The notes under the pieces are model-generated. The model worked only from the letters and a program-made list of their open reading frames with translations. It did no database searches and was not told the DNA's origin. A stretch of DNA of 64,000 nucleotides. Origin: Collinsella tanakaei YIT 12063. GTDB lineage: Bacteria; Actinomycetota; Coriobacteriia; Coriobacteriales; Coriobacteriaceae. Position 1 is the stretch's first letter, and each line of letters opens with the position of its first letter. The DNA lies in the NCBI RefSeq assembly GCF_000225705.1, contig NZ_JH126473.1:82388-146387 (forward strand), in the 5' to 3' direction. The translations under genes were made by a program, and so were the position numbers. Positions 1 through 64,000 of the stretch are shown in pieces.

Positions 1-633
1 CCCGAAAGCGCCCTTGCCCGCGAGGCGGGACTTGATTTGGGCGTGCGCGGATCCATCAAGGTAGACGAGCATATGCGAACCAGCGATAGCGACATTTACG
101 CCGTAGGCGACGCCGTGCAGGTGAAGAACTACGTCACCGGGCAGGACGCCCTGATCGCGCTCGCGGGCCCCGCCAACAAACAGGGCCGAATCGCGGCGGA
201 CAACATCTGCGGCATAGCCAGCACCTTTACGGGTAGTCAGGGATCTTCCGTCCTCAAGCTCTTTGACCTCACCATCGCCACCACCGGACTTACCGAAATC
301 GCAGCGAAAGCGGCGGGACTTGATGCGGACTACGTCATCCTCTCCCCCGCAAGCCACGCCACCTACTACCCCGGCGCCGGCAGCATGACCATGAAAGTGC
401 TGTTCGAGCGAGGCGACGGCAGGATTCTGGGCGCGCAGATCATAGGCACCGACGGCGCGGACAAGCGCATCGACGTTATCGCCACGGCGATACGCGCAGA
501 GATGACGGCCGCCGACCTCACCGAGCTCGACCTGGCCTACGCTCCGCCCTACTCGTCCGCAAAGGATCCTGTCAACATGGCGGGCTACATGATCGAGAAC
601 ATTTTGGAGGGCCGCGTCGAACAGCTCACCTGA
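1..633 (+). CDS. CoA-disulfide reductase / NADH oxidase family flavoprotein, C-terminal part (partial)
   Basis: The reading frame is open from base 1, so the gene starts outside the window and 210 codons are seen. It contains the second FAD-binding motif of the family (TSDSDIYAVGDA, about residues 26-37) followed by a pyridine nucleotide-disulfide oxidoreductase dimerisation domain. These enzymes use FAD and NAD(P)H to reduce CoA disulfide, polysulfide or O2. The frame stops at TGA 631-633, but the same frame continues immediately with a complete rhodanese domain (634-951), as in the fused CoADR-rhodanese enzymes. The TGA lies at the linker where a Trp (TGG) is plausible, so this looks like a nonsense mutation splitting one fused enzyme rather than a natural gene end. 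Family assignment is firm; whether the substrate is CoA disulfide or O2 cannot be told from this part. Confidence 0.85.
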   Translation, partial: PESALAREAGLDLGVRGSIKVDEHMRTSDSDIYAVGDAVQVKNYVTGQDALIALAGPANKQGRIAADNICGIASTFTGSQGSSVLKLFDLTIATTGLTEIAAKAAGLDADYVILSPASHATYYPGAGSMTMKVLFERGDGRILGAQIIGTDGADKRIDVIATAIRAEMTAADLTELDLAYAPPYSSAKDPVNMAGYMIENILEGRVEQLT

Positions 634-663
634 GAACAGGCCCTTGCCCCCGCAGAGGACGAG

Positions 664-951
664 GTGCTGTTGGACGCCCGCACCCCCGGAGAGGTCGCCC
701 GCGGATCCATCGACGGCGCGCTGCACATTCCGCTCGATGAGCTGCGCGAGCACCTGGACGAGCTACCGCGCGACAAGCGCCTGCGCGTCTTCTGCCAAAG
801 CGGCCTTCGCAGCTACGTGGCGTGCCGCATCCTGATGCAGCACGGTTTCTCGTGTGCAAACGTTGCCGGCGGATACGGCTTTTACCAGCAAACCGTCCTT
901 GACCAGGAGATCCGCCGCCGCGGCATCGCAGACTGCGGCGTCGCCGTATAG
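664..951 (+). CDS. Rhodanese-like domain, cut from the upstream flavoprotein by an in-frame TGA
   Basis: Single rhodanese (sulfurtransferase) domain of about 95 residues: an LLDARTPGEV start, then the catalytic-loop sequence FCQSGLRS with the persulfide-forming Cys, then the GGYGFY end. It is in the same frame as the flavoprotein that stops at 631-633, and the frame between (634-663) is open. In CoADR-rhodanese fusions this domain is the C-terminus of the same polypeptide. A GTG at 664 preceded by GAGGACGAG could allow re-initiation, so the domain may still be made separately. All catalytic landmarks are intact, which argues that the split is recent, functionally tolerated, or a sequence error. 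Confidence 0.75.
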   Translation: MLLDARTPGEVARGSIDGALHIPLDELREHLDELPRDKRLRVFCQSGLRSYVACRILMQHGFSCANVAGGYGFYQQTVLDQEIRRRGIADCGVAV

Positions 952-1030
952 CACGGCGCGCCACAGCGTGCCCTCCCCACCCGAGCTTACGCTCGAAACG
1001 CGGCGCACTCACCCAGGCTTCGACTCACGA

Positions 1031-1060
1031 GGGGTCGCCATGTATGGCGACCCCGTTTTT
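1031..1060 (+). terminator. Rho-independent terminator of the flavoprotein/rhodanese unit
   Basis: A GGGGTCGCCA / TGGCGACCCC stem with a short loop is followed by GTTTTT. It sits 80 bp after the rhodanese stop codon. Confidence 0.85.
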
Positions 1061-1091
1061 GCATGCGAAAATCGACCTGGCGAAAGACCGG

Positions 1092-1408
1092 GACAAATAG
1101 CGCGTTAGTACGGAGAGGGCGGAATGTCAAAAAGTGCGTTAGTGCGGAGGTTTGGTCAAATAGTGCGTTAGTGCGGATTGAAGGCACCCCGTCGGGCTTT
1201 CTTTATTCATCAGTTGATATCGACCGAGCCTTCTAACTCAGTCGATACAAATGCCCTATTCATAAGGTACCCAACCTATCGCCCTCTTTCACCGCACTAA
1301 CGCATTATTTGACACTCTAGGGACCGCACTAAGCGACTATTTGACCTAAGTCCCACACTAAGCCGTTATTTGTCACTCGCCCCATTCCGCACTAACGCAT
1401 TATTTGAC
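1092..1408. repeat. Array of seven 22-bp units, three direct then four inverted
   Basis: Units of the type GTCAAATAGTGCGTTAGTGCGG occur at 1092-1113, 1126-1147 and 1155-1176 on the plus strand. They recur as reverse complements at 1292-1313, 1324-1345, 1353-1374 and 1387-1408. Copies differ at one to several positions, and spacers are 7 to 13 bp within each half. About 115 bp without a unit (1177-1291) separate the two arms. No open reading frame of interest uses this stretch. The arrangement could form a large cruciform, bind a protein cooperatively, or be a remnant of intergenic repeats. I do not recognise the family. Confidence 0.85.
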
Positions 1409-1439
1409 CCCGGGCTTTGGAGCCAGGCGCGTTCGGCTG

Positions 1440-1535
1440 CACGTCTCTGTCCCATCTGCCAATCTGCCTGCCGGCCCATCCAACGCCCCACCTGTCGGCC
1501 TGCCTGCCAGCCCATCTGGCAGCCCATCCACCCCA
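1440..1535. repeat. Low-complexity CTGCC/GCCCATC-rich tract
   Basis: Imperfect short direct repeats built from CTGCCTGCC and GCCCATC lie between the 22-bp repeat array and the Crp/Fnr gene. Codons read through it give an implausible Cys/Pro/Ala-repeat peptide, so I treat it as non-coding leader DNA. Confidence 0.5.
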
Positions 1536-1618
1536 GTTGCTGCAAAAACCCTTGCGCAGCTCGCCCCAGCCTGTCACGCTTGGCAAACAGACACAACCCC
1601 AACGCAATCGAGGCACCC

Positions 1619-2404
1619 ATGTCATCCATCGACAACGCCGCCGACAAGAACCTCAAAACCAGCCCCGCCCCCGCCAAAGGCAACGTCAACAGCACCGGAA
1701 ACAGCAGGAGCAGCGCCTCCGCCGCGCCCCGCGACGCCGTCGCTCGCGCGCTCGCCGCCGCGCTTCCTTTCTGGGGCGACCTTACCGAAGAACAGAAAAC
1801 GCAGCTCGCCGCCGCCACGCGCCCGCTTATGGCGCGCGCGGGCGAACGTGTGCAGGGCGGTGGCTCGGGATGCGCCGGCGTCGTCGTCGCGATCTCGGGT
1901 CGCCTGCGCGCGTACATGCCTTCGGAAACCGGAAAAGAGATCACGCTCTTCCGCGTCGAGGCTGGAGAGACCTGCGTGCTCGCCGCTTCCTGCATCCTGC
2001 CCATGATCACGTTCGACATCGCCCTCGACGCCGCTGAGGATATCGAGGCCCTCATCATCGATCCGCGCTACTTCTCCCAGCTTTCGCAGGAGAACGTTGC
2101 AGTCGAAGCGTATCTCTATCGACAGACCGCGCAACGCTTCAGCGACTGCATGTGGGTGATGCAGCAAGTACTATTCGCCAGCTTCGATACTCGCCTCGCC
2201 ACGTTTTTGCTGGACGAGGTCTCGCGAACGGGCTCTCCGCACCTCGTCGTCACGCACGATGAAATCGCTCGCCACCTGGGCAGCGCCCGCGAGGTGGTAT
2301 CTCGCATGCTCAAGTACTTCGAGCGCGAGGACCTGGTCGCCCTCAGCCGTGGGGCCGTAGAAGTCCTCGACCGCAAACGCCTACTTGCGCGTGCTAGCGA
2401 TTAA
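1619..2404 (+). CDS. Crp/Fnr-family transcriptional regulator
   Basis: 261-residue protein with an N-terminal cyclic-nucleotide-binding-like beta-roll (about residues 50-160) and a C-terminal winged helix with the typical recognition sequence HDEIARHLGSAREVVSRMLKYFE. No four-Cys Fnr [4Fe-4S] set is visible; only isolated Cys occur in the sensor half, so the effector is unknown. The frame is open further upstream, but that stretch is low-complexity, and ATG 1619 starts the first sensible protein sequence. Its ribosome-binding site is weak (GAGGCACCC). The gene overlaps the convergent DUF2974 gene by 11 bp at the 3' end. It lies directly downstream of the repeat array, which could be its regulatory region. 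That link is inference. Confidence 0.85.
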   Translation: MSSIDNAADKNLKTSPAPAKGNVNSTGNSRSSASAAPRDAVARALAAALPFWGDLTEEQKTQLAAATRPLMARAGERVQGGGSGCAGVVVAISGRLRAYMPSETGKEITLFRVEAGETCVLAASCILPMITFDIALDAAEDIEALIIDPRYFSQLSQENVAVEAYLYRQTAQRFSDCMWVMQQVLFASFDTRLATFLLDEVSRTGSPHLVVTHDEIARHLGSAREVVSRMLKYFEREDLVALSRGAVEVLDRKRLLARASD

Positions 2405-3662
2405 ACAGGCCCGCGAACCCTTGCGCGATGCCCGCCACCGCGCCGCGGGCGATGCGCTCCGCCGCGATCTGGGCGAGCTTTGCCAACGCCGGCCCCAAGA
2501 CCTCGCGCGTGTGCTCGTCCGATTTGCGAATCGCCTCGTGAATGCACTGCGCCGCCTGGGGTCCGCCGCCAAAGATCTGACCGGCGTTCTGAGCCCCGGA
2601 AACCGCCATGGCACTAAACAGCGCGTCCACCACCCCGGGCAGCTCCTCGTCCGAAAACGATGCCAGCCACGCCCCCAAGACCTCATGCGTCCCCTTGGCC
2701 CCAGCGCTCACGCCTTCCTCGTAGACAAAGTCACCGCCATCGATCTCCCAGCTAAACACGCTGTGTTGATCCATCCCATAGGCGCTGCTGCGCACCGCCC
2801 GCGCAGGCGCGACCTCATTCATAATCATGCCCACAACGGAATCGACGGGCACTGTGCGGTGAATACGCCCCTCGAGCGCACGAAGCGCGGCGAGCGCCGG
2901 CTCGTCAGAGAGAAAGCCCGCTTTAAACCCGGGGCCGTCATGATCAAACACGCATGCGATGCGGGCGCGCACGGCGTCAGAGCAGCGCACCGCGGCATAG
3001 GTCGCCAGGTTGCCGCCCTTGGAATGACCACCTACATACAGGCGCTGGGGTAGATGGCGAGCAACCAGTTCAAGGTAGGCAGCCGCCATGCGCTGGGCGG
3101 GAACGGGCGGGGTCACCGCCATATCGAAGTTTTCGCGCCAACCCGTAAACGACGTGTCCGTTCCGCGAAAGGCCACGTACGCCCAAGCGCCCGGCATCAC
3201 ATAGCACGTTGCCGAGAACTGTACGCGCCTCTCTTGGTCCAGCAGCGCCACGTAATCGCGCATCTCCAACTCGCGAAAGCGCGGGCTCGCCGCAAACGAC
3301 GCGATCTGCCGCTTGATATTGTCATGGTCCAACCCGGTAAACATGGAGTCGTAAAGCTCCGCCGCCAGTAGGTCGGACGCATGGGCACCGCGTACAGTCC
3401 GCGAATACAAGCGGTCCGCCACGGCATCTGCCGCACCGGAAAGCCTGCCCATAAAGGTGGTCTCCTCACCGGGCATGCACGCGCCCGCCGCATCGATCCC
3501 GCCCACGCGGCGCAGGCGGGCAACGTCCGCGCGGCGCAGGGCCGGCACCACCGCGGGAGCGTCGATCATGCTCATCTGCGAAATCGCCGCCGAGTCGACC
3601 GGGGTCAACCCCAACTGGTCAAATGTCCTCAATTCGCCTTCCAGATACTGGAACAGGTCCAC
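2394..3662 (-). CDS. DUF2974 (Mbeg1-like) lipase-fold protein
   Basis: 422-residue protein of the DUF2974 family, which has an alpha/beta-hydrolase fold. The nucleophile elbow is VGGHSKGGN, with Ser near residue 214, followed by a conserved LATYAA helix. An N-terminal FQYLEGELRTFDQLGL sequence matches the usual family start. I chose GTG 3662 because GGGAGG lies 7 bases upstream; a TTG at 3680 is also possible. No signal peptide is seen, so the protein is probably cytoplasmic. Substrate is unknown. It converges on the Crp/Fnr gene with an 11-bp overlap and no room for a separate terminator. Confidence 0.8.
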   Translation of the reverse strand: MDLFQYLEGELRTFDQLGLTPVDSAAISQMSMIDAPAVVPALRRADVARLRRVGGIDAAGACMPGEETTFMGRLSGAADAVADRLYSRTVRGAHASDLLAAELYDSMFTGLDHDNIKRQIASFAASPRFRELEMRDYVALLDQERRVQFSATCYVMPGAWAYVAFRGTDTSFTGWRENFDMAVTPPVPAQRMAAAYLELVARHLPQRLYVGGHSKGGNLATYAAVRCSDAVRARIACVFDHDGPGFKAGFLSDEPALAALRALEGRIHRTVPVDSVVGMIMNEVAPARAVRSSAYGMDQHSVFSWEIDGGDFVYEEGVSAGAKGTHEVLGAWLASFSDEELPGVVDALFSAMAVSGAQNAGQIFGGGPQAAQCIHEAIRKSDEHTREVLGPALAKLAQIAAERIARGAVAGIAQGFAGLFNR

Positions 3663-3977
3663 GCGCGCGCCTCCCGCCAACGGATACAGATTCTGCGCTT
3701 ATACCCTTCCGCGTGCGCTCCGGCACCAGGCGCCGCCCATAAACAAGACGTTTACAAGCCCGTCTCCCCTCCTGGCGACGCCACGCGACGGCACCAGCGG
3801 CGCCGTGCACCAGCAGCTGTTATTGCCAGATGTCTATTTGTAGTCATACGTACGGTATCTCTCACCTGCTGGTTCTCTGTCTTTTAATCCACCTTACGCG
3901 AGTACAATGTCCCATAGCTTGACTTTGGAACACCGCTCTGTACCAAGGTTGCATAAAGCCTGATCCAAGGGGGAACC
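3663..3977. promoter_or_regulatory. Divergent intergenic region; candidate promoter for the esterase pair
   Basis: 315 bp between the DUF2974 gene (minus) and the first esterase (plus). TTGACT (3919-3924) with TACCAA 16 bases later (3941-3946) is a possible plus-strand promoter. No other structure was recognised. Confidence 0.35.
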
Positions 3978-4814
3978 ATGGCTCAAATCAGCATCGACTA
4001 CTTCTCGTCCTCATTGATGAGGACCACCACTATCGACATACTGCTGCCCTTCGACAGCATGGATGACGCCCTGGGCACGGACTGGGAGATGCGCTCGGAC
4101 GAGAAAGGCTGGGACCGCCGCCCTTACCCGCCCGAGCGCCCTCCGTTCAAGACGCTCTACCTGCTGCACGGCATCACCGGCAACCACGCGGACTGGATCT
4201 CTGAAAGCCGTATCCGCAGCTGGGCCGCCGCGCGCAACCTGGCGGTAGTCATGCCATCCGGCTACAACGCGTTCTACCTTGACCAACCCGAGTCGCACAA
4301 CTTCTACGGCCGCTTTGTGGGCCAGGAGCTAATCAACGTCACCCGTCGCATCCTTCCGCTTTCCACCCAACGCGAAGATACCTTTATCGGCGGCATCTCC
4401 ATGGGTGCCTACGGAGCGCTGCGCGCGGGCTTTAAATACTGCGAAACGTTTGGGTCGGTCATCTCGCTGTCCTCCGCCATGATCGCGGACAACATCGAGG
4501 ACGTCATCAACAACGACGTCTTCTTCCTCAGCCGCTCCTTTTTGGAGTCGACTTTTGGCGACTTATCCCAGCTTGTTGGCAGCGACAAAGACCCCGCGCG
4601 CCTAGCCGCGGACCTGGTTTATTGCAACCGCCCGCGCCCGCGCGTCTTCATGGCGTGCGGCAACGCCGACCCGCTCGCCTATCCCAACCGCGTGCTCGCC
4701 GACCGACTGCGCGGCGTGGGCCTTGAGGTCGAATACCGCGAGCTAGACGGAGGCCATGACTGGGACCTGTGGAACGTCGCCCTACCCCAAGCCCTGGACT
4801 GGCTGGGTCTATAG
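3978..4814 (+). CDS. Esterase family protein (tributyrin esterase / S-formylglutathione hydrolase-like), copy 1
   Basis: 278-residue alpha/beta hydrolase of the putative esterase family (PF00756). Seen: the oxyanion-hole strand YLLHGITGNHADW, the nucleophile elbow GGISMGAYG with Ser131, an acid in the CGNADPLAYPN region, and a catalytic His in GGHDWDLWN. There is no signal peptide, so it is presumably a cytoplasmic carboxylesterase acting on short acyl esters. RBS AGGGGGAACC precedes ATG 3978. A related gene follows 57 bp downstream on the same strand. The two share domain order and motifs but differ clearly in sequence, so the duplication is old. Confidence 0.85.
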   Translation: MAQISIDYFSSSLMRTTTIDILLPFDSMDDALGTDWEMRSDEKGWDRRPYPPERPPFKTLYLLHGITGNHADWISESRIRSWAAARNLAVVMPSGYNAFYLDQPESHNFYGRFVGQELINVTRRILPLSTQREDTFIGGISMGAYGALRAGFKYCETFGSVISLSSAMIADNIEDVINNDVFFLSRSFLESTFGDLSQLVGSDKDPARLAADLVYCNRPRPRVFMACGNADPLAYPNRVLADRLRGVGLEVEYRELDGGHDWDLWNVALPQALDWLGL

Positions 4815-4871
4815 ATTTAGGACGGGGAACTCTGGACGAGGAATTAGCACGCATTAGAGAGGAAGGCGCTC

Positions 4872-5738
4872 ATGGCCCTGCTTCGCATTGACTTCTATTC
4901 CCGCTACCTCAAGCGCAACGTCATGCTTACCGCTGTCATTCCCGCAGACAAGATGGACGGCGAAAAACTGGCCAAACGCCGCCGCGGCCCATATCGCACG
5001 GTTTACCTGCTGCACGGCCTGTTTGGCCGCGACGTAGATTGGATTGATCGCACGCACGTAGTCGAGACGGCGGAAGCGCGTGACGTGGCGGTAATCATGC
5101 CCTCCGGCGAAGACGGACTGTATCTGGACAAACCCGAGATTGACGAGTGGCACGGCAAGTTCATTAGCGAGGAGCTGGTCGACTTTACCCGTCGTCTGCT
5201 ACCGCTCTCCGCCAAGCGCGAGGACACCGCGCTTGCAGGCATCTCCATTGGCGCGTACACCGCGGTGATCAACGGCCTGCTGCGCCCAGACCGCTTTGGC
5301 AGCATCATCTCTCTTTCCGGCGCTTTCATGCGCAATCGCGTGCTAGAGGCGGTGGAATCGCACTCGCCCCGCAAGAAGCGCTACTACGAGCGATTCTTTG
5401 GCGACCTTGACACCGTGATCGGATCTGAAAAAGACTACGTGGCGCTTATCGACCGCTTCCGCGACAATCCGGACCTTCCTCGTCCACGTTTTTACGGAGC
5501 ATGCGGCGAGCACGACAACCTGTGCCAGAACAACCGCGACGTGGTGCAGCTGCTGCGTGACGCCGGTTTTGACGTAACCTACCACGAGCCGGACATTGGA
5601 GCGCACGAGTGGCCCTTCTGGAACGCCTGGATCGACTGCGCCCTGGATTGGTACGCGCCCGGCGAGATGCGCCCTTCAACGGCGGAAATCGACTATTCAG
5701 CGCTTACCAGCTTGCGCCCACCCCAGGACCAACAGTAA
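4872..5738 (+). CDS. Esterase family protein, copy 2
   Basis: 288-residue paralogue of the preceding gene: YLLHGLFGRDVDW oxyanion region, GISIGAYT elbow with Ser125, ACGEHDNLCQNN acid region and a terminal IGAHEWPFWN His. GAGAGGAAGGCGCTC before ATG 4872 is a good ribosome-binding site. It is probably co-transcribed with copy 1 and is followed by a hairpin terminator. The two enzymes may form a heteromeric or differently specific pair, but nothing in the sequence decides that. Confidence 0.85.
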   Translation: MALLRIDFYSRYLKRNVMLTAVIPADKMDGEKLAKRRRGPYRTVYLLHGLFGRDVDWIDRTHVVETAEARDVAVIMPSGEDGLYLDKPEIDEWHGKFISEELVDFTRRLLPLSAKREDTALAGISIGAYTAVINGLLRPDRFGSIISLSGAFMRNRVLEAVESHSPRKKRYYERFFGDLDTVIGSEKDYVALIDRFRDNPDLPRPRFYGACGEHDNLCQNNRDVVQLLRDAGFDVTYHEPDIGAHEWPFWNAWIDCALDWYAPGEMRPSTAEIDYSALTSLRPPQDQQ

Positions 5739-5753
5739 ACTTTACTAGCATAA

Positions 5754-5793
5754 AGCGGGGTCCGCGATGCCGTTTGGCCGCGGACCCCGCTTG
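5754..5793 (+). terminator. Terminator of the esterase pair
   Basis: A 13-bp stem (5754-5766 with 5779-5791) built on AGCGGGGTCCGCG is followed by a short T stretch. Confidence 0.7.
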
Positions 5794-5915
5794 TCATATG
5801 CATCGACACCGCGCGCCGGCAGCAAGGCTGCCCGGCACATAGGGCCCCTCCAAACCAAGTCGCCCGATTACCGCCGGCCCCTCGCCAACGCCCCCGCGCG
5901 CCCACAGGAGGAATC

Positions 5916-6401
5916 ATGGTCAAAAATCTCATTTTGATCCGCCATGGCAAAGCGGAGCCCGGATCCCTCGATCAGCTGGACGAGGAGCGCAGGCTTACTC
6001 ACCAGGGCCTCGACGCGCTTCGCGCGCCCACCGGCTTTGCCCGCGGCGTTTCGCTTATGGATGATAGCGAGCGCGAGCATGCGCAGGTGTGGGTAAGCCC
6101 CGCCGTTCGCACGCACCAAACCGCGCAGGCGCTGCTCCACGTCATTGGAGAGCGCCCGCTTGTAGACAAGGGCTGCCTATGGGAGCAAGACTCCGTCGCG
6201 TTTCTGGACGAGCTTGAGCAAAGCGATGCCCAGACGGTAATAGCCGTGGGACACATTCCTTTTATGAACGATATGGTCGAGCTATTAAGCGGCGCCTGCA
6301 TAGGCTTTAAGCCCGGCGCCATGGCGAAGCTGAGCCTAAGCGATCCCTTGCAGCCCGGATGCGCGGACCTTTCCTGGTTTGTCCAGGGACCCAAAGCATA
6401 G
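5916..6401 (+). CDS. SixA-like histidine phosphatase
   Basis: 161-residue member of the histidine phosphatase superfamily. The phospho-accepting RHG motif stands at the very N-terminus (LILIRHGKAEPG), and the second catalytic His is in VGHIPFM (near residue 112). The length and the immediate N-terminal RHG fit the SixA branch, which removes phosphate from phosphohistidine proteins. CAGGAGGAATC precedes ATG 5916. It is a monocistronic unit between hairpins. The physiological partner is unknown. Confidence 0.8.
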   Translation: MVKNLILIRHGKAEPGSLDQLDEERRLTHQGLDALRAPTGFARGVSLMDDSEREHAQVWVSPAVRTHQTAQALLHVIGERPLVDKGCLWEQDSVAFLDELEQSDAQTVIAVGHIPFMNDMVELLSGACIGFKPGAMAKLSLSDPLQPGCADLSWFVQGPKA

Positions 6402-6402
6402 A

Positions 6403-6429
6403 GCCGCGGGCGCATCGACCGCGGCTTTT
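6403..6429 (+). terminator. Terminator after the SixA-like gene
   Basis: GCCGCGG / CCGCGGC stem (6403-6409 with 6419-6425) followed by TTTT. Confidence 0.8.
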
Positions 6430-6441
6430 ACGAATACGCAT

Positions 6442-6477
6442 CAAAAAAGGGGCGGCCACGTAATAGCGGGCCGCCCA
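6442..6477 (-). terminator. Terminator of the NADH oxidase gene
   Basis: GGGCGGCC / GGCCGCCC stem (6450-6457 with 6469-6476). Read on the minus strand it is followed by CTTTTTT. Confidence 0.85.
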
Positions 6478-6485
6478 ACTTGCTG

Positions 6486-7817
6486 CTACTCTGCGCCCAA
6501 CGCGCACATGGTGATGTAGTTGTACGGCTGGTTGAAGTGGGGCAAGAAGAAGATATCGAGCAGCTTGAGCTTGTCGATGGTCACGCCCTCCTCGATAGCC
6601 AGCGAGAACATATGGATACCCATGGAGATATCCTCCGTCGAGGCCATCTGGGCGCCCACCACGCGACGGCTGCCGCGCTCGTAGACAATGCGGATCTTGA
6701 CGCTGGCGTTCTCGCGCATAAAGCCGGGGCGCTGAAGGTCCTCGAAATCGGCATGGCACACATCCAGCCCCGCGCGGGTAGCGGCGGCAACGGACAGGCC
6801 GGTGGAGACCATGTTGTAGCCAAAGATCGAGATGCCGTTAGAACCCTGAACGCCAATGGAATCCAGGCGAGTGCCGCCAATATTGTGCCCCGCGACAATA
6901 CCGGAGCGAACAGCGTTGGTGGCCAGAGCGATATAGGTCTCGGCAGCTAAGGCGTTGGACCACACGGTAGCGCAGTCGCCGATGGCGTAGACGTCCGGAT
7001 CGCTGGTGCGCTGGCGACGGTCGACATGGTAGGCGCCGTTGGCAAAGAGTTCCAGATGGTCGCGACCAAGCTCGTTGTTGGGAACGAAACCGATGGCGTT
7101 GATGACCAAGTCCGCCGGGTAGGTGCCCTTCTCTGCCTCGATCGCGCTCACGCGGCCGTTCTCACCGTGATAGGCAACGACGCGCTCGCCAAAGTGACAC
7201 TCGATGCCGTGGCTCGCAAGGTTCTCGTCCATAACCGCCGTGAAGGAGGGGTCATAATAGCTGGCCAAGGAAGTGGGCGCGATGTCGAACAAGCGCACCT
7301 CCTTACCACGGCGCTTGGCAGCCTCGGCGATCTCCACGCCAATGTAGCCCGCGCCAATCACCGCGACGGAGCGCACGGATTCATCACTCATCCAGCGATC
7401 GACTTCCTGACCCTGCTGGAAGAGCTTGAGGAAGCTGATGCCCTCAAGGTCGCAGCCGGGCAGCTTGGGCGAGATGGGCAGCGAACCGGTGGCCAAGACG
7501 AGCTTGTCATAGCTCTCGTCAAAGCAGGTGCCATCCGCCTTCTGGCAATGCACCACATGGTTGGCGAAATCGATGGAGGTAACGCTGGTCTCAAGGTAGA
7601 TGCGAGCGCCCTTGGCCTCGAAGGCCTCCTTATTGGTGTAGAACAGGTTCTCGTACGAATCGATTTGACGGCCGACCCACAGGGCGGTGCCGCAACCCAG
7701 GTAGCTAAGGTTGGTATTGCGGTCGATCATGACCACCTGCTGGTCCTTGTAGTTGTCCAACAGCGTATTGGCGGCCGCGATACCAGCGTGGTTGGCGCCG
7801 ACGATGACGGTCTTCAT
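6486..7817 (-). CDS. NADH oxidase / CoA-disulfide reductase family flavoprotein
   Basis: 443-residue FAD enzyme. Order: N-terminal FAD-binding GxNHAG motif (VIVGANHAGIAAANT), the redox-active single Cys in SYLGCGTALW (about residue 42), the NAD-binding VIGAGYIGVEIAEA, the second FAD motif TSDPDVYAIGDCA, and a C-terminal dimerisation domain. The single catalytic Cys in LGCG is typical of H2O-forming NADH oxidase (Nox) and CoA-disulfide reductase. ATG 7817 is preceded by GGAGGAGCG. It is a single-gene unit divergent from a nitroreductase. The likely role is NAD+ regeneration and O2 removal in an anaerobe or microaerophile; substrate choice remains inference. Confidence 0.88.
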   Translation of the reverse strand: MKTVIVGANHAGIAAANTLLDNYKDQQVVMIDRNTNLSYLGCGTALWVGRQIDSYENLFYTNKEAFEAKGARIYLETSVTSIDFANHVVHCQKADGTCFDESYDKLVLATGSLPISPKLPGCDLEGISFLKLFQQGQEVDRWMSDESVRSVAVIGAGYIGVEIAEAAKRRGKEVRLFDIAPTSLASYYDPSFTAVMDENLASHGIECHFGERVVAYHGENGRVSAIEAEKGTYPADLVINAIGFVPNNELGRDHLELFANGAYHVDRRQRTSDPDVYAIGDCATVWSNALAAETYIALATNAVRSGIVAGHNIGGTRLDSIGVQGSNGISIFGYNMVSTGLSVAAATRAGLDVCHADFEDLQRPGFMRENASVKIRIVYERGSRRVVGAQMASTEDISMGIHMFSLAIEEGVTIDKLKLLDIFFLPHFNQPYNYITMCALGAE

Positions 7818-8172
7818 AGAAGCGCTCCTCCTCATAATGCAAACATCAAAGCAAGGCAACGGATGCGGCGGCGTTTGGCGCGCGCGAAGTTTACCTTGGG
7901 CAACGAACCAGCCTAGCGTATTTTGTCACCGTATTAATTGCATTTTTTAAAGCGGTTTTATTTTGACGATAAACGGTCGATGAGATGCACGCGTTATGGC
8001 GAATACGTGGATGACACCGCTTATCCCTACCCAAAGACCGCTTAGGTAAGGCGTTTGTTTCCGTTTGAAGTTGCGCCTCCACGCGATGGGCCAATAGGGA
8101 ATACTGTGCCGTGCGCCGCTGCGCCCTTGATGCGAGCCGCGGCAGATTCACGCATATGGACAGGAGAATCCA
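7818..8172. promoter_or_regulatory. Divergent intergenic region between NADH oxidase and nitroreductase
   Basis: 355 bp containing an AT-rich core (about 7918-7975), unusual against the high-GC surroundings and a likely site for divergent promoters. No specific operator, RNA gene or credible ORF was recognised. Confidence 0.4.
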
Positions 8173-8691
8173 ATGGAAGTCATGGAAGCAATCCTTACCC
8201 GCCACAGCACTCGCTCATTCACCGATAAGCCGGTACCCAAAGAGACCCTGGAGGAGATCGCCTCCGCCGGCACCTACGCCGCAAGCGGCCGCAACCGACA
8301 GCCCGTGCTGATTGTAGCGGTAACCAACCCCGAGCTTATCGCCGAGCTATCGCGCATTAACGCCGAGATCATGGGTACCGAGGGCGACCCCTTCTACGGT
8401 GCGCCGGCGGTGCTGGTGGTGCTGGCCGATAAGTCGGTGCCCACGTATCTTTACGACGGCAGCCTGGTGATGGGCAATATGATGCTTGCCGCCACCGATT
8501 TGAATCTGGGAAACTGCTGGATCCACCGCGCGAAGGAGACCTTTGAGCGCGAGGACGGCCAAGCGATTCTGGATAAGCTGGGCATCAAAGGCGACTACGA
8601 GGGCATTGGCAACCTGGTAGTGGGCTACCCTGCCTCTCCCAACGCCGAATGCAAGCCCCGCAAGGACGGACGGGTGATCTTTGCGGAGTAG
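8173..8691 (+). CDS. Nitroreductase family protein
   Basis: 172-residue FMN-dependent nitroreductase-like protein. RHSTRSFTDKPV near the N-terminus is the FMN phosphate-binding segment, AASGRNRQP is the family helix, and NLVVGYP lies near the C-terminus. AGGAGAATCCA precedes ATG 8173. These enzymes reduce nitro groups, quinones or flavins with NAD(P)H. The short length fits the compact group found in anaerobic Gram-positives. The gene stands alone, divergent from NADH oxidase, which suggests a shared redox context. Confidence 0.85.
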   Translation: MEVMEAILTRHSTRSFTDKPVPKETLEEIASAGTYAASGRNRQPVLIVAVTNPELIAELSRINAEIMGTEGDPFYGAPAVLVVLADKSVPTYLYDGSLVMGNMMLAATDLNLGNCWIHRAKETFEREDGQAILDKLGIKGDYEGIGNLVVGYPASPNAECKPRKDGRVIFAE

Positions 8692-8721
8692 TAAGCGCAC
8701 GAGACATTCGTCCGCATGCAA

Positions 8722-8760
8722 GGCGCCCCTTAGGCCGATGACCTGAGGGGCGCCATTTGT
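8722..8760. terminator. Terminator between the nitroreductase and the membrane-protein gene
   Basis: GGCGCCCCT / AGGGGCGCC stem (8722-8730 with 8746-8754). It is placed between convergent genes and could serve both. Confidence 0.7.
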
Positions 8761-8812
8761 TGACTCTATGACAGGCGGAGCTTGCACGGGAATTTGAAAA
8801 CATTAAGCGCGG

Positions 8813-9313
8813 CTATCCCTTGTGCTGACGCAGTTGTTTGTTGACGAGATCGATAAAGCCTTGGTTGTCCTTTAAAGCGACGACCATGACGCCACCGGTT
8901 CGCGTGAAGATGCGTACGCAATCCGACGCGCTCGCGGCGACATGCGTCCCCATTGCAAGCAGGGAGCGACAGCGCTCGATGTGGGCGATGTCTGCGAGCT
9001 CGATGCGTGTGCGCCAGACGCCATACACCACGTCGACGTGCCCGTGCGGAACCGGATTCTCCGCCGCACTTGCGGCGACCGGACCTGCGGCGAGCGCGGC
9101 GTCATCAAAGCGCACCTCGACGTGGTTGCGCTTGATGGGTACGCCCATGAGCAGCACGACGACCGCCATCGCGATGAACAGCAGGCTGGCGACCATCGAT
9201 TGGTCGTCGCCCGCAGACGGGACCGTCCAGATGTACAACCCCAGCAAGCCTACCATTACAGCGGCGAACAGCGCGATGTACCACGGCGCCGTCTTGCCCT
9301 TGAACATCCTCAT
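8813..9313 (-). CDS. Small membrane protein of unknown function with a C-terminal soluble domain
   Basis: 166 residues. Two hydrophobic segments (about 11-31 and 40-60) form an N-terminal hairpin in the membrane. A soluble C-terminal domain of about 95 residues follows, with alternating beta-strand character (VYGVWRTRIELADIAHIERC, then a GGVMVVALKDNQGFIDLVN ending). This resembles bacterial PH-domain membrane proteins, but the match is only by pattern. The start ATG 9313 lies 7 bp beyond the map stop, so the gene is probably translationally coupled to map and in the same transcript. Function not recognised. Confidence 0.7.
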   Translation of the reverse strand: MRMFKGKTAPWYIALFAAVMVGLLGLYIWTVPSAGDDQSMVASLLFIAMAVVVLLMGVPIKRNHVEVRFDDAALAAGPVAASAAENPVPHGHVDVVYGVWRTRIELADIAHIERCRSLLAMGTHVAASASDCVRIFTRTGGVMVVALKDNQGFIDLVNKQLRQHKG

Positions 9314-9320
9314 GGCGCAC

Positions 9321-10205
9321 CTACCAGCTTAGAAGCTCGTACCCATCGTTGGTGATGACCAGCTGGACCTCCCACTGCGCGGAGTCGGAGCGGTCGGCGG
9401 TGCGCACGGTCCATTCATTGGGATCGCTCATGTCGATGTCCGGCTCGCCAGCGTTGACCATCGGCTCGATGGTGAAGCAGAAGCCCGGCGCCAACACCAC
9501 GCCCTGACCGGACTGGCCCACAAAACCCACGAACGGGTCTTCATGGAACTCGATGCCTATACCGTGGCCGCCGAACTCGCGGACCACGTTGAAGCCCGCC
9601 CCCTCGGCATGCGCCTGCACCGCGTGGGCTATGTCGCCCAAATGGCCCCATGGCTTGATAGCGGCAAGGCCCGCTTCCACGCACTCGCGCGTCACATCGA
9701 CCAAGCGCTGACGCTCCGGCGGCACCTCGCCCACGCAGAACATACGCGAGGAATCCGAGTAATAGCCGTCCAAAATGGTGGAGCAGTCCACGTTGACGAT
9801 ATCGCCCTCTACTAGGACCTCGTCATCAGACGGGATGCCGTGGCACACCACGCAGTTGACCGACGTGCAGACGCTCTTGGGAAAGCCCTCGTAATTGAGC
9901 GGTGCGGGGACGGCCCCGTGCTCGACCGTGTACTCGTGCACCCAGCGGTCGATGTCGCCGGTGGTGCAGCCCGGGGCGATGCGCTCGGCGACGTAATCGA
10001 GCGCACCCACGTTCACCGCGGCGCTTCGGCGAATGCCCTCGAGATCGGCGGGGGTCTTCAGCAGGTCTCGGGGAAGAACCTCCTCGCCGCGCTCCCACAG
10101 CTCGTTGAGGCGCTCATCGATCGCCAGATGGCATTTCTTATACTTCTTGCCGCTGCCGCACCAGCACTCGTCGTTGCGGCCGAATACGGGACCGTTGTCA
10201 TGCAT
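9321..10205 (-). CDS. map: Methionine aminopeptidase with N-terminal SEC-C zinc motif
   Basis: 294 residues. Residues 9-26 form a SEC-C zinc-binding motif (CWCGSGKKYKKCH, with Cys14, Cys16, Cys25, His26). Residues from about 50 form a type I methionine aminopeptidase. All five metal ligands are visible: the Asp in NVDCS, the Asp in YYSDSS eleven residues later, the His in GGHGIG, and the Glu residues in FTIEPM and QWEVQL. It removes the initiator Met from nascent proteins in the cytoplasm. ATG 10205 is preceded by AAAAGGAGTTAGCC. The SEC-C extension probably helps ribosome or protein contact. It is followed directly by the membrane-protein gene. Confidence 0.93.
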   Translation of the reverse strand: MHDNGPVFGRNDECWCGSGKKYKKCHLAIDERLNELWERGEEVLPRDLLKTPADLEGIRRSAAVNVGALDYVAERIAPGCTTGDIDRWVHEYTVEHGAVPAPLNYEGFPKSVCTSVNCVVCHGIPSDDEVLVEGDIVNVDCSTILDGYYSDSSRMFCVGEVPPERQRLVDVTRECVEAGLAAIKPWGHLGDIAHAVQAHAEGAGFNVVREFGGHGIGIEFHEDPFVGFVGQSGQGVVLAPGFCFTIEPMVNAGEPDIDMSDPNEWTVRTADRSDSAQWEVQLVITNDGYELLSW

Positions 10206-10342
10206 GGCTAACTCCTTTTCGACTGTAGCCATTATGCCGCTAATCGCGAGGTTCTGCATGGAGATTTGGACAAAGCGCCCGACATATCGGAGCTCGTTTC
10301 GATAAGACGCGCGAATGGACGCCCTCCACGGCGCTCCCCTTG

Positions 10343-10382
10343 AAAAAGCGGCCCTCCGCGTTTATCGCGAAAAGGGCCGCTT
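10343..10382 (-). terminator. Terminator of the DAHP synthase gene
   Basis: AAGCGGCCCT / AGGGCCGCTT arms, followed on the minus strand by a T run (A tract at 10343-10347). Confidence 0.8.
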
Positions 10383-10456
10383 GGAATCTGCTTATATGTA
10401 GGCACCCCATAGGAAAGTCCGCATAAACCGGGTTTCCCGGACAATCTAGAAACAGA

Positions 10457-11485
10457 CTAGGAGCGCTCAGCGAGATCGAGAATCAGGCGCTCGGTCTTCT
10501 CCCAACCCAGGCATGCGTCCGTGATGGACTTGCCGTAGACGCCGCCATCCACGGGCTGGTTGCCGTCCTCCAGGTAGCTCTCGACCATGAAGCCGCGGAC
10601 CAGTCGGTCGATGGATTCGTTGCGACGGCAGGAGTCCAGCACTTCTTTGCAGATGCGCAGCTGCTCGAGCGGGCGCTTGCCGGAGTTGTCATGGTTGCAG
10701 TCGACCACCACGGCAGGGTTCGCGTAGGTATCCGGCGTGTAGCGCTCAGCCAGGCGCTCCAGGTGCTCGTAGTGGTAATTGGGATAGGTGCGACCGTCCA
10801 GGCCGATATAACCGCGCAGCACGGCGTGGGCCAGCGGGTTGCCCTCGGTCTCGACTTCCCAGTTGCGGTATATGAAGCCCTGCTTTGCCTGGGCGGCGTA
10901 GATGGAATTGAGCATGACGCTGGTGGAGCCGGCGGTGGGGTTCTTCATACCCACGGGCACGGGCACGCCGGAAGCGACCAGGCGATGCTCCTGGTTCTCG
11001 ACAGAGCGCGCGCCAACCGCAACGTAGGACAGTAGATCGACCAGGTACTGGTAGTTGGTGGGATACAGCATCTCGTCGGCCGTGAAGAACCCGGTCTCTT
11101 CAATCACGCGCAGGTGCATGCGGCGAATAGCCTTGACGCCCTCGAGCAGGTCGTCGCCGGCCTCCGGATCGGGGTTATGCAGCAAGCCCTTGTAGCCGGT
11201 GCCCTTGGTGCGGGGCTTGTTGGTGTAGACGCGCGGGATGATGAGCAGGCGGTCTCGCACCTGCTCCTGAAGCTTAGCGAGACGGTCCATGTATTCCAAA
11301 ACGGAGTCCTCGCGATCGGCCGAGCAGGGGCCGATGATCAGGGCGCGGCGGGAGTCCTCGCCGCGGAAGATCGCCGCCACCTGGGCGTCGAACTCGCGCT
11401 TGGCCTCGACCAGGTCGGCGCGAAGCGGCATCTCCTCGCGGATATCTTTAGGAATGGGAAGCAAGCGCTTGAAATGCATGGACAT
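10457..11485 (-). CDS. 3-deoxy-7-phosphoheptulonate synthase (type I DAHP synthase)
   Basis: 342 residues of the AroFGH type. It catalyses condensation of phosphoenolpyruvate with erythrose 4-phosphate, the first step of the shikimate pathway. Seen: IIGPCSADRED (PEP-binding Cys region), PRVYTNKPRTKGTGYKG, the GARSVENQEHR substrate-binding motif, VGMKNPTAGS, VDCNHDNSGK and VDGGVYGKSITDACLGW. ATG 11485 has GCCAAGGAGTCACC upstream; the frame is open further 5' without a better start. Which aromatic amino acid inhibits it cannot be read from the sequence. It stands alone, with no leader peptide rich in aromatic codons seen in front of it. Confidence 0.93.
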   Translation of the reverse strand: MSMHFKRLLPIPKDIREEMPLRADLVEAKREFDAQVAAIFRGEDSRRALIIGPCSADREDSVLEYMDRLAKLQEQVRDRLLIIPRVYTNKPRTKGTGYKGLLHNPDPEAGDDLLEGVKAIRRMHLRVIEETGFFTADEMLYPTNYQYLVDLLSYVAVGARSVENQEHRLVASGVPVPVGMKNPTAGSTSVMLNSIYAAQAKQGFIYRNWEVETEGNPLAHAVLRGYIGLDGRTYPNYHYEHLERLAERYTPDTYANPAVVVDCNHDNSGKRPLEQLRICKEVLDSCRRNESIDRLVRGFMVESYLEDGNQPVDGGVYGKSITDACLGWEKTERLILDLAERS

Positions 11486-11777
11486 GGTGACTCCTTGGCA
11501 GCGTCGAGAGTCGCCCGCGGCCAGCGACGCGCGAAGCGCCGTCGATGTATTCGCCGCGAGCTGATGTGCAACATAGTGGAGGGTATTATCCGCCTTTCGC
11601 CTCGCACGACAGTGCGCATGTACCATCTGTCCGAAAGATTTAACGTTGCCCCCTATTCCGAACGCGTTGGAGCCGCTGGACCACCCCAACGCAACGGGAC
11701 CGCAACCAGCTGCAGCGGGGCTGTACAATAATCTCGTCCATACGCCCCATGGGGGCGAATTCGACCAGGGAGATGCC
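11486..11777. promoter_or_regulatory. Divergent promoter region between DAHP synthase and the isochorismatase-family gene
   Basis: 292 bp. A plus-strand -10-like TACAAT lies at 11724-11729, about 50 bases before the isochorismatase ATG, with no convincing -35. No attenuator or T-box features were seen for the DAHP synthase side. Confidence 0.35.
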
Positions 11778-12308
11778 ATGGCAAACGATTTTCTCATCGT
11801 CGTCGATATGCAGAACGACTTTGTATCCGGCTCGCTGGGAACGCCCGAAGCCCAAGCGATTGTGGAGGCGGTCGCGCAGCGCGCTGAAGAATTCGAGGGA
11901 ACCGTGGTCTTTACCAAGGACACGCACGACAAGGACTACCTTCAGACGCAGGAGGGCGCGAAGCTCCCCGTTACCCATTGCGTTCGCGACACACCCGGTT
12001 GGGAGCTAGTCGACGAGCTCGAGCGAATCCAGCTTACGCGCGATGCCTTGGTCTTTGACAAGCCGTCTTTTGGCTCGCTTGACCTGGCGGCATGGCTGGT
12101 CGAGCAAAACGATGTGGAGCCCATCGACTCAATCGAGCTGGTTGGCCTGTGCACGGATATCTGCGTAGTAAGCAACGCGCTGCTTATCAAGGCAAACCTG
12201 CCCGAAGTGCCCATGCGCGTGGAAGCCGGTCTTTGCGCAGGCGTGACGCCGCAGTCGCACCAAGCCGCCCTAGATACCATGAGCAGCTGCCAGGTTGAGG
12301 TAAGGTAG
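11778..12308 (+). CDS. Isochorismatase-family cysteine hydrolase (nicotinamidase-like)
   Basis: 176 residues. The catalytic triad of the family is visible: Asp10 in VVDMQNDF, a Lys in the GAKLPVTHC segment, and the nucleophilic Cys in GLCTDICVVSNA. Nicotinamidase (PncA) deaminates nicotinamide for NAD salvage, and the DMQNDF start with CTDICV is compatible with that. However, other cysteine hydrolases share these motifs, so the substrate is left open. AGGGAGATGCC precedes ATG 11778. It ends just before a perfect palindromic terminator. Confidence 0.82.
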   Translation: MANDFLIVVDMQNDFVSGSLGTPEAQAIVEAVAQRAEEFEGTVVFTKDTHDKDYLQTQEGAKLPVTHCVRDTPGWELVDELERIQLTRDALVFDKPSFGSLDLAAWLVEQNDVEPIDSIELVGLCTDICVVSNALLIKANLPEVPMRVEAGLCAGVTPQSHQAALDTMSSCQVEVR

Positions 12309-12353
12309 CGAGGTTTTAGCCAGGCACCTGAGCGGCGCCTCCGTCATATAGCG

Positions 12354-12393
12354 AAACGGCCCTTTCTAATACATGTATTAGAAAGGGCCGTTT
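12354..12393. terminator. Perfect 40-bp palindrome, probably a bidirectional terminator
   Basis: Bases 12354-12373 are the exact reverse complement of 12374-12393, with no spacer. The outer part (AAACGGCCCTTTC) is a typical terminator stem followed by TTTT on the plus strand and T residues on the minus strand. The core CTAATACATGTATTAG is itself a dyad that could bind a regulator. Confidence 0.75.
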
Positions 12394-12570
12394 TATTGAG
12401 CCAGAATGGTCCAAGGTAATACCGATTTAGAAATACGTATTAGATTGAACCACTTGAAGCGATTCAAGGTGGCATCTTTTAATACACGACTAACCACCGG
12501 CTCAAACCAGCAAACTAAACGAGCAGTTTGGACCGGCAGCTGAACTCGACGAGTGGCCGTAGCGACAAGC
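12394..12570. other. AT-richer intergenic stretch with further dyads
   Basis: A second dyad AATACGTATT (about 12431-12440) resembles the core of the adjacent palindrome. An imperfect hairpin (CCACTTGAA with TTCAAGGTGG, about 12450-12473) is also present. There is no ORF of note. Confidence 0.4.
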
Positions 12571-13476
12571 CTAGCAGATACCTTGGCGTGCTAGGAAATC
12601 GAACGCGAGGTCGACCCAAGCATGCACTGCCTGCTGGCGCTCGACGTTCTCAGACTCGGTGTTGCGGTTTGCAACGGAAAGGCCGTGCGCGCCCTCGCTG
12701 AACACGTGCAACTCGTGGACCACGCCCTCTTCCGCCATCCGGCGGGCAAAGGGATAGACCTGCGCCGCGGGCGCCGTCTTATCGTCTGCGGCGCACCACA
12801 CAAAGGTGGGCGGAGTGTTACGGCTCACGTTGGTAGCAGGGCAGATACGCGCAAGGTGCTCATCGGTCGCCTCGCCGCCGGTCACCATCGACAAGAAATC
12901 ATTAAGCAGATCGCGACCGGTCTTACCGCCCGTCTTGGGCACGCGCAAATCGATGCGCGGATCGCGCGTCTGCTGATCGCGCAGGTAGGCGAAATCGATC
13001 ACGGGATAGCACAAGATGGCAGCATCTGGACGAATGTCCTCCGGACGCGCCCCCGTGAGCCCGGCGAACGGGCCGCTCTTCCATTCCGTTGCCAAAGAGG
13101 CGCAGATAAAACCGCCGGCAGAAAACCCGATCGCAACGACCTTCTCCGGATCGACGTTCCACTCGCTCGCGTTCAGTCGCACGGTCGCGACCATCTTCGC
13201 CAAGTCCGCCTGGGGGTTGGGATATGAAACGTCACCGGTGGAGCTGGTAACGTAATCCAGCGTAAACGCCTGGAAACCGCGGTTGAGGAATTCGAACGCG
13301 ACGGGCTCCTGCTCGTGCGCGGCGATGTGCGTGAAGCCGCCGCCTCCGCAAATGATCACGGCTGGGCGGGGACCGGTAGTGGTATTGGGCAGCTTGTCCG
13401 CAAGATAGGCGGTATACGTTGCCGGATAGACCGGGGTGGTCTCCTCGCCCCACAGGGCATGCTGCTCGATAATCAT
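12571..13476 (-). CDS. Alpha/beta hydrolase (BD-FAE / acetyl-esterase-like)
   Basis: 301 residues. Family marks: an oxyanion-hole segment CGGGGFTHIAAHEQEP, the elbow GFSAGG with the nucleophilic Ser near residue 123, an acid in CAADDKTAP and a catalytic His in EGAHGLSV. It resembles acetyl-xylan or endo-xylanase-associated esterases that lack a signal peptide, so it is cytoplasmic. ATG 13476 follows AAGCGAGAGCAC; upstream in-frame codons give a basic low-complexity extension and are not used. It stands alone. Probable substrate: short acyl esters of sugars or drugs (inference). Confidence 0.82.
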   Translation of the reverse strand: MIIEQHALWGEETTPVYPATYTAYLADKLPNTTTGPRPAVIICGGGGFTHIAAHEQEPVAFEFLNRGFQAFTLDYVTSSTGDVSYPNPQADLAKMVATVRLNASEWNVDPEKVVAIGFSAGGFICASLATEWKSGPFAGLTGARPEDIRPDAAILCYPVIDFAYLRDQQTRDPRIDLRVPKTGGKTGRDLLNDFLSMVTGGEATDEHLARICPATNVSRNTPPTFVWCAADDKTAPAAQVYPFARRMAEEGVVHELHVFSEGAHGLSVANRNTESENVERQQAVHAWVDLAFDFLARQGIC

Positions 13477-13882
13477 GTGCTCTCGCTTTCGACTCTTCCG
13501 CCCCGCATGCCGCGACGCCTGCGGAGCCCTTCTTTTTGTTCGCGCCACAGATGCGACGCAGCGTTTTTCGTTTCCTAGCATATGACGAAACGCTGGCGGC
13601 AACCGTGGCGCACCGCGCGTTCCAACAGAAGAACCACGTCAAGTCCCATCGAGCACCCCACCGAAGACCCCATGGAAGCGTGCCGGGCCAGCATCTGCAC
13701 CGTCGCCCGCAACGGCACCAGCGCCGGCGGCTGCGACGAGAACTGAACCGCCGACCAAACCAAGTAGCTTTAAGCGACCGCTGTGTTGGGTACCATTTCT
13801 TTTGCATGAGAAGCCGCACATAAACCGTGCCGTCGGTCGATCCGGCGGCACAGACGAACCAGCTACGAGTTAAGGGATCAAT
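13477..13882. other. 406-bp intergenic region, no gene recognised
   Basis: Several short reading frames exist on both strands, but none has a ribosome-binding site plus sensible composition. The minus-strand candidates (about 13575-13850) are Gly/Ala- or Arg-rich and look like chance frames in GC-rich DNA. It presumably contains the divergent promoters of the hydrolase and thioesterase genes. Confidence 0.4.
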
Positions 13883-14665
13883 TTGTATACGTTTACCAGT
13901 AAGATTCGTTATAGCGAAATTGATGAGACGGGCCGTTTAAGCGTGCCCGCCGCAATCGACTACCTGCAAGATGCCTCCACCTTCCACGCGGAATCCGTGG
14001 GCCAGGGCCTTGCGCGCGCAACAGACACAGGCCGCGCTTGGATGCTCGCCGCTTGGAAAATCGAGATTCGCAAGCTCCCCGCCCTAGGCGATCCCATCTG
14101 CGTGAACACCTGGCCCACCGGCTACAAGGGGCTGTTCTCAAATCGCAACTTCACCATCCGCGCAGCGGACGCCGACGCTGACGAGGCACCATGTCTACAG
14201 GCGGATTCGCTCTGGTTCCTCTATGACGCCGCAACTGGCAGGCCTTGCCGCATAAGCGATGAACACTTGGCAGCGTTTTTAGACCATGACGGCTTCGAGC
14301 CCGCCCTCAACATGGACGCGCCCCAGCGGCGCATCCACCTTCCCAAAGACGCCATCGCCATCGACGCCGCGCCCGTACGGGTAGCGACCACCCATATCGA
14401 CACCAACCACCACGTCAACAACGCGCAGTACGTTGGCATGGCGATCGACGCGCTGCTTGAGTACCCGCCGGCGCAGCAAGCCCAACAGGCGCTTGTCAAC
14501 CGCAGCGAAGACTCGCCCGTCACCGTTGACGTGCAGTACAGCCGCGCCGCCACGCGCGGGCAAACCATCTACCCGCGCATCTATCAAGATGGCGCCGGGT
14601 TTATTGTAAGCTTGGACGATTGCGACGGCGGACACTACGCCGTTGTTCGCATATCCCAGGGATAG
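13883..14665 (+). CDS. Acyl-ACP thioesterase
   Basis: 260 residues of the acyl-ACP thioesterase family (PF01643), with two hot-dog folds. The first begins FTSKIRYSEIDETGRLSVPA and contains WMLAAWKIEIRKLP. The second carries the catalytic sequence THIDTNHHVNNAQYV, with the Asn/His pair used for thioester hydrolysis. It releases fatty acids from acyl carrier protein and sets acyl chain length. The start is TTG 13883, preceded by TTAAGGGATCAA; no ATG or GTG fits the beginning of the first hot-dog fold. Single-gene unit. Confidence 0.88.
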   Translation: MYTFTSKIRYSEIDETGRLSVPAAIDYLQDASTFHAESVGQGLARATDTGRAWMLAAWKIEIRKLPALGDPICVNTWPTGYKGLFSNRNFTIRAADADADEAPCLQADSLWFLYDAATGRPCRISDEHLAAFLDHDGFEPALNMDAPQRRIHLPKDAIAIDAAPVRVATTHIDTNHHVNNAQYVGMAIDALLEYPPAQQAQQALVNRSEDSPVTVDVQYSRAATRGQTIYPRIYQDGAGFIVSLDDCDGGHYAVVRISQG

Positions 14666-14754
14666 CCCTGCCGTCCACCGCCCGCCGAGCGCACCCGGGC
14701 CGGATAGTTTGCACCCCTACCAATCAGCCCAGCGCCCCGCCACGCTGGACTTGA

Positions 14755-15573
14755 TTACACAAGCATTCGGGCGCGTAGATCCTCTATTGCGCTAGGGGCA
14801 ACACCCAGCGCCTCCTTTATATAAGCCAGATAATCGCCATACTCGCGCTCGACGGCGCGCGTAACGGCAGCCAGCGACCGCAGGCTTGCGGCTCCGTCTG
14901 CCGTAAGCTGGGCAGGAGCAAACAAGTTAGTTGCCAAGTAATCCGCCCGAATCTGCTCCGCAGGAACGCCAAGCGCGCTCTCCACCAGCACGGACGCCAT
15001 TCCGCAGCGGTCGCGCCCCACATGGCAGTGCCACAGCGCGGCACCGTCCTCGCAAGCCAGAAGCGCCTCGAAGAACTCCTGGTAACCCTTCCGCCCCACC
15101 TCGTCCAAAAGCATTGCGGGATACAGCATGACCATGAAGTCGACGGGATCGCCGCTCTCCTTCACGCGCTTTCGGGCGGCTTCCAGCTGAGCCTCGCGTT
15201 CCTGCGTGATGCCCGCATGACGATCCTCAAAAATACTCGCATGCACAAACGCCGCGTCCGGCAGCTGCTCCATGGGGTCTGGCAGCTCCGCCAACTCCTC
15301 GTTGTTACGCAGGTCAACCACCAGGCGCACGCGATAATCATCTCGCAAGCGGGCGATATCGTCGTCCGTGCCAAAAATGAGCGCGCCCGACCGAAGCAGG
15401 CTGCCGCGACGAACCGTCCTACCATCTGCGCCGGTCAGACCACCCAAATCGCGTGTGTTGGGCAGCCCGTCAAACGGAATGCGTCCGTAATCTCGGCGCC
15501 CCGCCGGCATTGCGGCGGCGTCCGGCGTCTCATACGCAACCGGCGCGCCAACCGGCTCGATTCGCTCAGCCAT
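14755..15573 (-). CDS. Tyrosine-specific protein phosphatase family protein (Y_phosphatase3 type)
   Basis: 272 residues. The N-terminal NTRDLGGL motif and the P-loop HCHVGRDRCG (Cys nucleophile, Arg for phosphate binding) define the family that includes bacterial lipid-/tyrosine-directed phosphatases. The usual loop is HCxxGKDRTG; here Lys is replaced by Arg and Thr by Cys. The Asp general acid candidates lie in the RNNEELAELPDP region. ATG 15573 follows GAAGGGGGATGGGGGC; an earlier in-frame ATG at 15642 has no RBS. Cytoplasmic, alone in its unit, converging on the thioesterase gene. Confidence 0.82.
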   Translation of the reverse strand: MAERIEPVGAPVAYETPDAAAMPAGRRDYGRIPFDGLPNTRDLGGLTGADGRTVRRGSLLRSGALIFGTDDDIARLRDDYRVRLVVDLRNNEELAELPDPMEQLPDAAFVHASIFEDRHAGITQEREAQLEAARKRVKESGDPVDFMVMLYPAMLLDEVGRKGYQEFFEALLACEDGAALWHCHVGRDRCGMASVLVESALGVPAEQIRADYLATNLFAPAQLTADGAASLRSLAAVTRAVEREYGDYLAYIKEALGVAPSAIEDLRARMLV

Positions 15574-15650
15574 GCCCCCATCCCCCTTCTCGCTTGATCG
15601 CTCACATTGTGACGATAAAACAACATCTTCCAATGACCGCACTGTAAAGG

Positions 15651-15689
15651 AACGCCCCCGTCAACGCAATCTGCATCGACGGGGGCGTT
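15651..15689 (-). terminator. Hairpin terminator downstream of asnS
   Basis: AACGCCCCCGTC / GACGGGGGCGTT 12-bp arms (15651-15662 with 15678-15689). On the minus strand it is followed by CCTTT. It lies about 210 bp beyond the asnS stop. Confidence 0.7.
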
Positions 15690-15732
15690 CTATCGCACCC
15701 ATTTTGGCTCCCCGCTTAACCGATCGCCTTGG

Positions 15733-15870
15733 CTAGTTAAGAATGTCCCTATGGAAGCGCGTCATCATAAGGGCGGCGGACACGGAGGCCCAGTCTGGCA
15801 TTGCCTCTGCTTTGGACGAGGACGAGACGGGGTCCATGCGCGCGATCTTAACGGCGTAGTTGCGCATCAT
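15733..15870 (-). CDS. Possible 45-residue small ORF
   Basis: Frame open from ATG 15870 (or ATG 15867) to TAG 15733, in the gap between asnS and its hairpin. The peptide starts MMRNYAVKIARMDP and ends TRFHRDILN. No clear ribosome-binding site, so coding is doubtful. Listed because the terminator lies beyond it, making it part of the asnS transcript. Confidence 0.2.
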   Translation of the reverse strand: MMRNYAVKIARMDPVSSSSKAEAMPDWASVSAALMMTRFHRDILN

Positions 15871-15900
15871 GATATTTTATATGCGCCGAAACGCTTGGAA

Positions 15901-17304
<1,404 letters not shown>

Positions 17305-17450
17305 ACCAAACCCTTTCATGCGGTAAGGATGATAGTTTCCAGCATTCTATTCTAGCAGCTGCCACAAGACCCGCATCCTTGCATGTTTTCCCGTTCCCGA
17401 CTACAGCAGCGCGATATTTGCCCTGGTCTGGTCGATAAGGCGCGAGCTCG

Positions 17451-17508
17451 TATTGACTTGATATTTAGTATTGACTTTATATTTAGATTGTTGTTTAATT
17501 GTCTAAAT
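17451..17508 (+). promoter_or_regulatory. Tandem promoters and dyad operator of the sdpR-like/sdpI-like pair
   Basis: An 18-bp unit beginning TATTGACT is duplicated (17451-17468 and 17469-17486, one mismatch). Each copy supplies a TTGACT -35 (17453-17458 and 17471-17476), paired at 17 bp with TTTATA (17476-17481) and TTTAAT (17494-17499). The dyad ATTTAGA / TCTAAAT (17481-17487 with 17502-17508) overlaps the second -10 and is a likely ArsR/SdpR-type operator. Confidence 0.6.
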
Positions 17509-17589
17509 CCTCTACGGGCCATCGCACAGGCAGCGCCTGTCTTGGCAACGCATCATGAGCAAAAATTCGTCAACCAGATTGGAGTCCCC

Positions 17590-17868
17590 ATGGGAGGAGA
17601 AGCGTTCAAGGCGCTCGCAGACCCCACGCGAAGGCGCATCCTCGAACTACTAAGAAGCGCCGATCTCACCGCCGGCGAGCTTGCAGACCACTTCGACATG
17701 ACCAAGCCGTCGATCAGCCACCACCTTAACACCCTCAAGGCCGCCGGGCTGGTCGACGCGGAACGCGAGGGGCAATCCATTGTCTACAGCCTCAACACCT
17801 CTGTTCTGCAAAACCTTATGAGCTGGTTTTATACCTTTACCGACAGGAGCGATTCAGATGATAAATAA
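17590..17868 (+). CDS. ArsR/SdpR-family autorepressor
   Basis: 92-residue winged-helix protein: FKALADPTRRRILELLRSADLTAGELADHFDMTKPSISHHLN... is the standard ArsR helix-turn-helix, with no metal-binding Cys pair. This fits the SdpR type, which is controlled through its membrane partner rather than by metals. ATG 17590 is preceded by GGAGTCCCC. The last 11 bases overlap the start of the SdpI-like gene, so the two are translationally coupled. By analogy with Bacillus subtilis sdpRI, the repressor is expected to bind its own promoter (dyad at 17481-17508) and to be sequestered by the membrane partner when the latter is engaged. That last step is inference. Confidence 0.85.
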   Translation: MGGEAFKALADPTRRRILELLRSADLTAGELADHFDMTKPSISHHLNTLKAAGLVDAEREGQSIVYSLNTSVLQNLMSWFYTFTDRSDSDDK

Positions 17869-18583
17869 GCAAAACGACACGCAGCGCAGCGCAAGCGTCA
17901 AATCCCCCGTCAACCGTCGTGCCTGGATAGCCCTGGGTGCGCTGTGCATCGTAAGCTTCCTTGGGCATCTCGCCATCTTTCCGCAGCTACCCGATATAGT
18001 CCCTACGCACTGGGACGCCGCCGGCAACGTTGACGGATGGAGCGGCAGGATGGCGACGCTGGGTCTCGACCTGCTTCCGCTGGGCCTGCTGGCGCTCTTC
18101 TACGCGCTCCCCAAAATAGACCCCCGTGGAAAAGCGTACGAGCGCATGGGCAGCTTCTATACCGGCGTCGTCACGCTTTTCACCGTGTTCTTGATCTGCA
18201 TGACCTGGACCACGGAGCTGACCGTTTTTGGCATCATCCCTCAAAATGAAAGCCCTATCGGTATCTTCACGGGAGTCACCGTCGGCATCGGGCTCATGCT
18301 GCTGGGTAACTACCTGCCAAAGGTCAAGCGCAACTACTCCTTTGGCTGCAAGACCCCTTGGGCGCTGGACAACGACCAGAACTGGCGTCTCACCCACCGC
18401 TTCGGAGGCGTCGCCATGGTCCTCGCGGGCTTGGTGACCGTCGTCTCCGGCTTGTTCTCTCGCCAGATGGGAGGGGCGGCGGTAGTCCTCCTCCTCTCCG
18501 CGGTCATAGGATCGTCCTTGGCGACCTATGCGTACAGCTACCTTGTATTCCGCAATGGGAACAAGCCCCTTCGCGCAAAATAA
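17858..18583 (+). CDS. SdpI-like membrane protein (DUF1648 + SdpI domain)
   Basis: 241 residues with about six hydrophobic segments. The DUF1648 part has the typical PDIVPTHWDAAGNVDGW sequence between the first two membrane helices, and the SdpI part contains GNYLPKVKRNYSFGCKTPWALDN with its conserved helices. In B. subtilis the homologue gives immunity to the SdpC toxin and sequesters SdpR. No sdpABC toxin genes are nearby, so the ligand here is unknown. The stop codon overlaps the 8-bp target duplication of the IS1595-type element that follows. Confidence 0.82.
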   Translation: MINKQNDTQRSASVKSPVNRRAWIALGALCIVSFLGHLAIFPQLPDIVPTHWDAAGNVDGWSGRMATLGLDLLPLGLLALFYALPKIDPRGKAYERMGSFYTGVVTLFTVFLICMTWTTELTVFGIIPQNESPIGIFTGVTVGIGLMLLGNYLPKVKRNYSFGCKTPWALDNDQNWRLTHRFGGVAMVLAGLVTVVSGLFSRQMGGAAVVLLLSAVIGSSLATYAYSYLVFRNGNKPLRAK

Positions 18584-18590
18584 ATGCAAA

Positions 18591-19273
18591 TCTAACAGTC
18601 ACCCAGATAGGTGATAGATAGCGCGGCCCGCAGGGCCGCGCTATCCTTATGCGTGCCAAACAGAGAATGTGCCCGAACGCCCACCCGGATCTTTGTTTGG
18701 CGACAATCCCTCCGGGTGGGCGTTCGGGCGGATGGGACCCACGCCGACGACGCGGACCCCTCCGAGGGATACGGGCGGGCGCGCAAGCGCGGGCCGTCCA
18801 AGCAGAGGCCGTGCATAGCGGTGGGCATCGACGCCCGCAGGGAGCCCGTCGCGGTGGTCTGCGGGCACGGCGAGCCCTCCGCCGCCCGCATCGGGGCGGC
18901 GCCCGGGGGTCACGTCGCGGAAGGGCGCGGCGCTCGTCCACGACCGCGAGAGGGCCCATAGCGTCCCCGTCGGGGAGAACGGTCTTGCGGACGAGTCCTG
19001 CAAGGCGGACGCGCGGGACCCGGGGTACCCGGAGGCGACGGAGCCGGCGAGCAACCTGCGCTCGCGGCCCAAGCGCCACCTCCGGCGCTTCGCCGGCATG
19101 GACCCCGAGAACCTGCAGTCCTACCTGAACCCCTACGTCTACTTCTTCAGGGTCGAGCGCGACGACGAGAGGCGGCCCAAAATCGCAAGGGCGGTCCGCC
19201 ATCTGCTCATGGCCGAAGCGAGGTTCCGCAGGTGAGGGGCGTTCCCCTATCACCTATCTGGGTGACTGCTAGA
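18591..19273 (+). mobile_element. Internally deleted IS1595-family element with intact ends
   Basis: 683-bp element with 27-bp terminal inverted repeats (18591-18617 and 19247-19273, one mismatch). It is flanked by an exact 8-bp target duplication AATGCAAA (18583-18590 and 19274-19281). An 8-bp duplication is characteristic of the IS1595 family. Inside are remains of a transposase lacking its N-terminal half and carrying a frameshift. Intact ends mean it could still be moved in trans. A hairpin (18617-18645) sits just inside the left end, and an 18-bp perfect inverted repeat lies at 18672-18689/18711-18728. Confidence 0.85.
18728..19235 (+). pseudogene. IS1595-type transposase remnant (frameshifted, N-terminus missing)
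   Basis: Reading in one frame up to about 18923 gives a segment with ADGTHADDADPSEGYG and then GIDARREPVAVVCGHGEPS, as in the first half of the IS1595 DDE domain. An extra G in the GGG at 18923-18925 shifts the frame. The continuing frame (ending TGA 19233-19235) gives ALVHDRERAHS, RPKRHLRRFAGMDPENLQSYL and a C-terminal HLLMAEARFRR. The Zn-ribbon N-terminal region of the family is absent. Not functional. Confidence 0.75.
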
Positions 19274-19327
19274 AATGCAAAACCCTGCCCACCCGCGATC
19301 TCGGGCAGGTAGCGAGCCCGCCGCCGC

Positions 19328-19831
19328 TTACACCGGCGAGGGGGAATCCTCCCGAATGACGGTGCGGGCGATGAGCGACAGCAGGGCTATCCGCACCTCG
19401 CGCGAACCATCGAGCACATCGACATCGTAGACGTCGCCGCGCAGCGCGGGCACCTGCTTGGCTCGCGCGACAACGCGATCGGAAGCATCGCGAATCTCGA
19501 AGCGGCACGTCCACGCTCGGCGGGTGACAACGGTCCAACCAACGGGTTGCACACGGATGACCGCCTCGTTGGTCTTGGCCGACACCCTGAACTTGCGCTT
19601 GAGATCCAACTCGGACCCATCCGCCATCGAGATCCCGTACGCACGGTCCTTGGTGTCCGTACGCGTAGTGGTATAGCGAGCGATCTCCACACCGGCACCG
19701 TCCACAACGCGCGTCAGCCTTGGAGCGGACAACGGATCGGTCTGGGCGGTATACAGGATCTCGCCCTTTTCGTTCGCAACTTCGGTCTCGCTGTGCACGC
19801 TCGCGAGCTTTGACGAAATGTGCAGTCTCAT
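19328..19831 (-). CDS. LURP-one-related / YxjI-like protein
   Basis: 167 residues. It starts MRLHISSKLASVHSETEVAN and consists of repeated beta-strands, such as ILYTAQTD and VEIARYTTTRT, ending in a DGSREVRIALLSLIARTVIRED helix. This is the tubby-like LURP-one fold pattern (DUF567), whose bacterial members include YxjI. ATG 19831 is preceded by CGGGGAGGGGTT. The biochemical role of this family is unknown; lipid or membrane association has been proposed for the fold. It is immediately adjacent to the IS1595-type element. Confidence 0.65.
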   Translation of the reverse strand: MRLHISSKLASVHSETEVANEKGEILYTAQTDPLSAPRLTRVVDGAGVEIARYTTTRTDTKDRAYGISMADGSELDLKRKFRVSAKTNEAVIRVQPVGWTVVTRRAWTCRFEIRDASDRVVARAKQVPALRGDVYDVDVLDGSREVRIALLSLIARTVIREDSPSPV

Positions 19832-19910
19832 AACCCCTCCCCGGGTCAACCACCATTCGACATATCGGCCTTTCTACCCACCTTGCGCCCGCGCAAAACC
19901 AAGCACGCGC

Positions 19911-19947
19911 AAAACAGGGGCCGAGAAGCGAATAGCCCCCCGGCCCC
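19911..19947 (-). terminator. Terminator of the ABC transporter operon
   Basis: GGGGCCG / CGGCCCC arms (19917-19923 with 19941-19947). On the minus strand it is followed by TGTTTTG. Confidence 0.65.
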
Positions 19948-20026
19948 GTGCGTTCCCTTGCGAATTATGCAGTCCGCCCCATGCTCGGTGCGCAGCGCGC
20001 GGCATCTGCGGACGATGATCGATGTC

Positions 20027-20830
20027 CTAGCTCAGCAGCATGCGATCGTTTGCCAACGCGCCGCCGGAGACCTCCTCGAACTTCTTGAGCAGGTCCGGAA
20101 CGGTAAGGTTCTTCTTCTCCTCGCCCGCAACGTCATAAATCACGTGACCGTCGCCCATCATGATCAAACGGTTTCCCATGCGGATCGCGTCGTTCATGTT
20201 GTGCGTGACCATCAGCGTGGTGAGCTTGCGCTCGGCGACGATCTGCTCGGTCAAGGCCAGCACCTTGGCGGCCGTCTTGGGATCCAGCGCCGCGGTATGC
20301 TCGTCCAAAAGCAGAACGCGCGGGTTGGTAAGCGTCGCCATCAGCAAGGTCAAAGCCTGGCGCTGTCCGCCGGAAAGCAGGCCCACCTTGGCGCTCATGC
20401 GATCCTCAAGGCCCAGATCAAGCATCTTGAGAAGCTCGCGATACTCGGAGCGCTCGTCCTTGGTGATTCCCCAGCGAAGGGTGCGGCGCTGGCCGCGGCG
20501 ACGGGCAAGGGCGAGGTTCTCGTCGATCTGCATATCGGCGGCGGTGCCGCGCATGGGATCTTGGAACACGCGGCCCAGATATTTGGCGCGGGCGGGCTCG
20601 GACAGTCGCGAGATGTCCTGGCCGTCAAGTTCCACGGTGCCCGAGTCGATGGGGTACACGCCGGCGATCATGTTGAGCAGAGTCGACTTGCCGGCGCCGT
20701 TACCGCCGATGATGGTGACGAAGTCGCCGTCGGCAAGCTCCAGATCAACGCCGGTAAGGGCGCGCTTCTCGGTCACGGTTCCGCGGTTGAACGTCTTCTT
20801 GACGTGAGAGAGCTTAAGCATCGGAGCCAT
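20027..20830 (-). CDS. ABC transporter ATP-binding protein (TrpX-type system)
   Basis: 267 residues with all ABC motifs in order: Walker A IGGNGAGKST (about residues 42-51), Q-loop VFQDPMRGT, signature LLSGGQRQALT, Walker B VLLLDEHTAALDP and the H-loop His in MVTHNMNDA. It powers the import system whose permease and binding protein lie just upstream. ATG 20830 overlaps the permease 3' end by 17 bp, with GAAGGGGG in front, so translation is coupled. The DEHTAALDP wording is typical of ATPases paired with ABC_sub_bind (PF04392) receptors. Confidence 0.92.
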   Translation of the reverse strand: MAPMLKLSHVKKTFNRGTVTEKRALTGVDLELADGDFVTIIGGNGAGKSTLLNMIAGVYPIDSGTVELDGQDISRLSEPARAKYLGRVFQDPMRGTAADMQIDENLALARRRGQRRTLRWGITKDERSEYRELLKMLDLGLEDRMSAKVGLLSGGQRQALTLLMATLTNPRVLLLDEHTAALDPKTAAKVLALTEQIVAERKLTTLMVTHNMNDAIRMGNRLIMMGDGHVIYDVAGEEKKNLTVPDLLKKFEEVSGGALANDRMLLS

Positions 20831-21734
20831 CCCCCTTCGAATACGAGCTGCGAAGCTTGATTTTCTCCCACACCACGGGCACGCACAGCGCCAGCGCGAC
20901 GATGACGGCGGAAAGCAGCTTCATGTCGTTGGCGTTCATGCCCATCTGGAGTACCACGGCGCGGATGAGGAAGTAGACCACGGAACCCACCACCGCGGAA
21001 GTAAGACGGCTGGAGAAGCTGACGAGCTTGCCAGGGGTGAGACGGCCCAGCACCTCGCCGATAACAATGGCGGCGAGGCCGATAACGATGGCGCCCGTGC
21101 CCATGCCGATATCGGCGTAGCCCTGGCTCTGGCAAATCAGGGCGCCGGACAGGCCCACCAGCGCGTTGGACAGCGTGAGGGCGATCATCTTGGTGGTGTT
21201 GGTGTTGACGCCCAGGGCGCGCACCATGGCCTCGTTGTTGCCGGTGGCGCGCAGCGCGCTGCCGATCTCGGTACCAAAGAACCAGTACAGCAGTGCGATG
21301 ATGAGCACGGCGACAAGGATGCCCACAACGGTCTCAAGCGTGCTTTCCGGCAGGCCGGTCATCTCGCTGATGCGAGAGAAAACGGTGGGCTGCGTCAGCA
21401 GCGGCGTATTGGACTTGCCCATGATGCGCAAATTGATGGACCACAGGGAAATCTGGGTGAGGATGCCCGCGAGGATCGCCGGGATCTCCAGCACCGTGTG
21501 CAAAAAGCCGGTCACGGCACCCGCGACGCCACCGGCGACCATGCCGGCGAGGACCGCCAACAGCGGGTCGACTCCGGCAACCAGCAGCACGGCGCACACG
21601 CTGCCGCCGGTCGCGAAGCTGCCGTCGACCGTAAGGTCTGCGATGTCCAGCAGCTTGTAGGTGATGAATACGCCAAGCACCATGATGCCCCAGAGCACAC
21701 CCTGGGAAACGGCACCCATAAGGGCGATACCCAT
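20814..21734 (-). CDS. ABC transporter permease (TrpX-type system)
   Basis: 306 residues with about nine hydrophobic helices and the family sequences LADLTVDGSFATGGS near the N-terminus and ALGVNTNTTKMIALTLSNALVGLSGALICQSQGYADIGMG in the middle. This is the BPD_transp_2 (branched-chain-type) permease fold used with ABC_sub_bind receptors. ATG 21734 follows AAAAGGAGGTAGATGAT. It is the second gene of the receptor-permease-ATPase operon. A single permease gene implies a homodimer. Confidence 0.9.
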   Translation of the reverse strand: MGIALMGAVSQGVLWGIMVLGVFITYKLLDIADLTVDGSFATGGSVCAVLLVAGVDPLLAVLAGMVAGGVAGAVTGFLHTVLEIPAILAGILTQISLWSINLRIMGKSNTPLLTQPTVFSRISEMTGLPESTLETVVGILVAVLIIALLYWFFGTEIGSALRATGNNEAMVRALGVNTNTTKMIALTLSNALVGLSGALICQSQGYADIGMGTGAIVIGLAAIVIGEVLGRLTPGKLVSFSSRLTSAVVGSVVYFLIRAVVLQMGMNANDMKLLSAVIVALALCVPVVWEKIKLRSSYSKGDGSDA

Positions 21735-21870
21735 ATCATCTACCTCCTTTTATTCGTGCGCCCCGCCAACGTTCGACGGGAGCCTTGAAACCCAACGCGG
21801 CACCTTGGGCGGCGGTGCCGTATCCAAGGTGCCGTAAGGCGTACTACCTATAGCGTGCGGCCAAGCGAGG

Positions 21871-22860
21871 TTACTCGTCCAAAACAGAAAGGTCGATACC
21901 AAGCGCGTCGGCCATCTCCTGGTTCTTAACCACTACCAAGTCCTCGGCGGAAAGGTGCTCGATGGCCATATCGGCGGGCTTCGCCTCGCCCTTGAGGATC
22001 TTGACGGCCATCTCGCCGGCGCGGTAACCCAGGTCCTCGTAGTTGATGGAGAGGGTGAATACGCCGCCGGCCATGCACATGCCCTCCTCGCCCGCGATGA
22101 AGGGGAGCTTGTTCTCCTTGCAGATCTGGCCGACCTGCGCGGCACCCTGGGCGATGGTGTTATCGGTGGGCGAGTAAAGGGCGTCGACCTTGCCCACGGC
22201 GGACTCGACCACGGACTGGATCTCGTTGGTGGACGAGACGCTGTAGCGCTCGTGCTCGATTCCCAGCTTATCGAGGGCCTCCTCCGCCATCTCGATCTGG
22301 ATCAGGGAGTTGGACTCGTTCGAAGCGTAGAGCAGACCCACCTTCTTGGCGTCGGGCAGCACCTTGTGCAGCATCTCGATCTGCTCGGCAACCGGGGTGA
22401 GATCGGAGCTGCCGGTGAGGTTGCCGCCGGGGGCGTCGTTATCGGCGACCAGGTCGGACGCCGCGAAATCGGTGATGGCGGTGCCCACGATGGGGATGTC
22501 CTTGGTAGCGTTGGCGGCCGCCTGCGCGGCGGGGGTCGCGATGGCGAAGATCAAATCGTCGCCGTCGCCTACCAGCTTGCTGGCGATGGTCTGGCACGTA
22601 GACTGGTCGTTCTGGGCGTTCTGCTGGTCGATGGTGTAGTTGATGCCGGAATCATCCAGGGCCTTCACAAAACCCTTGTTGGCGGCGTCGAGCGCGGTGT
22701 GCTCGGTAAGCTGCAGCACGCCGATCTTATAGGTGGCGTCGGAGGAACCGGTAGAGCCGGCGTCCTGGGTCGACGTGTTGCCGCATGCGGTGAGCGCGAG
22801 CGCGGTGAGTGCCGTGGCAGCGATTGCGGCACCCTTCTTAATGAGGCTGATTCGCTTCAT
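21871..22860 (-). CDS. ABC transporter substrate-binding lipoprotein (ABC_sub_bind, TrpX-type)
   Basis: 329 residues. The lipoprotein signal is basic (MKRISLIKKG), then hydrophobic, with lipobox LTAC and lipidation Cys26. The mature part is the PF04392 periplasmic-binding fold: IGVLQLTEHTALD, the TSxLVGDGDDLIFAIATPAAQAA stretch, PIVGTAITDF, and KVGLLYASNESNS. Homologues bind tryptophan, tyrosine or other aromatic or uncharacterised ligands; the ligand here is not decided. I take ATG 22860, 9 bases after GGAAGGG, rather than ATG 22869, which sits too close to it. First gene of the operon. Confidence 0.9.
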   Translation of the reverse strand: MKRISLIKKGAAIAATALTALALTACGNTSTQDAGSTGSSDATYKIGVLQLTEHTALDAANKGFVKALDDSGINYTIDQQNAQNDQSTCQTIASKLVGDGDDLIFAIATPAAQAAANATKDIPIVGTAITDFAASDLVADNDAPGGNLTGSSDLTPVAEQIEMLHKVLPDAKKVGLLYASNESNSLIQIEMAEEALDKLGIEHERYSVSSTNEIQSVVESAVGKVDALYSPTDNTIAQGAAQVGQICKENKLPFIAGEEGMCMAGGVFTLSINYEDLGYRAGEMAVKILKGEAKPADMAIEHLSAEDLVVVKNQEMADALGIDLSVLDE

Positions 22861-23187
22861 GGCGACCATCCCTTCCGGTAGAACCATGACGTCGCGGCCT
22901 TCCCTGCAGCCGCGCGTCCAATGGCACCAGATGTTACCGAGCTCGCCGCTCTTTTGTGTCGATAATATGGTGCTGATACAGGCTGTTAACCTTTGCAGGC
23001 GCCTTCACGCTCGTCTTTCGCGCCCATCCCCAACGCATGCCCTATGCGCCCGCGCGATCCGTCTTGACCCATAAGCCAAAGTAGACAATATGGGCTGCCC
23101 ACACCACAGCGATGATCGCGCGCGGGTTTGCGGCGTTCGGAGCGAGGGTATCATGTGCTGCATGCCATCCAATCGCAAGGGGATCCC
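22861..23187. promoter_or_regulatory. Divergent intergenic region before the ABC operon and mscS
   Basis: 327 bp. I looked for a T-box (Trp/Tyr sensing) and other riboswitch cores on the minus strand and saw none. No convincing promoter hexamers were identified. Confidence 0.35.
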
Positions 23188-23973
23188 ATGCAAGATATCT
23201 TTTCCCAGCTCATCCACATCGCCCAAATCCAATGGGTTCAACAGGTGCTTTGGACCGTGGTCCTAGCTCTGGCGACGCTCACCGCCTCGCGCATAGTCGC
23301 TCGCGCCATGAGGCATATCCTCGACCGGGACAGCAATCCCCTGCCGTCCTCGTCCATCATTATCAACATCGTCCGAGCGACCATACTGATCTTGGGCGCA
23401 AGCATCATCCTCGACGTCATCTACAACATCAACGCCAATGCGATCATCACAACCCTGGGTGTTGGAGGTATCGCGATCTCGCTGGGCTTTCAAGACACGC
23501 TTTCCAACCTCATCGGCGGCCTGCAGGTAACGTTTATGGGAATTGTCAGGCCGGGGGACAACATCGAGGTGGGCTCGGAGACCGGCGTGGTGCAAGACGT
23601 GGGCTGGCGCCACACCACCATCAAAGACGCGCTGGGCCAGACCGTCATAGTCCCCAACTCCATCATCTCTAAGACGGCGCTGGTCCACCTGCTGCCGGCA
23701 AGCCGCGTGGTAGTTCCCTTTGCGGTGCCGCGACAGCGCGAGGAGCAGGATGCCAAGCCATTCGATATCGATGCGTTGGCAGAAGAGCTGGCTGCGATGG
23801 CAAAGGCGGCGGCAAGCGATGTTTCCCATGTGGTCGAGGGACCCAAGGTGGTGTTCTCGGAGATCACGGAATTCGGCATCAAGGGCAAGGTCATCTTTGT
23901 GGTCGAGGATCCCGCCAAGACCTCAGCCGCGGCGGACGCCGTGGTGCGCGCCATCGCCCGCAGCCTCGCATAG
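23188..23973 (+). CDS. MscS-family mechanosensitive channel
   Basis: 261 residues. Membrane segments lie at about 18-38 and 65-90, followed by the pore-lining TM3: GVGGIAISLGFQDTLSNLIGG. A cytoplasmic MscS beta-domain follows (VRPGDNIEVGSETGVVQDVGWRHTTI and VIVPNSIISKTALVH). The beta-domain and C-terminal alpha/beta region are complete. It opens under membrane tension to release osmolytes on hypo-osmotic shock. ATG 23188 follows CAAGGGGATCCC. Monocistronic, ended by two GC hairpins (23976-24039). Confidence 0.9.
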   Translation: MQDIFSQLIHIAQIQWVQQVLWTVVLALATLTASRIVARAMRHILDRDSNPLPSSSIIINIVRATILILGASIILDVIYNINANAIITTLGVGGIAISLGFQDTLSNLIGGLQVTFMGIVRPGDNIEVGSETGVVQDVGWRHTTIKDALGQTVIVPNSIISKTALVHLLPASRVVVPFAVPRQREEQDAKPFDIDALAEELAAMAKAAASDVSHVVEGPKVVFSEITEFGIKGKVIFVVEDPAKTSAAADAVVRAIARSLA

Positions 23974-23975
23974 AA

Positions 23976-24039
23976 AACCCGCCGAGCACGATGCACGGCG
24001 GGGATCCGTGGCATTGCCCCGGGTAACGCGCCCCGGGGC
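23976..24039. terminator. Two GC hairpins between convergent mscS and nitroreductase
   Basis: CCCGCCG / CGGCGGG (about 23979-24002) and GCCCCGGG / CCCCGGGGC (24016-24039). No long T run, so termination efficiency is uncertain. Confidence 0.5.
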
Positions 24040-24047
24040 CCAAATCT

Positions 24048-24641
24048 TCAGAGCAACACTTGGTCCAGGGCGCGCTTGGGCACGTGGTGCACGCTCTTCT
24101 CATCGCGCCAATAATCGGTCGAGGCGGCGCCTGCCGCCATATCCTCCAGCACCACCGCCTCGCCGGGCTTGCCCAGCGCGATCACCATCAACGGGGCGAC
24201 GTTCTGCGCAAGACCAAGCGCGCGGGCAACCTCCGCCTTGTTGAACGCATGCAGCATGCAGGCCCCGTAGCCGGCAGACGCAGCCGCCAGCACAATGGTC
24301 TGCGCCGCGATGCCCTCATCCACCGCCGTGGTGGCGCCGCCGCCCGCGTCGCAGATCACAATATAGCCGGCAGGGCGCTCGCCGGGTACGGGTCCGTCCC
24401 AATCTTTAAGCGCGCCCGCCCATTTGAGGTGGACGAATACCGCCGCGCGCTCCTGCTCGGCGCAGACCACGCGAAAGCGCAAGGGCATGCGGTTGGCGCC
24501 GCTCGCCGTCTGGCGCGCAATGTCCACCAAGTCGATCAAAACCTCGCGCGGCATGCCCGCCGCCTCATCAAAGCGTCGGTAGCTGCGACACGCCTGCACC
24601 AGCTTTGAAAACCCGTCCATCTTCTCGTCCACCATCGACAT
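24048..24641 (-). CDS. Nitroreductase family protein
   Basis: 197 residues. SYRRFDEA near the N-terminus is the FMN-binding segment of the nitroreductase fold, followed by ARQTASGANRMPLRF (substrate/FMN helix) and AVDEGIAAQTIVLAAASAGYGACML, a pattern of the Nfs/oxidoreductase branch. The likely cofactor is FMN; the substrate is unknown. ATG 24641 has GTATGGGGGC in front; ATG 24635 is another option. It precedes no partner gene and its 3' end meets the mscS terminators. Confidence 0.82.
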   Translation of the reverse strand: MSMVDEKMDGFSKLVQACRSYRRFDEAAGMPREVLIDLVDIARQTASGANRMPLRFRVVCAEQERAAVFVHLKWAGALKDWDGPVPGERPAGYIVICDAGGGATTAVDEGIAAQTIVLAAASAGYGACMLHAFNKAEVARALGLAQNVAPLMVIALGKPGEAVVLEDMAAGAASTDYWRDEKSVHHVPKRALDQVLL

Positions 24642-24698
24642 GCCCCCATACCGTTGATGCCGCGTCATCTCGCGTGAGCCGCGCGGCTGCCTTTCAAG

Positions 24699-24733
24699 CA
24701 AAACGCGGGACCGGCACGCAACCGGTCCCGCGT
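24699..24733 (-). terminator. Terminator of the leu operon
   Basis: A 12-bp perfect stem ACGCGGGACCGG / CCGGTCCCGCGT (24703-24714 with 24722-24733). On the minus strand it is followed by TTTTG. Confidence 0.85.
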
Positions 24734-24769
24734 CGATTATACGGTGCTTCGCGCGGGCGCCGCCATGTA

Positions 24770-25879
24770 CTAGATGCGTTGCGCCACCGCAGTGCCCATA
24801 GCGTCGGTGCCCAGGACCTTGTCCCGCGGGGTCTTGCCGTCAACAATGTCGCCCGTGCGCAGGCCATCGTCCAAAACGGCGACCACGGCCGCACGGACCG
24901 CGTCCGCAGCGTCGTCCATGTTGAAGCTGCAGCGCAGCATCATCTCGACGGAGAGGATCTGCGCCAGGGGATTGGCGATGCCGCGGCCCGCGATATCCGG
25001 CGCGCTGCCGTGGCTGGGCTCGTAAAGTGCCACGCCGTCGCCCAGGCTGGCGCTGGCGAGCATGCCCAGCGACCCGGTGAGCTGCGCGGCCTCATCGGAC
25101 AGGATATCGCCGAACATGTTCTCGGTCACCACCACGTCGAACTCCGCGGGGCGGCTGATGAGCTGCATGGCGGCGTTATCTACCAGAACGTCCTCAAGCT
25201 CGATATCGGCGTACTCGGCGTCATGCACGCGATGGACCACCTCGCGCCACATGCGGCTGGTCTCGAGCACGTTGGCCTTGTCGACGCTGGCCACGCGGCC
25301 ACGGCGCTTGCGCGCGGCCTCGAAGGCCTGGCGGGCGATGCGCTCGACCTCGAACTCGCGATACTCCAAGGTGTCGTAGGCGCGCTGGCCGGAAGTGCCG
25401 TTCGCGCCCGCGCCCTCCTCATTGTAGAAGCGCTCGCGGCGGCCAAAGTACAGACCGCCCGTGAGCTCGCGCACGATCATCATATCGACGCCGTCGATAA
25501 CCTCCGGACGCAGCGTGGAGGCGCCGGCAAGCGGGGCGAACACCTGCACCGGGCGCAGGTTGGTATACAGCCCCAGCTCTTTACGGATGCCGAGCAGGCC
25601 CTGCTCCGGGCGGGGCGCGCCGGGCTCGGTGGCATCCCACTTGGGACCGCCCACGGCAGCCAGCAGCACGGCGTCCGAGGCGCGGGCCGCCTCAAGGGTG
25701 GCCGCCGGCAGCGGATCTCCGCACGCGTCGATTGCGGCGCCGCCGATGAGCGCGTCGTCGCAGGAGAAATCCACGCCGAAGCGCGCGCCCACCGCGGCGA
25801 GCACCTTCTTGCCCTCGGCCATGATCTCCGGGCCAATGCCGTCTCCGGGCAGGCAGCAGATGGTATAGGTCTTCTTCAC
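24770..25879 (-). CDS. leuB: 3-isopropylmalate dehydrogenase
   Basis: 369 residues. It oxidises and decarboxylates 3-isopropylmalate with NAD+, the third specific step of leucine synthesis. Seen: [12 protein letters not shown]-terminus, the [14 protein letters not shown] substrate arm, REL..GGLYFG, the [12 protein letters not shown] helix, [11 protein letters not shown] with metal-binding Asp residues and the NAD-binding [19 protein letters not shown] chose GTG 25879, with TTGGAGTTGCAAC in front; the ATG at 25939 would add a Ser-rich tail unlike the family. Last gene of leuACDB, 63 bp after leuD. Confidence 0.95.
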
Positions 25880-25942
25880 GTTGCAACTCCAAGAACTCGA
25901 GCTGGGACCAGATGCATAGGGGTTGGGAATCGAGGCCACGGG

Positions 25943-26464
25943 CTACTCCCCCAAAGCCGTGCGGGCGTCGGCGGCGGCGAGCTTGGCGCGCGTGCGCTCC
26001 ACCAGGCCGCCCGCCTCGATAATCTCTGCGATAAACGGCGGGAAGGGCTCTGCCGTAAAGCGCTCGCCGGTGCGCCGGTTTACGATCGAGCCGTCCTCGG
26101 TGTCGACGTCGACGGTATCGCCGGCAGCGATCGCATCGACCGCGGCGGGGCACTCCAGGATGGGCAGCCCCACGTTGATGGCATTGCGGTAGAAGATGCG
26201 CGCGAAGCTCTTGGCGATCACGCAGGACACGCCCGCGGCCTTGATAGCGACCGGCGCGTGCTCTCGCGACGAGCCGCAGCCGAAGTTCTCGTCCGCCACG
26301 ATGATGTCGCCGGGCTTGACGGTGGTAGCGAACGCAGGGTCGATATCTTCCATGGCGTGCGCCGCCAGATGCGCGTGGTCCGAGCTATTGAGGTAGCGCG
26401 CGGGGATGATGACGTCCGTGTCGACGTCTCGTCCGTAGCGAAAAACGGTTCCGCTGAATTTCAT
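25943..26464 (-). CDS. leuD: 3-isopropylmalate dehydratase small subunit
   Basis: 173 residues, swivel domain of isopropylmalate isomerase. Seen: [31 protein letters not shown] (substrate-binding loop), [19 protein letters not shown]. Together with LeuC it converts 2- to 3-isopropylmalate. ATG 26464 is preceded by AAAGGAGAGCAGCC, 12 bases after leuC, so the two subunits are made together. Confidence 0.96.
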
Positions 26465-26476
26465 GGCTGCTCTCCT

Positions 26477-27760
26477 TTAGTTGTTCTCGATCGCGGGCAG
26501 GTCTGCGGGCAGGGCGATGTGTCCGGCGACGGCAGAGGCCGCGGCGACGGCGGGGCTTGCCAGGTAGACCTCGCTGGTTGTGTCTCCCATGCGACCCACG
26601 AAATTGCGGTTGGTGGTGGACACGCAGCGCTCGCCCGCGGCGAGAATGCCCATGTAGCCGCCCAAGCACGGACCGCAGGTGGGGGTGGAGAACACGCAAC
26701 CGGCATCGATGAAGGTATCTGCCAGGCCCTCGGCCATGCACTGCTTGAACACGGCCTGGGTCGCGGGGATCACGATGCAGCGCACGCCCGGCGCCACGCT
26801 GCGACCGCGCATGATCTGGGCCGCGGCGCGCATGTCCTCGATGCGGCCGTTGGTGCAGCTGCCGATGACCGCCTGGTCGATGGAGATATGGCGGCTCTCC
26901 TCCACCGGATGGGTGTTGCTGGGCAGGTGCGGCCAGGAAACGCAGGGCTTGATATCCGCGGCGTCGATGTGGACGACGCGGGCGTACTCGGCATCCGCGT
27001 CCGCATGGTATTCGACGTACTCGCGCTGGCAGCGGCCGTCCAGCCAGGCGCGCGCGACATCGTCCACCTCGATGATGCCGGCCTTGCCGCCCGCCTCGAT
27101 CGCCATGTTGGAGATGGTCATGCGGCCCTCCATGGAGAGCGCCTCGATGGTGGAACCGGCGAACTCCATGACCTGGTACAGCGCTCCGTCGACCCCGATG
27201 AGACCGATGATGTGCAGGATGATGTCCTTGGCGCTGGCGCCGGCGGGCAGCTCGCCATCGATCTCGAAGCGAATGGTGGGCGGTACCTTGAACCACGCGC
27301 GACCGGTCGCCAGGCCCACGCCCGCGTCCGTGGAGCCCGCGCCCGTGGAAAAGGCACCCAGCGCGCCGTAGGTGCAGGTGTGGGAGTCCGCGCCGATGAT
27401 GAGGTCGCCGGGCACCACGGTACCGGTCTCGGGCAGCAGCGCGTGCTCGATGCCGGCGCAGCCCTGTTCCCAGTAGTGGGTGATCTTCTGCTCATGGGCA
27501 AAATCGCGCATCTTCTTGGTCTGCTCGGCGCTCTTGATGTCCTTGTTGGGCGCGTAGTGGTCGGGCACCAGGCAGACGCGATCGCGATCGAATACGCGCT
27601 GGGCGCCCAGCTCGCGGAATACATCGATGGCGATGGGCGCGGTGATATCGTTCGCGAGGACTATGTCGAGGTCGCACTCGACCAGCTGTCCGGGTCGCAC
27701 CTCGTCCAAGCCGGCATGTGCCGCCAAGATCTTCTCGGCTACGGTCATGGGTCTGGTCAT
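26477..27760 (-). CDS. leuC: 3-isopropylmalate dehydratase large subunit
   Basis: 427 residues, aconitase-type catalytic subunit. Its [4Fe-4S] Cys ligands lie in IGSCTNGRIED and in the TPTCGPCLGG segment. GADSHTCTYGALGAFSTGAGSTD is the substrate-binding stretch. The roughly 420-residue length is the homoaconitase/archaeal-like LeuC group rather than the longer 465-residue proteobacterial type. ATG 27760 follows GCAGAAAGGAATTCCC. It lies 23 bp after leuA. Confidence 0.95.
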   Translation of the reverse strand: MTRPMTVAEKILAAHAGLDEVRPGQLVECDLDIVLANDITAPIAIDVFRELGAQRVFDRDRVCLVPDHYAPNKDIKSAEQTKKMRDFAHEQKITHYWEQGCAGIEHALLPETGTVVPGDLIIGADSHTCTYGALGAFSTGAGSTDAGVGLATGRAWFKVPPTIRFEIDGELPAGASAKDIILHIIGLIGVDGALYQVMEFAGSTIEALSMEGRMTISNMAIEAGGKAGIIEVDDVARAWLDGRCQREYVEYHADADAEYARVVHIDAADIKPCVSWPHLPSNTHPVEESRHISIDQAVIGSCTNGRIEDMRAAAQIMRGRSVAPGVRCIVIPATQAVFKQCMAEGLADTFIDAGCVFSTPTCGPCLGGYMGILAAGERCVSTTNRNFVGRMGDTTSEVYLASPAVAAASAVAGHIALPADLPAIENN

Positions 27761-27782
27761 GGGAATTCCTTTCTGCGGCTCG

Positions 27783-29345
27783 CTACTGTGCGTCAGCGGT
27801 GGCGGCGGCGTTATCTGCAGCGCGCTCGCGCTGGTGTGAGATCAGGCGGTTGAGGGCATTGAGGTATGCCTTGGTGGAGCTCACCACGATGTCGCCGTCA
27901 GAGCCACGGCCCGTGTAGACCTCGCCGTCCGCCGCGGTCACGCGCACCGTCACCTCGCCCAGGGCGTCGATGCCGCGGGTAACGGCCTGGATGGCGAACT
28001 CGGACAGGTCGTTGTCAACGGAGACCACCTGGTTGACGGCTTTGTAGACGGCGTCGATGGGGCCGGTGCCAAACGCGCAGACCTTGTGCTCGGCGCCCTC
28101 CTCGTCCAAAAGCGTCAGCGTGGCCGTGGGCGTGAGCGGGAAGCCGCAGGAGACCTGAACCGCTCCCAGCGTCCAGATGGCCGCGCTCACGCGCTCGCGC
28201 TCGTGAACTATGGACTCCAGATCCTCGTCGTAGACTTCCTTCTTCTTGTCCGCGACCTCCAAGAAGGACTGGTAGATGGTCTCGAACTCCTCGTCGTTGA
28301 AGGCATAGCCCAGCTCGCCCATACGGTGGCGGAGCGCCGCGTGGCCGGAGCGGGCGGACAGGATGATCTGCGAACCGCCGGCGCCCACGTCTGCGGGGTC
28401 GATGATCTCGTAGGTGTCGCGCGCCTTGAGGACGCCGTCCTGGTGGATGCCGGAGCTGTGTGCGAAGGCGTTGGCGCCCACGATGGCCTTGTTGGGCTGG
28501 ACGTTGATGCCGGTGATGGAACTCACCAGCTTGCTGGCACGGGTAAGCTCGGTGGTCACGATGTCGGTGTGGGCGTCGAGCGCCTCCTCGTGCATGTGAA
28601 TCGCCATGACGACCTCTTCGAGCGAGGTATTGCCAGCGCGCTCGCCCAGGCCGTTGATGGTGCACTCGATCTGAGTGGCTCCGTTGCGGACGCTCTCGAG
28701 GGCGAGGGCCGTCGCCATGCCGAGGTCGTTATGGGTGTGGACGGAAATGGTGACGTCCTCGATTCCGTCGACGCGCTCGCGCAGGTCGCGGATGCGCGCG
28801 CCGAAGTCCCACGGCATGTTGTAACCGGTGGTGTCTGGAATGTTGACCACGGTGGCGCCCGCCTTAACGGCCGCTTGGATGATGCGGACCAGGAACTCCT
28901 GGTCGGAGCGGCCGGCGTCCTCTGCGTAGAACTCGACATCGTCCACAAAATTGCGAGCGTACTTCACCGCATGGATGGCGCGCGCGATTGCCTGTTCCTC
29001 GGTCATGCGGAGCTTGTCGCGCAGATGGCTGGGGGACACGCCCAGACCCGTGTGGATACGCGGGCACTTTGCCGTGCGCAGCGCCTCTGCCGCGACCTCG
29101 ATATCGCGATCGACCGCGCGGGTGAGGCCGCAGACGGTGCAGGCGTCGCCGGCGATGCGACCGATCTCCTGGACGCTCTTGAAGTCGCCCGGACTGGAAA
29201 TGGGAAAGCCCGCCTCGATGACGTCGACCTTCATGCGCACCAGCTGGCGGGCTATGATGAGTTTTTCCTCGGTGTTCATGCTGGCGCCGGGCGACTGCTC
29301 GCCGTCGCGCAGGGTGGTATCGAAGATGGCGATCTTGCGGCTCAT
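27783..29345 (-). CDS. leuA: 2-isopropylmalate synthase
   Basis: 520 residues. It condenses 2-oxoisovalerate with acetyl-CoA, the committed step to leucine. The N-terminal TIM barrel carries DTTLRDGEQSPGASM and the metal-binding VHTHNDLGMA; NGLGERAGNTSLEEVVMA follows. The C-terminal LeuA allosteric domain (about 390-500, with GTGPIDAVYKAVNQVV) is complete, so leucine feedback inhibition is expected. ATG 29345 follows ACCAGGAGGAACC. It is the first structural gene after a leader peptide and attenuator, giving transcriptional as well as allosteric leucine control. Confidence 0.96.
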   Translation of the reverse strand: MSRKIAIFDTTLRDGEQSPGASMNTEEKLIIARQLVRMKVDVIEAGFPISSPGDFKSVQEIGRIAGDACTVCGLTRAVDRDIEVAAEALRTAKCPRIHTGLGVSPSHLRDKLRMTEEQAIARAIHAVKYARNFVDDVEFYAEDAGRSDQEFLVRIIQAAVKAGATVVNIPDTTGYNMPWDFGARIRDLRERVDGIEDVTISVHTHNDLGMATALALESVRNGATQIECTINGLGERAGNTSLEEVVMAIHMHEEALDAHTDIVTTELTRASKLVSSITGINVQPNKAIVGANAFAHSSGIHQDGVLKARDTYEIIDPADVGAGGSQIILSARSGHAALRHRMGELGYAFNDEEFETIYQSFLEVADKKKEVYDEDLESIVHERERVSAAIWTLGAVQVSCGFPLTPTATLTLLDEEGAEHKVCAFGTGPIDAVYKAVNQVVSVDNDLSEFAIQAVTRGIDALGEVTVRVTAADGEVYTGRGSDGDIVVSSTKAYLNALNRLISHQRERAADNAAATADAQ

Positions 29346-29436
29346 GGTTCCTCCTGGTACTTGCCGACGGGCTGACGTGCGTCATAGCAGGAGGGCTGGC
29401 GGCCGACTTTGCCGGAAAACTCGCCCAAGCGAGATG

Positions 29437-29495
29437 AAAAAGCACCCATACGCGCCAACGACCTGCTAGACAGATACGGATACGCGTGTGGGTGC
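29437..29495 (-). promoter_or_regulatory. Leucine attenuator: terminator stem of the leuACDB leader
   Basis: On the minus strand, 13-base arms (29483-29495 with 29442-29454, one G-T mismatch) form a hairpin directly followed by TTTTT (29437-29441): a complete intrinsic terminator about 90 bases before leuA. The 5' arm begins with CGCGTATCC on the transcript (29478-29486), which is the exact complement of GGATACGCG at the end of the leader-peptide ORF (29527-29535). The two pairings exclude each other, giving antiterminator and terminator forms. Confidence 0.85.
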
Positions 29496-29522
29496 CAAAC
29501 GTTTCAGTGTGCGGAAAGGACC

Positions 29523-29591
29523 CTAGCGCGTATCCTTGCTGAGTAGCGCTAGGCCTAGTAGATGCAATGCCGTGTGCATGCTGCGATCCAT
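29523..29591 (-). CDS. leuL: leu operon leader peptide (leucine attenuation)
   Basis: 22-codon ORF with ATG 29591 and TAG 29523-29525, and AAAGGACGCCC as ribosome-binding site. Six of the 22 residues are Leu, clustered as LHLLGLALL, and four are encoded by CTA, normally a rare codon in such GC-rich DNA. Ribosome stalling at these codons when Leu-tRNA is scarce would leave GGATACGCG (29527-29535) free to pair with 29478-29486. That prevents the terminator and lets RNA polymerase reach leuA. When leucine is plentiful the ribosome covers that arm and the terminator forms. Confidence 0.85.
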   Translation of the reverse strand: MDRSMHTALHLLGLALLSKDTR

Positions 29592-29759
29592 GGGCGTCCT
29601 TTCTGTAACCAACGCGCTTTAGTGTATCAGAGTGTTTGCTGCAGCTGGCACTTGGTCTGACGGTTCGCAACCAACTGGTTACATTATTCAGGATCCACTT
29701 CATTCTTCACGATTTTATTCATGCAAAACGATTGCTCGCTGCAGCCCCCTCGTCCGCAA

Positions 29760-29800
29760 TAAGAAAGGTCCGGCAAACGCAGCGGCGCTCACCGGACCTT
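29760..29800 (-). terminator. Terminator of the HelD-like gene
   Basis: AAGGTCCGG / CCGGACCTT arms (29765-29773 with 29792-29800). On the minus strand it is followed by a T-rich TTCTTATT. Confidence 0.75.
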
Positions 29801-29824
29801 GCATACAGCGGTATGGACCAAAGG

Positions 29825-31945
29825 CTAGGAAAGAAGGCTCGACATCTCGCCGCAGGAGAACAGCGTCACCTGGTGCATCGCACGGGAGACGGCGGTATAG
29901 AGTTGACGGCGGGCCAGGGGCGTATCCGGATACGTCGTCGCGTCCGCATCGGGAATGACCACGTGGTCGAACTCCAGACCCTTCGCCATGACCAGCGTCA
30001 CAATCACCACGCCGCTCGCCGGGAGCGACTGGTTCTTCTTCAGCACCGGCACGTCGTTGTCCAGCAGCTTGGCGATACGATAGGCGGCCTTGGCATCGTT
30101 GGCGACGATGGCGGTAAGCCCCGCCTGGTCACCCTCCGCCTCGGCGCGCGCCGCGGCGACGACCTCGCGCAGCGCGGCGGCGAGCTCCCCATCGGCCTCA
30201 AAGGCCCCGCGGCGCGGCTCCAGGCCCGCACGGCGCACGCTGGCGAGCTTGATGTCGTCGCCCATGTGGACCAAACGGCTAAAGACCGCCGTGACCTCGG
30301 GGCTCGAACGGTAGCTGGTCAGCAGGCGGCACACGTCAACCTGGCCGTGGGTCGCCTCGAAGATCGAGCGGATCTCGTCAAAGCTCGCCGTGCCCTCGCG
30401 AATCGCCTGGTTCTGGTCGCCCAGCAGCAAGAAATGCGCGCTGCCGAAGAATTTGGAGAGGACCATCAGCTGCGCCGCGGAATAATCCTGCACCTCGTCG
30501 ATCATGACGTAGCGGGCGTCCGACGTACCGCGGCCGCAGATCAGCAGGCGCAGGTACAAAAGCTCGGTGGCAGACAGCGTCTTCTGGTCGAGCATGCGCA
30601 TGCCTATGCGGTCAAGGCGCAGCCAGGTAAGACGGTCGATGTCGGCCTCCGCGCCGGCAAAGAGATAATCCAGGTAGCGACGCGTGACGCGGGCGATCTC
30701 GTCCTCATCGGACGTGTCGATCACAGAGCCCAGAATCTGGATCTGCGCCTCCACGTCCAGGCCCATGGCGCGCTCCTGCCAATCGTCGGAGCGGGCCATG
30801 CCGGCAAGGCGGCGATCCAAGCGGTCGCGCAGCTCGTCGCAGGTAAGGGCCACAAAACGCGGGCCGATGCCCCACTTGGCGTGCTTGTCCACCACGCTGC
30901 CTATCTGCCCGGCGGACAACAGCGTGACATCGTCCATGGTGATGGCGCGCAGGTCGTCCGTGGTGATGACCAGGCTGCCGATCTCGTCCTCCAGGCGCTT
31001 GAGCGAGGACGCGGGCGTTTTGGAGCCGTCGTCGCGGTTGCCCGCCCCCTGCTCCTCGACAAAATCTCGCCAGGTGTACAGGCGCGGGTTGGCCTCGCCC
31101 ATAGAGGGCAGGACGCCGTCGATATATCGCTCGAATACCTCGTTGGGGCTAAAGAGATACACCTGGTTTGCGTTGAGCGTCTCATGGTTGTGGTACAGCA
31201 AATAGGCGATGCGCTGCAGCATGACCGAGGTCTTACCGGAGCCCGCGATGCCGTTGACCAGCATGACGGGGACGTCCGCATGGCGAACCACCTCGTTCTG
31301 CTCGCGCTGGATGGTCGCGGTGATAGCCTGCAGCTTCTCGGAATGGTGCTTGCGCAGGGCGTTCAGCAGCAGCGAATCCTCGATGGCGACCGTAGTGTCG
31401 AAGTAAGCGTGCAGCTGGTCGCGCTCGATATCGAACTGGCGGCGCAGCTCCAGCTCCACCGTCTTCAAACGGCCGTTGACGGTATAGCTGGTCTGGCCGT
31501 TCTCCTGGTTGTAATACGTCTCCGCGATGGGGTTGCGCCAGTCGACCACCAGCGGCGTGTGACGGTCGTCCGTAATACCCGCGGCGCCGATGTAGACGTC
31601 GCGCGCCGGGCGATCGGGGCGCATCTTCAGGCGGACCTTGGCGAAATAGGGCTGGCGGAGAAGCAGCAGCACCTTGCGCAGACGGTCCACGCTAAAGTCA
31701 TGGTACTGGTTGTAGGCGTCGATAACCGCGTTCAGGGTCTCGATGGCGGCCAGGGTCTCCATGGTCTCGTCCGCTCCGCCAAAGTCGGGGCGAATCTCCT
31801 CGCTCATGGTGACCAGGTCGGCAGCGGCCTGCTTGTGGTCGTGCTCGAGCTGGTGCGTCAGGTCGTCGCGAAAGCCAAGCAGCTGCTTATAGAGCTCGTC
31901 CAGGTGCGCTTGCTCCTCGACAAGTACGGGATCGTCTTCATTCAT
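29825..31945 (-). CDS. HelD-like UvrD/Rep-family helicase (RNA polymerase recycling factor)
   Basis: 706 residues. An N-terminal acidic, coiled-coil-prone region (EEQAHLDELYKQLL...) resembles the RNA polymerase-secondary-channel arm of HelD. The UvrD-type motor follows: Walker A NGIAGSGKTSVMLQR, motif II MIDEVQDYS, motif III LLLGDQNQAI, motif V/VI TLVMAKGLEFDHVVIPDAD and LYTAVSRAMHQVTLF. The gap between Walker A and the later motifs fits HelD rather than canonical UvrD. HelD clears stalled RNA polymerase from DNA. ATG 31945 has GCGAGGGACTT in front. Alone in its unit, with its own terminator. Confidence 0.85.
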   Translation of the reverse strand: MNEDDPVLVEEQAHLDELYKQLLGFRDDLTHQLEHDHKQAAADLVTMSEEIRPDFGGADETMETLAAIETLNAVIDAYNQYHDFSVDRLRKVLLLLRQPYFAKVRLKMRPDRPARDVYIGAAGITDDRHTPLVVDWRNPIAETYYNQENGQTSYTVNGRLKTVELELRRQFDIERDQLHAYFDTTVAIEDSLLLNALRKHHSEKLQAITATIQREQNEVVRHADVPVMLVNGIAGSGKTSVMLQRIAYLLYHNHETLNANQVYLFSPNEVFERYIDGVLPSMGEANPRLYTWRDFVEEQGAGNRDDGSKTPASSLKRLEDEIGSLVITTDDLRAITMDDVTLLSAGQIGSVVDKHAKWGIGPRFVALTCDELRDRLDRRLAGMARSDDWQERAMGLDVEAQIQILGSVIDTSDEDEIARVTRRYLDYLFAGAEADIDRLTWLRLDRIGMRMLDQKTLSATELLYLRLLICGRGTSDARYVMIDEVQDYSAAQLMVLSKFFGSAHFLLLGDQNQAIREGTASFDEIRSIFEATHGQVDVCRLLTSYRSSPEVTAVFSRLVHMGDDIKLASVRRAGLEPRRGAFEADGELAAALREVVAAARAEAEGDQAGLTAIVANDAKAAYRIAKLLDNDVPVLKKNQSLPASGVVIVTLVMAKGLEFDHVVIPDADATTYPDTPLARRQLYTAVSRAMHQVTLFSCGEMSSLLS

Positions 31946-32096
31946 AAGTCCCTCGCAATCAAATAGGGTGCAACGGGCGCAGTCCAGTGTACCCAAAGCC
32001 CCGCCGCCCACGTTCAAGAATCACAACAAGCGCATTGACCAAGCATGCTCCGGGCACACCGGCGCCGGCCCGCGTGCCCCTCGATCTCCACGCTCG

Positions 32097-33890
32097 TCAA
32101 GCACGCCAGCGGTTCAGCACCGCAGCGAGTTCTTGTGGACGAGGAAGGGCCAGGCCGCACGCAACGTAGTCGTGCTCCGCGAGCGCGCGCCAACCCTCGC
32201 GATCAAGCAGCGCCATCAACTCGTCGACGGCTTTAGCGACCGGCTTTCCCTGGACGAGGATTCCCGCCTGCGCGCCAATGCGGACCAGCTGCGCCAACGC
32301 GCGGGCCTGGCAGGGGTCCACAAGCTGCTCCACCAGACGCACGTCGGCGCTCCCCTGCCCCACCTGCAGCTCCTCGCAGCCGCAGGTCCGCACCTTGATG
32401 CGATTGTCGCGCGCACCGCGCCCGGCTCCTCGTCCGCCAAAACCACCACGGGCACCGCGTCCGCCGCGATCGTCGCGTCCACCCCGGTCGCCCCTTGCGC
32501 TATCCGTCCCCGGAGCAACGGGCGACACCGCGATCGCCCTGTTACCTGCAGGCAAGGCGAACCTCGCGGCGCGCGGCGTTGCGGGCGCAGCCAGCTCCGC
32601 GCAAACGGCACGCGCGTGTGCCGTAATGTCGTGAACGCGATAGCGATCCATCTGCAGCACCACATCTGCCACCGAGAAGTACGCGCCCGAGCTGCCCGCC
32701 ACGATAATGCTGCTCACGCCCGCACGCTCCCACAGGTCGCGCACGCGCTCCACAAACGGCGTGATGGGCTCGAACTCGCGCGCCACCACGGCCTCCATCA
32801 GCGCGTCGCGAACCATAAAGTTGGTAGCGGAGGTATCCTCGTCGATCAGCAGCGCACGCGCGCCGGCCTCGTATGCCTCAACGGTCGCCGCTGCCTGCGA
32901 AGTCGATCCGCTAGCGTCCACGGTCGAGAACCGGGAGGTATCGCGCCCGTCCGGCAAGTCGCGAATGAACAGCGAGATGTCCACGCCGCTCACCGCGCGC
33001 CCGTCCTCCGCGCGCAGCTTCTCCGCGGTCGCGTCCGTCAGCACAAGCTCGCGCCCGTCGCCCGCAACATGGTTGTACACGCCGTCTTGCAATGCGCGCA
33101 AAAGCGTCGACTTGCCGTGGTAGCCGCCGCCCACAATCAAGGTCACGCCGCGCTTGATGCCCATGCCGGCGACCTTGCCGCGGTGCGGCAGATCCAAAAC
33201 AACGCGCTGCTCCGCGGGAGCCTCAAAGGCAAGCGCGCTTTCAAGCGGCCTCTGGGAAACCCCGCTCTCGCGCGGCAAGATCGAGCCGTCGGCAACAAAG
33301 GCCACCAGGTCGGCAGCTTCCATCTGCTCGCGCGCGGCGTGCTGATCGTCCGCTAGGTCAACCGCCGCCCATGCCTGGTCAAGCAGGCCATCGTCCACAA
33401 ACAGCGTACGCTCCACGCATTGGGGCACAAAATCAAGAAGCATCTTCGCGGCGGCGCGGCCGTCAACCGTGCGACCGTGCGCCGGCAACCCCGCCTCAAA
33501 GCGAAACGTCACCGATCCGCCGTCCACCTCGCAGGCGGAACGCGCCAGCACCTCCTGCCCGGGACACGTGGTCGCCAGCACGCCGCTTTTGCCCGAGCCG
33601 CCCGCACACATGCTGCACCCAGCGAGAGCGCGCGAGAAGCGACGCAACAGCACGTCCTCAAGCGCCGTGCGCTTATGCGCCTTGTCCCACAACCCCGCGG
33701 GAATATGCAAAACCTCGTTGTGCACGTTCACGCTCACGCTAGACGGCGAGGCGAACGGGTCGCCCTGCACGTGGTCAATAGACAAAACAAAGTCGCCAAA
33801 GTCGTACTGTCCGCGCAGATCCTTGTACGCCGGGTAGCCCCTACGGTCGATGCGCTCCAGCTCGCGCTGCAAATCCCTATCGCTTCTCAC
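32097..33890 (-). CDS. ABC-ATPase domain protein (PF09818-type P-loop ATPase)
   Basis: 597 residues of a predicted ABC-class ATPase without membrane part. An N-terminal family region (RELERIDRRGYPAYKDLRGQYDF) comes first. Walker A GGGYHGKSTLLRALQ and a Walker B region ARALLIDEDTSATNFMVRD follow, with the Q-loop and IIVAGSSGAYF switch near the end. A Gly/Arg/Asp-rich linker (RGDRGGRDDRGGRGARGGFGGRGAGRGARD, about residues 470-500) precedes a C-terminal tail. That RGG-like linker is unusual and could bind RNA. I chose GTG 33890, with GGGGAGG 6 bases upstream; ATG 33905 has no separate RBS. Function in bacteria is unknown. Confidence 0.75.
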   Translation of the reverse strand: MRSDRDLQRELERIDRRGYPAYKDLRGQYDFGDFVLSIDHVQGDPFASPSSVSVNVHNEVLHIPAGLWDKAHKRTALEDVLLRRFSRALAGCSMCAGGSGKSGVLATTCPGQEVLARSACEVDGGSVTFRFEAGLPAHGRTVDGRAAAKMLLDFVPQCVERTLFVDDGLLDQAWAAVDLADDQHAAREQMEAADLVAFVADGSILPRESGVSQRPLESALAFEAPAEQRVVLDLPHRGKVAGMGIKRGVTLIVGGGYHGKSTLLRALQDGVYNHVAGDGRELVLTDATAEKLRAEDGRAVSGVDISLFIRDLPDGRDTSRFSTVDASGSTSQAAATVEAYEAGARALLIDEDTSATNFMVRDALMEAVVAREFEPITPFVERVRDLWERAGVSSIIVAGSSGAYFSVADVVLQMDRYRVHDITAHARAVCAELAAPATPRAARFALPAGNRAIAVSPVAPGTDSARGDRGGRDDRGGRGARGGFGGRGAGRGARDNRIKVRTCGCEELQVGQGSADVRLVEQLVDPCQARALAQLVRIGAQAGILVQGKPVAKAVDELMALLDREGWRALAEHDYVACGLALPRPQELAAVLNRWRA

Positions 33891-33993
33891 AACACGCCTC
33901 CCCATGTATATGTGGACGAGAACTCTCTTTGCATGCATTGTGAACCATCCGGAACTACGCTCATGCGCCAAGCATGCAGACGGGCACAAAATA

Positions 33994-34025
33994 AGCGGTC
34001 CGCATGCACTCGCACACGAACCGCT
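33994..34025 (-). terminator. Weak terminator-like hairpin downstream of the LPXTG adhesin gene
   Basis: AGCGGT / ACCGCT arms (33994-33999 with 34020-34025). On the minus strand it is followed by TATTTT. Confidence 0.4.
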
Positions 34026-34073
34026 CTTCAATCGAAACTATGAGGTTCAATTTCAAAACTTCTATCGTCCATC

Positions 34074-36170
34074 TCACTGACGAACGCGATTTTGATGTGA
34101 TATGTATACACCCGTGGCTAATAACGCCGCACCCAGCAGCACGACTCCAGCAGCGCACACAGTCCAATTTATGTCACCCGTCTGTGGAAGCCCTGACGGC
34201 GCATCGCTTACACCAGAATCATCACCATCGGATTGTTCATTGGACCCATTTCCATCAGATGGCGGATTGGAATCTGGCGCGGAGTCCGCTCCGTCATCCG
34301 AATCAGTGTCGGGATTCGGGTCTGGGCTGGGATCCGGGTCGGGCGTCGGCTCGGGATCGGGGTCGGGCGCCGGTTCTGGGTCGGGATCGGGAGCCGGCTC
34401 GGGATCGGGGTCGGGCGCCGGTTCTGGATCCGGGTCGGGAGCCGGATTGGGATCGGGTGCTGGTTCTGGATCGGGGTCCGGACCGGGACCCGGATCAGGC
34501 TGCTTGACATTTGTCACTAGCACCGAAAAGCCCAGTTGCTCGTTTCCTGTGACAACAAATACACCGTGCTCATCAAGCTGGTTGCCAATAGACGTTGCCG
34601 GCTCAAACTTGCTAACAGTCACATCGTAACCATCCAGCCAGGTTGTCTGCCGAATCCTGTATGTACCCGGCTTAAAAGGAGCGAAGCGCCCCTTTCCATT
34701 CTCATCAGTCGTTATATTGAAACCCGTCGAAACCCACTCGCCGTCTTTAAGCTCTTCTAACTCAAAGACACCGCCGGCAAGCGGCATACTCCTATCCTCG
34801 TCATCAACGAGCCTGAACGAAAGGCTATTCTTCCTTGCTACGCCAGGATTTTGACCATTCGCGATTTGATAGGTTGCGCTGTTGCCGCCCTCTTTCACCG
34901 CCGAATCGCCAGAAATCAGGCACTCCCTCTTTCCATAATTCGTAACATCTTTAGTGCCATCAATGTCTGGATAGTAGGTGTTGAACTCAATGTAGTAGCT
35001 GACGATATTTCCGCCCGTTGGGCCTTCATCACCAAAGATGCTTCCATAGCCGGCATCTATGTAATTCTTTCCGTACCAGTAATATTTATAGTAGATGCCG
35101 TTGTTGTCGTCCTTCTTTCCTATACCTCCAAAATTGCAAAAGAACGTCTCGTTCATCTCGCTATCGCAGTAGACGCCCCATTGCAAAGCCTTCTCCGACA
35201 CCCTGGCCTTAAACTGATCCAGGGTTTCGCCGTCATTCTGCACAAGCCTTGTCATCTTCCCGCCGTCACTGTTGAGAAGAAAGCGCTGCGTTCCATAGCG
35301 TTGAGCATAGTACTCGCCCTGTTTCACCTGGTACCAGGTATTGAACGTCATGTCCTTAGCAGCCTGGGCAAGCGTAGGAATCGCTGCATAGATCTGCACC
35401 GTTCCAATATCTACAAACCCTTTTTCGGGAATGGCGTCGCTAATTAGAAATTGATCGTAAGCTTTCGGCACTCGATCATCATCGGGACCAGTGTAACCAT
35501 AGAGATCCATGGAACCAATAGGATTAACCTCGATAGAAATCGTCGCCCCCGGCTTGGTGCCATCTTGTTTATTAACAATGCTCCAACCGTTTTTCCACGA
35601 CGTATCAATATCTACAGATCCCTCCGTGGAAGATGGAACCGGTTCCTTAAATAAGATGGCGCAACTCTTATCGCCCGCTTTAAGCTCCTTTTCTACAGGC
35701 TTCCCTATAGCGGCGCCTACATTTTTCGCCTTTAGCAAGAAAAGATTAAGCTCGCCTTCGATTTTCTCTACTGTATCCGACACTCCATCTAGCAGGGTAA
35801 ATGACAGTCTGTCCTCAAAAATGCTAACTGACACGGCAACGTTGCCGTCTTGGTCTTTTACCTCGTACGGTCCTAGCGGCCACGACCCGCTCTCGTTCGT
35901 AGAAGAGAACAACTCACCTATATTAGTGCTCAAAGATATGCTGTCACCGGGAGCAAGAGGAACTCCTGTTTCCCCCTCCAACGAAAACTTTAAAACGATC
36001 GAGGAAGAGACGTCCCTACCCTGATAAACCTCGGCGGGAGCACTAAGCTCGACAATGGCTGCACTGCGGATCGAGCCCTGCGAAACAGACTCTCCTGTAG
36101 CCGCTACAGCAACAGCCGCCGCAGACAGCAGCATCGACAGCACGGTGAGAAATGCAAAAAACTTCTTCAT
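34074..36170 (-). CDS. LPXTG-anchored surface adhesin with Pro-Asp repeat stalk
   Basis: 698 residues. Signal peptide MKKFFAFLTVLSMLLSAAAVAVAA, then about 450 residues of predicted beta-rich adhesin region, then a Cna-B/SpaA-like domain (FRLVDDEDRSMPLAGGVFELEEL ... YRIRQTTWLDGYDVT). A stalk of about 50 residues repeats PDPDPEPA; in DNA an exact 32-bp block recurs 48 bp apart (34348-34379 and 34396-34427). The C-terminus carries LPQTG at about residue 661, a hydrophobic helix and a short basic tail. It is covalently attached to the wall or pilus by sortase. The base composition is clearly less GC-rich than flanking genes, suggesting acquisition. Last gene of the pilus locus, 9 bp after the minor pilin. 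Confidence 0.85.
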   Translation of the reverse strand: MKKFFAFLTVLSMLLSAAAVAVAATGESVSQGSIRSAAIVELSAPAEVYQGRDVSSSIVLKFSLEGETGVPLAPGDSISLSTNIGELFSSTNESGSWPLGPYEVKDQDGNVAVSVSIFEDRLSFTLLDGVSDTVEKIEGELNLFLLKAKNVGAAIGKPVEKELKAGDKSCAILFKEPVPSSTEGSVDIDTSWKNGWSIVNKQDGTKPGATISIEVNPIGSMDLYGYTGPDDDRVPKAYDQFLISDAIPEKGFVDIGTVQIYAAIPTLAQAAKDMTFNTWYQVKQGEYYAQRYGTQRFLLNSDGGKMTRLVQNDGETLDQFKARVSEKALQWGVYCDSEMNETFFCNFGGIGKKDDNNGIYYKYYWYGKNYIDAGYGSIFGDEGPTGGNIVSYYIEFNTYYPDIDGTKDVTNYGKRECLISGDSAVKEGGNSATYQIANGQNPGVARKNSLSFRLVDDEDRSMPLAGGVFELEELKDGEWVSTGFNITTDENGKGRFAPFKPGTYRIRQTTWLDGYDVTVSKFEPATSIGNQLDEHGVFVVTGNEQLGFSVLVTNVKQPDPGPGPDPDPEPAPDPNPAPDPDPEPAPDPDPEPAPDPDPEPAPDPDPEPTPDPDPSPDPNPDTDSDDGADSAPDSNPPSDGNGSNEQSDGDDSGVSDAPSGLPQTGDINWTVCAAGVVLLGAALLATGVYISHQNRVRQ
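34340..34500 (-). repeat. Pro-Glu/Pro-Asp coding tandem repeat (48-bp period)
   Basis: GC-rich repeats encode PEPAPDPD-type units. The 32 bases at 34348-34379 recur exactly at 34396-34427. Such in-frame repeats can change stalk length by recombination. Confidence 0.7.
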
Positions 36171-36179
36171 CGTTGCATC

Positions 36180-37337
36180 CTATACATCTGGACAATCATT
36201 CTCCTCAGGGTCTTCCGCCGGGCATTGTTCGCCAGACGTGAGACCTCCTCCCTTATCGTCTTGAACAGCCGCTTCATCCTCATCGATCTTGCAAGCTGGA
36301 ATATCGCGATCTTGGCATTCCCGGTTTTCAATAGCATCTTTGCAACGCTGAGAGTCAGCAACGTTCTGCTCGATTAAATCATTCGCCATTTCTCGTTCAA
36401 TCGATTCTGTCGCCATCCCGGCTCCCCGGCGTTTCAGCAGCCCCGACGTCACCAACATGGTTACACCCGCCACTAAAAGAACCGCCGCGACCTGGAACTG
36501 AACGTCGCCGGTCTGGGGCAGGCCGTTCTCCTCGAGCCAATCGTCCAAGGGGTTATCCGGCTTGACGGGACCGTCGGGTTCTGCCGGCTCATCGGGACCA
36601 TCCGGGTTGTCCGGACCGTCGGGGTCCTCGGGGTCAACCGGCTTGTCGGGATCCTCTGGGTCTACGGGCTCATCCGGACCGTCGGGATCCTCCGGATCTA
36701 TCGGCTTGCTGGGATCCTCGCTCTTGGGAGTCACCTCAACACCAAAATGCAGCTCGCCGTCGACGCCGTACGGGACCAGCACCAGCACCGGGTCGATCAG
36801 AACCCGCTCGTTTTCGGGGGCGCTCGCCGTGCGAGCCAGCAGGTACACCCCGCAGCGCACGCTCCCAAACCCGGCCACGCCGTCGCCGTCCGTAACGGCG
36901 GCGCCGGCGGCGAACAGCCCGTTCTCACGCGCGAAGGCGTCCATCTCCTTGGCCTTCGATCGCAGTCCCGCCGCATCGAGCGAGGACCAGTCGCAGGCGT
37001 ACGCCTCGAACTCCTTCACAGTGGAGAATTTGGCAGTCGAGCCCTTCACGCTACCCGTTGCGACCAGGGCGAGCGAATAGGTATCGCCCGCGAGCGCCAC
37101 CTCTTTGCCGCCCACCTGATGATGTGCCTTCACCACTATGGATCCCGAGCATGTGGAAGCGGCCTCGGCGGCAGCGACCTCAAGGGGCGCGATAGGACCC
37201 GCGGACCACGCGGAAAAGAAACCGGGGGCGCCCAACGCGACGCCGCATGCCAAAGCTACGCCGGCAACCGCGCGAACCCGATTGCGAATACGTGCAACAC
37301 GTGCAACGCGCCCGCTATCTAAAGTGCGATCCGCCAC
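36180..37337 (-). CDS. Minor pilin-like LPXTG protein with unusual 78-residue C-terminal tail
   Basis: 385 residues. An N-terminal signal (RAVAGVALACGVALGAPGFFSAWSA) is followed by a compact domain of about 170 residues with paired Cys. A DPEDPDGPDEP-type stalk comes next, then LPQTG at about residue 273, a hydrophobic helix and LLKRR. Unlike a normal sorting signal, the frame does not stop there: 78 more residues follow, acidic and with five Cys, beginning MATESIEREMAND. GGGGAG lies just upstream of that internal ATG. I chose GTG 37337, 9 bases after AAGGGGG; ATG 37358 also lies in frame. It starts inside the 3' end of the sortase gene (22-bp overlap), so they are co-translated. Its position next to sortase C suggests a basal or minor pilin. 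Confidence 0.75.
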   Translation of the reverse strand: MADRTLDSGRVARVARIRNRVRAVAGVALACGVALGAPGFFSAWSAGPIAPLEVAAAEAASTCSGSIVVKAHHQVGGKEVALAGDTYSLALVATGSVKGSTAKFSTVKEFEAYACDWSSLDAAGLRSKAKEMDAFARENGLFAAGAAVTDGDGVAGFGSVRCGVYLLARTASAPENERVLIDPVLVLVPYGVDGELHFGVEVTPKSEDPSKPIDPEDPDGPDEPVDPEDPDKPVDPEDPDGPDNPDGPDEPAEPDGPVKPDNPLDDWLEENGLPQTGDVQFQVAAVLLVAGVTMLVTSGLLKRRGAGMATESIEREMANDLIEQNVADSQRCKDAIENRECQDRDIPACKIDEDEAAVQDDKGGGLTSGEQCPAEDPEENDCPDV

Positions 37338-38250
37338 TACGGCAATCCCCCTTATCATTTCCCTCAATCCTAGAATGCGCGCCAGAGTGCGCCCGCTCAG
37401 CGTCGGCACGGGCGTCCCCGCGCAGCACCAACACGCCCAGCGCGATGGCGACCACGATCATCGCGGCGATGAGCAGCACATGGGGCAGCGACAGGTTGAT
37501 GGGGTTGCCCTCAACCTCGGCCTCCTGCTCCATCTCCTCCGTATACGGAATGCCATGGGCATGCACCAGCAGCCTATGCGAGTTGATGCCGTACGGCGTG
37601 CACGTCACCAACGTGCACAGATCCTCGCCCGCGCGAATCGCCAGGCTCTCGGTCTCATTCGGCAGCACGGTCTCGATCGAGTCGACCTGGTAGGCGAACG
37701 TCTCGCCAAGGACGCGGATGAAGAAATGGTCGCCCACCTCCATCTTGTCCAGATCGGTAAACAGCTTTGCGGAAGGCAGGCCGCGGTGTCCGGACAGCAC
37801 GGAATGCACCGACGGCGCGCTCACCGGCAAAGACGTCTCCGGCATGTGCCCGGCGCCAACCTGCAGCACCGGCTCCTCGACCGTATGGTAGATGGGCATG
37901 TTCACATCCAGACGAGGGATGCTGAGGTATCCCATCATGCCGTCGCCGTTGAGGTTAAGCAGGTCGTCGTACGCCGCCTGGAGCGACTCGGCGTCGGCAG
38001 GGGCGCTTTCGGACGAATCATCCGTCTGCACCCCCGCCAACGCGGCCAGGCCCTGGTTATATGCGCGGGCATCGGCGAGCATCTGGGCGTACTCTTCTTC
38101 GCTCAGGTCTTCCACCGCTTGGTCGTAGCTAGCGATCGCGCGGCTCGAGTTGCGCTCGACCAAAAAGTTGCTCACCGTGGGATACAGCAGGATGGCCAGC
38201 CCCGCGAGGACCATGAGAAGCGGCAGGATGTCGTCGAGCTTTTTACGCAT
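37315..38250 (-). CDS. Class C sortase (pilus polymerase)
   Basis: 311 residues. An N-terminal hydrophobic helix (about 9-28) is followed by the sortase core. Catalytic His is in VLSGHRGLPSA, catalytic Cys in TLVTCTPYGINSHRLLV, with the essential Arg eight residues after it, and a second C-terminal hydrophobic helix (about 260-280). Two membrane helices and the TLVTCTPYG wording fit class C (SrtC/SpaA-cluster) enzymes, which link backbone pilins through Lys-Thr isopeptide bonds. ATG 38250 has AGGAGGGCCTTGCCGC in front, 15 bp after the backbone pilin stop. Its 3' end overlaps the minor pilin. Confidence 0.92.
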   Translation of the reverse strand: MRKKLDDILPLLMVLAGLAILLYPTVSNFLVERNSSRAIASYDQAVEDLSEEEYAQMLADARAYNQGLAALAGVQTDDSSESAPADAESLQAAYDDLLNLNGDGMMGYLSIPRLDVNMPIYHTVEEPVLQVGAGHMPETSLPVSAPSVHSVLSGHRGLPSAKLFTDLDKMEVGDHFFIRVLGETFAYQVDSIETVLPNETESLAIRAGEDLCTLVTCTPYGINSHRLLVHAHGIPYTEEMEQEAEVEGNPINLSLPHVLLIAAMIVVAIALGVLVLRGDARADAERAHSGAHSRIEGNDKGDCRSGGSHFR

Positions 38251-38264
38251 GCGGCAAGGCCCTC

Positions 38265-39983
38265 CTAGCGCTGCGCGTTCTTACGGCGCACGGCCCACGC
38301 AACGCCGCCGACGACCACGGCAGCGCCGATGACGGTGAAGGCGATGGTGCCCATGCCGCCGGTCTCGGGGAGCACGGAGCCCGTCTTGTTGACGATGGTG
38401 ATGACGTGTTCGTCATTACCACCACAGGTCGTGGTAGTACCCTGGTCGTCATCCTTTCCATTAGCCGTATCGCCGTAGTCGATAACGTGACCATTCAGAG
38501 ATCCGTCTTCTGCAATATCCGCAGAAATGACCACCTTGATGGGGTCCTTGAGCGGGTTGTAACCATTCGGAGCCGTTATCTCCTTGACAAAGTAAGTACC
38601 CGTAGCAAGTCCAGCGAGGTTAAGCTTGCCGCTTTCAGGAGTGGTCACGGTGTCCGAACCATTCTCGGACACAATCCACTTACCAGCGTTGTTGTCCGTC
38701 CCCTCTGTGAATTTGACAACGGTGTCGCCATCGGCGTCATAAGACCCGTTTTTATTTGTATCTGCGTATACGCTGAACACAGCACCAGCAAGCGGCTTGC
38801 CGTCGGCGATGCCGGCGCGCTTGTCAAGGACAAACCCGAACGTATAGGTTTTGGTCTGGTCGTGTACGCCTTCCTCGGTCTTGCCAGGCTCGGTCGTGTA
38901 TTCGACGTAGGCTTCGTTGGTGTTGGGCTTTTCGATAAGTGCCTGGTCGTTCACCCTAGCCTGGTAGTACACCTCGATCTTCTTGCCGGCAAGGGTAGCT
39001 TTATTCTGGTAAAGGTAAGTGCTCAGATCGACCGTCAGCTTCGTGGTGCCATCCTTCTCGGCGGAAGCATTAACGGTGAACTGCTCTCCTTGCAGGCTCG
39101 TCCCGTTAACCTTCACGACAACCTTGGGGTCGGTCGCGGAATTAAGCAGCGTCAGGCCCTTGGGCAGGGTGTCGTGCAGCTTGAAGGTGTATGCGTCGTA
39201 GCCGGTCATGTCGGGGACGGCGGATTCCAGCTTGAAGGTGAGGAGGTCGCCCACGCTCGCAGACTGGCCGTTCGCGCCAGCCTTGCCCTCTGCGAGAGGC
39301 GCCAGGGAATCGATCTCCATACCATGGTTGCCCTCCCAGTCGGGGTTGACAATGGCATCGAGGCCGCCCGTCGGGTTCTCCACGATGCTCTTGTCGACCG
39401 TGGGATACTCGGACTTAATTCTCCACTCCTTATTTGCGGGAATGTTGACCAGCGTGGCGTCGGTGTGGCGCTCGAAGGAGGTGGAACCCTGCGCGGGGTA
39501 CACCAGGTAGTATCCATGATCGAGACACGTGAACGTTGCAGACGCGCCAGTATCCGTCTTTGTGGCCTTCGATGAAGTCTTTACAAGCGAGGCTACGGCA
39601 TCCTTGCCATTTCCGCGTACGTAATCAACGGCCTCCTTAGCGAAATTGACCAAGTCGTCATCTTGGAGATTAAGCACGTAGTCATACGCCGCCGCGGAGA
39701 GCGCGTCCCCAGAGATGCTATCCATAGTGGACTCGCTCAAACCCTGAAAGAAAGTTTCCCAGGCGGCCTTCAGCTTATAGGTGGTGGCCGTGTCGTCTCC
39801 ACCCTCAGAGCTAAACATCTGAACCGCGTAAACGTTTTTATCGACCATGCTGGCGGGACCGCTTACCGTCAGATTACCCGTTCCAGCCGCGAACGCTTCT
39901 GCAGGCAGCGCGCCGGCGACCATCACCAGCGCCATCATGACCGCCAGCGCCATGCTGGCGATGCGTTTTGTCATCGTTTTCAT
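38265..39983 (-). CDS. Isopeptide-forming pilus backbone protein (SpaH/FimA-like major pilin)
   Basis: 572 residues. Signal peptide ends around ALPAEAFAAG. The pilin motif WRIKSEYPTVDKS carries the Lys used for polymerisation. Cna-B-type middle domains form internal isopeptide bonds, and the E-box YFVKEITAPNGY supplies the catalytic Glu. The cell-wall sorting signal is LPETG at about residue 538 with hydrophobic helix and RRKNAQR tail. All the marks of a SpaA/SpaH backbone are present and intact. ATG 39983 follows GGAAGGAATGATTCG. It lies between the giant adhesin (presumed tip) and sortase C, in the standard tip-backbone-sortase order. Confidence 0.92.
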   Translation of the reverse strand: MKTMTKRIASMALAVMMALVMVAGALPAEAFAAGTGNLTVSGPASMVDKNVYAVQMFSSEGGDDTATTYKLKAAWETFFQGLSESTMDSISGDALSAAAYDYVLNLQDDDLVNFAKEAVDYVRGNGKDAVASLVKTSSKATKTDTGASATFTCLDHGYYLVYPAQGSTSFERHTDATLVNIPANKEWRIKSEYPTVDKSIVENPTGGLDAIVNPDWEGNHGMEIDSLAPLAEGKAGANGQSASVGDLLTFKLESAVPDMTGYDAYTFKLHDTLPKGLTLLNSATDPKVVVKVNGTSLQGEQFTVNASAEKDGTTKLTVDLSTYLYQNKATLAGKKIEVYYQARVNDQALIEKPNTNEAYVEYTTEPGKTEEGVHDQTKTYTFGFVLDKRAGIADGKPLAGAVFSVYADTNKNGSYDADGDTVVKFTEGTDNNAGKWIVSENGSDTVTTPESGKLNLAGLATGTYFVKEITAPNGYNPLKDPIKVVISADIAEDGSLNGHVIDYGDTANGKDDDQGTTTTCGGNDEHVITIVNKTGSVLPETGGMGTIAFTVIGAAVVVGGVAWAVRRKNAQR

Positions 39984-40113
39984 CGAATCATTCCTTCCCT
40001 CAAACGCATGACATTTACTACTACTTATCTGCTACGGCACGCTATCGGCGCCGCGAGAGATACTTCCTTCAAACGCGCCCACTCGAGAAAGAGGGCGTTT
40101 TTCGCCGCTCACA

Positions 40114-43100
40114 TCAACGACTACGCTTCCTTCCACGAGGCGCCGCATGAGCACCACGAGGCGCACGACCTCGCAAATGGCACGTCCATGATGGCAAAGA
40201 GATATTGAAAGCAGCACCAACAGAACCCAGCCGCCGACGACGGCGCTCATACAAGCCAAAGGTCATCAGAGCCGCGCCTGCGAACATGAAGAACCACGTT
40301 CCCATGCCTCCCGTTTCAGGCAAAGGCAAGCGGTTGGTCACCGTGATCACATATCCGGTCTCATCCTTCGCGACGCTATAGCTATAGCTGGTCTCCCCTT
40401 CATAGGAGCCAACCTGCACTTCTTCGACCGAATATGTGTAGTAGCGCACAACCGAGGGGTAAACCGTCTTGTCTTCGAACGCCACGGGCAGGCCGCCCAC
40501 CACCTTGCGCCAGGTTTCGGACCACTCGGAGGCATCGGCCGCGGTCAGCTTCACCTCAAGTATGCCGTTCGTGCCGAACGTCGAATCGTCCACGACCACG
40601 CCGTCGGCGTTGGTGTAGGTGCGCTTGAGCTTGAAGGTCACTTCGTCAGGGCGCGTGTTACCCGCATTTGCGTTATCCATCCACACCTTCTGCAGCGTGA
40701 TGTCCGCCAGCGCGGAGCACGGGTCTTGGCCCTCGCCCGGCTCGGGCGTGATGCCGCCGGTGCCGGGAGTATTGAGCGCATCGTCCATGAGCACGGCCTT
40801 CGCGGGAGACACATAAGCCTCCATGGCAACCGGCGCGGTGCCGTCTTCGTCTTGCATGACGGCACCCTCAAGCTCATCGAAGCTCGAAATCTTGTCGTAG
40901 TGCTGCACCTCGTAGCGGTTGTAGTCAGTGCCGCTTGCCGTGTCTTGCTGAGCATGCGAGAAAACGCCATCAGCCTTCGCCACGGCGTCGGTCAGCGCGG
41001 CGTTCATGTCGCGATAGATCGAATACAGGTTGTAGCGGCCTTCGTTGTCTGCGCCCTCGATGGCGCTTGCGTCTTTGAAATAGTACGACTGCAGATTCGT
41101 CATGCCCGAGAACGGGCCCACCAGCTCGGAGGTGCCGCGCACCACGTCGCAATAGACCATCTGGTTGCCCTCGAACAGACCTTCCTTGTTGTGGCCCACG
41201 AAGCCGCCGGCATAGCCCGCGTTGTCGGGGCGCTGATTCTTGTCTGCAGGCAGGCCGCCTTCCACCGCCGCGCCGTCGGCATCTTGCGTGGCGCCGCCGC
41301 CAAACACGTCGTAGCCCGCATGCGCGCCCGTGACCTTGCAATTAGTCACCGTGGTGCGGTTACCCTTGATGAGCGTGATTCCCAGGTTCGCCTTGTTATC
41401 TTCAGGGTTGATCAAGCCGTCTTCGTTGCACGGCAGCTTGATGGTGGAGTCACCGATGGTGATGATGGCGGTATCAGACTGCGCCGGGTCGTTCGAATCG
41501 GCCTTGGCAAGCGCCACGCCGATGCGCAGGCCCAGCAGGTTCACGTAAAGCAGATCGCCGTCGGAAAGGATCTTCAAGCCCAGCAGCTCGCCCAAACCGG
41601 GGAGGATGAAGCTACTCAGGTCGATGACGCCCAGATTCTGAAGGTCGTCTAGATACAAGGCCTTCACCAGCTGGTCGACGATGACCAGCAGTAACTCAAC
41701 CACGACGGAATCGACCTGCGTGTTCACGATGAACGACATGTCAGTTTGGCCGATGAAGCCCGCCGCAACCTGATCGCTGCGCACTATGCCCAGGTTCGAC
41801 ACCTCGCAAGCGTCGATTTTGGACAGATCACCCAGGCCCACGAAGCCGCCCGCGATGTTTTGCGCGGCATCGTTGCCCTGCTCCACGATGTCTTGGCCGG
41901 CATCGGTGCCGCTGGTCACCGTGAAGCCGGAGGCAACGCCTTCCACGCGGCAACGGTCGGCGTGCGAACCCCACACGTCCAACGCACCGGCCTGCAGCTT
42001 CAGCAGATTGAGAATCTGCCCGATTCCTGCTTCGGCCTCGTCGATATCGACTGTGGAATTCTTACCCATATAACCCGCGAAGCCGCCCGCGTAGCTGGGC
42101 GCCGTCACGGTGGAAAGCGCGCTCACGGTGCAGTCTTTGACCGAGCCGTTCAGCAAGCTGCCGGCGAAACCGCCCGCATTGCCGAAGTAGCGTAGCGAAT
42201 CCATGGTGCCCACTGTGTCGGCCGTGTTGGCGCGCACCTGGGCGCCGTCGGCCACGCCCGTCACGCTTGCGTGATAAATGTAGCTGCGGAATGCGTCCAG
42301 CACGCTGACGTTGCCCAGGCCGATCAGGCTCAGGATGGATGTCTTGTTGGTGCCGGCATCGGTGCCGCCCACGTCGGCCACGCTTCCCACGTCTGCCAGA
42401 CCCACGAAGCCGCCTGCGTTCTTGCCGCCAGAAACACCGCGCAGACCGTTGACGGAAAGTTTCGAAGCGCCTTCCTTGCTGCCGAGCACAGCAGATTCGC
42501 AGCTGCCCACGAAGCCGCCGGCTGCGGCGGCGAATCCGGTTTCGCCGTCCTGCTGATACGACCCATCAACCACGAAGCCCCATGCCTCGTCGGCAGACGT
42601 CACGGACGCGCCTCGGATGGTAGTCATGGTGGCCTCGAGCACGTTGGCGACATCGCCCGGCTGGCCGATGACGGTATCGAGAATGCCCTGCAAAAGGCCG
42701 TTGCTCGCGTTGGTATTCGCGTCGATGGCCGAGCCAGGAGCCGCCGTGCCCGCATAGCCGCCCACCGTGTTGGTGCCTTTCACCAAGCGCAGGTTGCCCA
42801 CGTTGCAGCCCGTTGCGCCTTCGGTGTCGCCCCAGATCTGCGCGCCTTCGGCATAGCCCACGTAGCCGCCGGCATGGCCGCAGCCGTACTTCTCGTCGTT
42901 TTCGACGCTGCCCGTGCCGCGGGCCTGCACCGTCATGCCCTCACGATAGCCCGTCGTGGAAGACGAGCCCTGAATGCTGGGCACGAACACCTGAGCCGCC
43001 GACACAAGCTGGCCCAGGTTGAGCTTGAGGCCCAGAATGCTCACGCCGCCCAGGTTGGCCGCGCCGCCGCTTTCCATGAAGCCCGCATAGCCGCCGGCGG

Positions 43101-46100
43101 CACGCATGGCGCGCACCGTCTTGGCATCGTTTGCCGCGCCGTCGCTGACCACGCCGCTGCGCATGATGCCCACGTAGCCGCCGGCCACGCCGCCGTCGCA
43201 TTCGTTGACCGCGTTGCTGTAAGCGCTGCGGCCCGCCGCCACGTTGTAACCATATATATAGTTGGCAAGCTTGGCGTCCAGCTCTTCCTGCGAGTTCACC
43301 TTGCCGGTTTGGGCAAGGTCGGCGCCGAAGCCGCCGTTCACGCCGACGTAATCGACCCATGTGTTCCAGGTGCCTACATCGATGCCGGAAAGCGGGCCCG
43401 TCACGCGCGTCTGACGCTGCGTGGGATAGACCACCGACAGCGCCGAGGCCAGCGTGTCAACCTTGATCAGGCCGAACAGCAGGCTCAGACTGCCCGTGTC
43501 GGCCGTATCGGCAGGACGCATGAAGCCGATGTAGCCGCCCGCAACCTCGGTGCCGAACACCGAACGCATGCGGTCGGCGAACGCCGTACGCGTGGGACCG
43601 GTGTATGCGGCCGCTTTCCAATCGCTCGAATCGTTGCCCCAGATCTGGCCGCCTTCGTTGTAGCCGGCGTAGCCGCCCGCCATGCCGCGCATGGTGGTGC
43701 CGTCGGATTCCGCCTGCGCACGCACCACGCCGCCGCAGGGTACGCAGTCGGTGGAGCTGTTGCGCACCGTGGGAACGAAGCTTTCCACCAAACCGGCCAG
43801 GCTGTCAATGTTGGCGAGTTTTTTCAGAATGCTGCTTTCACCGCCGCCGAGCACTTCGGCCACACTGCCGGGCTCCATGCCGCCGGTATATCCGCCCGCA
43901 GCGATGCGGCCAACCACGTGCGAGAACGAATGGGCGCTGGAATCCTGAATGTGAGCACCGGTAATACGGCCCGCGAAGCCGCCGGCATAGCCTTCGGAAC
44001 CGTCAGCCGTGGTGGCACGCACCGCATAACCGCCCGGCATGCCGTACACGTCGGAATGCTCGACCGTGGAAACCATCACGTTGAGCGCGGAGAGCACGTC
44101 GGTCAGATTGATGGTCGTGCCCAGAATACCCAGGCCTTTGCCCACCGATGCGGTGGAGCCGATGTCCAGGCGGCCCGCATAGCCGCCGGCATAACGCAAG
44201 CCGTCGATGGCCCATGGCGTAGTTGCGTCGTAATAGGCGTCGATCGCGTCAGCCTCAAGATCGGCGGGGTCTTTGATCGCCGTATGGGCGATCTTGTTCA
44301 CGTCGCAATTGGAAATCTGGGCGCCCGAGGCGTAGCCCGCGAAGCCGCCCGCAGCGCCGGAGTTCGTATCGAACGCGTCGACGCGGTTCGCGCGCACGGT
44401 GAATCCGTCGAGCGAATTCACGCCTGCGTCCGACACCGTGGCAACATAGGCGTCAATCAGGCTGAGCAAATTGGACAAATCAACCTGAAGACCCTTGATG
44501 CCGCCCAGGATGCTCAGGCCACCGCCTCCGTCGGCCGCTGCAGCAAGCGCACCCGAGGTGAGCAGGCCCGCGAAACCGCCTGCATAGCTGCCGCCCTCGA
44601 CGCTCTTCAAGTTGTTGACAGCCCATTGGTCGGCATCCGCATCGTTTTCAGGCATGCCTTCCACCACGCCGCTGCGGAACACGCCCGCAAAGCCACCAGC
44701 TTCGTCGGCCACGACGGTGGCATCGCCGTCGACTGCGTAGGTCACATTGCAGTCGCTATATTTCGGAATAAGGTAAGGGACGGCGCTGAGCAGGCCGGAA
44801 ATGGAGCTGAGCGCAAGGATGGATGCGTCGTCTGCCACGTCGGCAAGGCCGCCCGTCTCGGAATTGCCCACGAAGCCGCCGGCCGCGCCGTTGTCGGCAT
44901 CGGCCGACACGCGGTGAAGGCCCACCACGTTGCAGTTCGATAGCTGGGCGCTGTGGTTGTCGGCCACGAAACCGCCCGCGGTTGCCGCGGAAACGCCTGC
45001 GTCCGACGCAACATCTTTGGTTGCTTCCACCGTGAAGCCGTTCGCGTGGCCCGTCACGGTGCAGTTTTCCGCCGTCACGCTCACGCCTTGGCCCACGGCG
45101 AGCAGGCCCGTGATGCTCACGGCACCAAGGCCAAGCAAATCAAGACCACCGCTGCCCGCCAAGTTGCCGGGACCCATGACAGCCGCAAAGCCGCCGGCGC
45201 GCGTGCCCGCCTCTACGGACGCTATATCTTTAATATGTACATTGGTGCACGAACCGCCCGTGGCCTCGGCGACGGCGCCGGCCGCATGCGAATCGGCCGC
45301 AGTCACCGTTGCACCCTCCGCGACACCCAACACCGTTACGTCACTCAACTCGAACGGCAGATAACCGCCCAGGCCGACGGTACCGTTGATGATGCCTCCC
45401 ACGGAAGCTGTGCCCAGCATGCCCGCAACGCCGCCGGCACGCGTCTGGCCTGCCACGACCGAACGCAGGCCGTTGAGGGTAACGGGGCTGTCCGTTGCAG
45501 GGCGCACGACCGCACCCTGGCTCCACAGTTTGATGTCGTCAAGATGGTCCTGGTCGGATTTCGCAATTACCACGCCATCGCCGCGACCCACGATGCCGCC
45601 TGCGAAGTCGTTGGCGGAATGCACAGTGAAGTCACCCTTCATCTGCACTCCCAGCAGCTTGGACTCCTCAACGCCCACAAGGGAAAGCAGATTCTGCGCC
45701 GCTTCGGGTTTGCTCGTCAGGAGACCCGTAAGCAGGCCGTTGACGCCGGTCAAAAGATCGGAATTCTTATTTTCACCCTGTCCGAGGTCGGTCGCCCAGC
45801 CAACCGTAGCCGCGCCCGTGAAACCGCCCGCCAACGCCTTAATCGAGAGCTGGCCATCATGCTCTTCTTCGTGACCGGTGGCGGAAACGTTAACCGTGCC
45901 TTCTACAGCTGCATCAACCGCGTAGCTGTTCGCCATAGCGCCCGCGAAGCCGCCCGCATAGCTGGCAGCAGTCACTGTCACGCCCGAACGAACCACGCAT
46001 CCCGCAGCAGCGCTTTGCGGCTGGGCAACACGAACCAGCTCAACGCCGACCTCGGACAAAGCACCCTTCATAACATCGTTGCGCATGAGACCTGCAAAAC

Positions 46101-47517
46101 CGCCCGCATACAAACGAGCCGTCACCTTATAAGGATTGGCGCTCTCTACCGAGCAGTCCTGCGCGATGGCGCCCACCATGACGCCTGCAAAACCACCTGC
46201 GTAATCGTTGTTTGCAGAGCCGATGGTCTCGCCCGCTGCGAAGTTATGGACCGCACAATGAGAAATCACAGGATTAAGGTACCCGTTAGGCACCAGAGCC
46301 CCTGCGTCGATAATATTACTGTCAAGCAGCAGCGTAATGAGGTCGCCCAGGCCAAGACCAGGGATAACATTGAGAAGATGGGCTAACAGCTCGACAACTT
46401 TACCGAGAGATTCGGATGCATACTGCGTGTCGCCTTGCACGTAACCGGCAAACCCGCCATTCATCTGCGCGACGGAGGAAACCTTCGCCTCATGCACCTC
46501 GCAGCCCGACACTTCGACATCGCCCACGATGCGGCCCGCAAACGAGCCTGTCGCCAGCGCCGATGGGTCGGCGGCGCGCACGTTCAGGAGGTTTTCGATC
46601 AAGCCGCTTAGGTCTATCTTGCCAAGCGTAAGGATTTCCAACAGAGTGCTGACCAGTCCACCAACAACGGTACCCAAGCCTTTGAGCAGTCCACTTATTA
46701 GCGACTGGTCCACGAGCACCTCTGTGGCATGGTTTTCAACCGTGACCTTTTCGAGCGTGATGTTGCTTGCGGTTGCCTTCGTCGGCGCTGCGAAGGGGTT
46801 TTTGCCATCAAGCTTATTGGATATGGTGCCAAAGAAGCCGATACCCGTGTTTTTACTCACGTCGAGCTTGGCACCAGACTGGACCACCTTCACGTTGGAG
46901 ATGACGGGGTTGGCGACGGTGGTAACGTCGGTGATGCTTTTACCGTCTGCTCCGATGCAGGACCAAAGGCTGCCCGGCGTATCAGGGGTATCGCTCTTCG
47001 CTCCGAGCATGGTGCTCGAGAACATGAGCGGATCCCACCCCGTGTTACCGGGGTCTGCAGCGTTCGTGCTCAAATCGATATCGCGGAAGATGAGGTAGTT
47101 GGCGTCGATAGAATAGGTGAGACCGGTATTCACCCTGCCCTCGAGAGCATCATCGCGCTCACCGTTTTCCCCCTCGGTGAAATACAGGGTCCGCTTTCCG
47201 CCAAGGAGAGGGTGCTCAATGATTGAATTATGAAACTCCTTGTCACGCAACGTACCGTCAGTAACATCCGCATCGCCGGCATAGGCAACCTGCACCTCAG
47301 AAATGTCCTCCCATTTTCCTATGCCAAGAGCGCCTTTGAATTCTTGCTCAACCTGGTAAACGGTGCCCGAGATAACGTGCTTGCCCGACCCGATCGCGCG
47401 CAGCTGCTGCTCGTTGCCAATGAGAATATAGGTAACACCATTGATAGCTGCCGTGGACTGGCCAACGAAATCGCGACCGCCCAGCGCATCCACCGCGTCA
47501 CGGTCCGCAACCAGCAC
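40114..47517 (-). CDS. Giant GLUG-repeat LPXTG adhesin, main body (frame disrupted at a poly-G tract upstream)
   Basis: About 2,467 residues from the first possible GTG, but the real protein starts at 47978; the two parts are separated by a frameshift at a nine-G tract (47674-47682). The body holds about thirty repeats built around [AG]GGFAG or [AG]GGYAG (GLUG-like), spaced roughly 60-90 residues apart. A Cna-B domain follows (LQKVWMDNANAGNTRPDEVTFKLKR through VITVTNRL), then LPETGG, a hydrophobic helix and ERRRRR. After this the frame continues for 38 more residues instead of stopping. No internal start has a convincing ribosome-binding site, so this part depends on frame correction. It is presumably the tip adhesin of the pilus. 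Confidence 0.8.
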   Translation of the reverse strand: MLVADRDAVDALGGRDFVGQSTAAINGVTYILIGNEQQLRAIGSGKHVISGTVYQVEQEFKGALGIGKWEDISEVQVAYAGDADVTDGTLRDKEFHNSIIEHPLLGGKRTLYFTEGENGERDDALEGRVNTGLTYSIDANYLIFRDIDLSTNAADPGNTGWDPLMFSSTMLGAKSDTPDTPGSLWSCIGADGKSITDVTTVANPVISNVKVVQSGAKLDVSKNTGIGFFGTISNKLDGKNPFAAPTKATASNITLEKVTVENHATEVLVDQSLISGLLKGLGTVVGGLVSTLLEILTLGKIDLSGLIENLLNVRAADPSALATGSFAGRIVGDVEVSGCEVHEAKVSSVAQMNGGFAGYVQGDTQYASESLGKVVELLAHLLNVIPGLGLGDLITLLLDSNIIDAGALVPNGYLNPVISHCAVHNFAAGETIGSANNDYAGGFAGVMVGAIAQDCSVESANPYKVTARLYAGGFAGLMRNDVMKGALSEVGVELVRVAQPQSAAAGCVVRSGVTVTAASYAGGFAGAMANSYAVDAAVEGTVNVSATGHEEEHDGQLSIKALAGGFTGAATVGWATDLGQGENKNSDLLTGVNGLLTGLLTSKPEAAQNLLSLVGVEESKLLGVQMKGDFTVHSANDFAGGIVGRGDGVVIAKSDQDHLDDIKLWSQGAVVRPATDSPVTLNGLRSVVAGQTRAGGVAGMLGTASVGGIINGTVGLGGYLPFELSDVTVLGVAEGATVTAADSHAAGAVAEATGGSCTNVHIKDIASVEAGTRAGGFAAVMGPGNLAGSGGLDLLGLGAVSITGLLAVGQGVSVTAENCTVTGHANGFTVEATKDVASDAGVSAATAGGFVADNHSAQLSNCNVVGLHRVSADADNGAAGGFVGNSETGGLADVADDASILALSSISGLLSAVPYLIPKYSDCNVTYAVDGDATVVADEAGGFAGVFRSGVVEGMPENDADADQWAVNNLKSVEGGSYAGGFAGLLTSGALAAAADGGGGLSILGGIKGLQVDLSNLLSLIDAYVATVSDAGVNSLDGFTVRANRVDAFDTNSGAAGGFAGYASGAQISNCDVNKIAHTAIKDPADLEADAIDAYYDATTPWAIDGLRYAGGYAGRLDIGSTASVGKGLGILGTTINLTDVLSALNVMVSTVEHSDVYGMPGGYAVRATTADGSEGYAGGFAGRITGAHIQDSSAHSFSHVVGRIAAGGYTGGMEPGSVAEVLGGGESSILKKLANIDSLAGLVESFVPTVRNSSTDCVPCGGVVRAQAESDGTTMRGMAGGYAGYNEGGQIWGNDSSDWKAAAYTGPTRTAFADRMRSVFGTEVAGGYIGFMRPADTADTGSLSLLFGLIKVDTLASALSVVYPTQRQTRVTGPLSGIDVGTWNTWVDYVGVNGGFGADLAQTGKVNSQEELDAKLANYIYGYNVAAGRSAYSNAVNECDGGVAGGYVGIMRSGVVSDGAANDAKTVRAMRAAGGYAGFMESGGAANLGGVSILGLKLNLGQLVSAAQVFVPSIQGSSSTTGYREGMTVQARGTGSVENDEKYGCGHAGGYVGYAEGAQIWGDTEGATGCNVGNLRLVKGTNTVGGYAGTAAPGSAIDANTNASNGLLQGILDTVIGQPGDVANVLEATMTTIRGASVTSADEAWGFVVDGSYQQDGETGFAAAAGGFVGSCESAVLGSKEGASKLSVNGLRGVSGGKNAGGFVGLADVGSVADVGGTDAGTNKTSILSLIGLGNVSVLDAFRSYIYHASVTGVADGAQVRANTADTVGTMDSLRYFGNAGGFAGSLLNGSVKDCTVSALSTVTAPSYAGGFAGYMGKNSTVDIDEAEAGIGQILNLLKLQAGALDVWGSHADRCRVEGVASGFTVTSGTDAGQDIVEQGNDAAQNIAGGFVGLGDLSKIDACEVSNLGIVRSDQVAAGFIGQTDMSFIVNTQVDSVVVELLLVIVDQLVKALYLDDLQNLGVIDLSSFILPGLGELLGLKILSDGDLLYVNLLGLRIGVALAKADSNDPAQSDTAIITIGDSTIKLPCNEDGLINPEDNKANLGITLIKGNRTTVTNCKVTGAHAGYDVFGGGATQDADGAAVEGGLPADKNQRPDNAGYAGGFVGHNKEGLFEGNQMVYCDVVRGTSELVGPFSGMTNLQSYYFKDASAIEGADNEGRYNLYSIYRDMNAALTDAVAKADGVFSHAQQDTASGTDYNRYEVQHYDKISSFDELEGAVMQDEDGTAPVAMEAYVSPAKAVLMDDALNTPGTGGITPEPGEGQDPCSALADITLQKVWMDNANAGNTRPDEVTFKLKRTYTNADGVVVDDSTFGTNGILEVKLTAADASEWSETWRKVVGGLPVAFEDKTVYPSVVRYYTYSVEEVQVGSYEGETSYSYSVAKDETGYVITVTNRLPLPETGGMGTWFFMFAGAALMTFGLYERRRRRLGSVGAAFNISLPSWTCHLRGRAPRGAHAAPRGRKRSR

Positions 47518-47639
47518 GTTGCCGGCGGTGTCGCCATCGCCCTGCTGCAGGACCTCGGCGCCCTCGATCTGCGCGGCATCCTGCTCTGCGCTCGATGCAC
47601 CGTTATCGGAATCCTGGCTGCTATTGTCTTTTTTAGCCT

Positions 47640-47978
47640 CTACATCATTGCCGAAAGAGTTGCTATTGGAAGACCCCCCCCCGCACGTAAATCGTGCTGA
47701 AGGCTCTCGTCTTCCTTGCTGCCTATCTGATCATATGCGACAGTGGAAGCCGCATCGCTATCGTTGTCGTCGACAGCAGCCGCATCGGTATCAAAGACCG
47801 AAACGTTTACATCATCATTTTCCGAGGCATAAGAAACAGAATTACCGCTATAACCCATTTGGATCCGTTCGATGGCACGCGACAGCTGCCACGCGCCAAC
47901 GGATGCTGGAACCGATCCCAGGCTGAAAGAACATGTAAGAACGGCGACGATAAGCGCCCTTGAATATTTGTGCTTCAT
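47640..47978 (-). CDS. N-terminal part of the giant adhesin with signal peptide (truncated by poly-G frameshift)
   Basis: 112 residues as it stands: signal peptide MKHKYSRALIVAVLTCSFSL, Ala/Ser cleavage region, then an acidic stretch (NDDVNVSVFDTDAAAVDDNDSD). After AGGG, encoded by the G tract, the frame runs into a stop. The other frame, SSNSNSFGND..., joins directly into the giant adhesin. A tract of seven or ten G instead of nine would restore one continuous gene of about 2,620 codons. The promoter region is AT-rich with a 10-bp inverted repeat (48003-48040). In this sequence state the adhesin is off unless slippage occurs in transcription or translation. Confidence 0.75.
   Translation of the reverse strand: MKHKYSRALIVAVLTCSFSLGSVPASVGAWQLSRAIERIQMGYSGNSVSYASENDDVNVSVFDTDAAAVDDNDSDAASTVAYDQIGSKEDESLQHDLRAGGGLPIATLSAMM
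47674..47682 (-). repeat. Nine-base homopolymer (G9 on the coding strand)
   Basis: C9 on the plus strand, at codons 99-102 of the adhesin gene. It is the only point where the reading frames of signal peptide and body separate. Such tracts expand and shrink by slipped-strand mispairing. Confidence 0.9.
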
Positions 47979-48171
47979 ATCTGCTCTCGAGCTCGAAAAT
48001 GGTTATGCGCTATTTATTGCTTTTAAATGTTAGCGCATAAATTGTCCATAAAATTCGTTCTTCACTCAACAGATTGAAGCTAGCAATTACTTGGTGAACG
48101 TATGTAATCTATATATACTCATATGCTATTTGGTTGATACAAGTTTGGCATCACATGTTTCCTAATCGTAC
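47979..48171 (-). promoter_or_regulatory. AT-rich 5' region of the giant adhesin gene with inverted repeat
   Basis: A perfect 10-bp inverted repeat (TTATGCGCTA / TAGCGCATAA at 48003-48012 and 48031-48040) lies about 25-60 bases before the ATG. A minus-strand TGGACA with TAAAAG 17 bases later overlaps it and is a possible promoter. The repeat may be an operator or a 5'-UTR hairpin. Confidence 0.45.
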
Positions 48172-48197
48172 GAAAAGAGGGCGCCGTAGCGTCCCTC
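48172..48197 (-). terminator. Terminator of the PadR/membrane-protein unit
   Basis: GAGGGACGC / GCGCCCTC stem on the minus strand (48177-48184 with 48189-48197) followed by TTTTC. Confidence 0.7.
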
Positions 48198-48243
48198 CTT
48201 TCACACTTTGTTCATATTCAATTGCGCCGATTCTCTTTACGCG

Positions 48244-49467
48244 CTATTTCCATTCGCGCTCCGCCGCATCAACCATGTTTTCTGCGAACTTGCGGCTGTA
48301 AAGGTTGTCCTCCTTCAGCTGGTGCCAACCGGCCTCGTTCATCATATCGGAAGAGAGCATCACGCCAAAGCGGCTCTGCGCATTGTCGCGCGTGAAGACG
48401 TAATAGTCCTCGTCCATGGGATCGTCCGCCTCCGTCACCGTCACTCGAACCTCGTTGAGCAACGGCATCGAGCAGAACAGCGCCATCGTGTTATACGAAA
48501 GAGCAAGATCGATGGAGTCGTCGTCATATCCATCCGGTACTTCGCGATACGCTAGACCCAGCACGTCAACGCCAAGCGTCACATCGATATCGGTCGCCCA
48601 CTCGCTCATGGGAAGCAGGCGAATCAGACTCTCGACGTTCGCAGCATCAGACGGGTCGGTCTCGGCATATAGGCTGATGTCACCCGGCTGCGCGCTAACT
48701 ACGGCCACCGCAATATCATCGCCCAACTCGCCGTCAACCCACACGGTACCGTCTGCGTCCACCACAACCTCTTTGTTGCGGGCGCTCGCACCGTTTCCCT
48801 GGCCGCTGTTGGACTGGCCATTTGCTTGACCGCTTTGCTGACCCGCAGCCGCATCGCCATCAGATGCGGACTGCCCGCCATTTTGAACCTCGGTAGCCGC
48901 GCTATCAATGTGATCCTCTACACGGTCGATTGCCCCCAACGCATAGATAAGGCCCACGCCAACCACAACAAACAACGCAAAGCCCGCAGCCGCTGCAATG
49001 ACGATGTTGCGAGTACGCTTGCCCTTGGGAGCCGCCGCGTTTGCGGACGAGAAAACGCTCGCGACGTCCTCGTCGACGTCGCCCTTAAATCCCGCCGGAG
49101 GCACCGGAGCACCGGCAACGGGCATCGCAGCCGTCTCGCCCGCCGTACCCGGTTGCGCAGGCGACGCGCCCTTTGCTACGGCAGCGTTTGGAAGCGCCGT
49201 GGTCTCCGCCGTATCCGCCTTAGCCACATCCCCATTATCTGCACGGCCCGTCTCACGCGCGTCATCAATGCCTTCGATCACGTCATCGATACTAGACATG
49301 CTCGCCTTTGTCTTCTCCAGTGCCTCAGCGGGATCCATGCCGCCGGCGACATAATCCTCGTAACGAGCGACCAAGTTGCCGTAAATCTCTTCCTTGAGCT
49401 CAATGTTCTCCGCCGTCAGCATGCGGCCCTCGAACAGGTGCTCGACATACATACGAATCTCGTTCAT
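48244..49467 (-). CDS. Membrane protein partner of a PadR regulator
   Basis: 407 residues. The N-terminal about 80 residues (MYVEHLFEGRM..., EEIYGNLVARYEDYVAGGMDPAEALEKT) resemble the permease-prefix/DUF1700-type domain found next to PadR repressors. An Ala/Pro-rich linker follows, then one membrane helix (about 152-174), a Gln/Ser/Gly-rich spacer and an extracellular C-terminal domain of about 180 residues that I do not recognise. Its start overlaps the PadR stop by 4 bp (ATGA). It probably senses an envelope signal and modulates the PadR protein; that is inference. It lies immediately upstream of the pilus locus on the same strand. Confidence 0.7.
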   Translation of the reverse strand: MNEIRMYVEHLFEGRMLTAENIELKEEIYGNLVARYEDYVAGGMDPAEALEKTKASMSSIDDVIEGIDDARETGRADNGDVAKADTAETTALPNAAVAKGASPAQPGTAGETAAMPVAGAPVPPAGFKGDVDEDVASVFSSANAAAPKGKRTRNIVIAAAAGFALFVVVGVGLIYALGAIDRVEDHIDSAATEVQNGGQSASDGDAAAGQQSGQANGQSNSGQGNGASARNKEVVVDADGTVWVDGELGDDIAVAVVSAQPGDISLYAETDPSDAANVESLIRLLPMSEWATDIDVTLGVDVLGLAYREVPDGYDDDSIDLALSYNTMALFCSMPLLNEVRVTVTEADDPMDEDYYVFTRDNAQSRFGVMLSSDMMNEAGWHQLKEDNLYSRKFAENMVDAAEREWK

Positions 49468-49814
49468 TGTGCGCCTCCATCCTGTTTAAGCAGGCGATCG
49501 ATAATCACTTTGACGTTGCTCCACCGCTGCGTCGCTTCATTCAGCTCGTCTTTACCTGCAGAGGTAATGCGATAGTATTTGCGCCTCGCACCCTGCGTCT
49601 CGTTTCCCCAATAGCTCTCGACGTAGTTTTGCGTCTCCAAGCGCTTGAGACTCGTATACAAAGAGGGCTCCTTCATCTCGTATTCGCCCCTGCTGGTCTG
49701 AGCGATATCCTTGAGAATCTCGTATCCGTAGGAATCGCCGCCAGATAGCGTGCAGAGAATGATCGCATCGATGTTTCCGCGAATCAGGTCGCTAACGGCA
49801 TCGCGCGCTGCCAT
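49464..49814 (-). CDS. PadR-family transcriptional regulator
   Basis: 116 residues, winged helix: ILCTLSGGDSYGYEILKDIAQ, KEPSLYTSLKRLETQNYVESYWG, RKYYRITSAGKDELN are the three characteristic PadR segments, followed by a dimerisation helix. Start at ATG 49814, with CTGGAGGTGAATTGC in front (8 bases after GGAGG). Translationally coupled to the membrane partner. A dyad CACACA / TGTGTG in the leader (49883-49900) is the likely autoregulatory operator. Because this unit abuts the pilus locus, pilus control is a reasonable hypothesis, not shown. Confidence 0.88.
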   Translation of the reverse strand: MAARDAVSDLIRGNIDAIILCTLSGGDSYGYEILKDIAQTSRGEYEMKEPSLYTSLKRLETQNYVESYWGNETQGARRKYYRITSAGKDELNEATQRWSNVKVIIDRLLKQDGGAQ

Positions 49815-49882
49815 GCAATTCACCTCCAGAACAAATTACGAATGATTCGGTCAATCACTCTTATCTGATAGGTTAAATTTAT

Positions 49883-49900
49883 CACACAGTACTATGTGTG
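49883..49900 (-). promoter_or_regulatory. Candidate PadR operator
   Basis: Dyad CACACA-N6-TGTGTG in AT-rich DNA about 70 bases before the padR-like ATG. Confidence 0.45.
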
Positions 49901-50141
49901 TCGATATACTTTATCAACAAGGGTTAAGCGGACGAAGATTAGCGCCAAACGGTAGTCATTCTGCGATGCTTTCCATATATCCCTTAGTCCTCGTAATGGC
50001 GCTGATTGGATAGCCACCTGGTACCTAGTGGCACTGGTTCCCTTACACCCTCTACGCGTTAGTAACCTTTTGAGAGACATTACGCGCATGCTCATGTAGG
50101 CCGCACGCGAACCAGCGATATATCAACCGCACTCATCAAAA
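49901..50141. other. Intergenic region between PadR unit and rplA, nothing recognised
   Basis: 241 bp with AT-rich left part and no credible ORF, RNA gene or repeat. Confidence 0.4.
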
Positions 50142-50178
50142 GTAAAAAACCCGGCCCACATAACGTGAACCGGGTTTT
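50142..50178 (-). terminator. Terminator of the rplK-rplA unit
   Basis: AAAACCCGG / CCGGGTTTT arms (50146-50154 with 50170-50178). On the minus strand it is followed by TTTTTTACTT. Confidence 0.85.
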
Positions 50179-50213
50179 ATCTCATCTATACGATGACAGT
50201 CGATTGACTAAAC

Positions 50214-50924
50214 CTACTCAGCGAGGAAGTTGCGCTGAACGGAGGAGTCAACCTTGATGCCAGGGCCCATGGTGGAAGACATGGAGATGGACTTCACATA
50301 GCGACCCTTAGCGGAAGAGGGCTTGACGCGCAGGATCTCGGTGTAGAGAGCGGCGTAGTTCTCAACGAGCTTCTCGGTCTCGAAGGAAGCCTTGCCCAGG
50401 GGCACGTGGCAGATGCCGTAGCGGTCGGCGCGATACTCAACGCGGCCGGCCTTGAGCTCGGAGACCATCTTGGCGACGTCCATGGTGACGGTACCCAGCT
50501 TGGGGTTGGGCATGAGGCCACGAGGACCAAGGATCTTACCGATGCGGCCAACCTTGGCCATCATGTTGGGGGTAGCGATAGCAGCGTCGAAGTTGATCTC
50601 GCCGCCCTGGATGGCAGCGACGAGCTCATCGGAACCGATGACGTCGGCGCCGGCCTCTTCAGCCTCGCGAGCCTTCTCGCCCTCGGCGAAGACGGCGACG
50701 CGGACGGTCTTGCCGGTGCCGTGGGGCAGGGAGATAGAACCGCGGATGTTCTGGTCGGCCTTACGGGTATCGATACCAAGGCGGAAGTGGACCTCGACGG
50801 TCTCGTCGAACTTAGCGGTAGCGAGCTCCTTCACGAGGTTCGCAGCCTGAAGCGGGGTGTAGAGCTGATCGCGGCTGACCTTCTCGGCAGCGGCGCGGTA
50901 GTTCTTACCATGATGCTGAGCCAT
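50214..50924 (-). CDS. rplA: 50S ribosomal protein L1
   Basis: 236 residues. L1 forms the mobile stalk at the E-site and represses its own operon. Family landmarks: [55 protein letters not shown], and a C-terminal [14 protein letters not shown] 50924 is preceded by CAGGAGGTAATACA. It is the second gene of rplK-rplA. A terminator follows and rplJ-rplL is not next, unlike many bacteria. Confidence 0.97.
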
Positions 50925-51016
50925 TGTATTACCTCCTGTGGTTCTAACGGGCACTTTGCCCTTCCACATCGTGCGTGCTTGCTGCACGCGTTAATAAGAC
51001 CTAAATAAGCTAGATG

Positions 51017-51445
51017 CTACTCGGCGATGGTGACGCCCATGGAGCGAGCGGTACCGGCGACGATCTTCTTAGCGGCCTCGATGTCGTTGGCATTGAGGTC
51101 GGGCATCTTGATCTCGGCGATCTTGGTGAGCTGCTCCTGAGTGAGCTGGCCAACCTTATCGCGCTGGGGAACAGCGGAACCGCCCTTGAGCTTGAGCTCC
51201 TTCTTGATCAGGTGAGCCGCAGGCGGGGTCTTGGTGATGAAGGAGAACGTGCGATCCTCGTAGACGGAAATCTCAACGGGGATGATGTCGCCCATCTTGT
51301 CCTGCGTAGCAGCGTTGAACGCCTGGCAGAACTGCATGATGTTGACCTGGGCAGCACCCAGGGCGGGGCCGACCGGAGGAGCCGGGTTGGCCTGGCCAGC
51401 GGGGATCTGAAGCTTGATGACGGTGGTGATTTTCTTCTCAGCCAT
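51017..51445 (-). CDS. rplK: 50S ribosomal protein L11
   Basis: 142 residues, standard length. The N-terminal domain has [30 protein letters not shown] and the C-terminal rRNA-binding domain has [34 protein letters not shown]. It binds the GTPase-associated region of 23S rRNA. ATG 51445 lies 124 bp after nusG. Confidence 0.97.
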
Positions 51446-51569
51446 GTCAAAACCTTCCTAACACGGATGGAAACCTAACTATCGTCAGCGCCTACCCGCT
51501 AGAAGCACTCTGGATGATGAGCGGTCGTCCAAAGAAGCGAAGCATTCGCGAACGCACAAATAAGAAAAG

Positions 51570-52106
51570 CTACGCGATGACCTCAATCTGGTCAAAGGTG
51601 AGCTCAACGGGAGTCTCGCGACCAAAGATGAGCAGCGCAACCTTAACCTTGCCCTGTTCGGCATTAACCTCGGTTACCTGACCATCAAAGTCGGTAAGAG
51701 GACCGGAGGTAACGCGGACAGAAGTACCAACCTCAAGATTGACGGCAGTCCTCTTGGCACCACTGCCCTTATCGGACTTGCGCATCATCTTGTTGTACTC
51801 TTCACGAGACAACGGAGAGGGCTTACCGTTACCACCAAGGAAGCCGGTAACACCGGGAGTGTTGCGAACGCACGTCCAGGAATCATCGTCCATCTCCATA
51901 CGAACCAGAACATAGCCCGGGAAGATCTTGGAATCCTTGGTCTCGCGCTTGCCACCTTCCTTGATTTCGGTGACGCGCTCCATGGGGATCTGGATATCAA
52001 AGATGCGATCCTGCATTCCCATGGTCTCGATACGATGCTCGAGATCGGTCTTTACGCGATTCTCATAACCGGAATACGTGTGAACGACATACCAACGCTT
52101 AGACAC
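51570..52106 (-). CDS. nusG: Transcription termination/antitermination factor NusG
   Basis: 178 residues. The NGN domain starts KRWYVVHTYSGYENRVKTDLE and contains FPGYVLVRMEMDDDSWTCVRNTPGVTGFLG. A KOW domain follows (VTSGPLTDFDGQVTEVNAEQGKVKVALLIFGRETPVEL). It joins RNA polymerase pausing, Rho termination and ribosome coupling. The start is GTG 52106, three bases after the secE stop, so the two are co-translated. Confidence 0.97.
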   Translation of the reverse strand: MSKRWYVVHTYSGYENRVKTDLEHRIETMGMQDRIFDIQIPMERVTEIKEGGKRETKDSKIFPGYVLVRMEMDDDSWTCVRNTPGVTGFLGGNGKPSPLSREEYNKMMRKSDKGSGAKRTAVNLEVGTSVRVTSGPLTDFDGQVTEVNAEQGKVKVALLIFGRETPVELTFDQIEVIA

Positions 52107-52109
52107 TGA

Positions 52110-52466
52110 TTACCCCCTCAGGCTGGAGAAGAGGACCAGGCCCTCACCAATAAGCATGTCGAGCAAAGCGATAAGAACGCCGACAACGATCAGCGAAACG
52201 CAAACCGTGACGGAGTAGTTGATAAGCTCTTTCTTAGAAGGCCAAACAACGCGCTTCATCTCAGACTTGACGGAGCGGAAGTAGTTCTTGATGCGAGCGA
52301 AGAAACCGGGCTTCTCGTTCTTCTTCTTAGCCTTAGCCTTCTTAGCCGGCGCGGCATCCTTCTTGGAGACCGCCTTAGAGGCCTCAACCTTGGAGGAAGA
52401 AGCAGCAGCGGTCTTTGCGGACTCAGAGTTCTGCTGAACCTTCTTCTTATTCTTCTTGTTGGCCAT
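52110..52466 (-). CDS. secE: Preprotein translocase subunit SecE
   Basis: 118 residues. A Lys/Ala-rich N-terminal extension of about 50 residues is followed by the conserved FFARIKNYFRSVKSEMKRVVWPSKKELINYSVTVCVSLIVVGVLIALLDMLI, one amphipathic and one membrane helix. The single membrane helix is the Gram-positive form. It clamps SecY in the translocon. First protein gene after tRNA-Trp and just upstream of nusG. Confidence 0.95.
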   Translation of the reverse strand: MANKKNKKKVQQNSESAKTAAASSSKVEASKAVSKKDAAPAKKAKAKKKNEKPGFFARIKNYFRSVKSEMKRVVWPSKKELINYSVTVCVSLIVVGVLIALLDMLIGEGLVLFSSLRG

Positions 52467-52547
52467 GGACCTAAAACCTCCGGCACAAACCCTATATAAC
52501 AGTAGAAACCGTAAGCCCCCAGAGGAGGCTTACGGACTAAAGACTGG

Positions 52548-52620
52548 CACGCCAGGAAGGACTCGAACCCTCAACACTCGGTTTTGGAGACCGATGCTCT
52601 ACCAATTGAACTACTGGCGT
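52548..52620 (-). tRNA. tRNA-Trp (anticodon CCA)
   Basis: Cloverleaf read on the minus strand: acceptor ACGCCAG / CTGGCGT, D arm with TTCAATTGGTAGAGC, anticodon stem TCGGT / ACCGA with loop CTCCAAA (anticodon CCA), T arm with GGTTCGAGTCC. A 3' CCA is encoded at 52545-52547. Because it reads UGG, ordinary UGA is not decoded as Trp here. It lies between rpmG and secE. Confidence 0.96.
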
Positions 52621-52632
52621 ATATTAAAGAGA

Positions 52633-52782
52633 TTAACGGGTCTCTTTATGAACCGTATGACGACGGCACCAAGGGCAATACTTCTTGATCTCCATACGAT
52701 CAGGCATGTTCGCCTTGTTCTTGGTGGTCGTATAATTGCGACGCTTGCACTCGGTGCAGGCAAGTGTAACGAAAGTACGCAT
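52633..52782 (-). CDS. rpmG: 50S ribosomal protein L33
   Basis: 49 residues. It starts [17 protein letters not shown] and has two CxxC pairs (Cys9/Cys12 and the CPWC pair near residue 36), so this is the zinc-binding form. TNNKxN-type [20 protein letters not shown] is typical of L33. ATG 52782 has TTTGGAGGTTTCAGACAC upstream. It is placed between tuf and tRNA-Trp, its usual position in Gram-positives. Confidence 0.95.
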
Positions 52783-52924
52783 GTGTCTGAAACCTCCAAA
52801 TACCGCCCCACGCGGGCACGGTTGCCTATATTAGCATCTGACATTTTGCTCTGTCAATGCTCGGCGGTATTTATTGGCCGTCCTGCAAAATTCGTACACA
52901 TTCATTTGCAGTTCATTGAACAGA

Positions 52925-52962
52925 CAATAAAAAGAACCCGGTACCCCGAAAGGTACCGGGTT
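52925..52962 (-). terminator. Terminator of tuf
   Basis: AACCCGGTACC / GGTACCGGGTT 11-bp stem (52935-52945 with 52952-52962). On the minus strand it is followed by CTTTTTATT. Confidence 0.85.
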
Positions 52963-52996
52963 GAAAGATCAGTCAGACTGAATAGATAAGTTAAAT

Positions 52997-54187
52997 CTAC
53001 TCAATAATTGTGCTGACGATACCAGAGCCGACGGTGTGGCCACCCTCGCGGATAGCGAAGCGCAGGCCCTCCTCCATCGCGATCGGGTGAATGAGGTCGC
53101 CCTCGATGGTGATGTGGTCGCCAGGCATAGCCATCTCGGTGCCCTCGGGCAGCTTAACGGAGCCGGTCACGTCAGTGGTACGGAAGTAGAACTGCGGACG
53201 ATAACCATCGAAGAACGGGGTATGACGGCCGCCCTCCTCCTTGGTCAGAACGTAGATCTCACCGGTGAACTTGGTGTGAGGGGTAACGGAACCGGGTTTG
53301 CAGAGAACCTGGCCGCGCTGAATCTCCTCGCGCTTGATACCACGGAGCAGGATACCGACGTTGTCGCCAGCCTCGCACTTGTCCATCATCTTGCGGAACA
53401 TCTCGATGCCGGTAGCAACGGTGGACTGGGTATCCTTGATGCCGACGATCTCGACGGGGTCGTTGAGCTTGAGCTCGCCGCGCTCGACACGACCGGTAGC
53501 AACGGTACCACGGCCGGAGATGGTCATGACGTCCTCGACAGCCATCAGGAACGGCTTCTCGTTGTCACGAGCGGGAGCGGGGATGTACTCGTCAACGGAG
53601 TTCATGAGCTCGCGGATGGCGTCCATCCACTTCTCCTCGCCGTTGAGAGCGCCGAGAGCGGAACCACGGATGACGGGGATGTCGTCGCCCGGGAAATCGT
53701 ACTCGGAGAGGAGCTCACGGGTCTCCATCTCAACGAGGTCGATGAGCTCGTCATCGTCAACCATGTCGCACTTGTTCAGGAAGACGACGATGTAGGGAAC
53801 GCCGACCTGACGGGCGAGCAGGATGTGCTCGCGGGTCTGAGCCATGGGGCCGTCGGTAGCAGCGATAACCAGGATAGCGCCGTCCATCTGGGCAGCACCG
53901 GAGATCATGTTCTTGACGTAGTCGGCGTGGCCGGGGCAGTCAACATGAGCGTAGTGACGAGAAGCGGTCTCGTACTCAACGTGGGAGACGGAGATCGTGA
54001 TGCCACGCTCGCGCTCCTCGGGAGCCTTGTCGATGTTCTCGAACGCGGTGAAGTCAGCCTTGCAGCCCTCGGTCTCGGAGAGAACCTTGGTGATGGCTGC
54101 CGTCAGCGTGGTCTTGCCGTGGTCGACGTGGCCGATGGTGCCGATGTTAACATGCGGCTTAGTACGCTCAAACTTTTCCTTGGCCAT
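52997..54187 (-). CDS. tuf: Elongation factor Tu
   Basis: 396 residues. The G domain carries [10 protein letters not shown] (P-loop), a [13 protein letters not shown] switch, [34 protein letters not shown] and a G5 SALGAL. Domains 2 and 3 follow, with the [17 protein letters not shown] and [12 protein letters not shown] ends. It delivers aminoacyl-tRNA to the ribosome with GTP. ATG 54187 follows AAGGAGGAGGC. It is directly downstream of tRNA-Tyr, tRNA-Thr and tRNA-Met, from whose promoter it is probably expressed. Confidence 0.98.
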
Positions 54188-54285
54188 AAAGCCTCCTCCT
54201 TAAAGGTGGTCCCCGGATGGGACTATGCCCTCTTAACCCTAAGTGGCCCGCCCGGTTTCCCGAATGAGCCACTCTAGTTACCTGG

Positions 54286-54359
54286 TAGCGGTGACTGGAT
54301 TCGAACCAGTGACGCCACGGGTATGAACCGTGTGCTCTAACCAGCTGAGCTACACCGCC
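54286..54359 (-). tRNA. tRNA-Met (anticodon CAT)
   Basis: Minus strand: acceptor GGCGGTG / CACCGCT, D arm GCTCAGCTGGTTAGAGC, anticodon stem CACGG / CCGTG with loop TTCATAC, T arm ACTGG-TTCGAAT-CCAGT. A 3' CCA is encoded at 54283-54285. The D-loop and acceptor do not show the initiator features, so it is probably elongator Met. Confidence 0.93.
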
Positions 54360-54365
54360 GACTGG

Positions 54366-54438
54366 AGCCTGCAACCAGACTTGAACTGGTGACCTCTTCG
54401 TTACCAACGAAGTGCTCTACCGACTGAGCTATACAGGC
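54366..54438 (-). tRNA. tRNA-Thr (anticodon GGT)
   Basis: Minus strand: acceptor GCCTGTA / TGCAGGC, D arm GCTCAGTCGGTAGAGC, anticodon stem CTTCG / CGAAG with loop TTGGTAA, T arm ACCAG-TTCAAGT-CTGGT. CCA encoded at 54363-54365. Confidence 0.95.
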
Positions 54439-54449
54439 AGACGAACGGG

Positions 54450-54531
54450 TGGGAGCTATAGGATTCGAACCTATGTAGGCATAGCCAACGGGTTTACAGC
54501 CCGTCCCCATTAACCACTCGGGCAAACTCCC
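54450..54531 (-). tRNA. tRNA-Tyr (anticodon GTA)
   Basis: Minus strand, 82 nt with a long variable arm (class II): acceptor GGGAGTT / AGCTCCC, anticodon stem ACGGG / CCCGT with loop CTGTAAA, T arm ATAGG-TTCGAAT-CCTAT. The 3' end continues ACCC, so the terminal CCA is not fully encoded. Confidence 0.95.
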
Positions 54532-54591
54532 TTGCGTTCGTACGCTTGATTTCTGACTTGCTGTTCGGCTTGTCGTCTTCAAGCAGGGAGA

Positions 54592-54621
54592 ATATTACGC
54601 CGCATCACGGTTTAGTGTCAA
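54592..54621 (-). promoter_or_regulatory. Strong promoter of the tRNA-Tyr-Thr-Met-tuf operon
   Basis: Read on the minus strand: TTGACA (54621-54616), 18 bases, TAATAT (54597-54592). This is a near-perfect sigma-70-type promoter about 60 bases before tRNA-Tyr. Confidence 0.85.
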
Positions 54622-54983
54622 CCAGAAATCTATAATACACGCGCCCGGGCGTATCTATATCTTTCTTATTTTGCATGATATGATTCGCTTAGATAAAGTC
54701 TTTCATTTAGTTTTTCCGATGCTATCAATTTGAAAAAGTCTCAAATCGCTTCGAATTCTTCCCGAATCAACCAGGATTTACCTCTATTGATCTTTGCAAA
54801 GTGGGCTCCGCATCTTTCCTTCCCTATATAAGAAGGCCTCGTCCGCTTCTTTCCTATATAGATGCATCATGGGCGAAATCCCCACTAGAGAAGATATTCC
54901 GCCCTCTTGCCGGCGGGCAAACAGGTTACATCTCTCATTTATGTTGAGCATGGCCATATCGCAGCTTTTGGCGTTCTCCGCCT
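54622..54983. other. AT-rich intergenic region between the tuf promoter and the second tRNA-Thr
   Basis: 362 bp with no credible ORF or known RNA gene. It contains a broken inverted repeat (CTATATA...AGAAG with CTTCT...TATATAG, about 54822-54861). The unusual AT content in this genome suggests regulatory or small-RNA use; nothing is recognised. Confidence 0.4.
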
Positions 54984-55022
54984 AAAAACAAACAGGCCAG
55001 AGCGCAAATACACTCTGACCTG
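54984..55022 (-). terminator. Terminator of the second tRNA-Thr
   Basis: CAGGCCAGAG / CTCTGACCTG arms (54993-55002 with 55013-55022, one G-U pair). On the minus strand it is followed by TTTGTTTTTAGG. Confidence 0.8.
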
Positions 55023-55035
55023 CTAATTTCTATGG

Positions 55036-55107
55036 AGCCAGCGACAGGAATCGAACCCGCAACCCACTGATTACAAATCAGTTGCTCTACCGTTGAGCCA
55101 CGCTGGC
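55036..55107 (-). tRNA. tRNA-Thr (anticodon TGT)
   Basis: Minus strand: acceptor GCCAGCG / CGCTGGC, D arm GCTCAACGGTAGAGC, anticodon stem ACTGA / TCAGT with loop TTTGTAA, T arm GCGGG-TTCGATT-CCTGT. CCA encoded at 55033-55035. Confidence 0.95.
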
Positions 55108-55285
55108 GCTCTGGGCTTATCGCGCAAAGCTCATTTAGGATACTCAATGCCGAGCTATCGAGCAAGAGCGAAGCGTCAAAGCTTCGCAAATCGCGCATGC
55201 ATCAACGCGGTAGCCCCAACTCAGCGCACCCCCGCCATACTCGTCCGCGCTTCATACCTTTGGACGAGGACCAGCTACGCGTTAG

Positions 55286-56005
55286 CTACCTTACGCGACC
55301 CCGCAGCTTATCAAGCTTGGCGCGCGTCTCGGGCGACAACCTGCTGCCAAGCGTCAGCTTCATAGCGGGCTCTTCATCGCGCATCGCCTGAAACTCACGT
55401 TCGATGGTGTCGATCTCCTCCACCAGCATGCGCGCCGAGATCCTGGTAACGCCCTTACCCATAACGGTTGCCTGGATGGTTCCGTCACTGGTAACTACAG
55501 AGCACGCCCTCCCCTCCTCGCGAGCCTCATTACACAGCTGCTGCACCACGGTATCGGCAGAAACCCCCGTGGGTGAAAACTCTATCCGAATGCCCGCCTG
55601 CGAAATGTTGGGGCGATCGGGCGATACGTTGCCGGCGCCGTCGAACACGATGACCGCCTCATAGCTACCCTGGGCGAAGGCGGCGACATCAGCGATTAGG
55701 GCCATACGGGCGGAATCGAACACGTCGCTGGTATAGGGCTCATCCGAGCGATCGTAGATGAGGCGCTCGTACTTGGGAGTGGCATGGATGATGTTGTACC
55801 CGTCAACAACCAACAGCTCCTTCTTGCCCATAGCGTTGACGCCGCGCGGGGGTACGCCGGGGCCGCCAAAGGCGTTGCCGGGAGAATAGGATCCAGGCGC
55901 ACCGTAAACGCCACCTACGCCATAAGTAGAGCTCTGCACCGTTTCGCGCACGGACGATTCGCCAAAGCGCTTTGCCTTGGACTTGGCTCGGTTCTTCTTG
56001 GTCAT
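55286..56005 (-). CDS. NYN/YacP-like ribonuclease (Rae1-type)
   Basis: 239 residues. A Gly/Pro/Tyr-rich N-terminal stretch (about 1-60) is followed by the NYN domain: LLVVDGYNIIHATPKYE with the catalytic Asp, AVIVFDGAGNVSPDRPNI, EARACSVVTSDGTIQATVMGKGVTRISARMLVEEID. YacP/Rae1 of Bacillus is a ribosome-associated endonuclease cutting mRNA in the A site. The position next to rlmB is conserved in Gram-positives. It starts 3 bases after the rlmB stop, so it is co-translated. Confidence 0.85.
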   Translation of the reverse strand: MTKKNRAKSKAKRFGESSVRETVQSSTYGVGGVYGAPGSYSPGNAFGGPGVPPRGVNAMGKKELLVVDGYNIIHATPKYERLIYDRSDEPYTSDVFDSARMALIADVAAFAQGSYEAVIVFDGAGNVSPDRPNISQAGIRIEFSPTGVSADTVVQQLCNEAREEGRACSVVTSDGTIQATVMGKGVTRISARMLVEEIDTIEREFQAMRDEEPAMKLTLGSRLSPETRAKLDKLRGRVR

Positions 56006-56008
56006 GCG

Positions 56009-56977
56009 CTACTCCCCCGTCGTGGCACCGGCGGCGCGGTCGGCAACGGCGGCGTAATTGCGACGGAGCCACTCAAAGCACAAAGAGGTCGCGGCCTGGG
56101 CGACGTTGAGGCTCTCGGTTGCGCCCAGCTGCGGCAGCTTGGTAAGGAAATCGCACTTGTCCAGCACCAGGCGGCTTATGCCGTCACCCTCGGACCCCAT
56201 CACCAGCGCGACGCGGCCCTCAAAGGGGGCACCCCAGCAGATATCGTCCGCATGCTCGGAGGCGCCGCCCACCCAAAAGCCGGCGGCTTTAAGATCGTCC
56301 AATGCGCGGGCGATGTTGGGGACCTGGGCGATGGGAAGGTGCATGACCGCACCGGCAGAGGTCTTATAGGTGGCAACCGTCACCTCGGCGGCGCGCTTGT
56401 TGGCGATCACCACGCCCGCAGCACCCACAACCTCTGCGGAGCGAACGATGGCGCCGAAGTTGCCCGCATCCGTCACGTGGTCCAAGACCAGCACCAACGC
56501 GGGGCCCTCGCCCGCATGCTCGATGATGTCGGCAAGGTCCGCGTACGGAAAGCGGCCCACCTCCAGCGCGATGCCCTGGTGAGCACCGTGGCTTGAAAGG
56601 GCATCGAGCTGCGCGCGGGGCACTTGCTTGACCGCAACCCCGGCATCGACAAGGCCCGCGACCAGATCGCGGATAGCCGGCTCGCCCTCGACGCCCTGGG
56701 CTATCAGCGCGCGCTTGATGGGAAAGCCCGTGCGCAACGCCTCGAACGCGGCGCGGCGGCCCTCGATGAAGTTACCCGTCGGCGCTTGGGTATCGCGGCG
56801 CTGCGGCTCCTGCGAAGCGCGGGCCAAAGACGGGCGCGCAGCGGAACGCTGGGAGCGCTGCTGCTGGGCCTGGGACTTTTGGCCCCTGCTCGCCCCTGTC
56901 TTAGAACGGTTCTCTGCCGTGCGCCTGGCCTTTCCCTGCGCACCGTCGCGCTTTTGCACGCGCTTCTTCTCAGCCAT
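56009..56977 (-). CDS. rlmB: 23S rRNA (guanosine(2251)-2'-O)-methyltransferase RlmB (SpoU family)
   Basis: 322 residues. A basic, Gln/Ser/Arg-rich N-terminal extension of about 65 residues precedes the substrate-binding domain (GNFIEGRRAAFEALRTGFPIKRALIAQG). The SpoU methyltransferase domain follows, with LVLDHVTDAGNFGAIVRSAEVVGAAGVV, ALVMGSEGDGISRLVLDKCD and the knot-forming PQLGATESLNVAQAATSLCFEW. SAM-dependent. ATG 56977 has CCGAGGAGGGGCCGCG in front. The extension is longer than usual for the family. Confidence 0.93.
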   Translation of the reverse strand: MAEKKRVQKRDGAQGKARRTAENRSKTGASRGQKSQAQQQRSQRSAARPSLARASQEPQRRDTQAPTGNFIEGRRAAFEALRTGFPIKRALIAQGVEGEPAIRDLVAGLVDAGVAVKQVPRAQLDALSSHGAHQGIALEVGRFPYADLADIIEHAGEGPALVLVLDHVTDAGNFGAIVRSAEVVGAAGVVIANKRAAEVTVATYKTSAGAVMHLPIAQVPNIARALDDLKAAGFWVGGASEHADDICWGAPFEGRVALVMGSEGDGISRLVLDKCDFLTKLPQLGATESLNVAQAATSLCFEWLRRNYAAVADRAAGATTGE

Positions 56978-57050
56978 CGCGGCCCCTCCTCGGTACGGTT
57001 TTTTCCGCACCATTGTCACATCCAAATGCGCCGCCACCATCATTCGCAAC

Positions 57051-57090
57051 AAAAAATGCACCGCACGCGGGAGATTCCACGTACGGTGCA
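57051..57090 (-). terminator. Terminator of cysS
   Basis: TGCACCGCAC / GTACGGTGCA arms (57057-57066 with 57081-57090). On the minus strand it is followed by TTTTTT. Confidence 0.75.
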
Positions 57091-57244
57091 AAACGCTCGT
57101 CAAGCAAGAAGCCAGCGGTAAAGATGCCAAGCAGGTCGCCCTAGACGTCGATCATCGGTTTCCAAGGTGCCCCAGATTGCCCTGAAAGAGGAGGGAGGAC
57201 GCCTAAGGGCGCCGATCGACGATTGAAGGGCAAGGTGGGGTGCC

Positions 57245-58717
57245 CTAGGAAGCGATGTGCTTGATACGGCTGCCGGCAGCGGTGTCCTCGATCATAAGCC
57301 CCATGTCGCGCAGCTGGTCGCGCACGGCGTCTGCGGTAGCCCAGTCCTTGGCGGCGCGGGCGGCGGCACGGGCCTCCAAGATCTTCTCGGCAGCCTCATC
57401 CACATCATCGCCGGTGTAGCCCACCAGGCCTGCGGCAACGCCCAGAAGGCCCACGGGCAGCGGCTCCTCGATCACGGGCAGCTTTACGCCCAGCATGGCC
57501 AGCGTGCCGGAGATGGCCCCGGCGCACACGCGCGCTACGGTCTCGTCCACGGCACCCGCAGCCTGCTCAAGGTACTTGTTGGCCTGGGTGACCAGCTCAA
57601 AGTAGGCAGCGACAGCGCCTGCGGTGTTGAAGTCATCGTCCATGCACGCTTCGAACTCGCGGCCCGCCTTTTCCATAGCAGCGGTAAGCTCGTCTGCCAG
57701 CGCAGCGTCCGGCTCGCCTTCCGCATGGTCGGCGGCCCACTTGAGGTTGCGGCAGGTGCCGGCGATGCGAGCCAGCGAGTTCTCCGCACCCTCCAGGCGC
57801 TCCCAGGAGAAGTCCAGCGGGCTGCGATAGTGGGTCTGCAGCATGAGAAGACGCAGGGCCGCGGCGGAATGCTTCTGCAAAACCTCGTCCAGCGTAAAGA
57901 AGTTGCCCAGGCTCTTGGACATCTTCTCGCCGTTTACCAACAGCATGCCGGTGTGCATCCAGGTGTTGGCAAAGCCCTGGTGCCAAGCGCAGGTGGCCTG
58001 GGCGCACTCGTTCTCATGATGCGGGAAGGCGAGGTCCGAGCCGCCGCCGTGGATGTCGATGGGGGTGCCCAGGTAGCGATGGACCATGGCCGCGCACTCC
58101 GTGTGCCAACCGGGACGGCCCTGGCCCCAGGGCGACGGCCAGCTGGGCTCGCCGGGCTTGGCGGCCTTCCACAGGGCAAAGTCCAAAGGATCTCGCTTGT
58201 CCTCGTTCTCCTCGATGCGCGCACCCACCATAAGGTCATCGATCTTGCGACCGGAGACCTCGCCATAGGACGGGTCGCTGCGAACGGCAAAGTAGACGTC
58301 GCCGTTATCCGCGGCGTAGGCGTGCCCCTGCTCGATCAGAGTCTTGATCATGGCGACCATGGGGCCGATCTCCTTGGTGGCGCGGGGACGAACATCCGGA
58401 TCGAGCACGTTGGCGCGGCGCATGACGTCGATGAACTTATTAGAGAACTCCTCTGCCACCTCCTGGGCGCTACGGCCCTGGTCGTTGGCGCGGTTGATGA
58501 TCTTGTCGTCTACATCGGTAAGGTTCTGCGCAAAGGTTACCTCGAAGCCGCTCGAGATAAGCCAGCGGCGGATCACGTCGAAGCTGATGAACGTGCGCGC
58601 ATTGCCAATGTGGATGTTGTCATACACCGTGGGGCCGCACACGTACATGCGGACCTTGCCCTCCTCGATGGGGGTGAATTCCTGCTTGCTATGGGTCTGC
58701 GAGTTGTAAATGCGCAT
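57245..58717 (-). CDS. cysS: Cysteinyl-tRNA synthetase
   Basis: 490 residues, class I synthetase. MYVCGPTVYDNIHIGNARTF carries the HIGH motif and a zinc-site Cys; GWHTECAAM and the HHENE zinc-site region hold the other zinc ligands; KMSKSLGNF is the KMSKS motif. The DALR anticodon domain (about 370-490) is complete. ATG 58717 follows AAAGAGGTTTATTC. It is in the conserved ispD-ispF-cysS-rlmB order of Gram-positives. Confidence 0.97.
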   Translation of the reverse strand: MRIYNSQTHSKQEFTPIEEGKVRMYVCGPTVYDNIHIGNARTFISFDVIRRWLISSGFEVTFAQNLTDVDDKIINRANDQGRSAQEVAEEFSNKFIDVMRRANVLDPDVRPRATKEIGPMVAMIKTLIEQGHAYAADNGDVYFAVRSDPSYGEVSGRKIDDLMVGARIEENEDKRDPLDFALWKAAKPGEPSWPSPWGQGRPGWHTECAAMVHRYLGTPIDIHGGGSDLAFPHHENECAQATCAWHQGFANTWMHTGMLLVNGEKMSKSLGNFFTLDEVLQKHSAAALRLLMLQTHYRSPLDFSWERLEGAENSLARIAGTCRNLKWAADHAEGEPDAALADELTAAMEKAGREFEACMDDDFNTAGAVAAYFELVTQANKYLEQAAGAVDETVARVCAGAISGTLAMLGVKLPVIEEPLPVGLLGVAAGLVGYTGDDVDEAAEKILEARAAARAAKDWATADAVRDQLRDMGLMIEDTAAGSRIKHIAS

Positions 58718-58801
58718 GAATAAACCTCTTTCGTTATCTTCTGCCCGCGTTTTTGGACGAGTTTTGGCTGAAATGGCTAAGGGAGTTATAGGATGAGACG
58801 G

Positions 58802-59293
58802 CTAGTCGCGACATCGCTCCATAAGACACACGGCCCAGGCACCCATGCCCCGGCCCTCGCCCTCCCAGCCCAGGCGCTCGGTAGTGGTGGCCTTCACGCC
58901 AACACACGATGCATCCACGCCGAGCGCGGCCGCGAGGTTCGCGCGCATGGCTTCGCGATGCGGGCCAATTTTTGGCTGCTCGCAGGCGATGGTGCAATCT
59001 GCGTCCACCAGCTCGAAACCACGTTCGCGAGCAAAATCCATAACGGCTGCCAGCAGCTTGAGCGAGTCCGCGTCTTTGTAGGCGGGGTCGGTATCCGGGA
59101 ACAGCTTGCCTATGTCGCCCCCGCGCACCGCGCCCAAGATGGCGTCGGCAAGCGCATGCGTCAAAACGTCCGCGTCAGAATGACCCAGCAGGCCCTTCTC
59201 ATGTGGAATATCCACGCCGCCGATGATGCAGCGGCGCCCCTCGACCAGGCGGTGGACATCGTAGCCGTGTCCTATACGCAGGTTAGATGCCAT
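58802..59293 (-). CDS. ispF: 2-C-methyl-D-erythritol 2,4-cyclodiphosphate synthase
   Basis: 163 residues. Seen: IGHGYDVHRLVEG (metal-binding Asp/His), GLLGHSDADVLTHALADAILGA, DIGKLFPDTDP, TIACEQPKIGPHREAMRANLA and VGVKATTTERLGWEGEGRGMGAWAV. It performs the fifth step of the non-mevalonate isoprenoid pathway. ATG 59293 has AAAGGGGAACAT in front; the frame could extend to 59311 without RBS. Confidence 0.96.
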   Translation of the reverse strand: MASNLRIGHGYDVHRLVEGRRCIIGGVDIPHEKGLLGHSDADVLTHALADAILGAVRGGDIGKLFPDTDPAYKDADSLKLLAAVMDFARERGFELVDADCTIACEQPKIGPHREAMRANLAAALGVDASCVGVKATTTERLGWEGEGRGMGAWAVCLMERCRD

Positions 59294-59386
59294 ATGTTCC
59301 CCTTTGACCATTAGGTTGATACCGGCGGCTCGCGCTTACGGCACGGCGAGCGGACGCATGCCGTGGATGGTTAATCTTACCCCAGG

Positions 59387-60145
59387 CTACCTCAGCGGGC
59401 TGCGCGCGATGATACCGGTGTCCTGAGCGGACTCGGCGTCGCTCATACGACCCAGCAGAATCGCGGTCACGGGGCGCAGGTCCTCGGGCAGCGTGACCTT
59501 GAGATTGTCGCGCGGGCTCTCGACGCACATGACGCAGCCGCCCATGCGCTCCACCAGCGATGAATCGTCCGTGCCCACAAAGCCCTGCCGAATAGCCTCC
59601 TCGTGCGCACGGCGTACCACGTCGAGCTTGAAGATCTGCGGCGTTTGCGCGGCCCAATACATGCTTCGCGGAGGAGTCTCCACAATGCGGTTGCCGTCGA
59701 CGATCTTCAAGGTGTCGATCGCCGGCTGCCCGCAGACCACGCCGTCCGCGCTCGCGTCGCCCAGAAGGGACGCGATGGCGATGTTGATCGCCTCGGTGGT
59801 GATGAGCGGGCGGGCGCCATCATGGATGGAGACGTAATCGAACCCCGTCGGCACCGCTTCGATGCCCGCGCGGGTGGAATCCTGCCGCGTCTCACCCGCA
59901 TCCGTAAAGGTGATAGGGGTTTGGAACTCGAAGGGGTCGATGGCCAGGCGGCGCATCTCATCGCGGCGCTCCGGCGGGCAGACCACCACGATGTGGCCCA
60001 CATACATAGAGCGGTCGAACGCCATGATGGACCAGGTGAGCATGGGGCGGCCGGCCACGTTGACCAGCTGCTTGCCGCCGGGATTGCCAAAACGAGAACC
60101 GCAGCCGCCGGCAACCACGACTGCGCACACAACGGGAGCACGCAT
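59387..60145 (-). CDS. ispD: 2-C-methyl-D-erythritol 4-phosphate cytidylyltransferase
   Basis: 252 residues. AVVVAGGCGSRFGNPGGKQLVNVAGRPML is the nucleotide-binding start. TRQDSTRAGIEAV and VSIHDGARPLIT follow, then AAQTPQIFKLDVV, TDDSSLVERMGG and NLKVTLPEDL. It attaches CMP to methylerythritol phosphate. Starts 3 bases after disA stops, so the two are co-transcribed. Confidence 0.95.
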   Translation of the reverse strand: MRAPVVCAVVVAGGCGSRFGNPGGKQLVNVAGRPMLTWSIMAFDRSMYVGHIVVVCPPERRDEMRRLAIDPFEFQTPITFTDAGETRQDSTRAGIEAVPTGFDYVSIHDGARPLITTEAINIAIASLLGDASADGVVCGQPAIDTLKIVDGNRIVETPPRSMYWAAQTPQIFKLDVVRRAHEEAIRQGFVGTDDSSLVERMGGCVMCVESPRDNLKVTLPEDLRPVTAILLGRMSDAESAQDTGIIARSPLR

Positions 60146-60148
60146 GGA

Positions 60149-61255
60149 TTAGGCTGCACCCCCACCGCGCTTGCCCTGCATACGGTACAGGGAGTCCGCA
60201 AGGATCGCCGGGTTGTTGACGCCGAAGTCGCCCAGGCGCTCGGGGTCGCGGCGGATATCGTCCATAAGATCCTGCAGCGAGCCGTACTCGTCCACGATCT
60301 TCTCCGCCACGCCGTCGCGCACAACGGATACGCGGGAAAGGGTGCGAAGACCCAGCGGGGTGAGGACGGAGTCCTCGTCCAGGTTGTCATAGCCCAGGGC
60401 TTCCGCCACGCGCTTGGGGTTGGTAAGGTCCTGAGCCGGCATGTTGCCGAAGCGCTCGCGGATGCGCGCCGCGTTCTCATGGGAGGAGTCGGCCGCGTAA
60501 TCGCGAATCATGAGGTTGTATTCATCGTCCATATTGCTGCCAGCGAGCTGCTCCAACTGCATGCGGACCAGCTTGCCCTGGGTGCCCAGCTCCTCGATGC
60601 AGACCTCGAGCTCGATCTTTGCCTGCTGCATGATCTCGAAGCTGGAGAAGATGCTGGTGATGTCTGCCAGGGTCACGTAATCGTCCAACTCCAGCGCGGT
60701 CAGGCGCAGCAGGGAGCGGTCAAGCGAGGTGCGCGTGGTCTGCAGCGTCGCCACCAGCTGGTTGACGGAGCTCATGATCTCGCCCACCGGCTTGATCTGG
60801 TAGGAGCGGCCGTTGACGTAGACGTTGACCACGCCGCGGCGCTCGGAGACGGAGATGACGATGGCATCGGTGAGCACGCTCATGCGCGCGGCGGTGCGGT
60901 GGCGCATTCCCGTCTCGCTGGTCGCCAGCGAGGGGTCCGGGTTGAGGTGGAAGTTGGCGCGCAGGATCTGGGTGAGGTCCTCGTCGATGACGATGGCGCC
61001 GTCCATCTTGCACAGCTCGAACAGTCGGTTGGAAGTGAACGAGATGCTCAAAGGGAAACCGTCGTTGCCCGATGCCAGCACGTGCTCGGTATCGCCCACG
61101 CAGATGAGCGCGCCGATGTGGCCGGCGATGATCATGTCGAGCGCCGTGCGAATGGGCTGCCCGGGCGCCGTGAGCCGAATGGCCTCTTGCATGCGCTTCT
61201 GAGTATCCGTTTTATCCAAAACACTACCCCCGTCCCGTACGTTCATAGTTGCCAT
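60149..61255 (-). CDS. disA: Diadenylate cyclase DisA (DNA integrity scanning protein)
   Basis: 368 residues. The DAC domain carries FELCKMDGAIVIDEDL (DGA motif) and ETGMRHRTAARM (RHR motif), both needed for making cyclic di-AMP from ATP. A helical linker (about 155-300) and C-terminal helix-hairpin-helix (LGLRTLSRVSVVRDGVAEKIVDEYGSLQDLM) bind DNA branch points. The start is uncertain: ATG 61255 has a weak RBS, ATG 61246 lies in frame, and a TTG about 30 bases inside with GGGGG in front fits the family N-terminus best. It links DNA damage and c-di-AMP signalling. Confidence 0.95.
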   Translation of the reverse strand: MATMNVRDGGSVLDKTDTQKRMQEAIRLTAPGQPIRTALDMIIAGHIGALICVGDTEHVLASGNDGFPLSISFTSNRLFELCKMDGAIVIDEDLTQILRANFHLNPDPSLATSETGMRHRTAARMSVLTDAIVISVSERRGVVNVYVNGRSYQIKPVGEIMSSVNQLVATLQTTRTSLDRSLLRLTALELDDYVTLADITSIFSSFEIMQQAKIELEVCIEELGTQGKLVRMQLEQLAGSNMDDEYNLMIRDYAADSSHENAARIRERFGNMPAQDLTNPKRVAEALGYDNLDEDSVLTPLGLRTLSRVSVVRDGVAEKIVDEYGSLQDLMDDIRRDPERLGDFGVNNPAILADSLYRMQGKRGGGAA

Positions 61256-61376
61256 TCTCGCATATACGCAGCGCTAAAAGCGATGAGCGGGCATTTGTTT
61301 ATAGAAAAAGACCCGCAATAGGGCGGCTGGACGCAAGGGCTCCGCGACCACCGACCGCATCACCGCGCATACAGCG

Positions 61377-61415
61377 AACGGCGCCCCGCAACCGTTTTGG
61401 TCGCGGGGCGCCGTT
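61377..61415 (-). terminator. Hairpin terminator of clpC
   Basis: AACGGCGCCCCGC / GCGGGGCGCCGTT 13-bp stem (61377-61389 with 61403-61415). Confidence 0.75.
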
Positions 61416-61448
61416 GATGACGCGTATAAGGTAAAACCCAGAACAGCG

Positions 61449-64000
61449 CTAGCGCGCGCCGGCACCCATCTGAGCACCGCCGCCCGCCGCTGAAAGCGAG
61501 GGGGCCGCATAGCCGTTGCGCGGAGCGGAATCGAAGGACGCCCCAAGGGCGCCGGCCTCGCGGGGAGCGGGGATCTCGCCGGCGCCGTGGGTGAACACGA
61601 AGGAACCGTCGACCACGTCGCACTCCACGGTATCGCCCTCGTGCCACTCGCCCGCCAGCAGCTCCTCGGAGAGCGGGTCCTCGATGAGGCGCTGGATGGC
61701 GCGGCGCAGGGGGCGCGCGCCGTTGGTGAGGTCCGTGCCCTCGGAGACGATCTTCTCGACCGCGGCGTCGGTGAGGACGATGTTCATGCCGTTGGCGATC
61801 AGGCGCTGGCGCAGGTCGTCCACCAACAGCTTGGCGATAGATGCCAGCGACTCGCCGGCGAGCTTCTTGAACACCACGATGTCATCGATGCGGTTCAAGA
61901 ACTCGGGGCGGAACAGGCGCTTGAGCTCGCCCATCGCGCGACCGCGGATCTCGTCTGCGGTAAGGCCCTGCTCGCCGGTGGTGCCAAAGCCCACGGTTGC
62001 ATCCTGGGCGATCTCGCGGGCGCCCACGTTGGACGTCATGATGATCACGGTGTTGCGGAAGTCTACCGTCTTGCCCTGGCCATCCGTCAAGCGTCCCTCG
62101 TCCAGAACCTGCAGAAGGATGTTGAAGATATCCGGGTGGGCCTTCTCGATCTCGTCGAACAGCACCACGGAGTACGGGTGGCGGCGGACCGCCTTGGTGA
62201 GCTGGCCGCCCTCCTCGTGGCCCACGTATCCCGGAGGGCTACCGATGAGCTTGGAGACCTCGTACTCGCTGGAGAACTCCGACATGTCGAAGCTGATGAG
62301 CGCGTCCTTGCTGCCGAACAGGTACTCCGCCAGGGTCTTGGCGAGCTCGGTCTTACCCGTGCCGGTGGGACCGAGGAAGATGAACGAGCCGCCGGGACGA
62401 CGCGGGTCCTTGAGCGGCGAGCGGCTGCGGCGGATAGCCTTGGCCACGGCCTGAACCGCCTCGTCCTGTCCGATGATGCGGCTCTTGAGAACGCTCTCGC
62501 ACTGCAGCAGGCGGCGGCTCTCGTCCTCGGTCAGCGAGGAGACGGGCACGCCGGAGGCGATGGAGACGATGTCGGCGATCTGCTGGGTGTCGATGACGAG
62601 CGGATGGGCGTCCATCTCGGCCGTCCAGTCCTCGCGAGCCTTGGCGAGCTCCTGCTCGGCGGCCTTCTCGTCCTCTTTGATCTCCGCGGCACGGTTCATG
62701 TCGTCGCCCGCCGCCGCCTCATCGACCGCGGCCTTGAGCTCGGCGATACGCGCTTCCGCGTCGCGAACGGACTGAGGGGCCTTATTGGCGGCGATGCGGG
62801 CGCGGGCACCGGCCTCGTCCATAAGGTCGATGGCCTTGTCCGGCAAAAAGCGGTCCTGAATGTAGCGCGAAGACAGGTTGGCCGCGGCCTCGATGGCGGC
62901 GGGCGTGTAGGTCACGTGGTGGTGCTCGGCGTAGCGGGGAGCGAGCGCGTTCAGGATCTTGATGGTATCCGGAATGCTGGGCTCCTCGACGTCGATCGAC
63001 TGGAAGCGGCGCTCGAACGCGGGATCCTTCTGCAGGTGCTTGCGGAACTCCTCGGCCGTGGTGGCGCCGATGATCTGGAAGGCGCCGCGAGCCAGCACGG
63101 GCTTGAGCATGGAGCTCGCGTCGATGGAACCCTCTGCGGAGCCCGCGCCGATCAGCGTGTGCATCTCATCGATGAACAGGATGATGTCATCGGCCTCCGT
63201 TGCCTCGGCGATAACGTTCTTGAGTCGCTCCTCGAACTCGCCGCGGTACTTGGCTCCGGCCACCAGGCCGGGAAGGTCCAGCGTCCAGATGTTCTGGTTC
63301 ATGAGGTTCTCCGGCACGTTGCCGGCGGCGATCTCCTGCGCCAGCCCCTCGACGATGGCGGTCTTGCCGACGCCCGGATCGCCCAAGATCAACGGGTTGT
63401 TCTTGGTGCGGCGGGACAGGATCTCCATCATGCGCGAGATCTCTTTCTCACGTCCGATAACGGGATCGAGCTTGCCGGCGCGCGCCTGGTCGGTGAGGTT
63501 GGTGCCGAACTGCTTTAGCGTGCTCTCCTGCTGGCCCTGGCCCTGGCCGGCCTCGCCGGAGAAGAACGGCAAGCCCGCGCCGGGGCGACCGGATGCGGAA
63601 CCGGCCATGGGGCGCTTCTTGCCCTTGTCCTTGCTGGTAAGCTTGTCGATGGCGGCGCGCACCGAAGCGGCGGAGACGCCCAGGCGCTGCAGGATGTCCA
63701 TCGCCTTGCCCTGTCCCACCTCGACGATGGCGAGCAGCAGATGCTCGGTGGAGACATAGGTCTGGCTGTTCTCGCGCGCCAGGCGAAAGCCCTTCTCCAT
63801 GACGGCGATCACGCTGGGGGTGAAGGCGAGCTTGCCGGCAGCGTTATCCGCAGCGGCTTTTTCGTCCAGATCAGCGTCGTCGCTTTTTGCCTGCTCTTCC
63901 GGCGCGGCGGCAGGGACGGTGGTCGCCATCTCTTCAAGCTGCGTCAGAATATCCTCATGGGTTATCTCGAGGTCGCGAAGGGCCTCGGACGCTATGCCGG
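61449..64000 (-). CDS. clpC: ClpC-type ATP-dependent protease ATPase subunit (partial, 5' end outside)
   Basis: About 850 codons are seen; the frame runs off the right edge. From the window edge: end of the first N-terminal Clp repeat, an acidic linker, the second N repeat (FTPSVIAVMEKGFRLARENSQTYVSTEHLLLAIVE), then AAA1 with Walker A GDPGVGKT, Walker B IILFIDEMHTLIGAG, a coiled-coil middle domain (EIKEDEKAAEQELAKARED), AAA2 with GPTGTGKTELA and VVLFDEIEKAHPDIFN, and the C-terminal D2 small domain. A Gly/Ala-rich tail ends the protein. It unfolds substrates for ClpP. The linker between the N repeats (EEQAKSDDADLDEKAAADN) is unusually acidic. Confidence 0.93.
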   Translation of the reverse strand, partial: GIASEALRDLEITHEDILTQLEEMATTVPAAAPEEQAKSDDADLDEKAAADNAAGKLAFTPSVIAVMEKGFRLARENSQTYVSTEHLLLAIVEVGQGKAMDILQRLGVSAASVRAAIDKLTSKDKGKKRPMAGSASGRPGAGLPFFSGEAGQGQGQQESTLKQFGTNLTDQARAGKLDPVIGREKEISRMMEILSRRTKNNPLILGDPGVGKTAIVEGLAQEIAAGNVPENLMNQNIWTLDLPGLVAGAKYRGEFEERLKNVIAEATEADDIILFIDEMHTLIGAGSAEGSIDASSMLKPVLARGAFQIIGATTAEEFRKHLQKDPAFERRFQSIDVEEPSIPDTIKILNALAPRYAEHHHVTYTPAAIEAAANLSSRYIQDRFLPDKAIDLMDEAGARARIAANKAPQSVRDAEARIAELKAAVDEAAAGDDMNRAAEIKEDEKAAEQELAKAREDWTAEMDAHPLVIDTQQIADIVSIASGVPVSSLTEDESRRLLQCESVLKSRIIGQDEAVQAVAKAIRRSRSPLKDPRRPGGSFIFLGPTGTGKTELAKTLAEYLFGSKDALISFDMSEFSSEYEVSKLIGSPPGYVGHEEGGQLTKAVRRHPYSVVLFDEIEKAHPDIFNILLQVLDEGRLTDGQGKTVDFRNTVIIMTSNVGAREIAQDATVGFGTTGEQGLTADEIRGRAMGELKRLFRPEFLNRIDDIVVFKKLAGESLASIAKLLVDDLRQRLIANGMNIVLTDAAVEKIVSEGTDLTNGARPLRRAIQRLIEDPLSEELLAGEWHEGDTVECDVVDGSFVFTHGAGEIPAPREAGALGASFDSAPRNGYAAPSLSAAGGGAQMGAGAR

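Follow-up and report, generated by a model that had tools for sequence, protein, structure and literature searches.

The question raised by this locus is whether a giant surface-protein gene at the head of a sortase-pilus cluster is dead, misassembled or reversibly switched. In the 64,000-nucleotide stretch of Collinsella tanakaei YIT 12063 that was analysed (hereafter the window), an ORF with a Sec-type signal, as judged by eye, and a far longer LPXTG-type ORF lie in different frames with a G tract between them (Table 1). Automatic annotation is likely to label such a gene as broken. We conclude instead that it very likely belongs to a phase-variable (contingency) sortase-pilus locus, switched by slippage of the G tract.

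Table 1. Features of the putative phase-variable pilus locus (window coordinates)
Feature	Coordinates	Strand	Evidence
Upstream ORF (stub), 112 aa, Sec-type start	47640..47978	-	N-terminus read by eye
G9 homopolymer, proposed slippage tract	47674..47682	-	8 further genomes of the order carry G9/G10 in the corresponding gene part
Giant body frame, 2538 codons stop to stop, GLUG-like motifs, LPETG	40114..47730	-	Sequence read
Cna_B-like region of body	40342..40701	-	Pfam PF05738, E 0.0055, below its cut-off
LPETG sorting motif of body	40309..40323	-	Motif; Gram_pos_anchor match under its cut-off (E 0.061)
Backbone pilin, 572 aa, LPETG	38265..39983	-	GramPos_pilinBB 4.1e-19, SpaA 3.9e-14, Gram_pos_anchor 1.5e-7
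Pilus sortase, 311 aa	37315..38250	-	PF04203 6.8e-24; TLVTCTP motif in translation
LPQTG surface protein, 409 aa from GTG	36180..37409	-	Gram_pos_anchor match slightly short of its cut-off (E 0.00092)
LPQTG surface protein, 698 aa, SpaA-like domain	34074..36170	-	SpaA 6.5e-7

Stub, tract and body frame

The initial annotation had placed the meeting point of a signal-peptide ORF and an LPETG body at a nine-G tract, and both the frames and their coordinates were confirmed. The tract is written as nine C on the forward strand (47674-47682), which is G9 on the coding strand, and begins 296 bases after the start codon of the upstream ORF, called here the stub. The stub runs from ATG 47978 to a stop at 47640; no clear Shine-Dalgarno sequence was found before its ATG, and the Sec-type character of its N-terminus was judged by eye rather than by a signal-peptide predictor. 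The body frame is open from 47730 to its end at 40114. The two frames overlap by 91 bases (47640-47730), the tract lies inside this overlap, and at the tract the body is in the -1 frame relative to the stub. The proposed arithmetic of tract lengths and frames was also correct: in the assembled G9 state, translation from the stub start stops after 112 residues.

The body had further been described as lacking a start of its own, and no start from which it could be exported was seen. Its earliest possible start is GTG 47517, which is not followed by a signal peptide, and none was recognised by eye after any of the 11 candidate starts listed. Translation of the body on its own from GTG 47517 or a later codon would have some sites at its disposal, as GTG 47493 is also present and a GGAGG stands 11 bases before GTG 47295. 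However, none of the listed candidates would supply the signal peptide, and a protein begun at GTG 47295 would lose 74 residues of a region in which the conserved columns start at residue 12, making independent translation extremely improbable.

The body carries 25 GLUG-like AGGxxG/A motifs, and behind its LPETG come a hydrophobic stretch and basic residues. At E 0.001, Pfam returned nothing for body or stub; at E 0.1, the body gave only Cna_B, Glug and anchor matches, all of them below cut-off. No match of the body to PDB sequences was found with phmmer at E 0.1. A predicted model of the first 500 body residues (pLDDT 76.8, pTM 0.80, alignment of 15) was mostly beta with helical insertions. 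A structure search with this model gave no PDB match at E <= 0.001 (best 3n6z, E 0.013), and the weaker matches (E > 0.001) were mostly beta-helix enzymes and tailspikes, IgA1-protease entries included. A protease identity was rejected for the body, since its sole HExxH (residue 549) lies in what reads as a linker. The labels "adhesin" and "tip" are suggested for the body protein by gene order and resemblance. A long tail of tens of residues after the LPXTG anchor and basic cluster was seen in the body (40114-40240) and also in homologs L025, L027 and L031, the last two from Slackia (see below).

We also asked whether the tract is more than a chance run. Dinucleotide shuffling of the window gave a mean of 3.57 matches for 8-G runs, and 79 of 100 shuffles contained at least the two observed; as such a run is not unusual under this null, the shuffles lend no support to the tract. 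In the real 64-kb window, however, long runs are few: its C/G runs comprise 57 of length 5, one of length 6, none of length 7 or 8, and one of length 9, which is the tract. Genome-wide (2.49 Mb), there are 16 G7, 11 G8 and nine G9 runs, and none longer. With nine G9 tracts per genome, a given 91-base overlap would contain one by chance with a probability of about 3e-4. As for codon usage in the body, GGG accounts for 9 of 361 glycine codons, and none of 59 Gly-Gly pairs is encoded as GGG-GGG.

The tract in homologous genes

A search of 395 genomes of the order with the first 500 body residues (from GTG 47517) gave matches in 13, among them the genome of the window. One of these genomes (G313) contained a remnant with no readable gene start and was left out of the tract count, so that 12 genes were compared. 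In nine of the 12, again including the window, nine or ten G were located between the signal peptide and the conserved body, although these nine are not independent of each other, G039, G144, G186 and G143 being close. The tract was in frame in seven genes, all with G9 (G316, G308, G030, G039, G143, G144 and G151), and out of frame in the window (G9) and in G186 (G10). The remaining three (G022, G203 and G103) had leader and body in frame and no tract. Where measured, the tract was offset from the start codon by 125 bases (two Slackia), 163 bases (G039, G144 and G186) or 296 bases (window).

The tract is kept while the surrounding sequence diverges. In a six-sequence alignment, the nine G columns were invariant. 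To the left of the tract, G151 shared 22-29 of 59 positions with the other five (27-29 of 59 with the four close ones), and G030 shared 34-35 of 76 with the four close sequences. At the other extreme, G186 and G039 were identical at 277 of 285 positions around the tract, with G10 in the former and G9 in the latter. Tract length thus differs between close relatives and the frame is flipped with it, the two genes being in opposite frames; in G186 the body frame has no stop before the contig ends. The proposal of a switching tract was strengthened by these homologs, in which the tract persists both at lengths that keep the frame and at lengths that break it. From the presence of the tract in the same region of related genes, and in both frame states, it can be inferred that the tract very probably turns the gene on and off reversibly.

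The stub itself was seldom recovered: a search of 43 genomes of the genus matched two, the own genome and G022. Stub residues 1-52 resemble the N-terminus of a single 2728-codon ORF in G022 (38%, E 1.8e-5). In this genome of the same genus, a stub-like leader and the body are thus contained in one ORF without a tract, which indicates that stub and body belong to one protein.

These comparisons bear on three other explanations of the out-of-frame tract. The first is an error of sequencing or assembly, the true tract being in frame and the gene simply on in the isolate. Homopolymers are error-prone in assemblies, and the available text of PMC9187656 cautions that G-tract lengths in databases can be wrong; moreover, there is one assembly of the strain, and seven of the nine tract-bearing genes (the window counted among the nine) are in frame. 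However, an error would alter the state of this isolate alone and not the conserved tract, and a separate genome, G186, is likewise out of frame. We regard an error as unlikely.

The second is a dead gene, that is a fixed loss of function by frameshift at a chance homopolymer. It would account for the sole assembly being out of frame, but it is very improbable given that 2538 open codons are left, the LPETG is present, the downstream cluster is intact, and a similar leader tract occurs in the genes of eight other genomes, seven of them in frame. The third is programmed -1 ribosomal frameshifting or transcriptional slippage, by which some full-length protein would be made with the DNA unchanged. 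Relative to the stub, the body is indeed in the -1 frame, and G runs can slip. Yet the seven tract-bearing homologs that are already in frame would have nothing to gain from such a mechanism, and it is the tract that is conserved, not the frame offset. This explanation appears improbable; a low level of frameshifting may nevertheless leak through on top of DNA switching, which remains the preferred reading.

Outside the genus, the first 500 body residues were also matched in Slackia and Bifidobacterium records. The giant LPXTG genes of Slackia sp. MAG JAUNLI01 (L027, G316) and Slackia faecicanis DSM 17537 (L031, G308) were about 73-75% and 56-59% identical over this region, respectively. Like the window, both loci have G9 in the leader and an LPETG pilin-like ORF downstream, and in S. 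faecicanis a sortase-like ORF (by motif) is found downstream as well. Unlike in the window, the G9 is in frame, the tract flanks differ, and the host is labelled as a member of another family.

Seven Bifidobacterium-type homologs were read (L028, L029, L030, L032, G401, G404 and G405). G401 has an in-frame G9 in its leader, while a leader tract is absent in five of the seven; in the genome group around L028, a match was present in six of nine. Judging from the sequences compared, the G tract is a frequent, not a fixed, feature of this giant-protein family, and switching is not essential to the family, as the tract is missing in three of 12 genes of the order and in five of seven Bifidobacterium-type homologs. 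Some of the latter showed peculiarities of their own. In G405, a G8 stands some 1170 bases ahead of the matched stretch. In Bifidobacterium moraviense (L029), the giant homolog has a G9 (9451-9459) ahead of what appears to be its start, perhaps a promoter or leader tract, and the giant frame seems broken further on. In Bifidobacterium primatium (L032:10381-10933), the counterpart of the giant gene is broken into two frames, of 559 and 2415 codons, which overlap, and no C/G run of at least 6 was found there.

The pilus cluster and the extent of switching

Downstream of the tract, the cluster reads on one strand as the giant LPETG gene, the backbone pilin, the sortase and two LPXTG-type proteins. 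With pilin and SpaA domains and an LPXTG motif in the backbone, and a sortase gene adjoining it, the cluster is of the SpaA-type pilus kind. The gap between body and backbone measures 130 bases (39984-40113), and that between backbone and sortase 14 bases. The start of the 409-residue LPQTG gene overlaps the sortase gene, and its real start may be further in.

The initial annotation had referred to G-tract switching of sortase pili in bifidobacteria, and this precedent is real. According to the available text of PMC9187656, G-tract slippage occurs in Bifidobacterium breve UCC2003 in the first gene of the sortase pilus clusters bbr_0113 and bbr_1889. One locus was a mixture of 37% G11, 59% G12 and 3% G10, and the other was less varied (about 93% G10 and 6.5% G9). 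In strains with the tract set in frame, which were additionally under the P44 promoter, pili were seen by electron microscopy, and the authors state that direct proof of the pilus proteins is lacking. Transcription was found to drop past the stop of the stub, and the authors concluded that the downstream pilus genes including the sortase need an in-frame tract (PMC9187656).

As far as the same text describes them, the B. breve clusters and the window share their layout: in both, the first sortase-pilus gene consists of a Sec-signal ORF, a G tract and an LPXTG ORF, and a sortase belongs to the cluster. The second ORF is giant in both cases (2674 aa in bbr_1889b, 2538 codons in the window), a likeness of description and not of compared sequence. 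The tracts are G11 and G10 in B. breve versus G9 in the window, and the stub has 65 aa (bbr_1889a) versus 112 aa. For B. breve, a mixture of tract lengths, the presence of pili and an enrichment in mice have been shown; the window locus, in a coriobacterium, is described here from its sequence.

This precedent also bears on how much of the cluster is switched. The initial annotation was right about the kind of variation, as tract, frames and homologs agree with it, and doubtful about which genes switch. It assumed that backbone and sortase would stay expressed; this is probably wrong, given that the off state of B. breve lowers the downstream pilin and sortase in the published account (PMC9187656), and by the same token the whole pilus is probably switched here. 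By this analogy, we would expect the pilus as a whole to be off in the out-of-frame state, with somewhat better than even confidence.

For the adhesin alone to be switched, with backbone pilin and sortase made regardless, a promoter would be needed beyond the tract. One could lie in the gap before the backbone gene, or within the body, and have escaped a scan for sigma-70 consensus sites. In that scan, the interval 37200-40300 was empty of promoter-like sites on both strands, against 0.9 expected in shuffles, and upstream of the stub a sole site was found (48368-48341), against 0.8 expected; both results are weak, as only consensus sites were sought and coriobacterial promoters may differ. Together with the drop of transcription past the stub stop in B. 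breve, the scan leans against switching of the adhesin alone, which we consider rather doubtful.

For switching of the whole pilus, the following mechanism is proposed. Slippage during replication would add or remove G between signal peptide and body, so that the two are joined or separated. In the G9 state, the giant LPETG protein would not be exportable, and uncoupled transcription would fade before reaching backbone pilin and sortase, if the locus behaves as in B. breve. Reverse slippage would re-open the frame.

Poly-G frameshift switching of surface functions, as proposed here, is described for Campylobacter jejuni cj1421, cj1422 and cj1426 in the available part of PMC8713573, and reportedly also for poly-G contingency genes of Neisseria; these are other genes in other phyla, and population variation has been reported there. 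No report of the switch in coriobacteria was found among the matches listed for Collinsella, Coriobacteri-, Slackia, Olsenella, Eggerthella and Atopobium (titles and abstract starts), and "Coriobacter" occurs 0 times in the main text of PMC9187656, so far as that text was available. A switch known from Bifidobacterium would here be extended to coriobacteria, related giant surface proteins being present in both groups. When colonisation or adhesion is compared, the on/off state of the pilus must be measured, not taken from one assembly.

Other G tracts in the genome

Where MutS-type repair is lost, homopolymers usually slip more often. MutS_V (PF00488), the sole repair family searched, had no match in the genome, and 11 of 14 control genomes were matched. 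Without MutS, G tracts would be expected to drift faster.

Eight G9 tracts are present besides that of the pilus gene, and five of them are located in gene types that are often switched, namely three tail-fibre modules, a methyltransferase-like gene and an acyltransferase-like gene (the last two by eye). Among the 11 G8 tracts, the one in the fibre array was examined as a gene, and the others were translated in three frames.

The fibre array (L011, G000:C1:404000-416000, tracts at about 4645-6340) comprises five small tail-fibre-like modules in a row, with G9, G8, G9, G7 and G9. It sits behind Baseplate_J, Tail_P2_I and collar-fibre genes, the collar-fibre match being just below cut-off. In each module the tract follows a common N-terminus (QP-I/V-S, then NLKA), and one of the bodies matches Gp10_C. 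The array has the appearance of a set of alternative fibres among which slippage selects. The G7 module alone is in frame; as exactly one of five in frame is not unusual at a chance of one third each, mutual exclusion does not follow from this "one on" pattern. Sorensen et al. reportedly described poly-G tracts in Campylobacter phages in 2021, to go by the title.

A prophage copy in IMG/VR (L099) was identical to the prophage of the genome at 10055 of 10055 aligned bases, tracts included. As this copy may come from the very assembly analysed here, and the pilus gene lies outside it, it gives no independent evidence on the tract. Neither a plasmid search with the leader DNA nor a viral-contig search for the tract and its flank found anything.

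It is conceivable, though short of probable, that this coriobacterium, in which no MutS was detected, has a repertoire of G-tract switches across its whole genome and that the pilus tract belongs to it. Pilus, restriction-modification-like gene, acyltransferase-like surface gene and five-module prophage fibre array would then all vary by the same slippage, and the surface states of phage and host might thereby follow one another.

The individual tracts outside the prophage fibres were located as follows. An 896-residue ORF with a cytosine-methyltransferase-like C-terminal part or fusion, recognised by eye, is found at L016:2101-4791 (G000:C4:225000-234000). Its G9, following TILTSE, cuts the C-terminus, whose expected continuation lies in another frame, making the ORF a candidate switched restriction-modification gene. 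The acyltransferase-like membrane protein (L013:5047-6084, G000:C1:666000-677000; by eye) has an in-frame G9 and adjoins flippase-like and polymerase-like genes. The three remaining G9 tracts are those at L015:4236 and L014:4634, across neither of which a clear gene runs, the latter lying just behind a small ORF, and at L012:9101, associated with a small ORF near phage-like genes.
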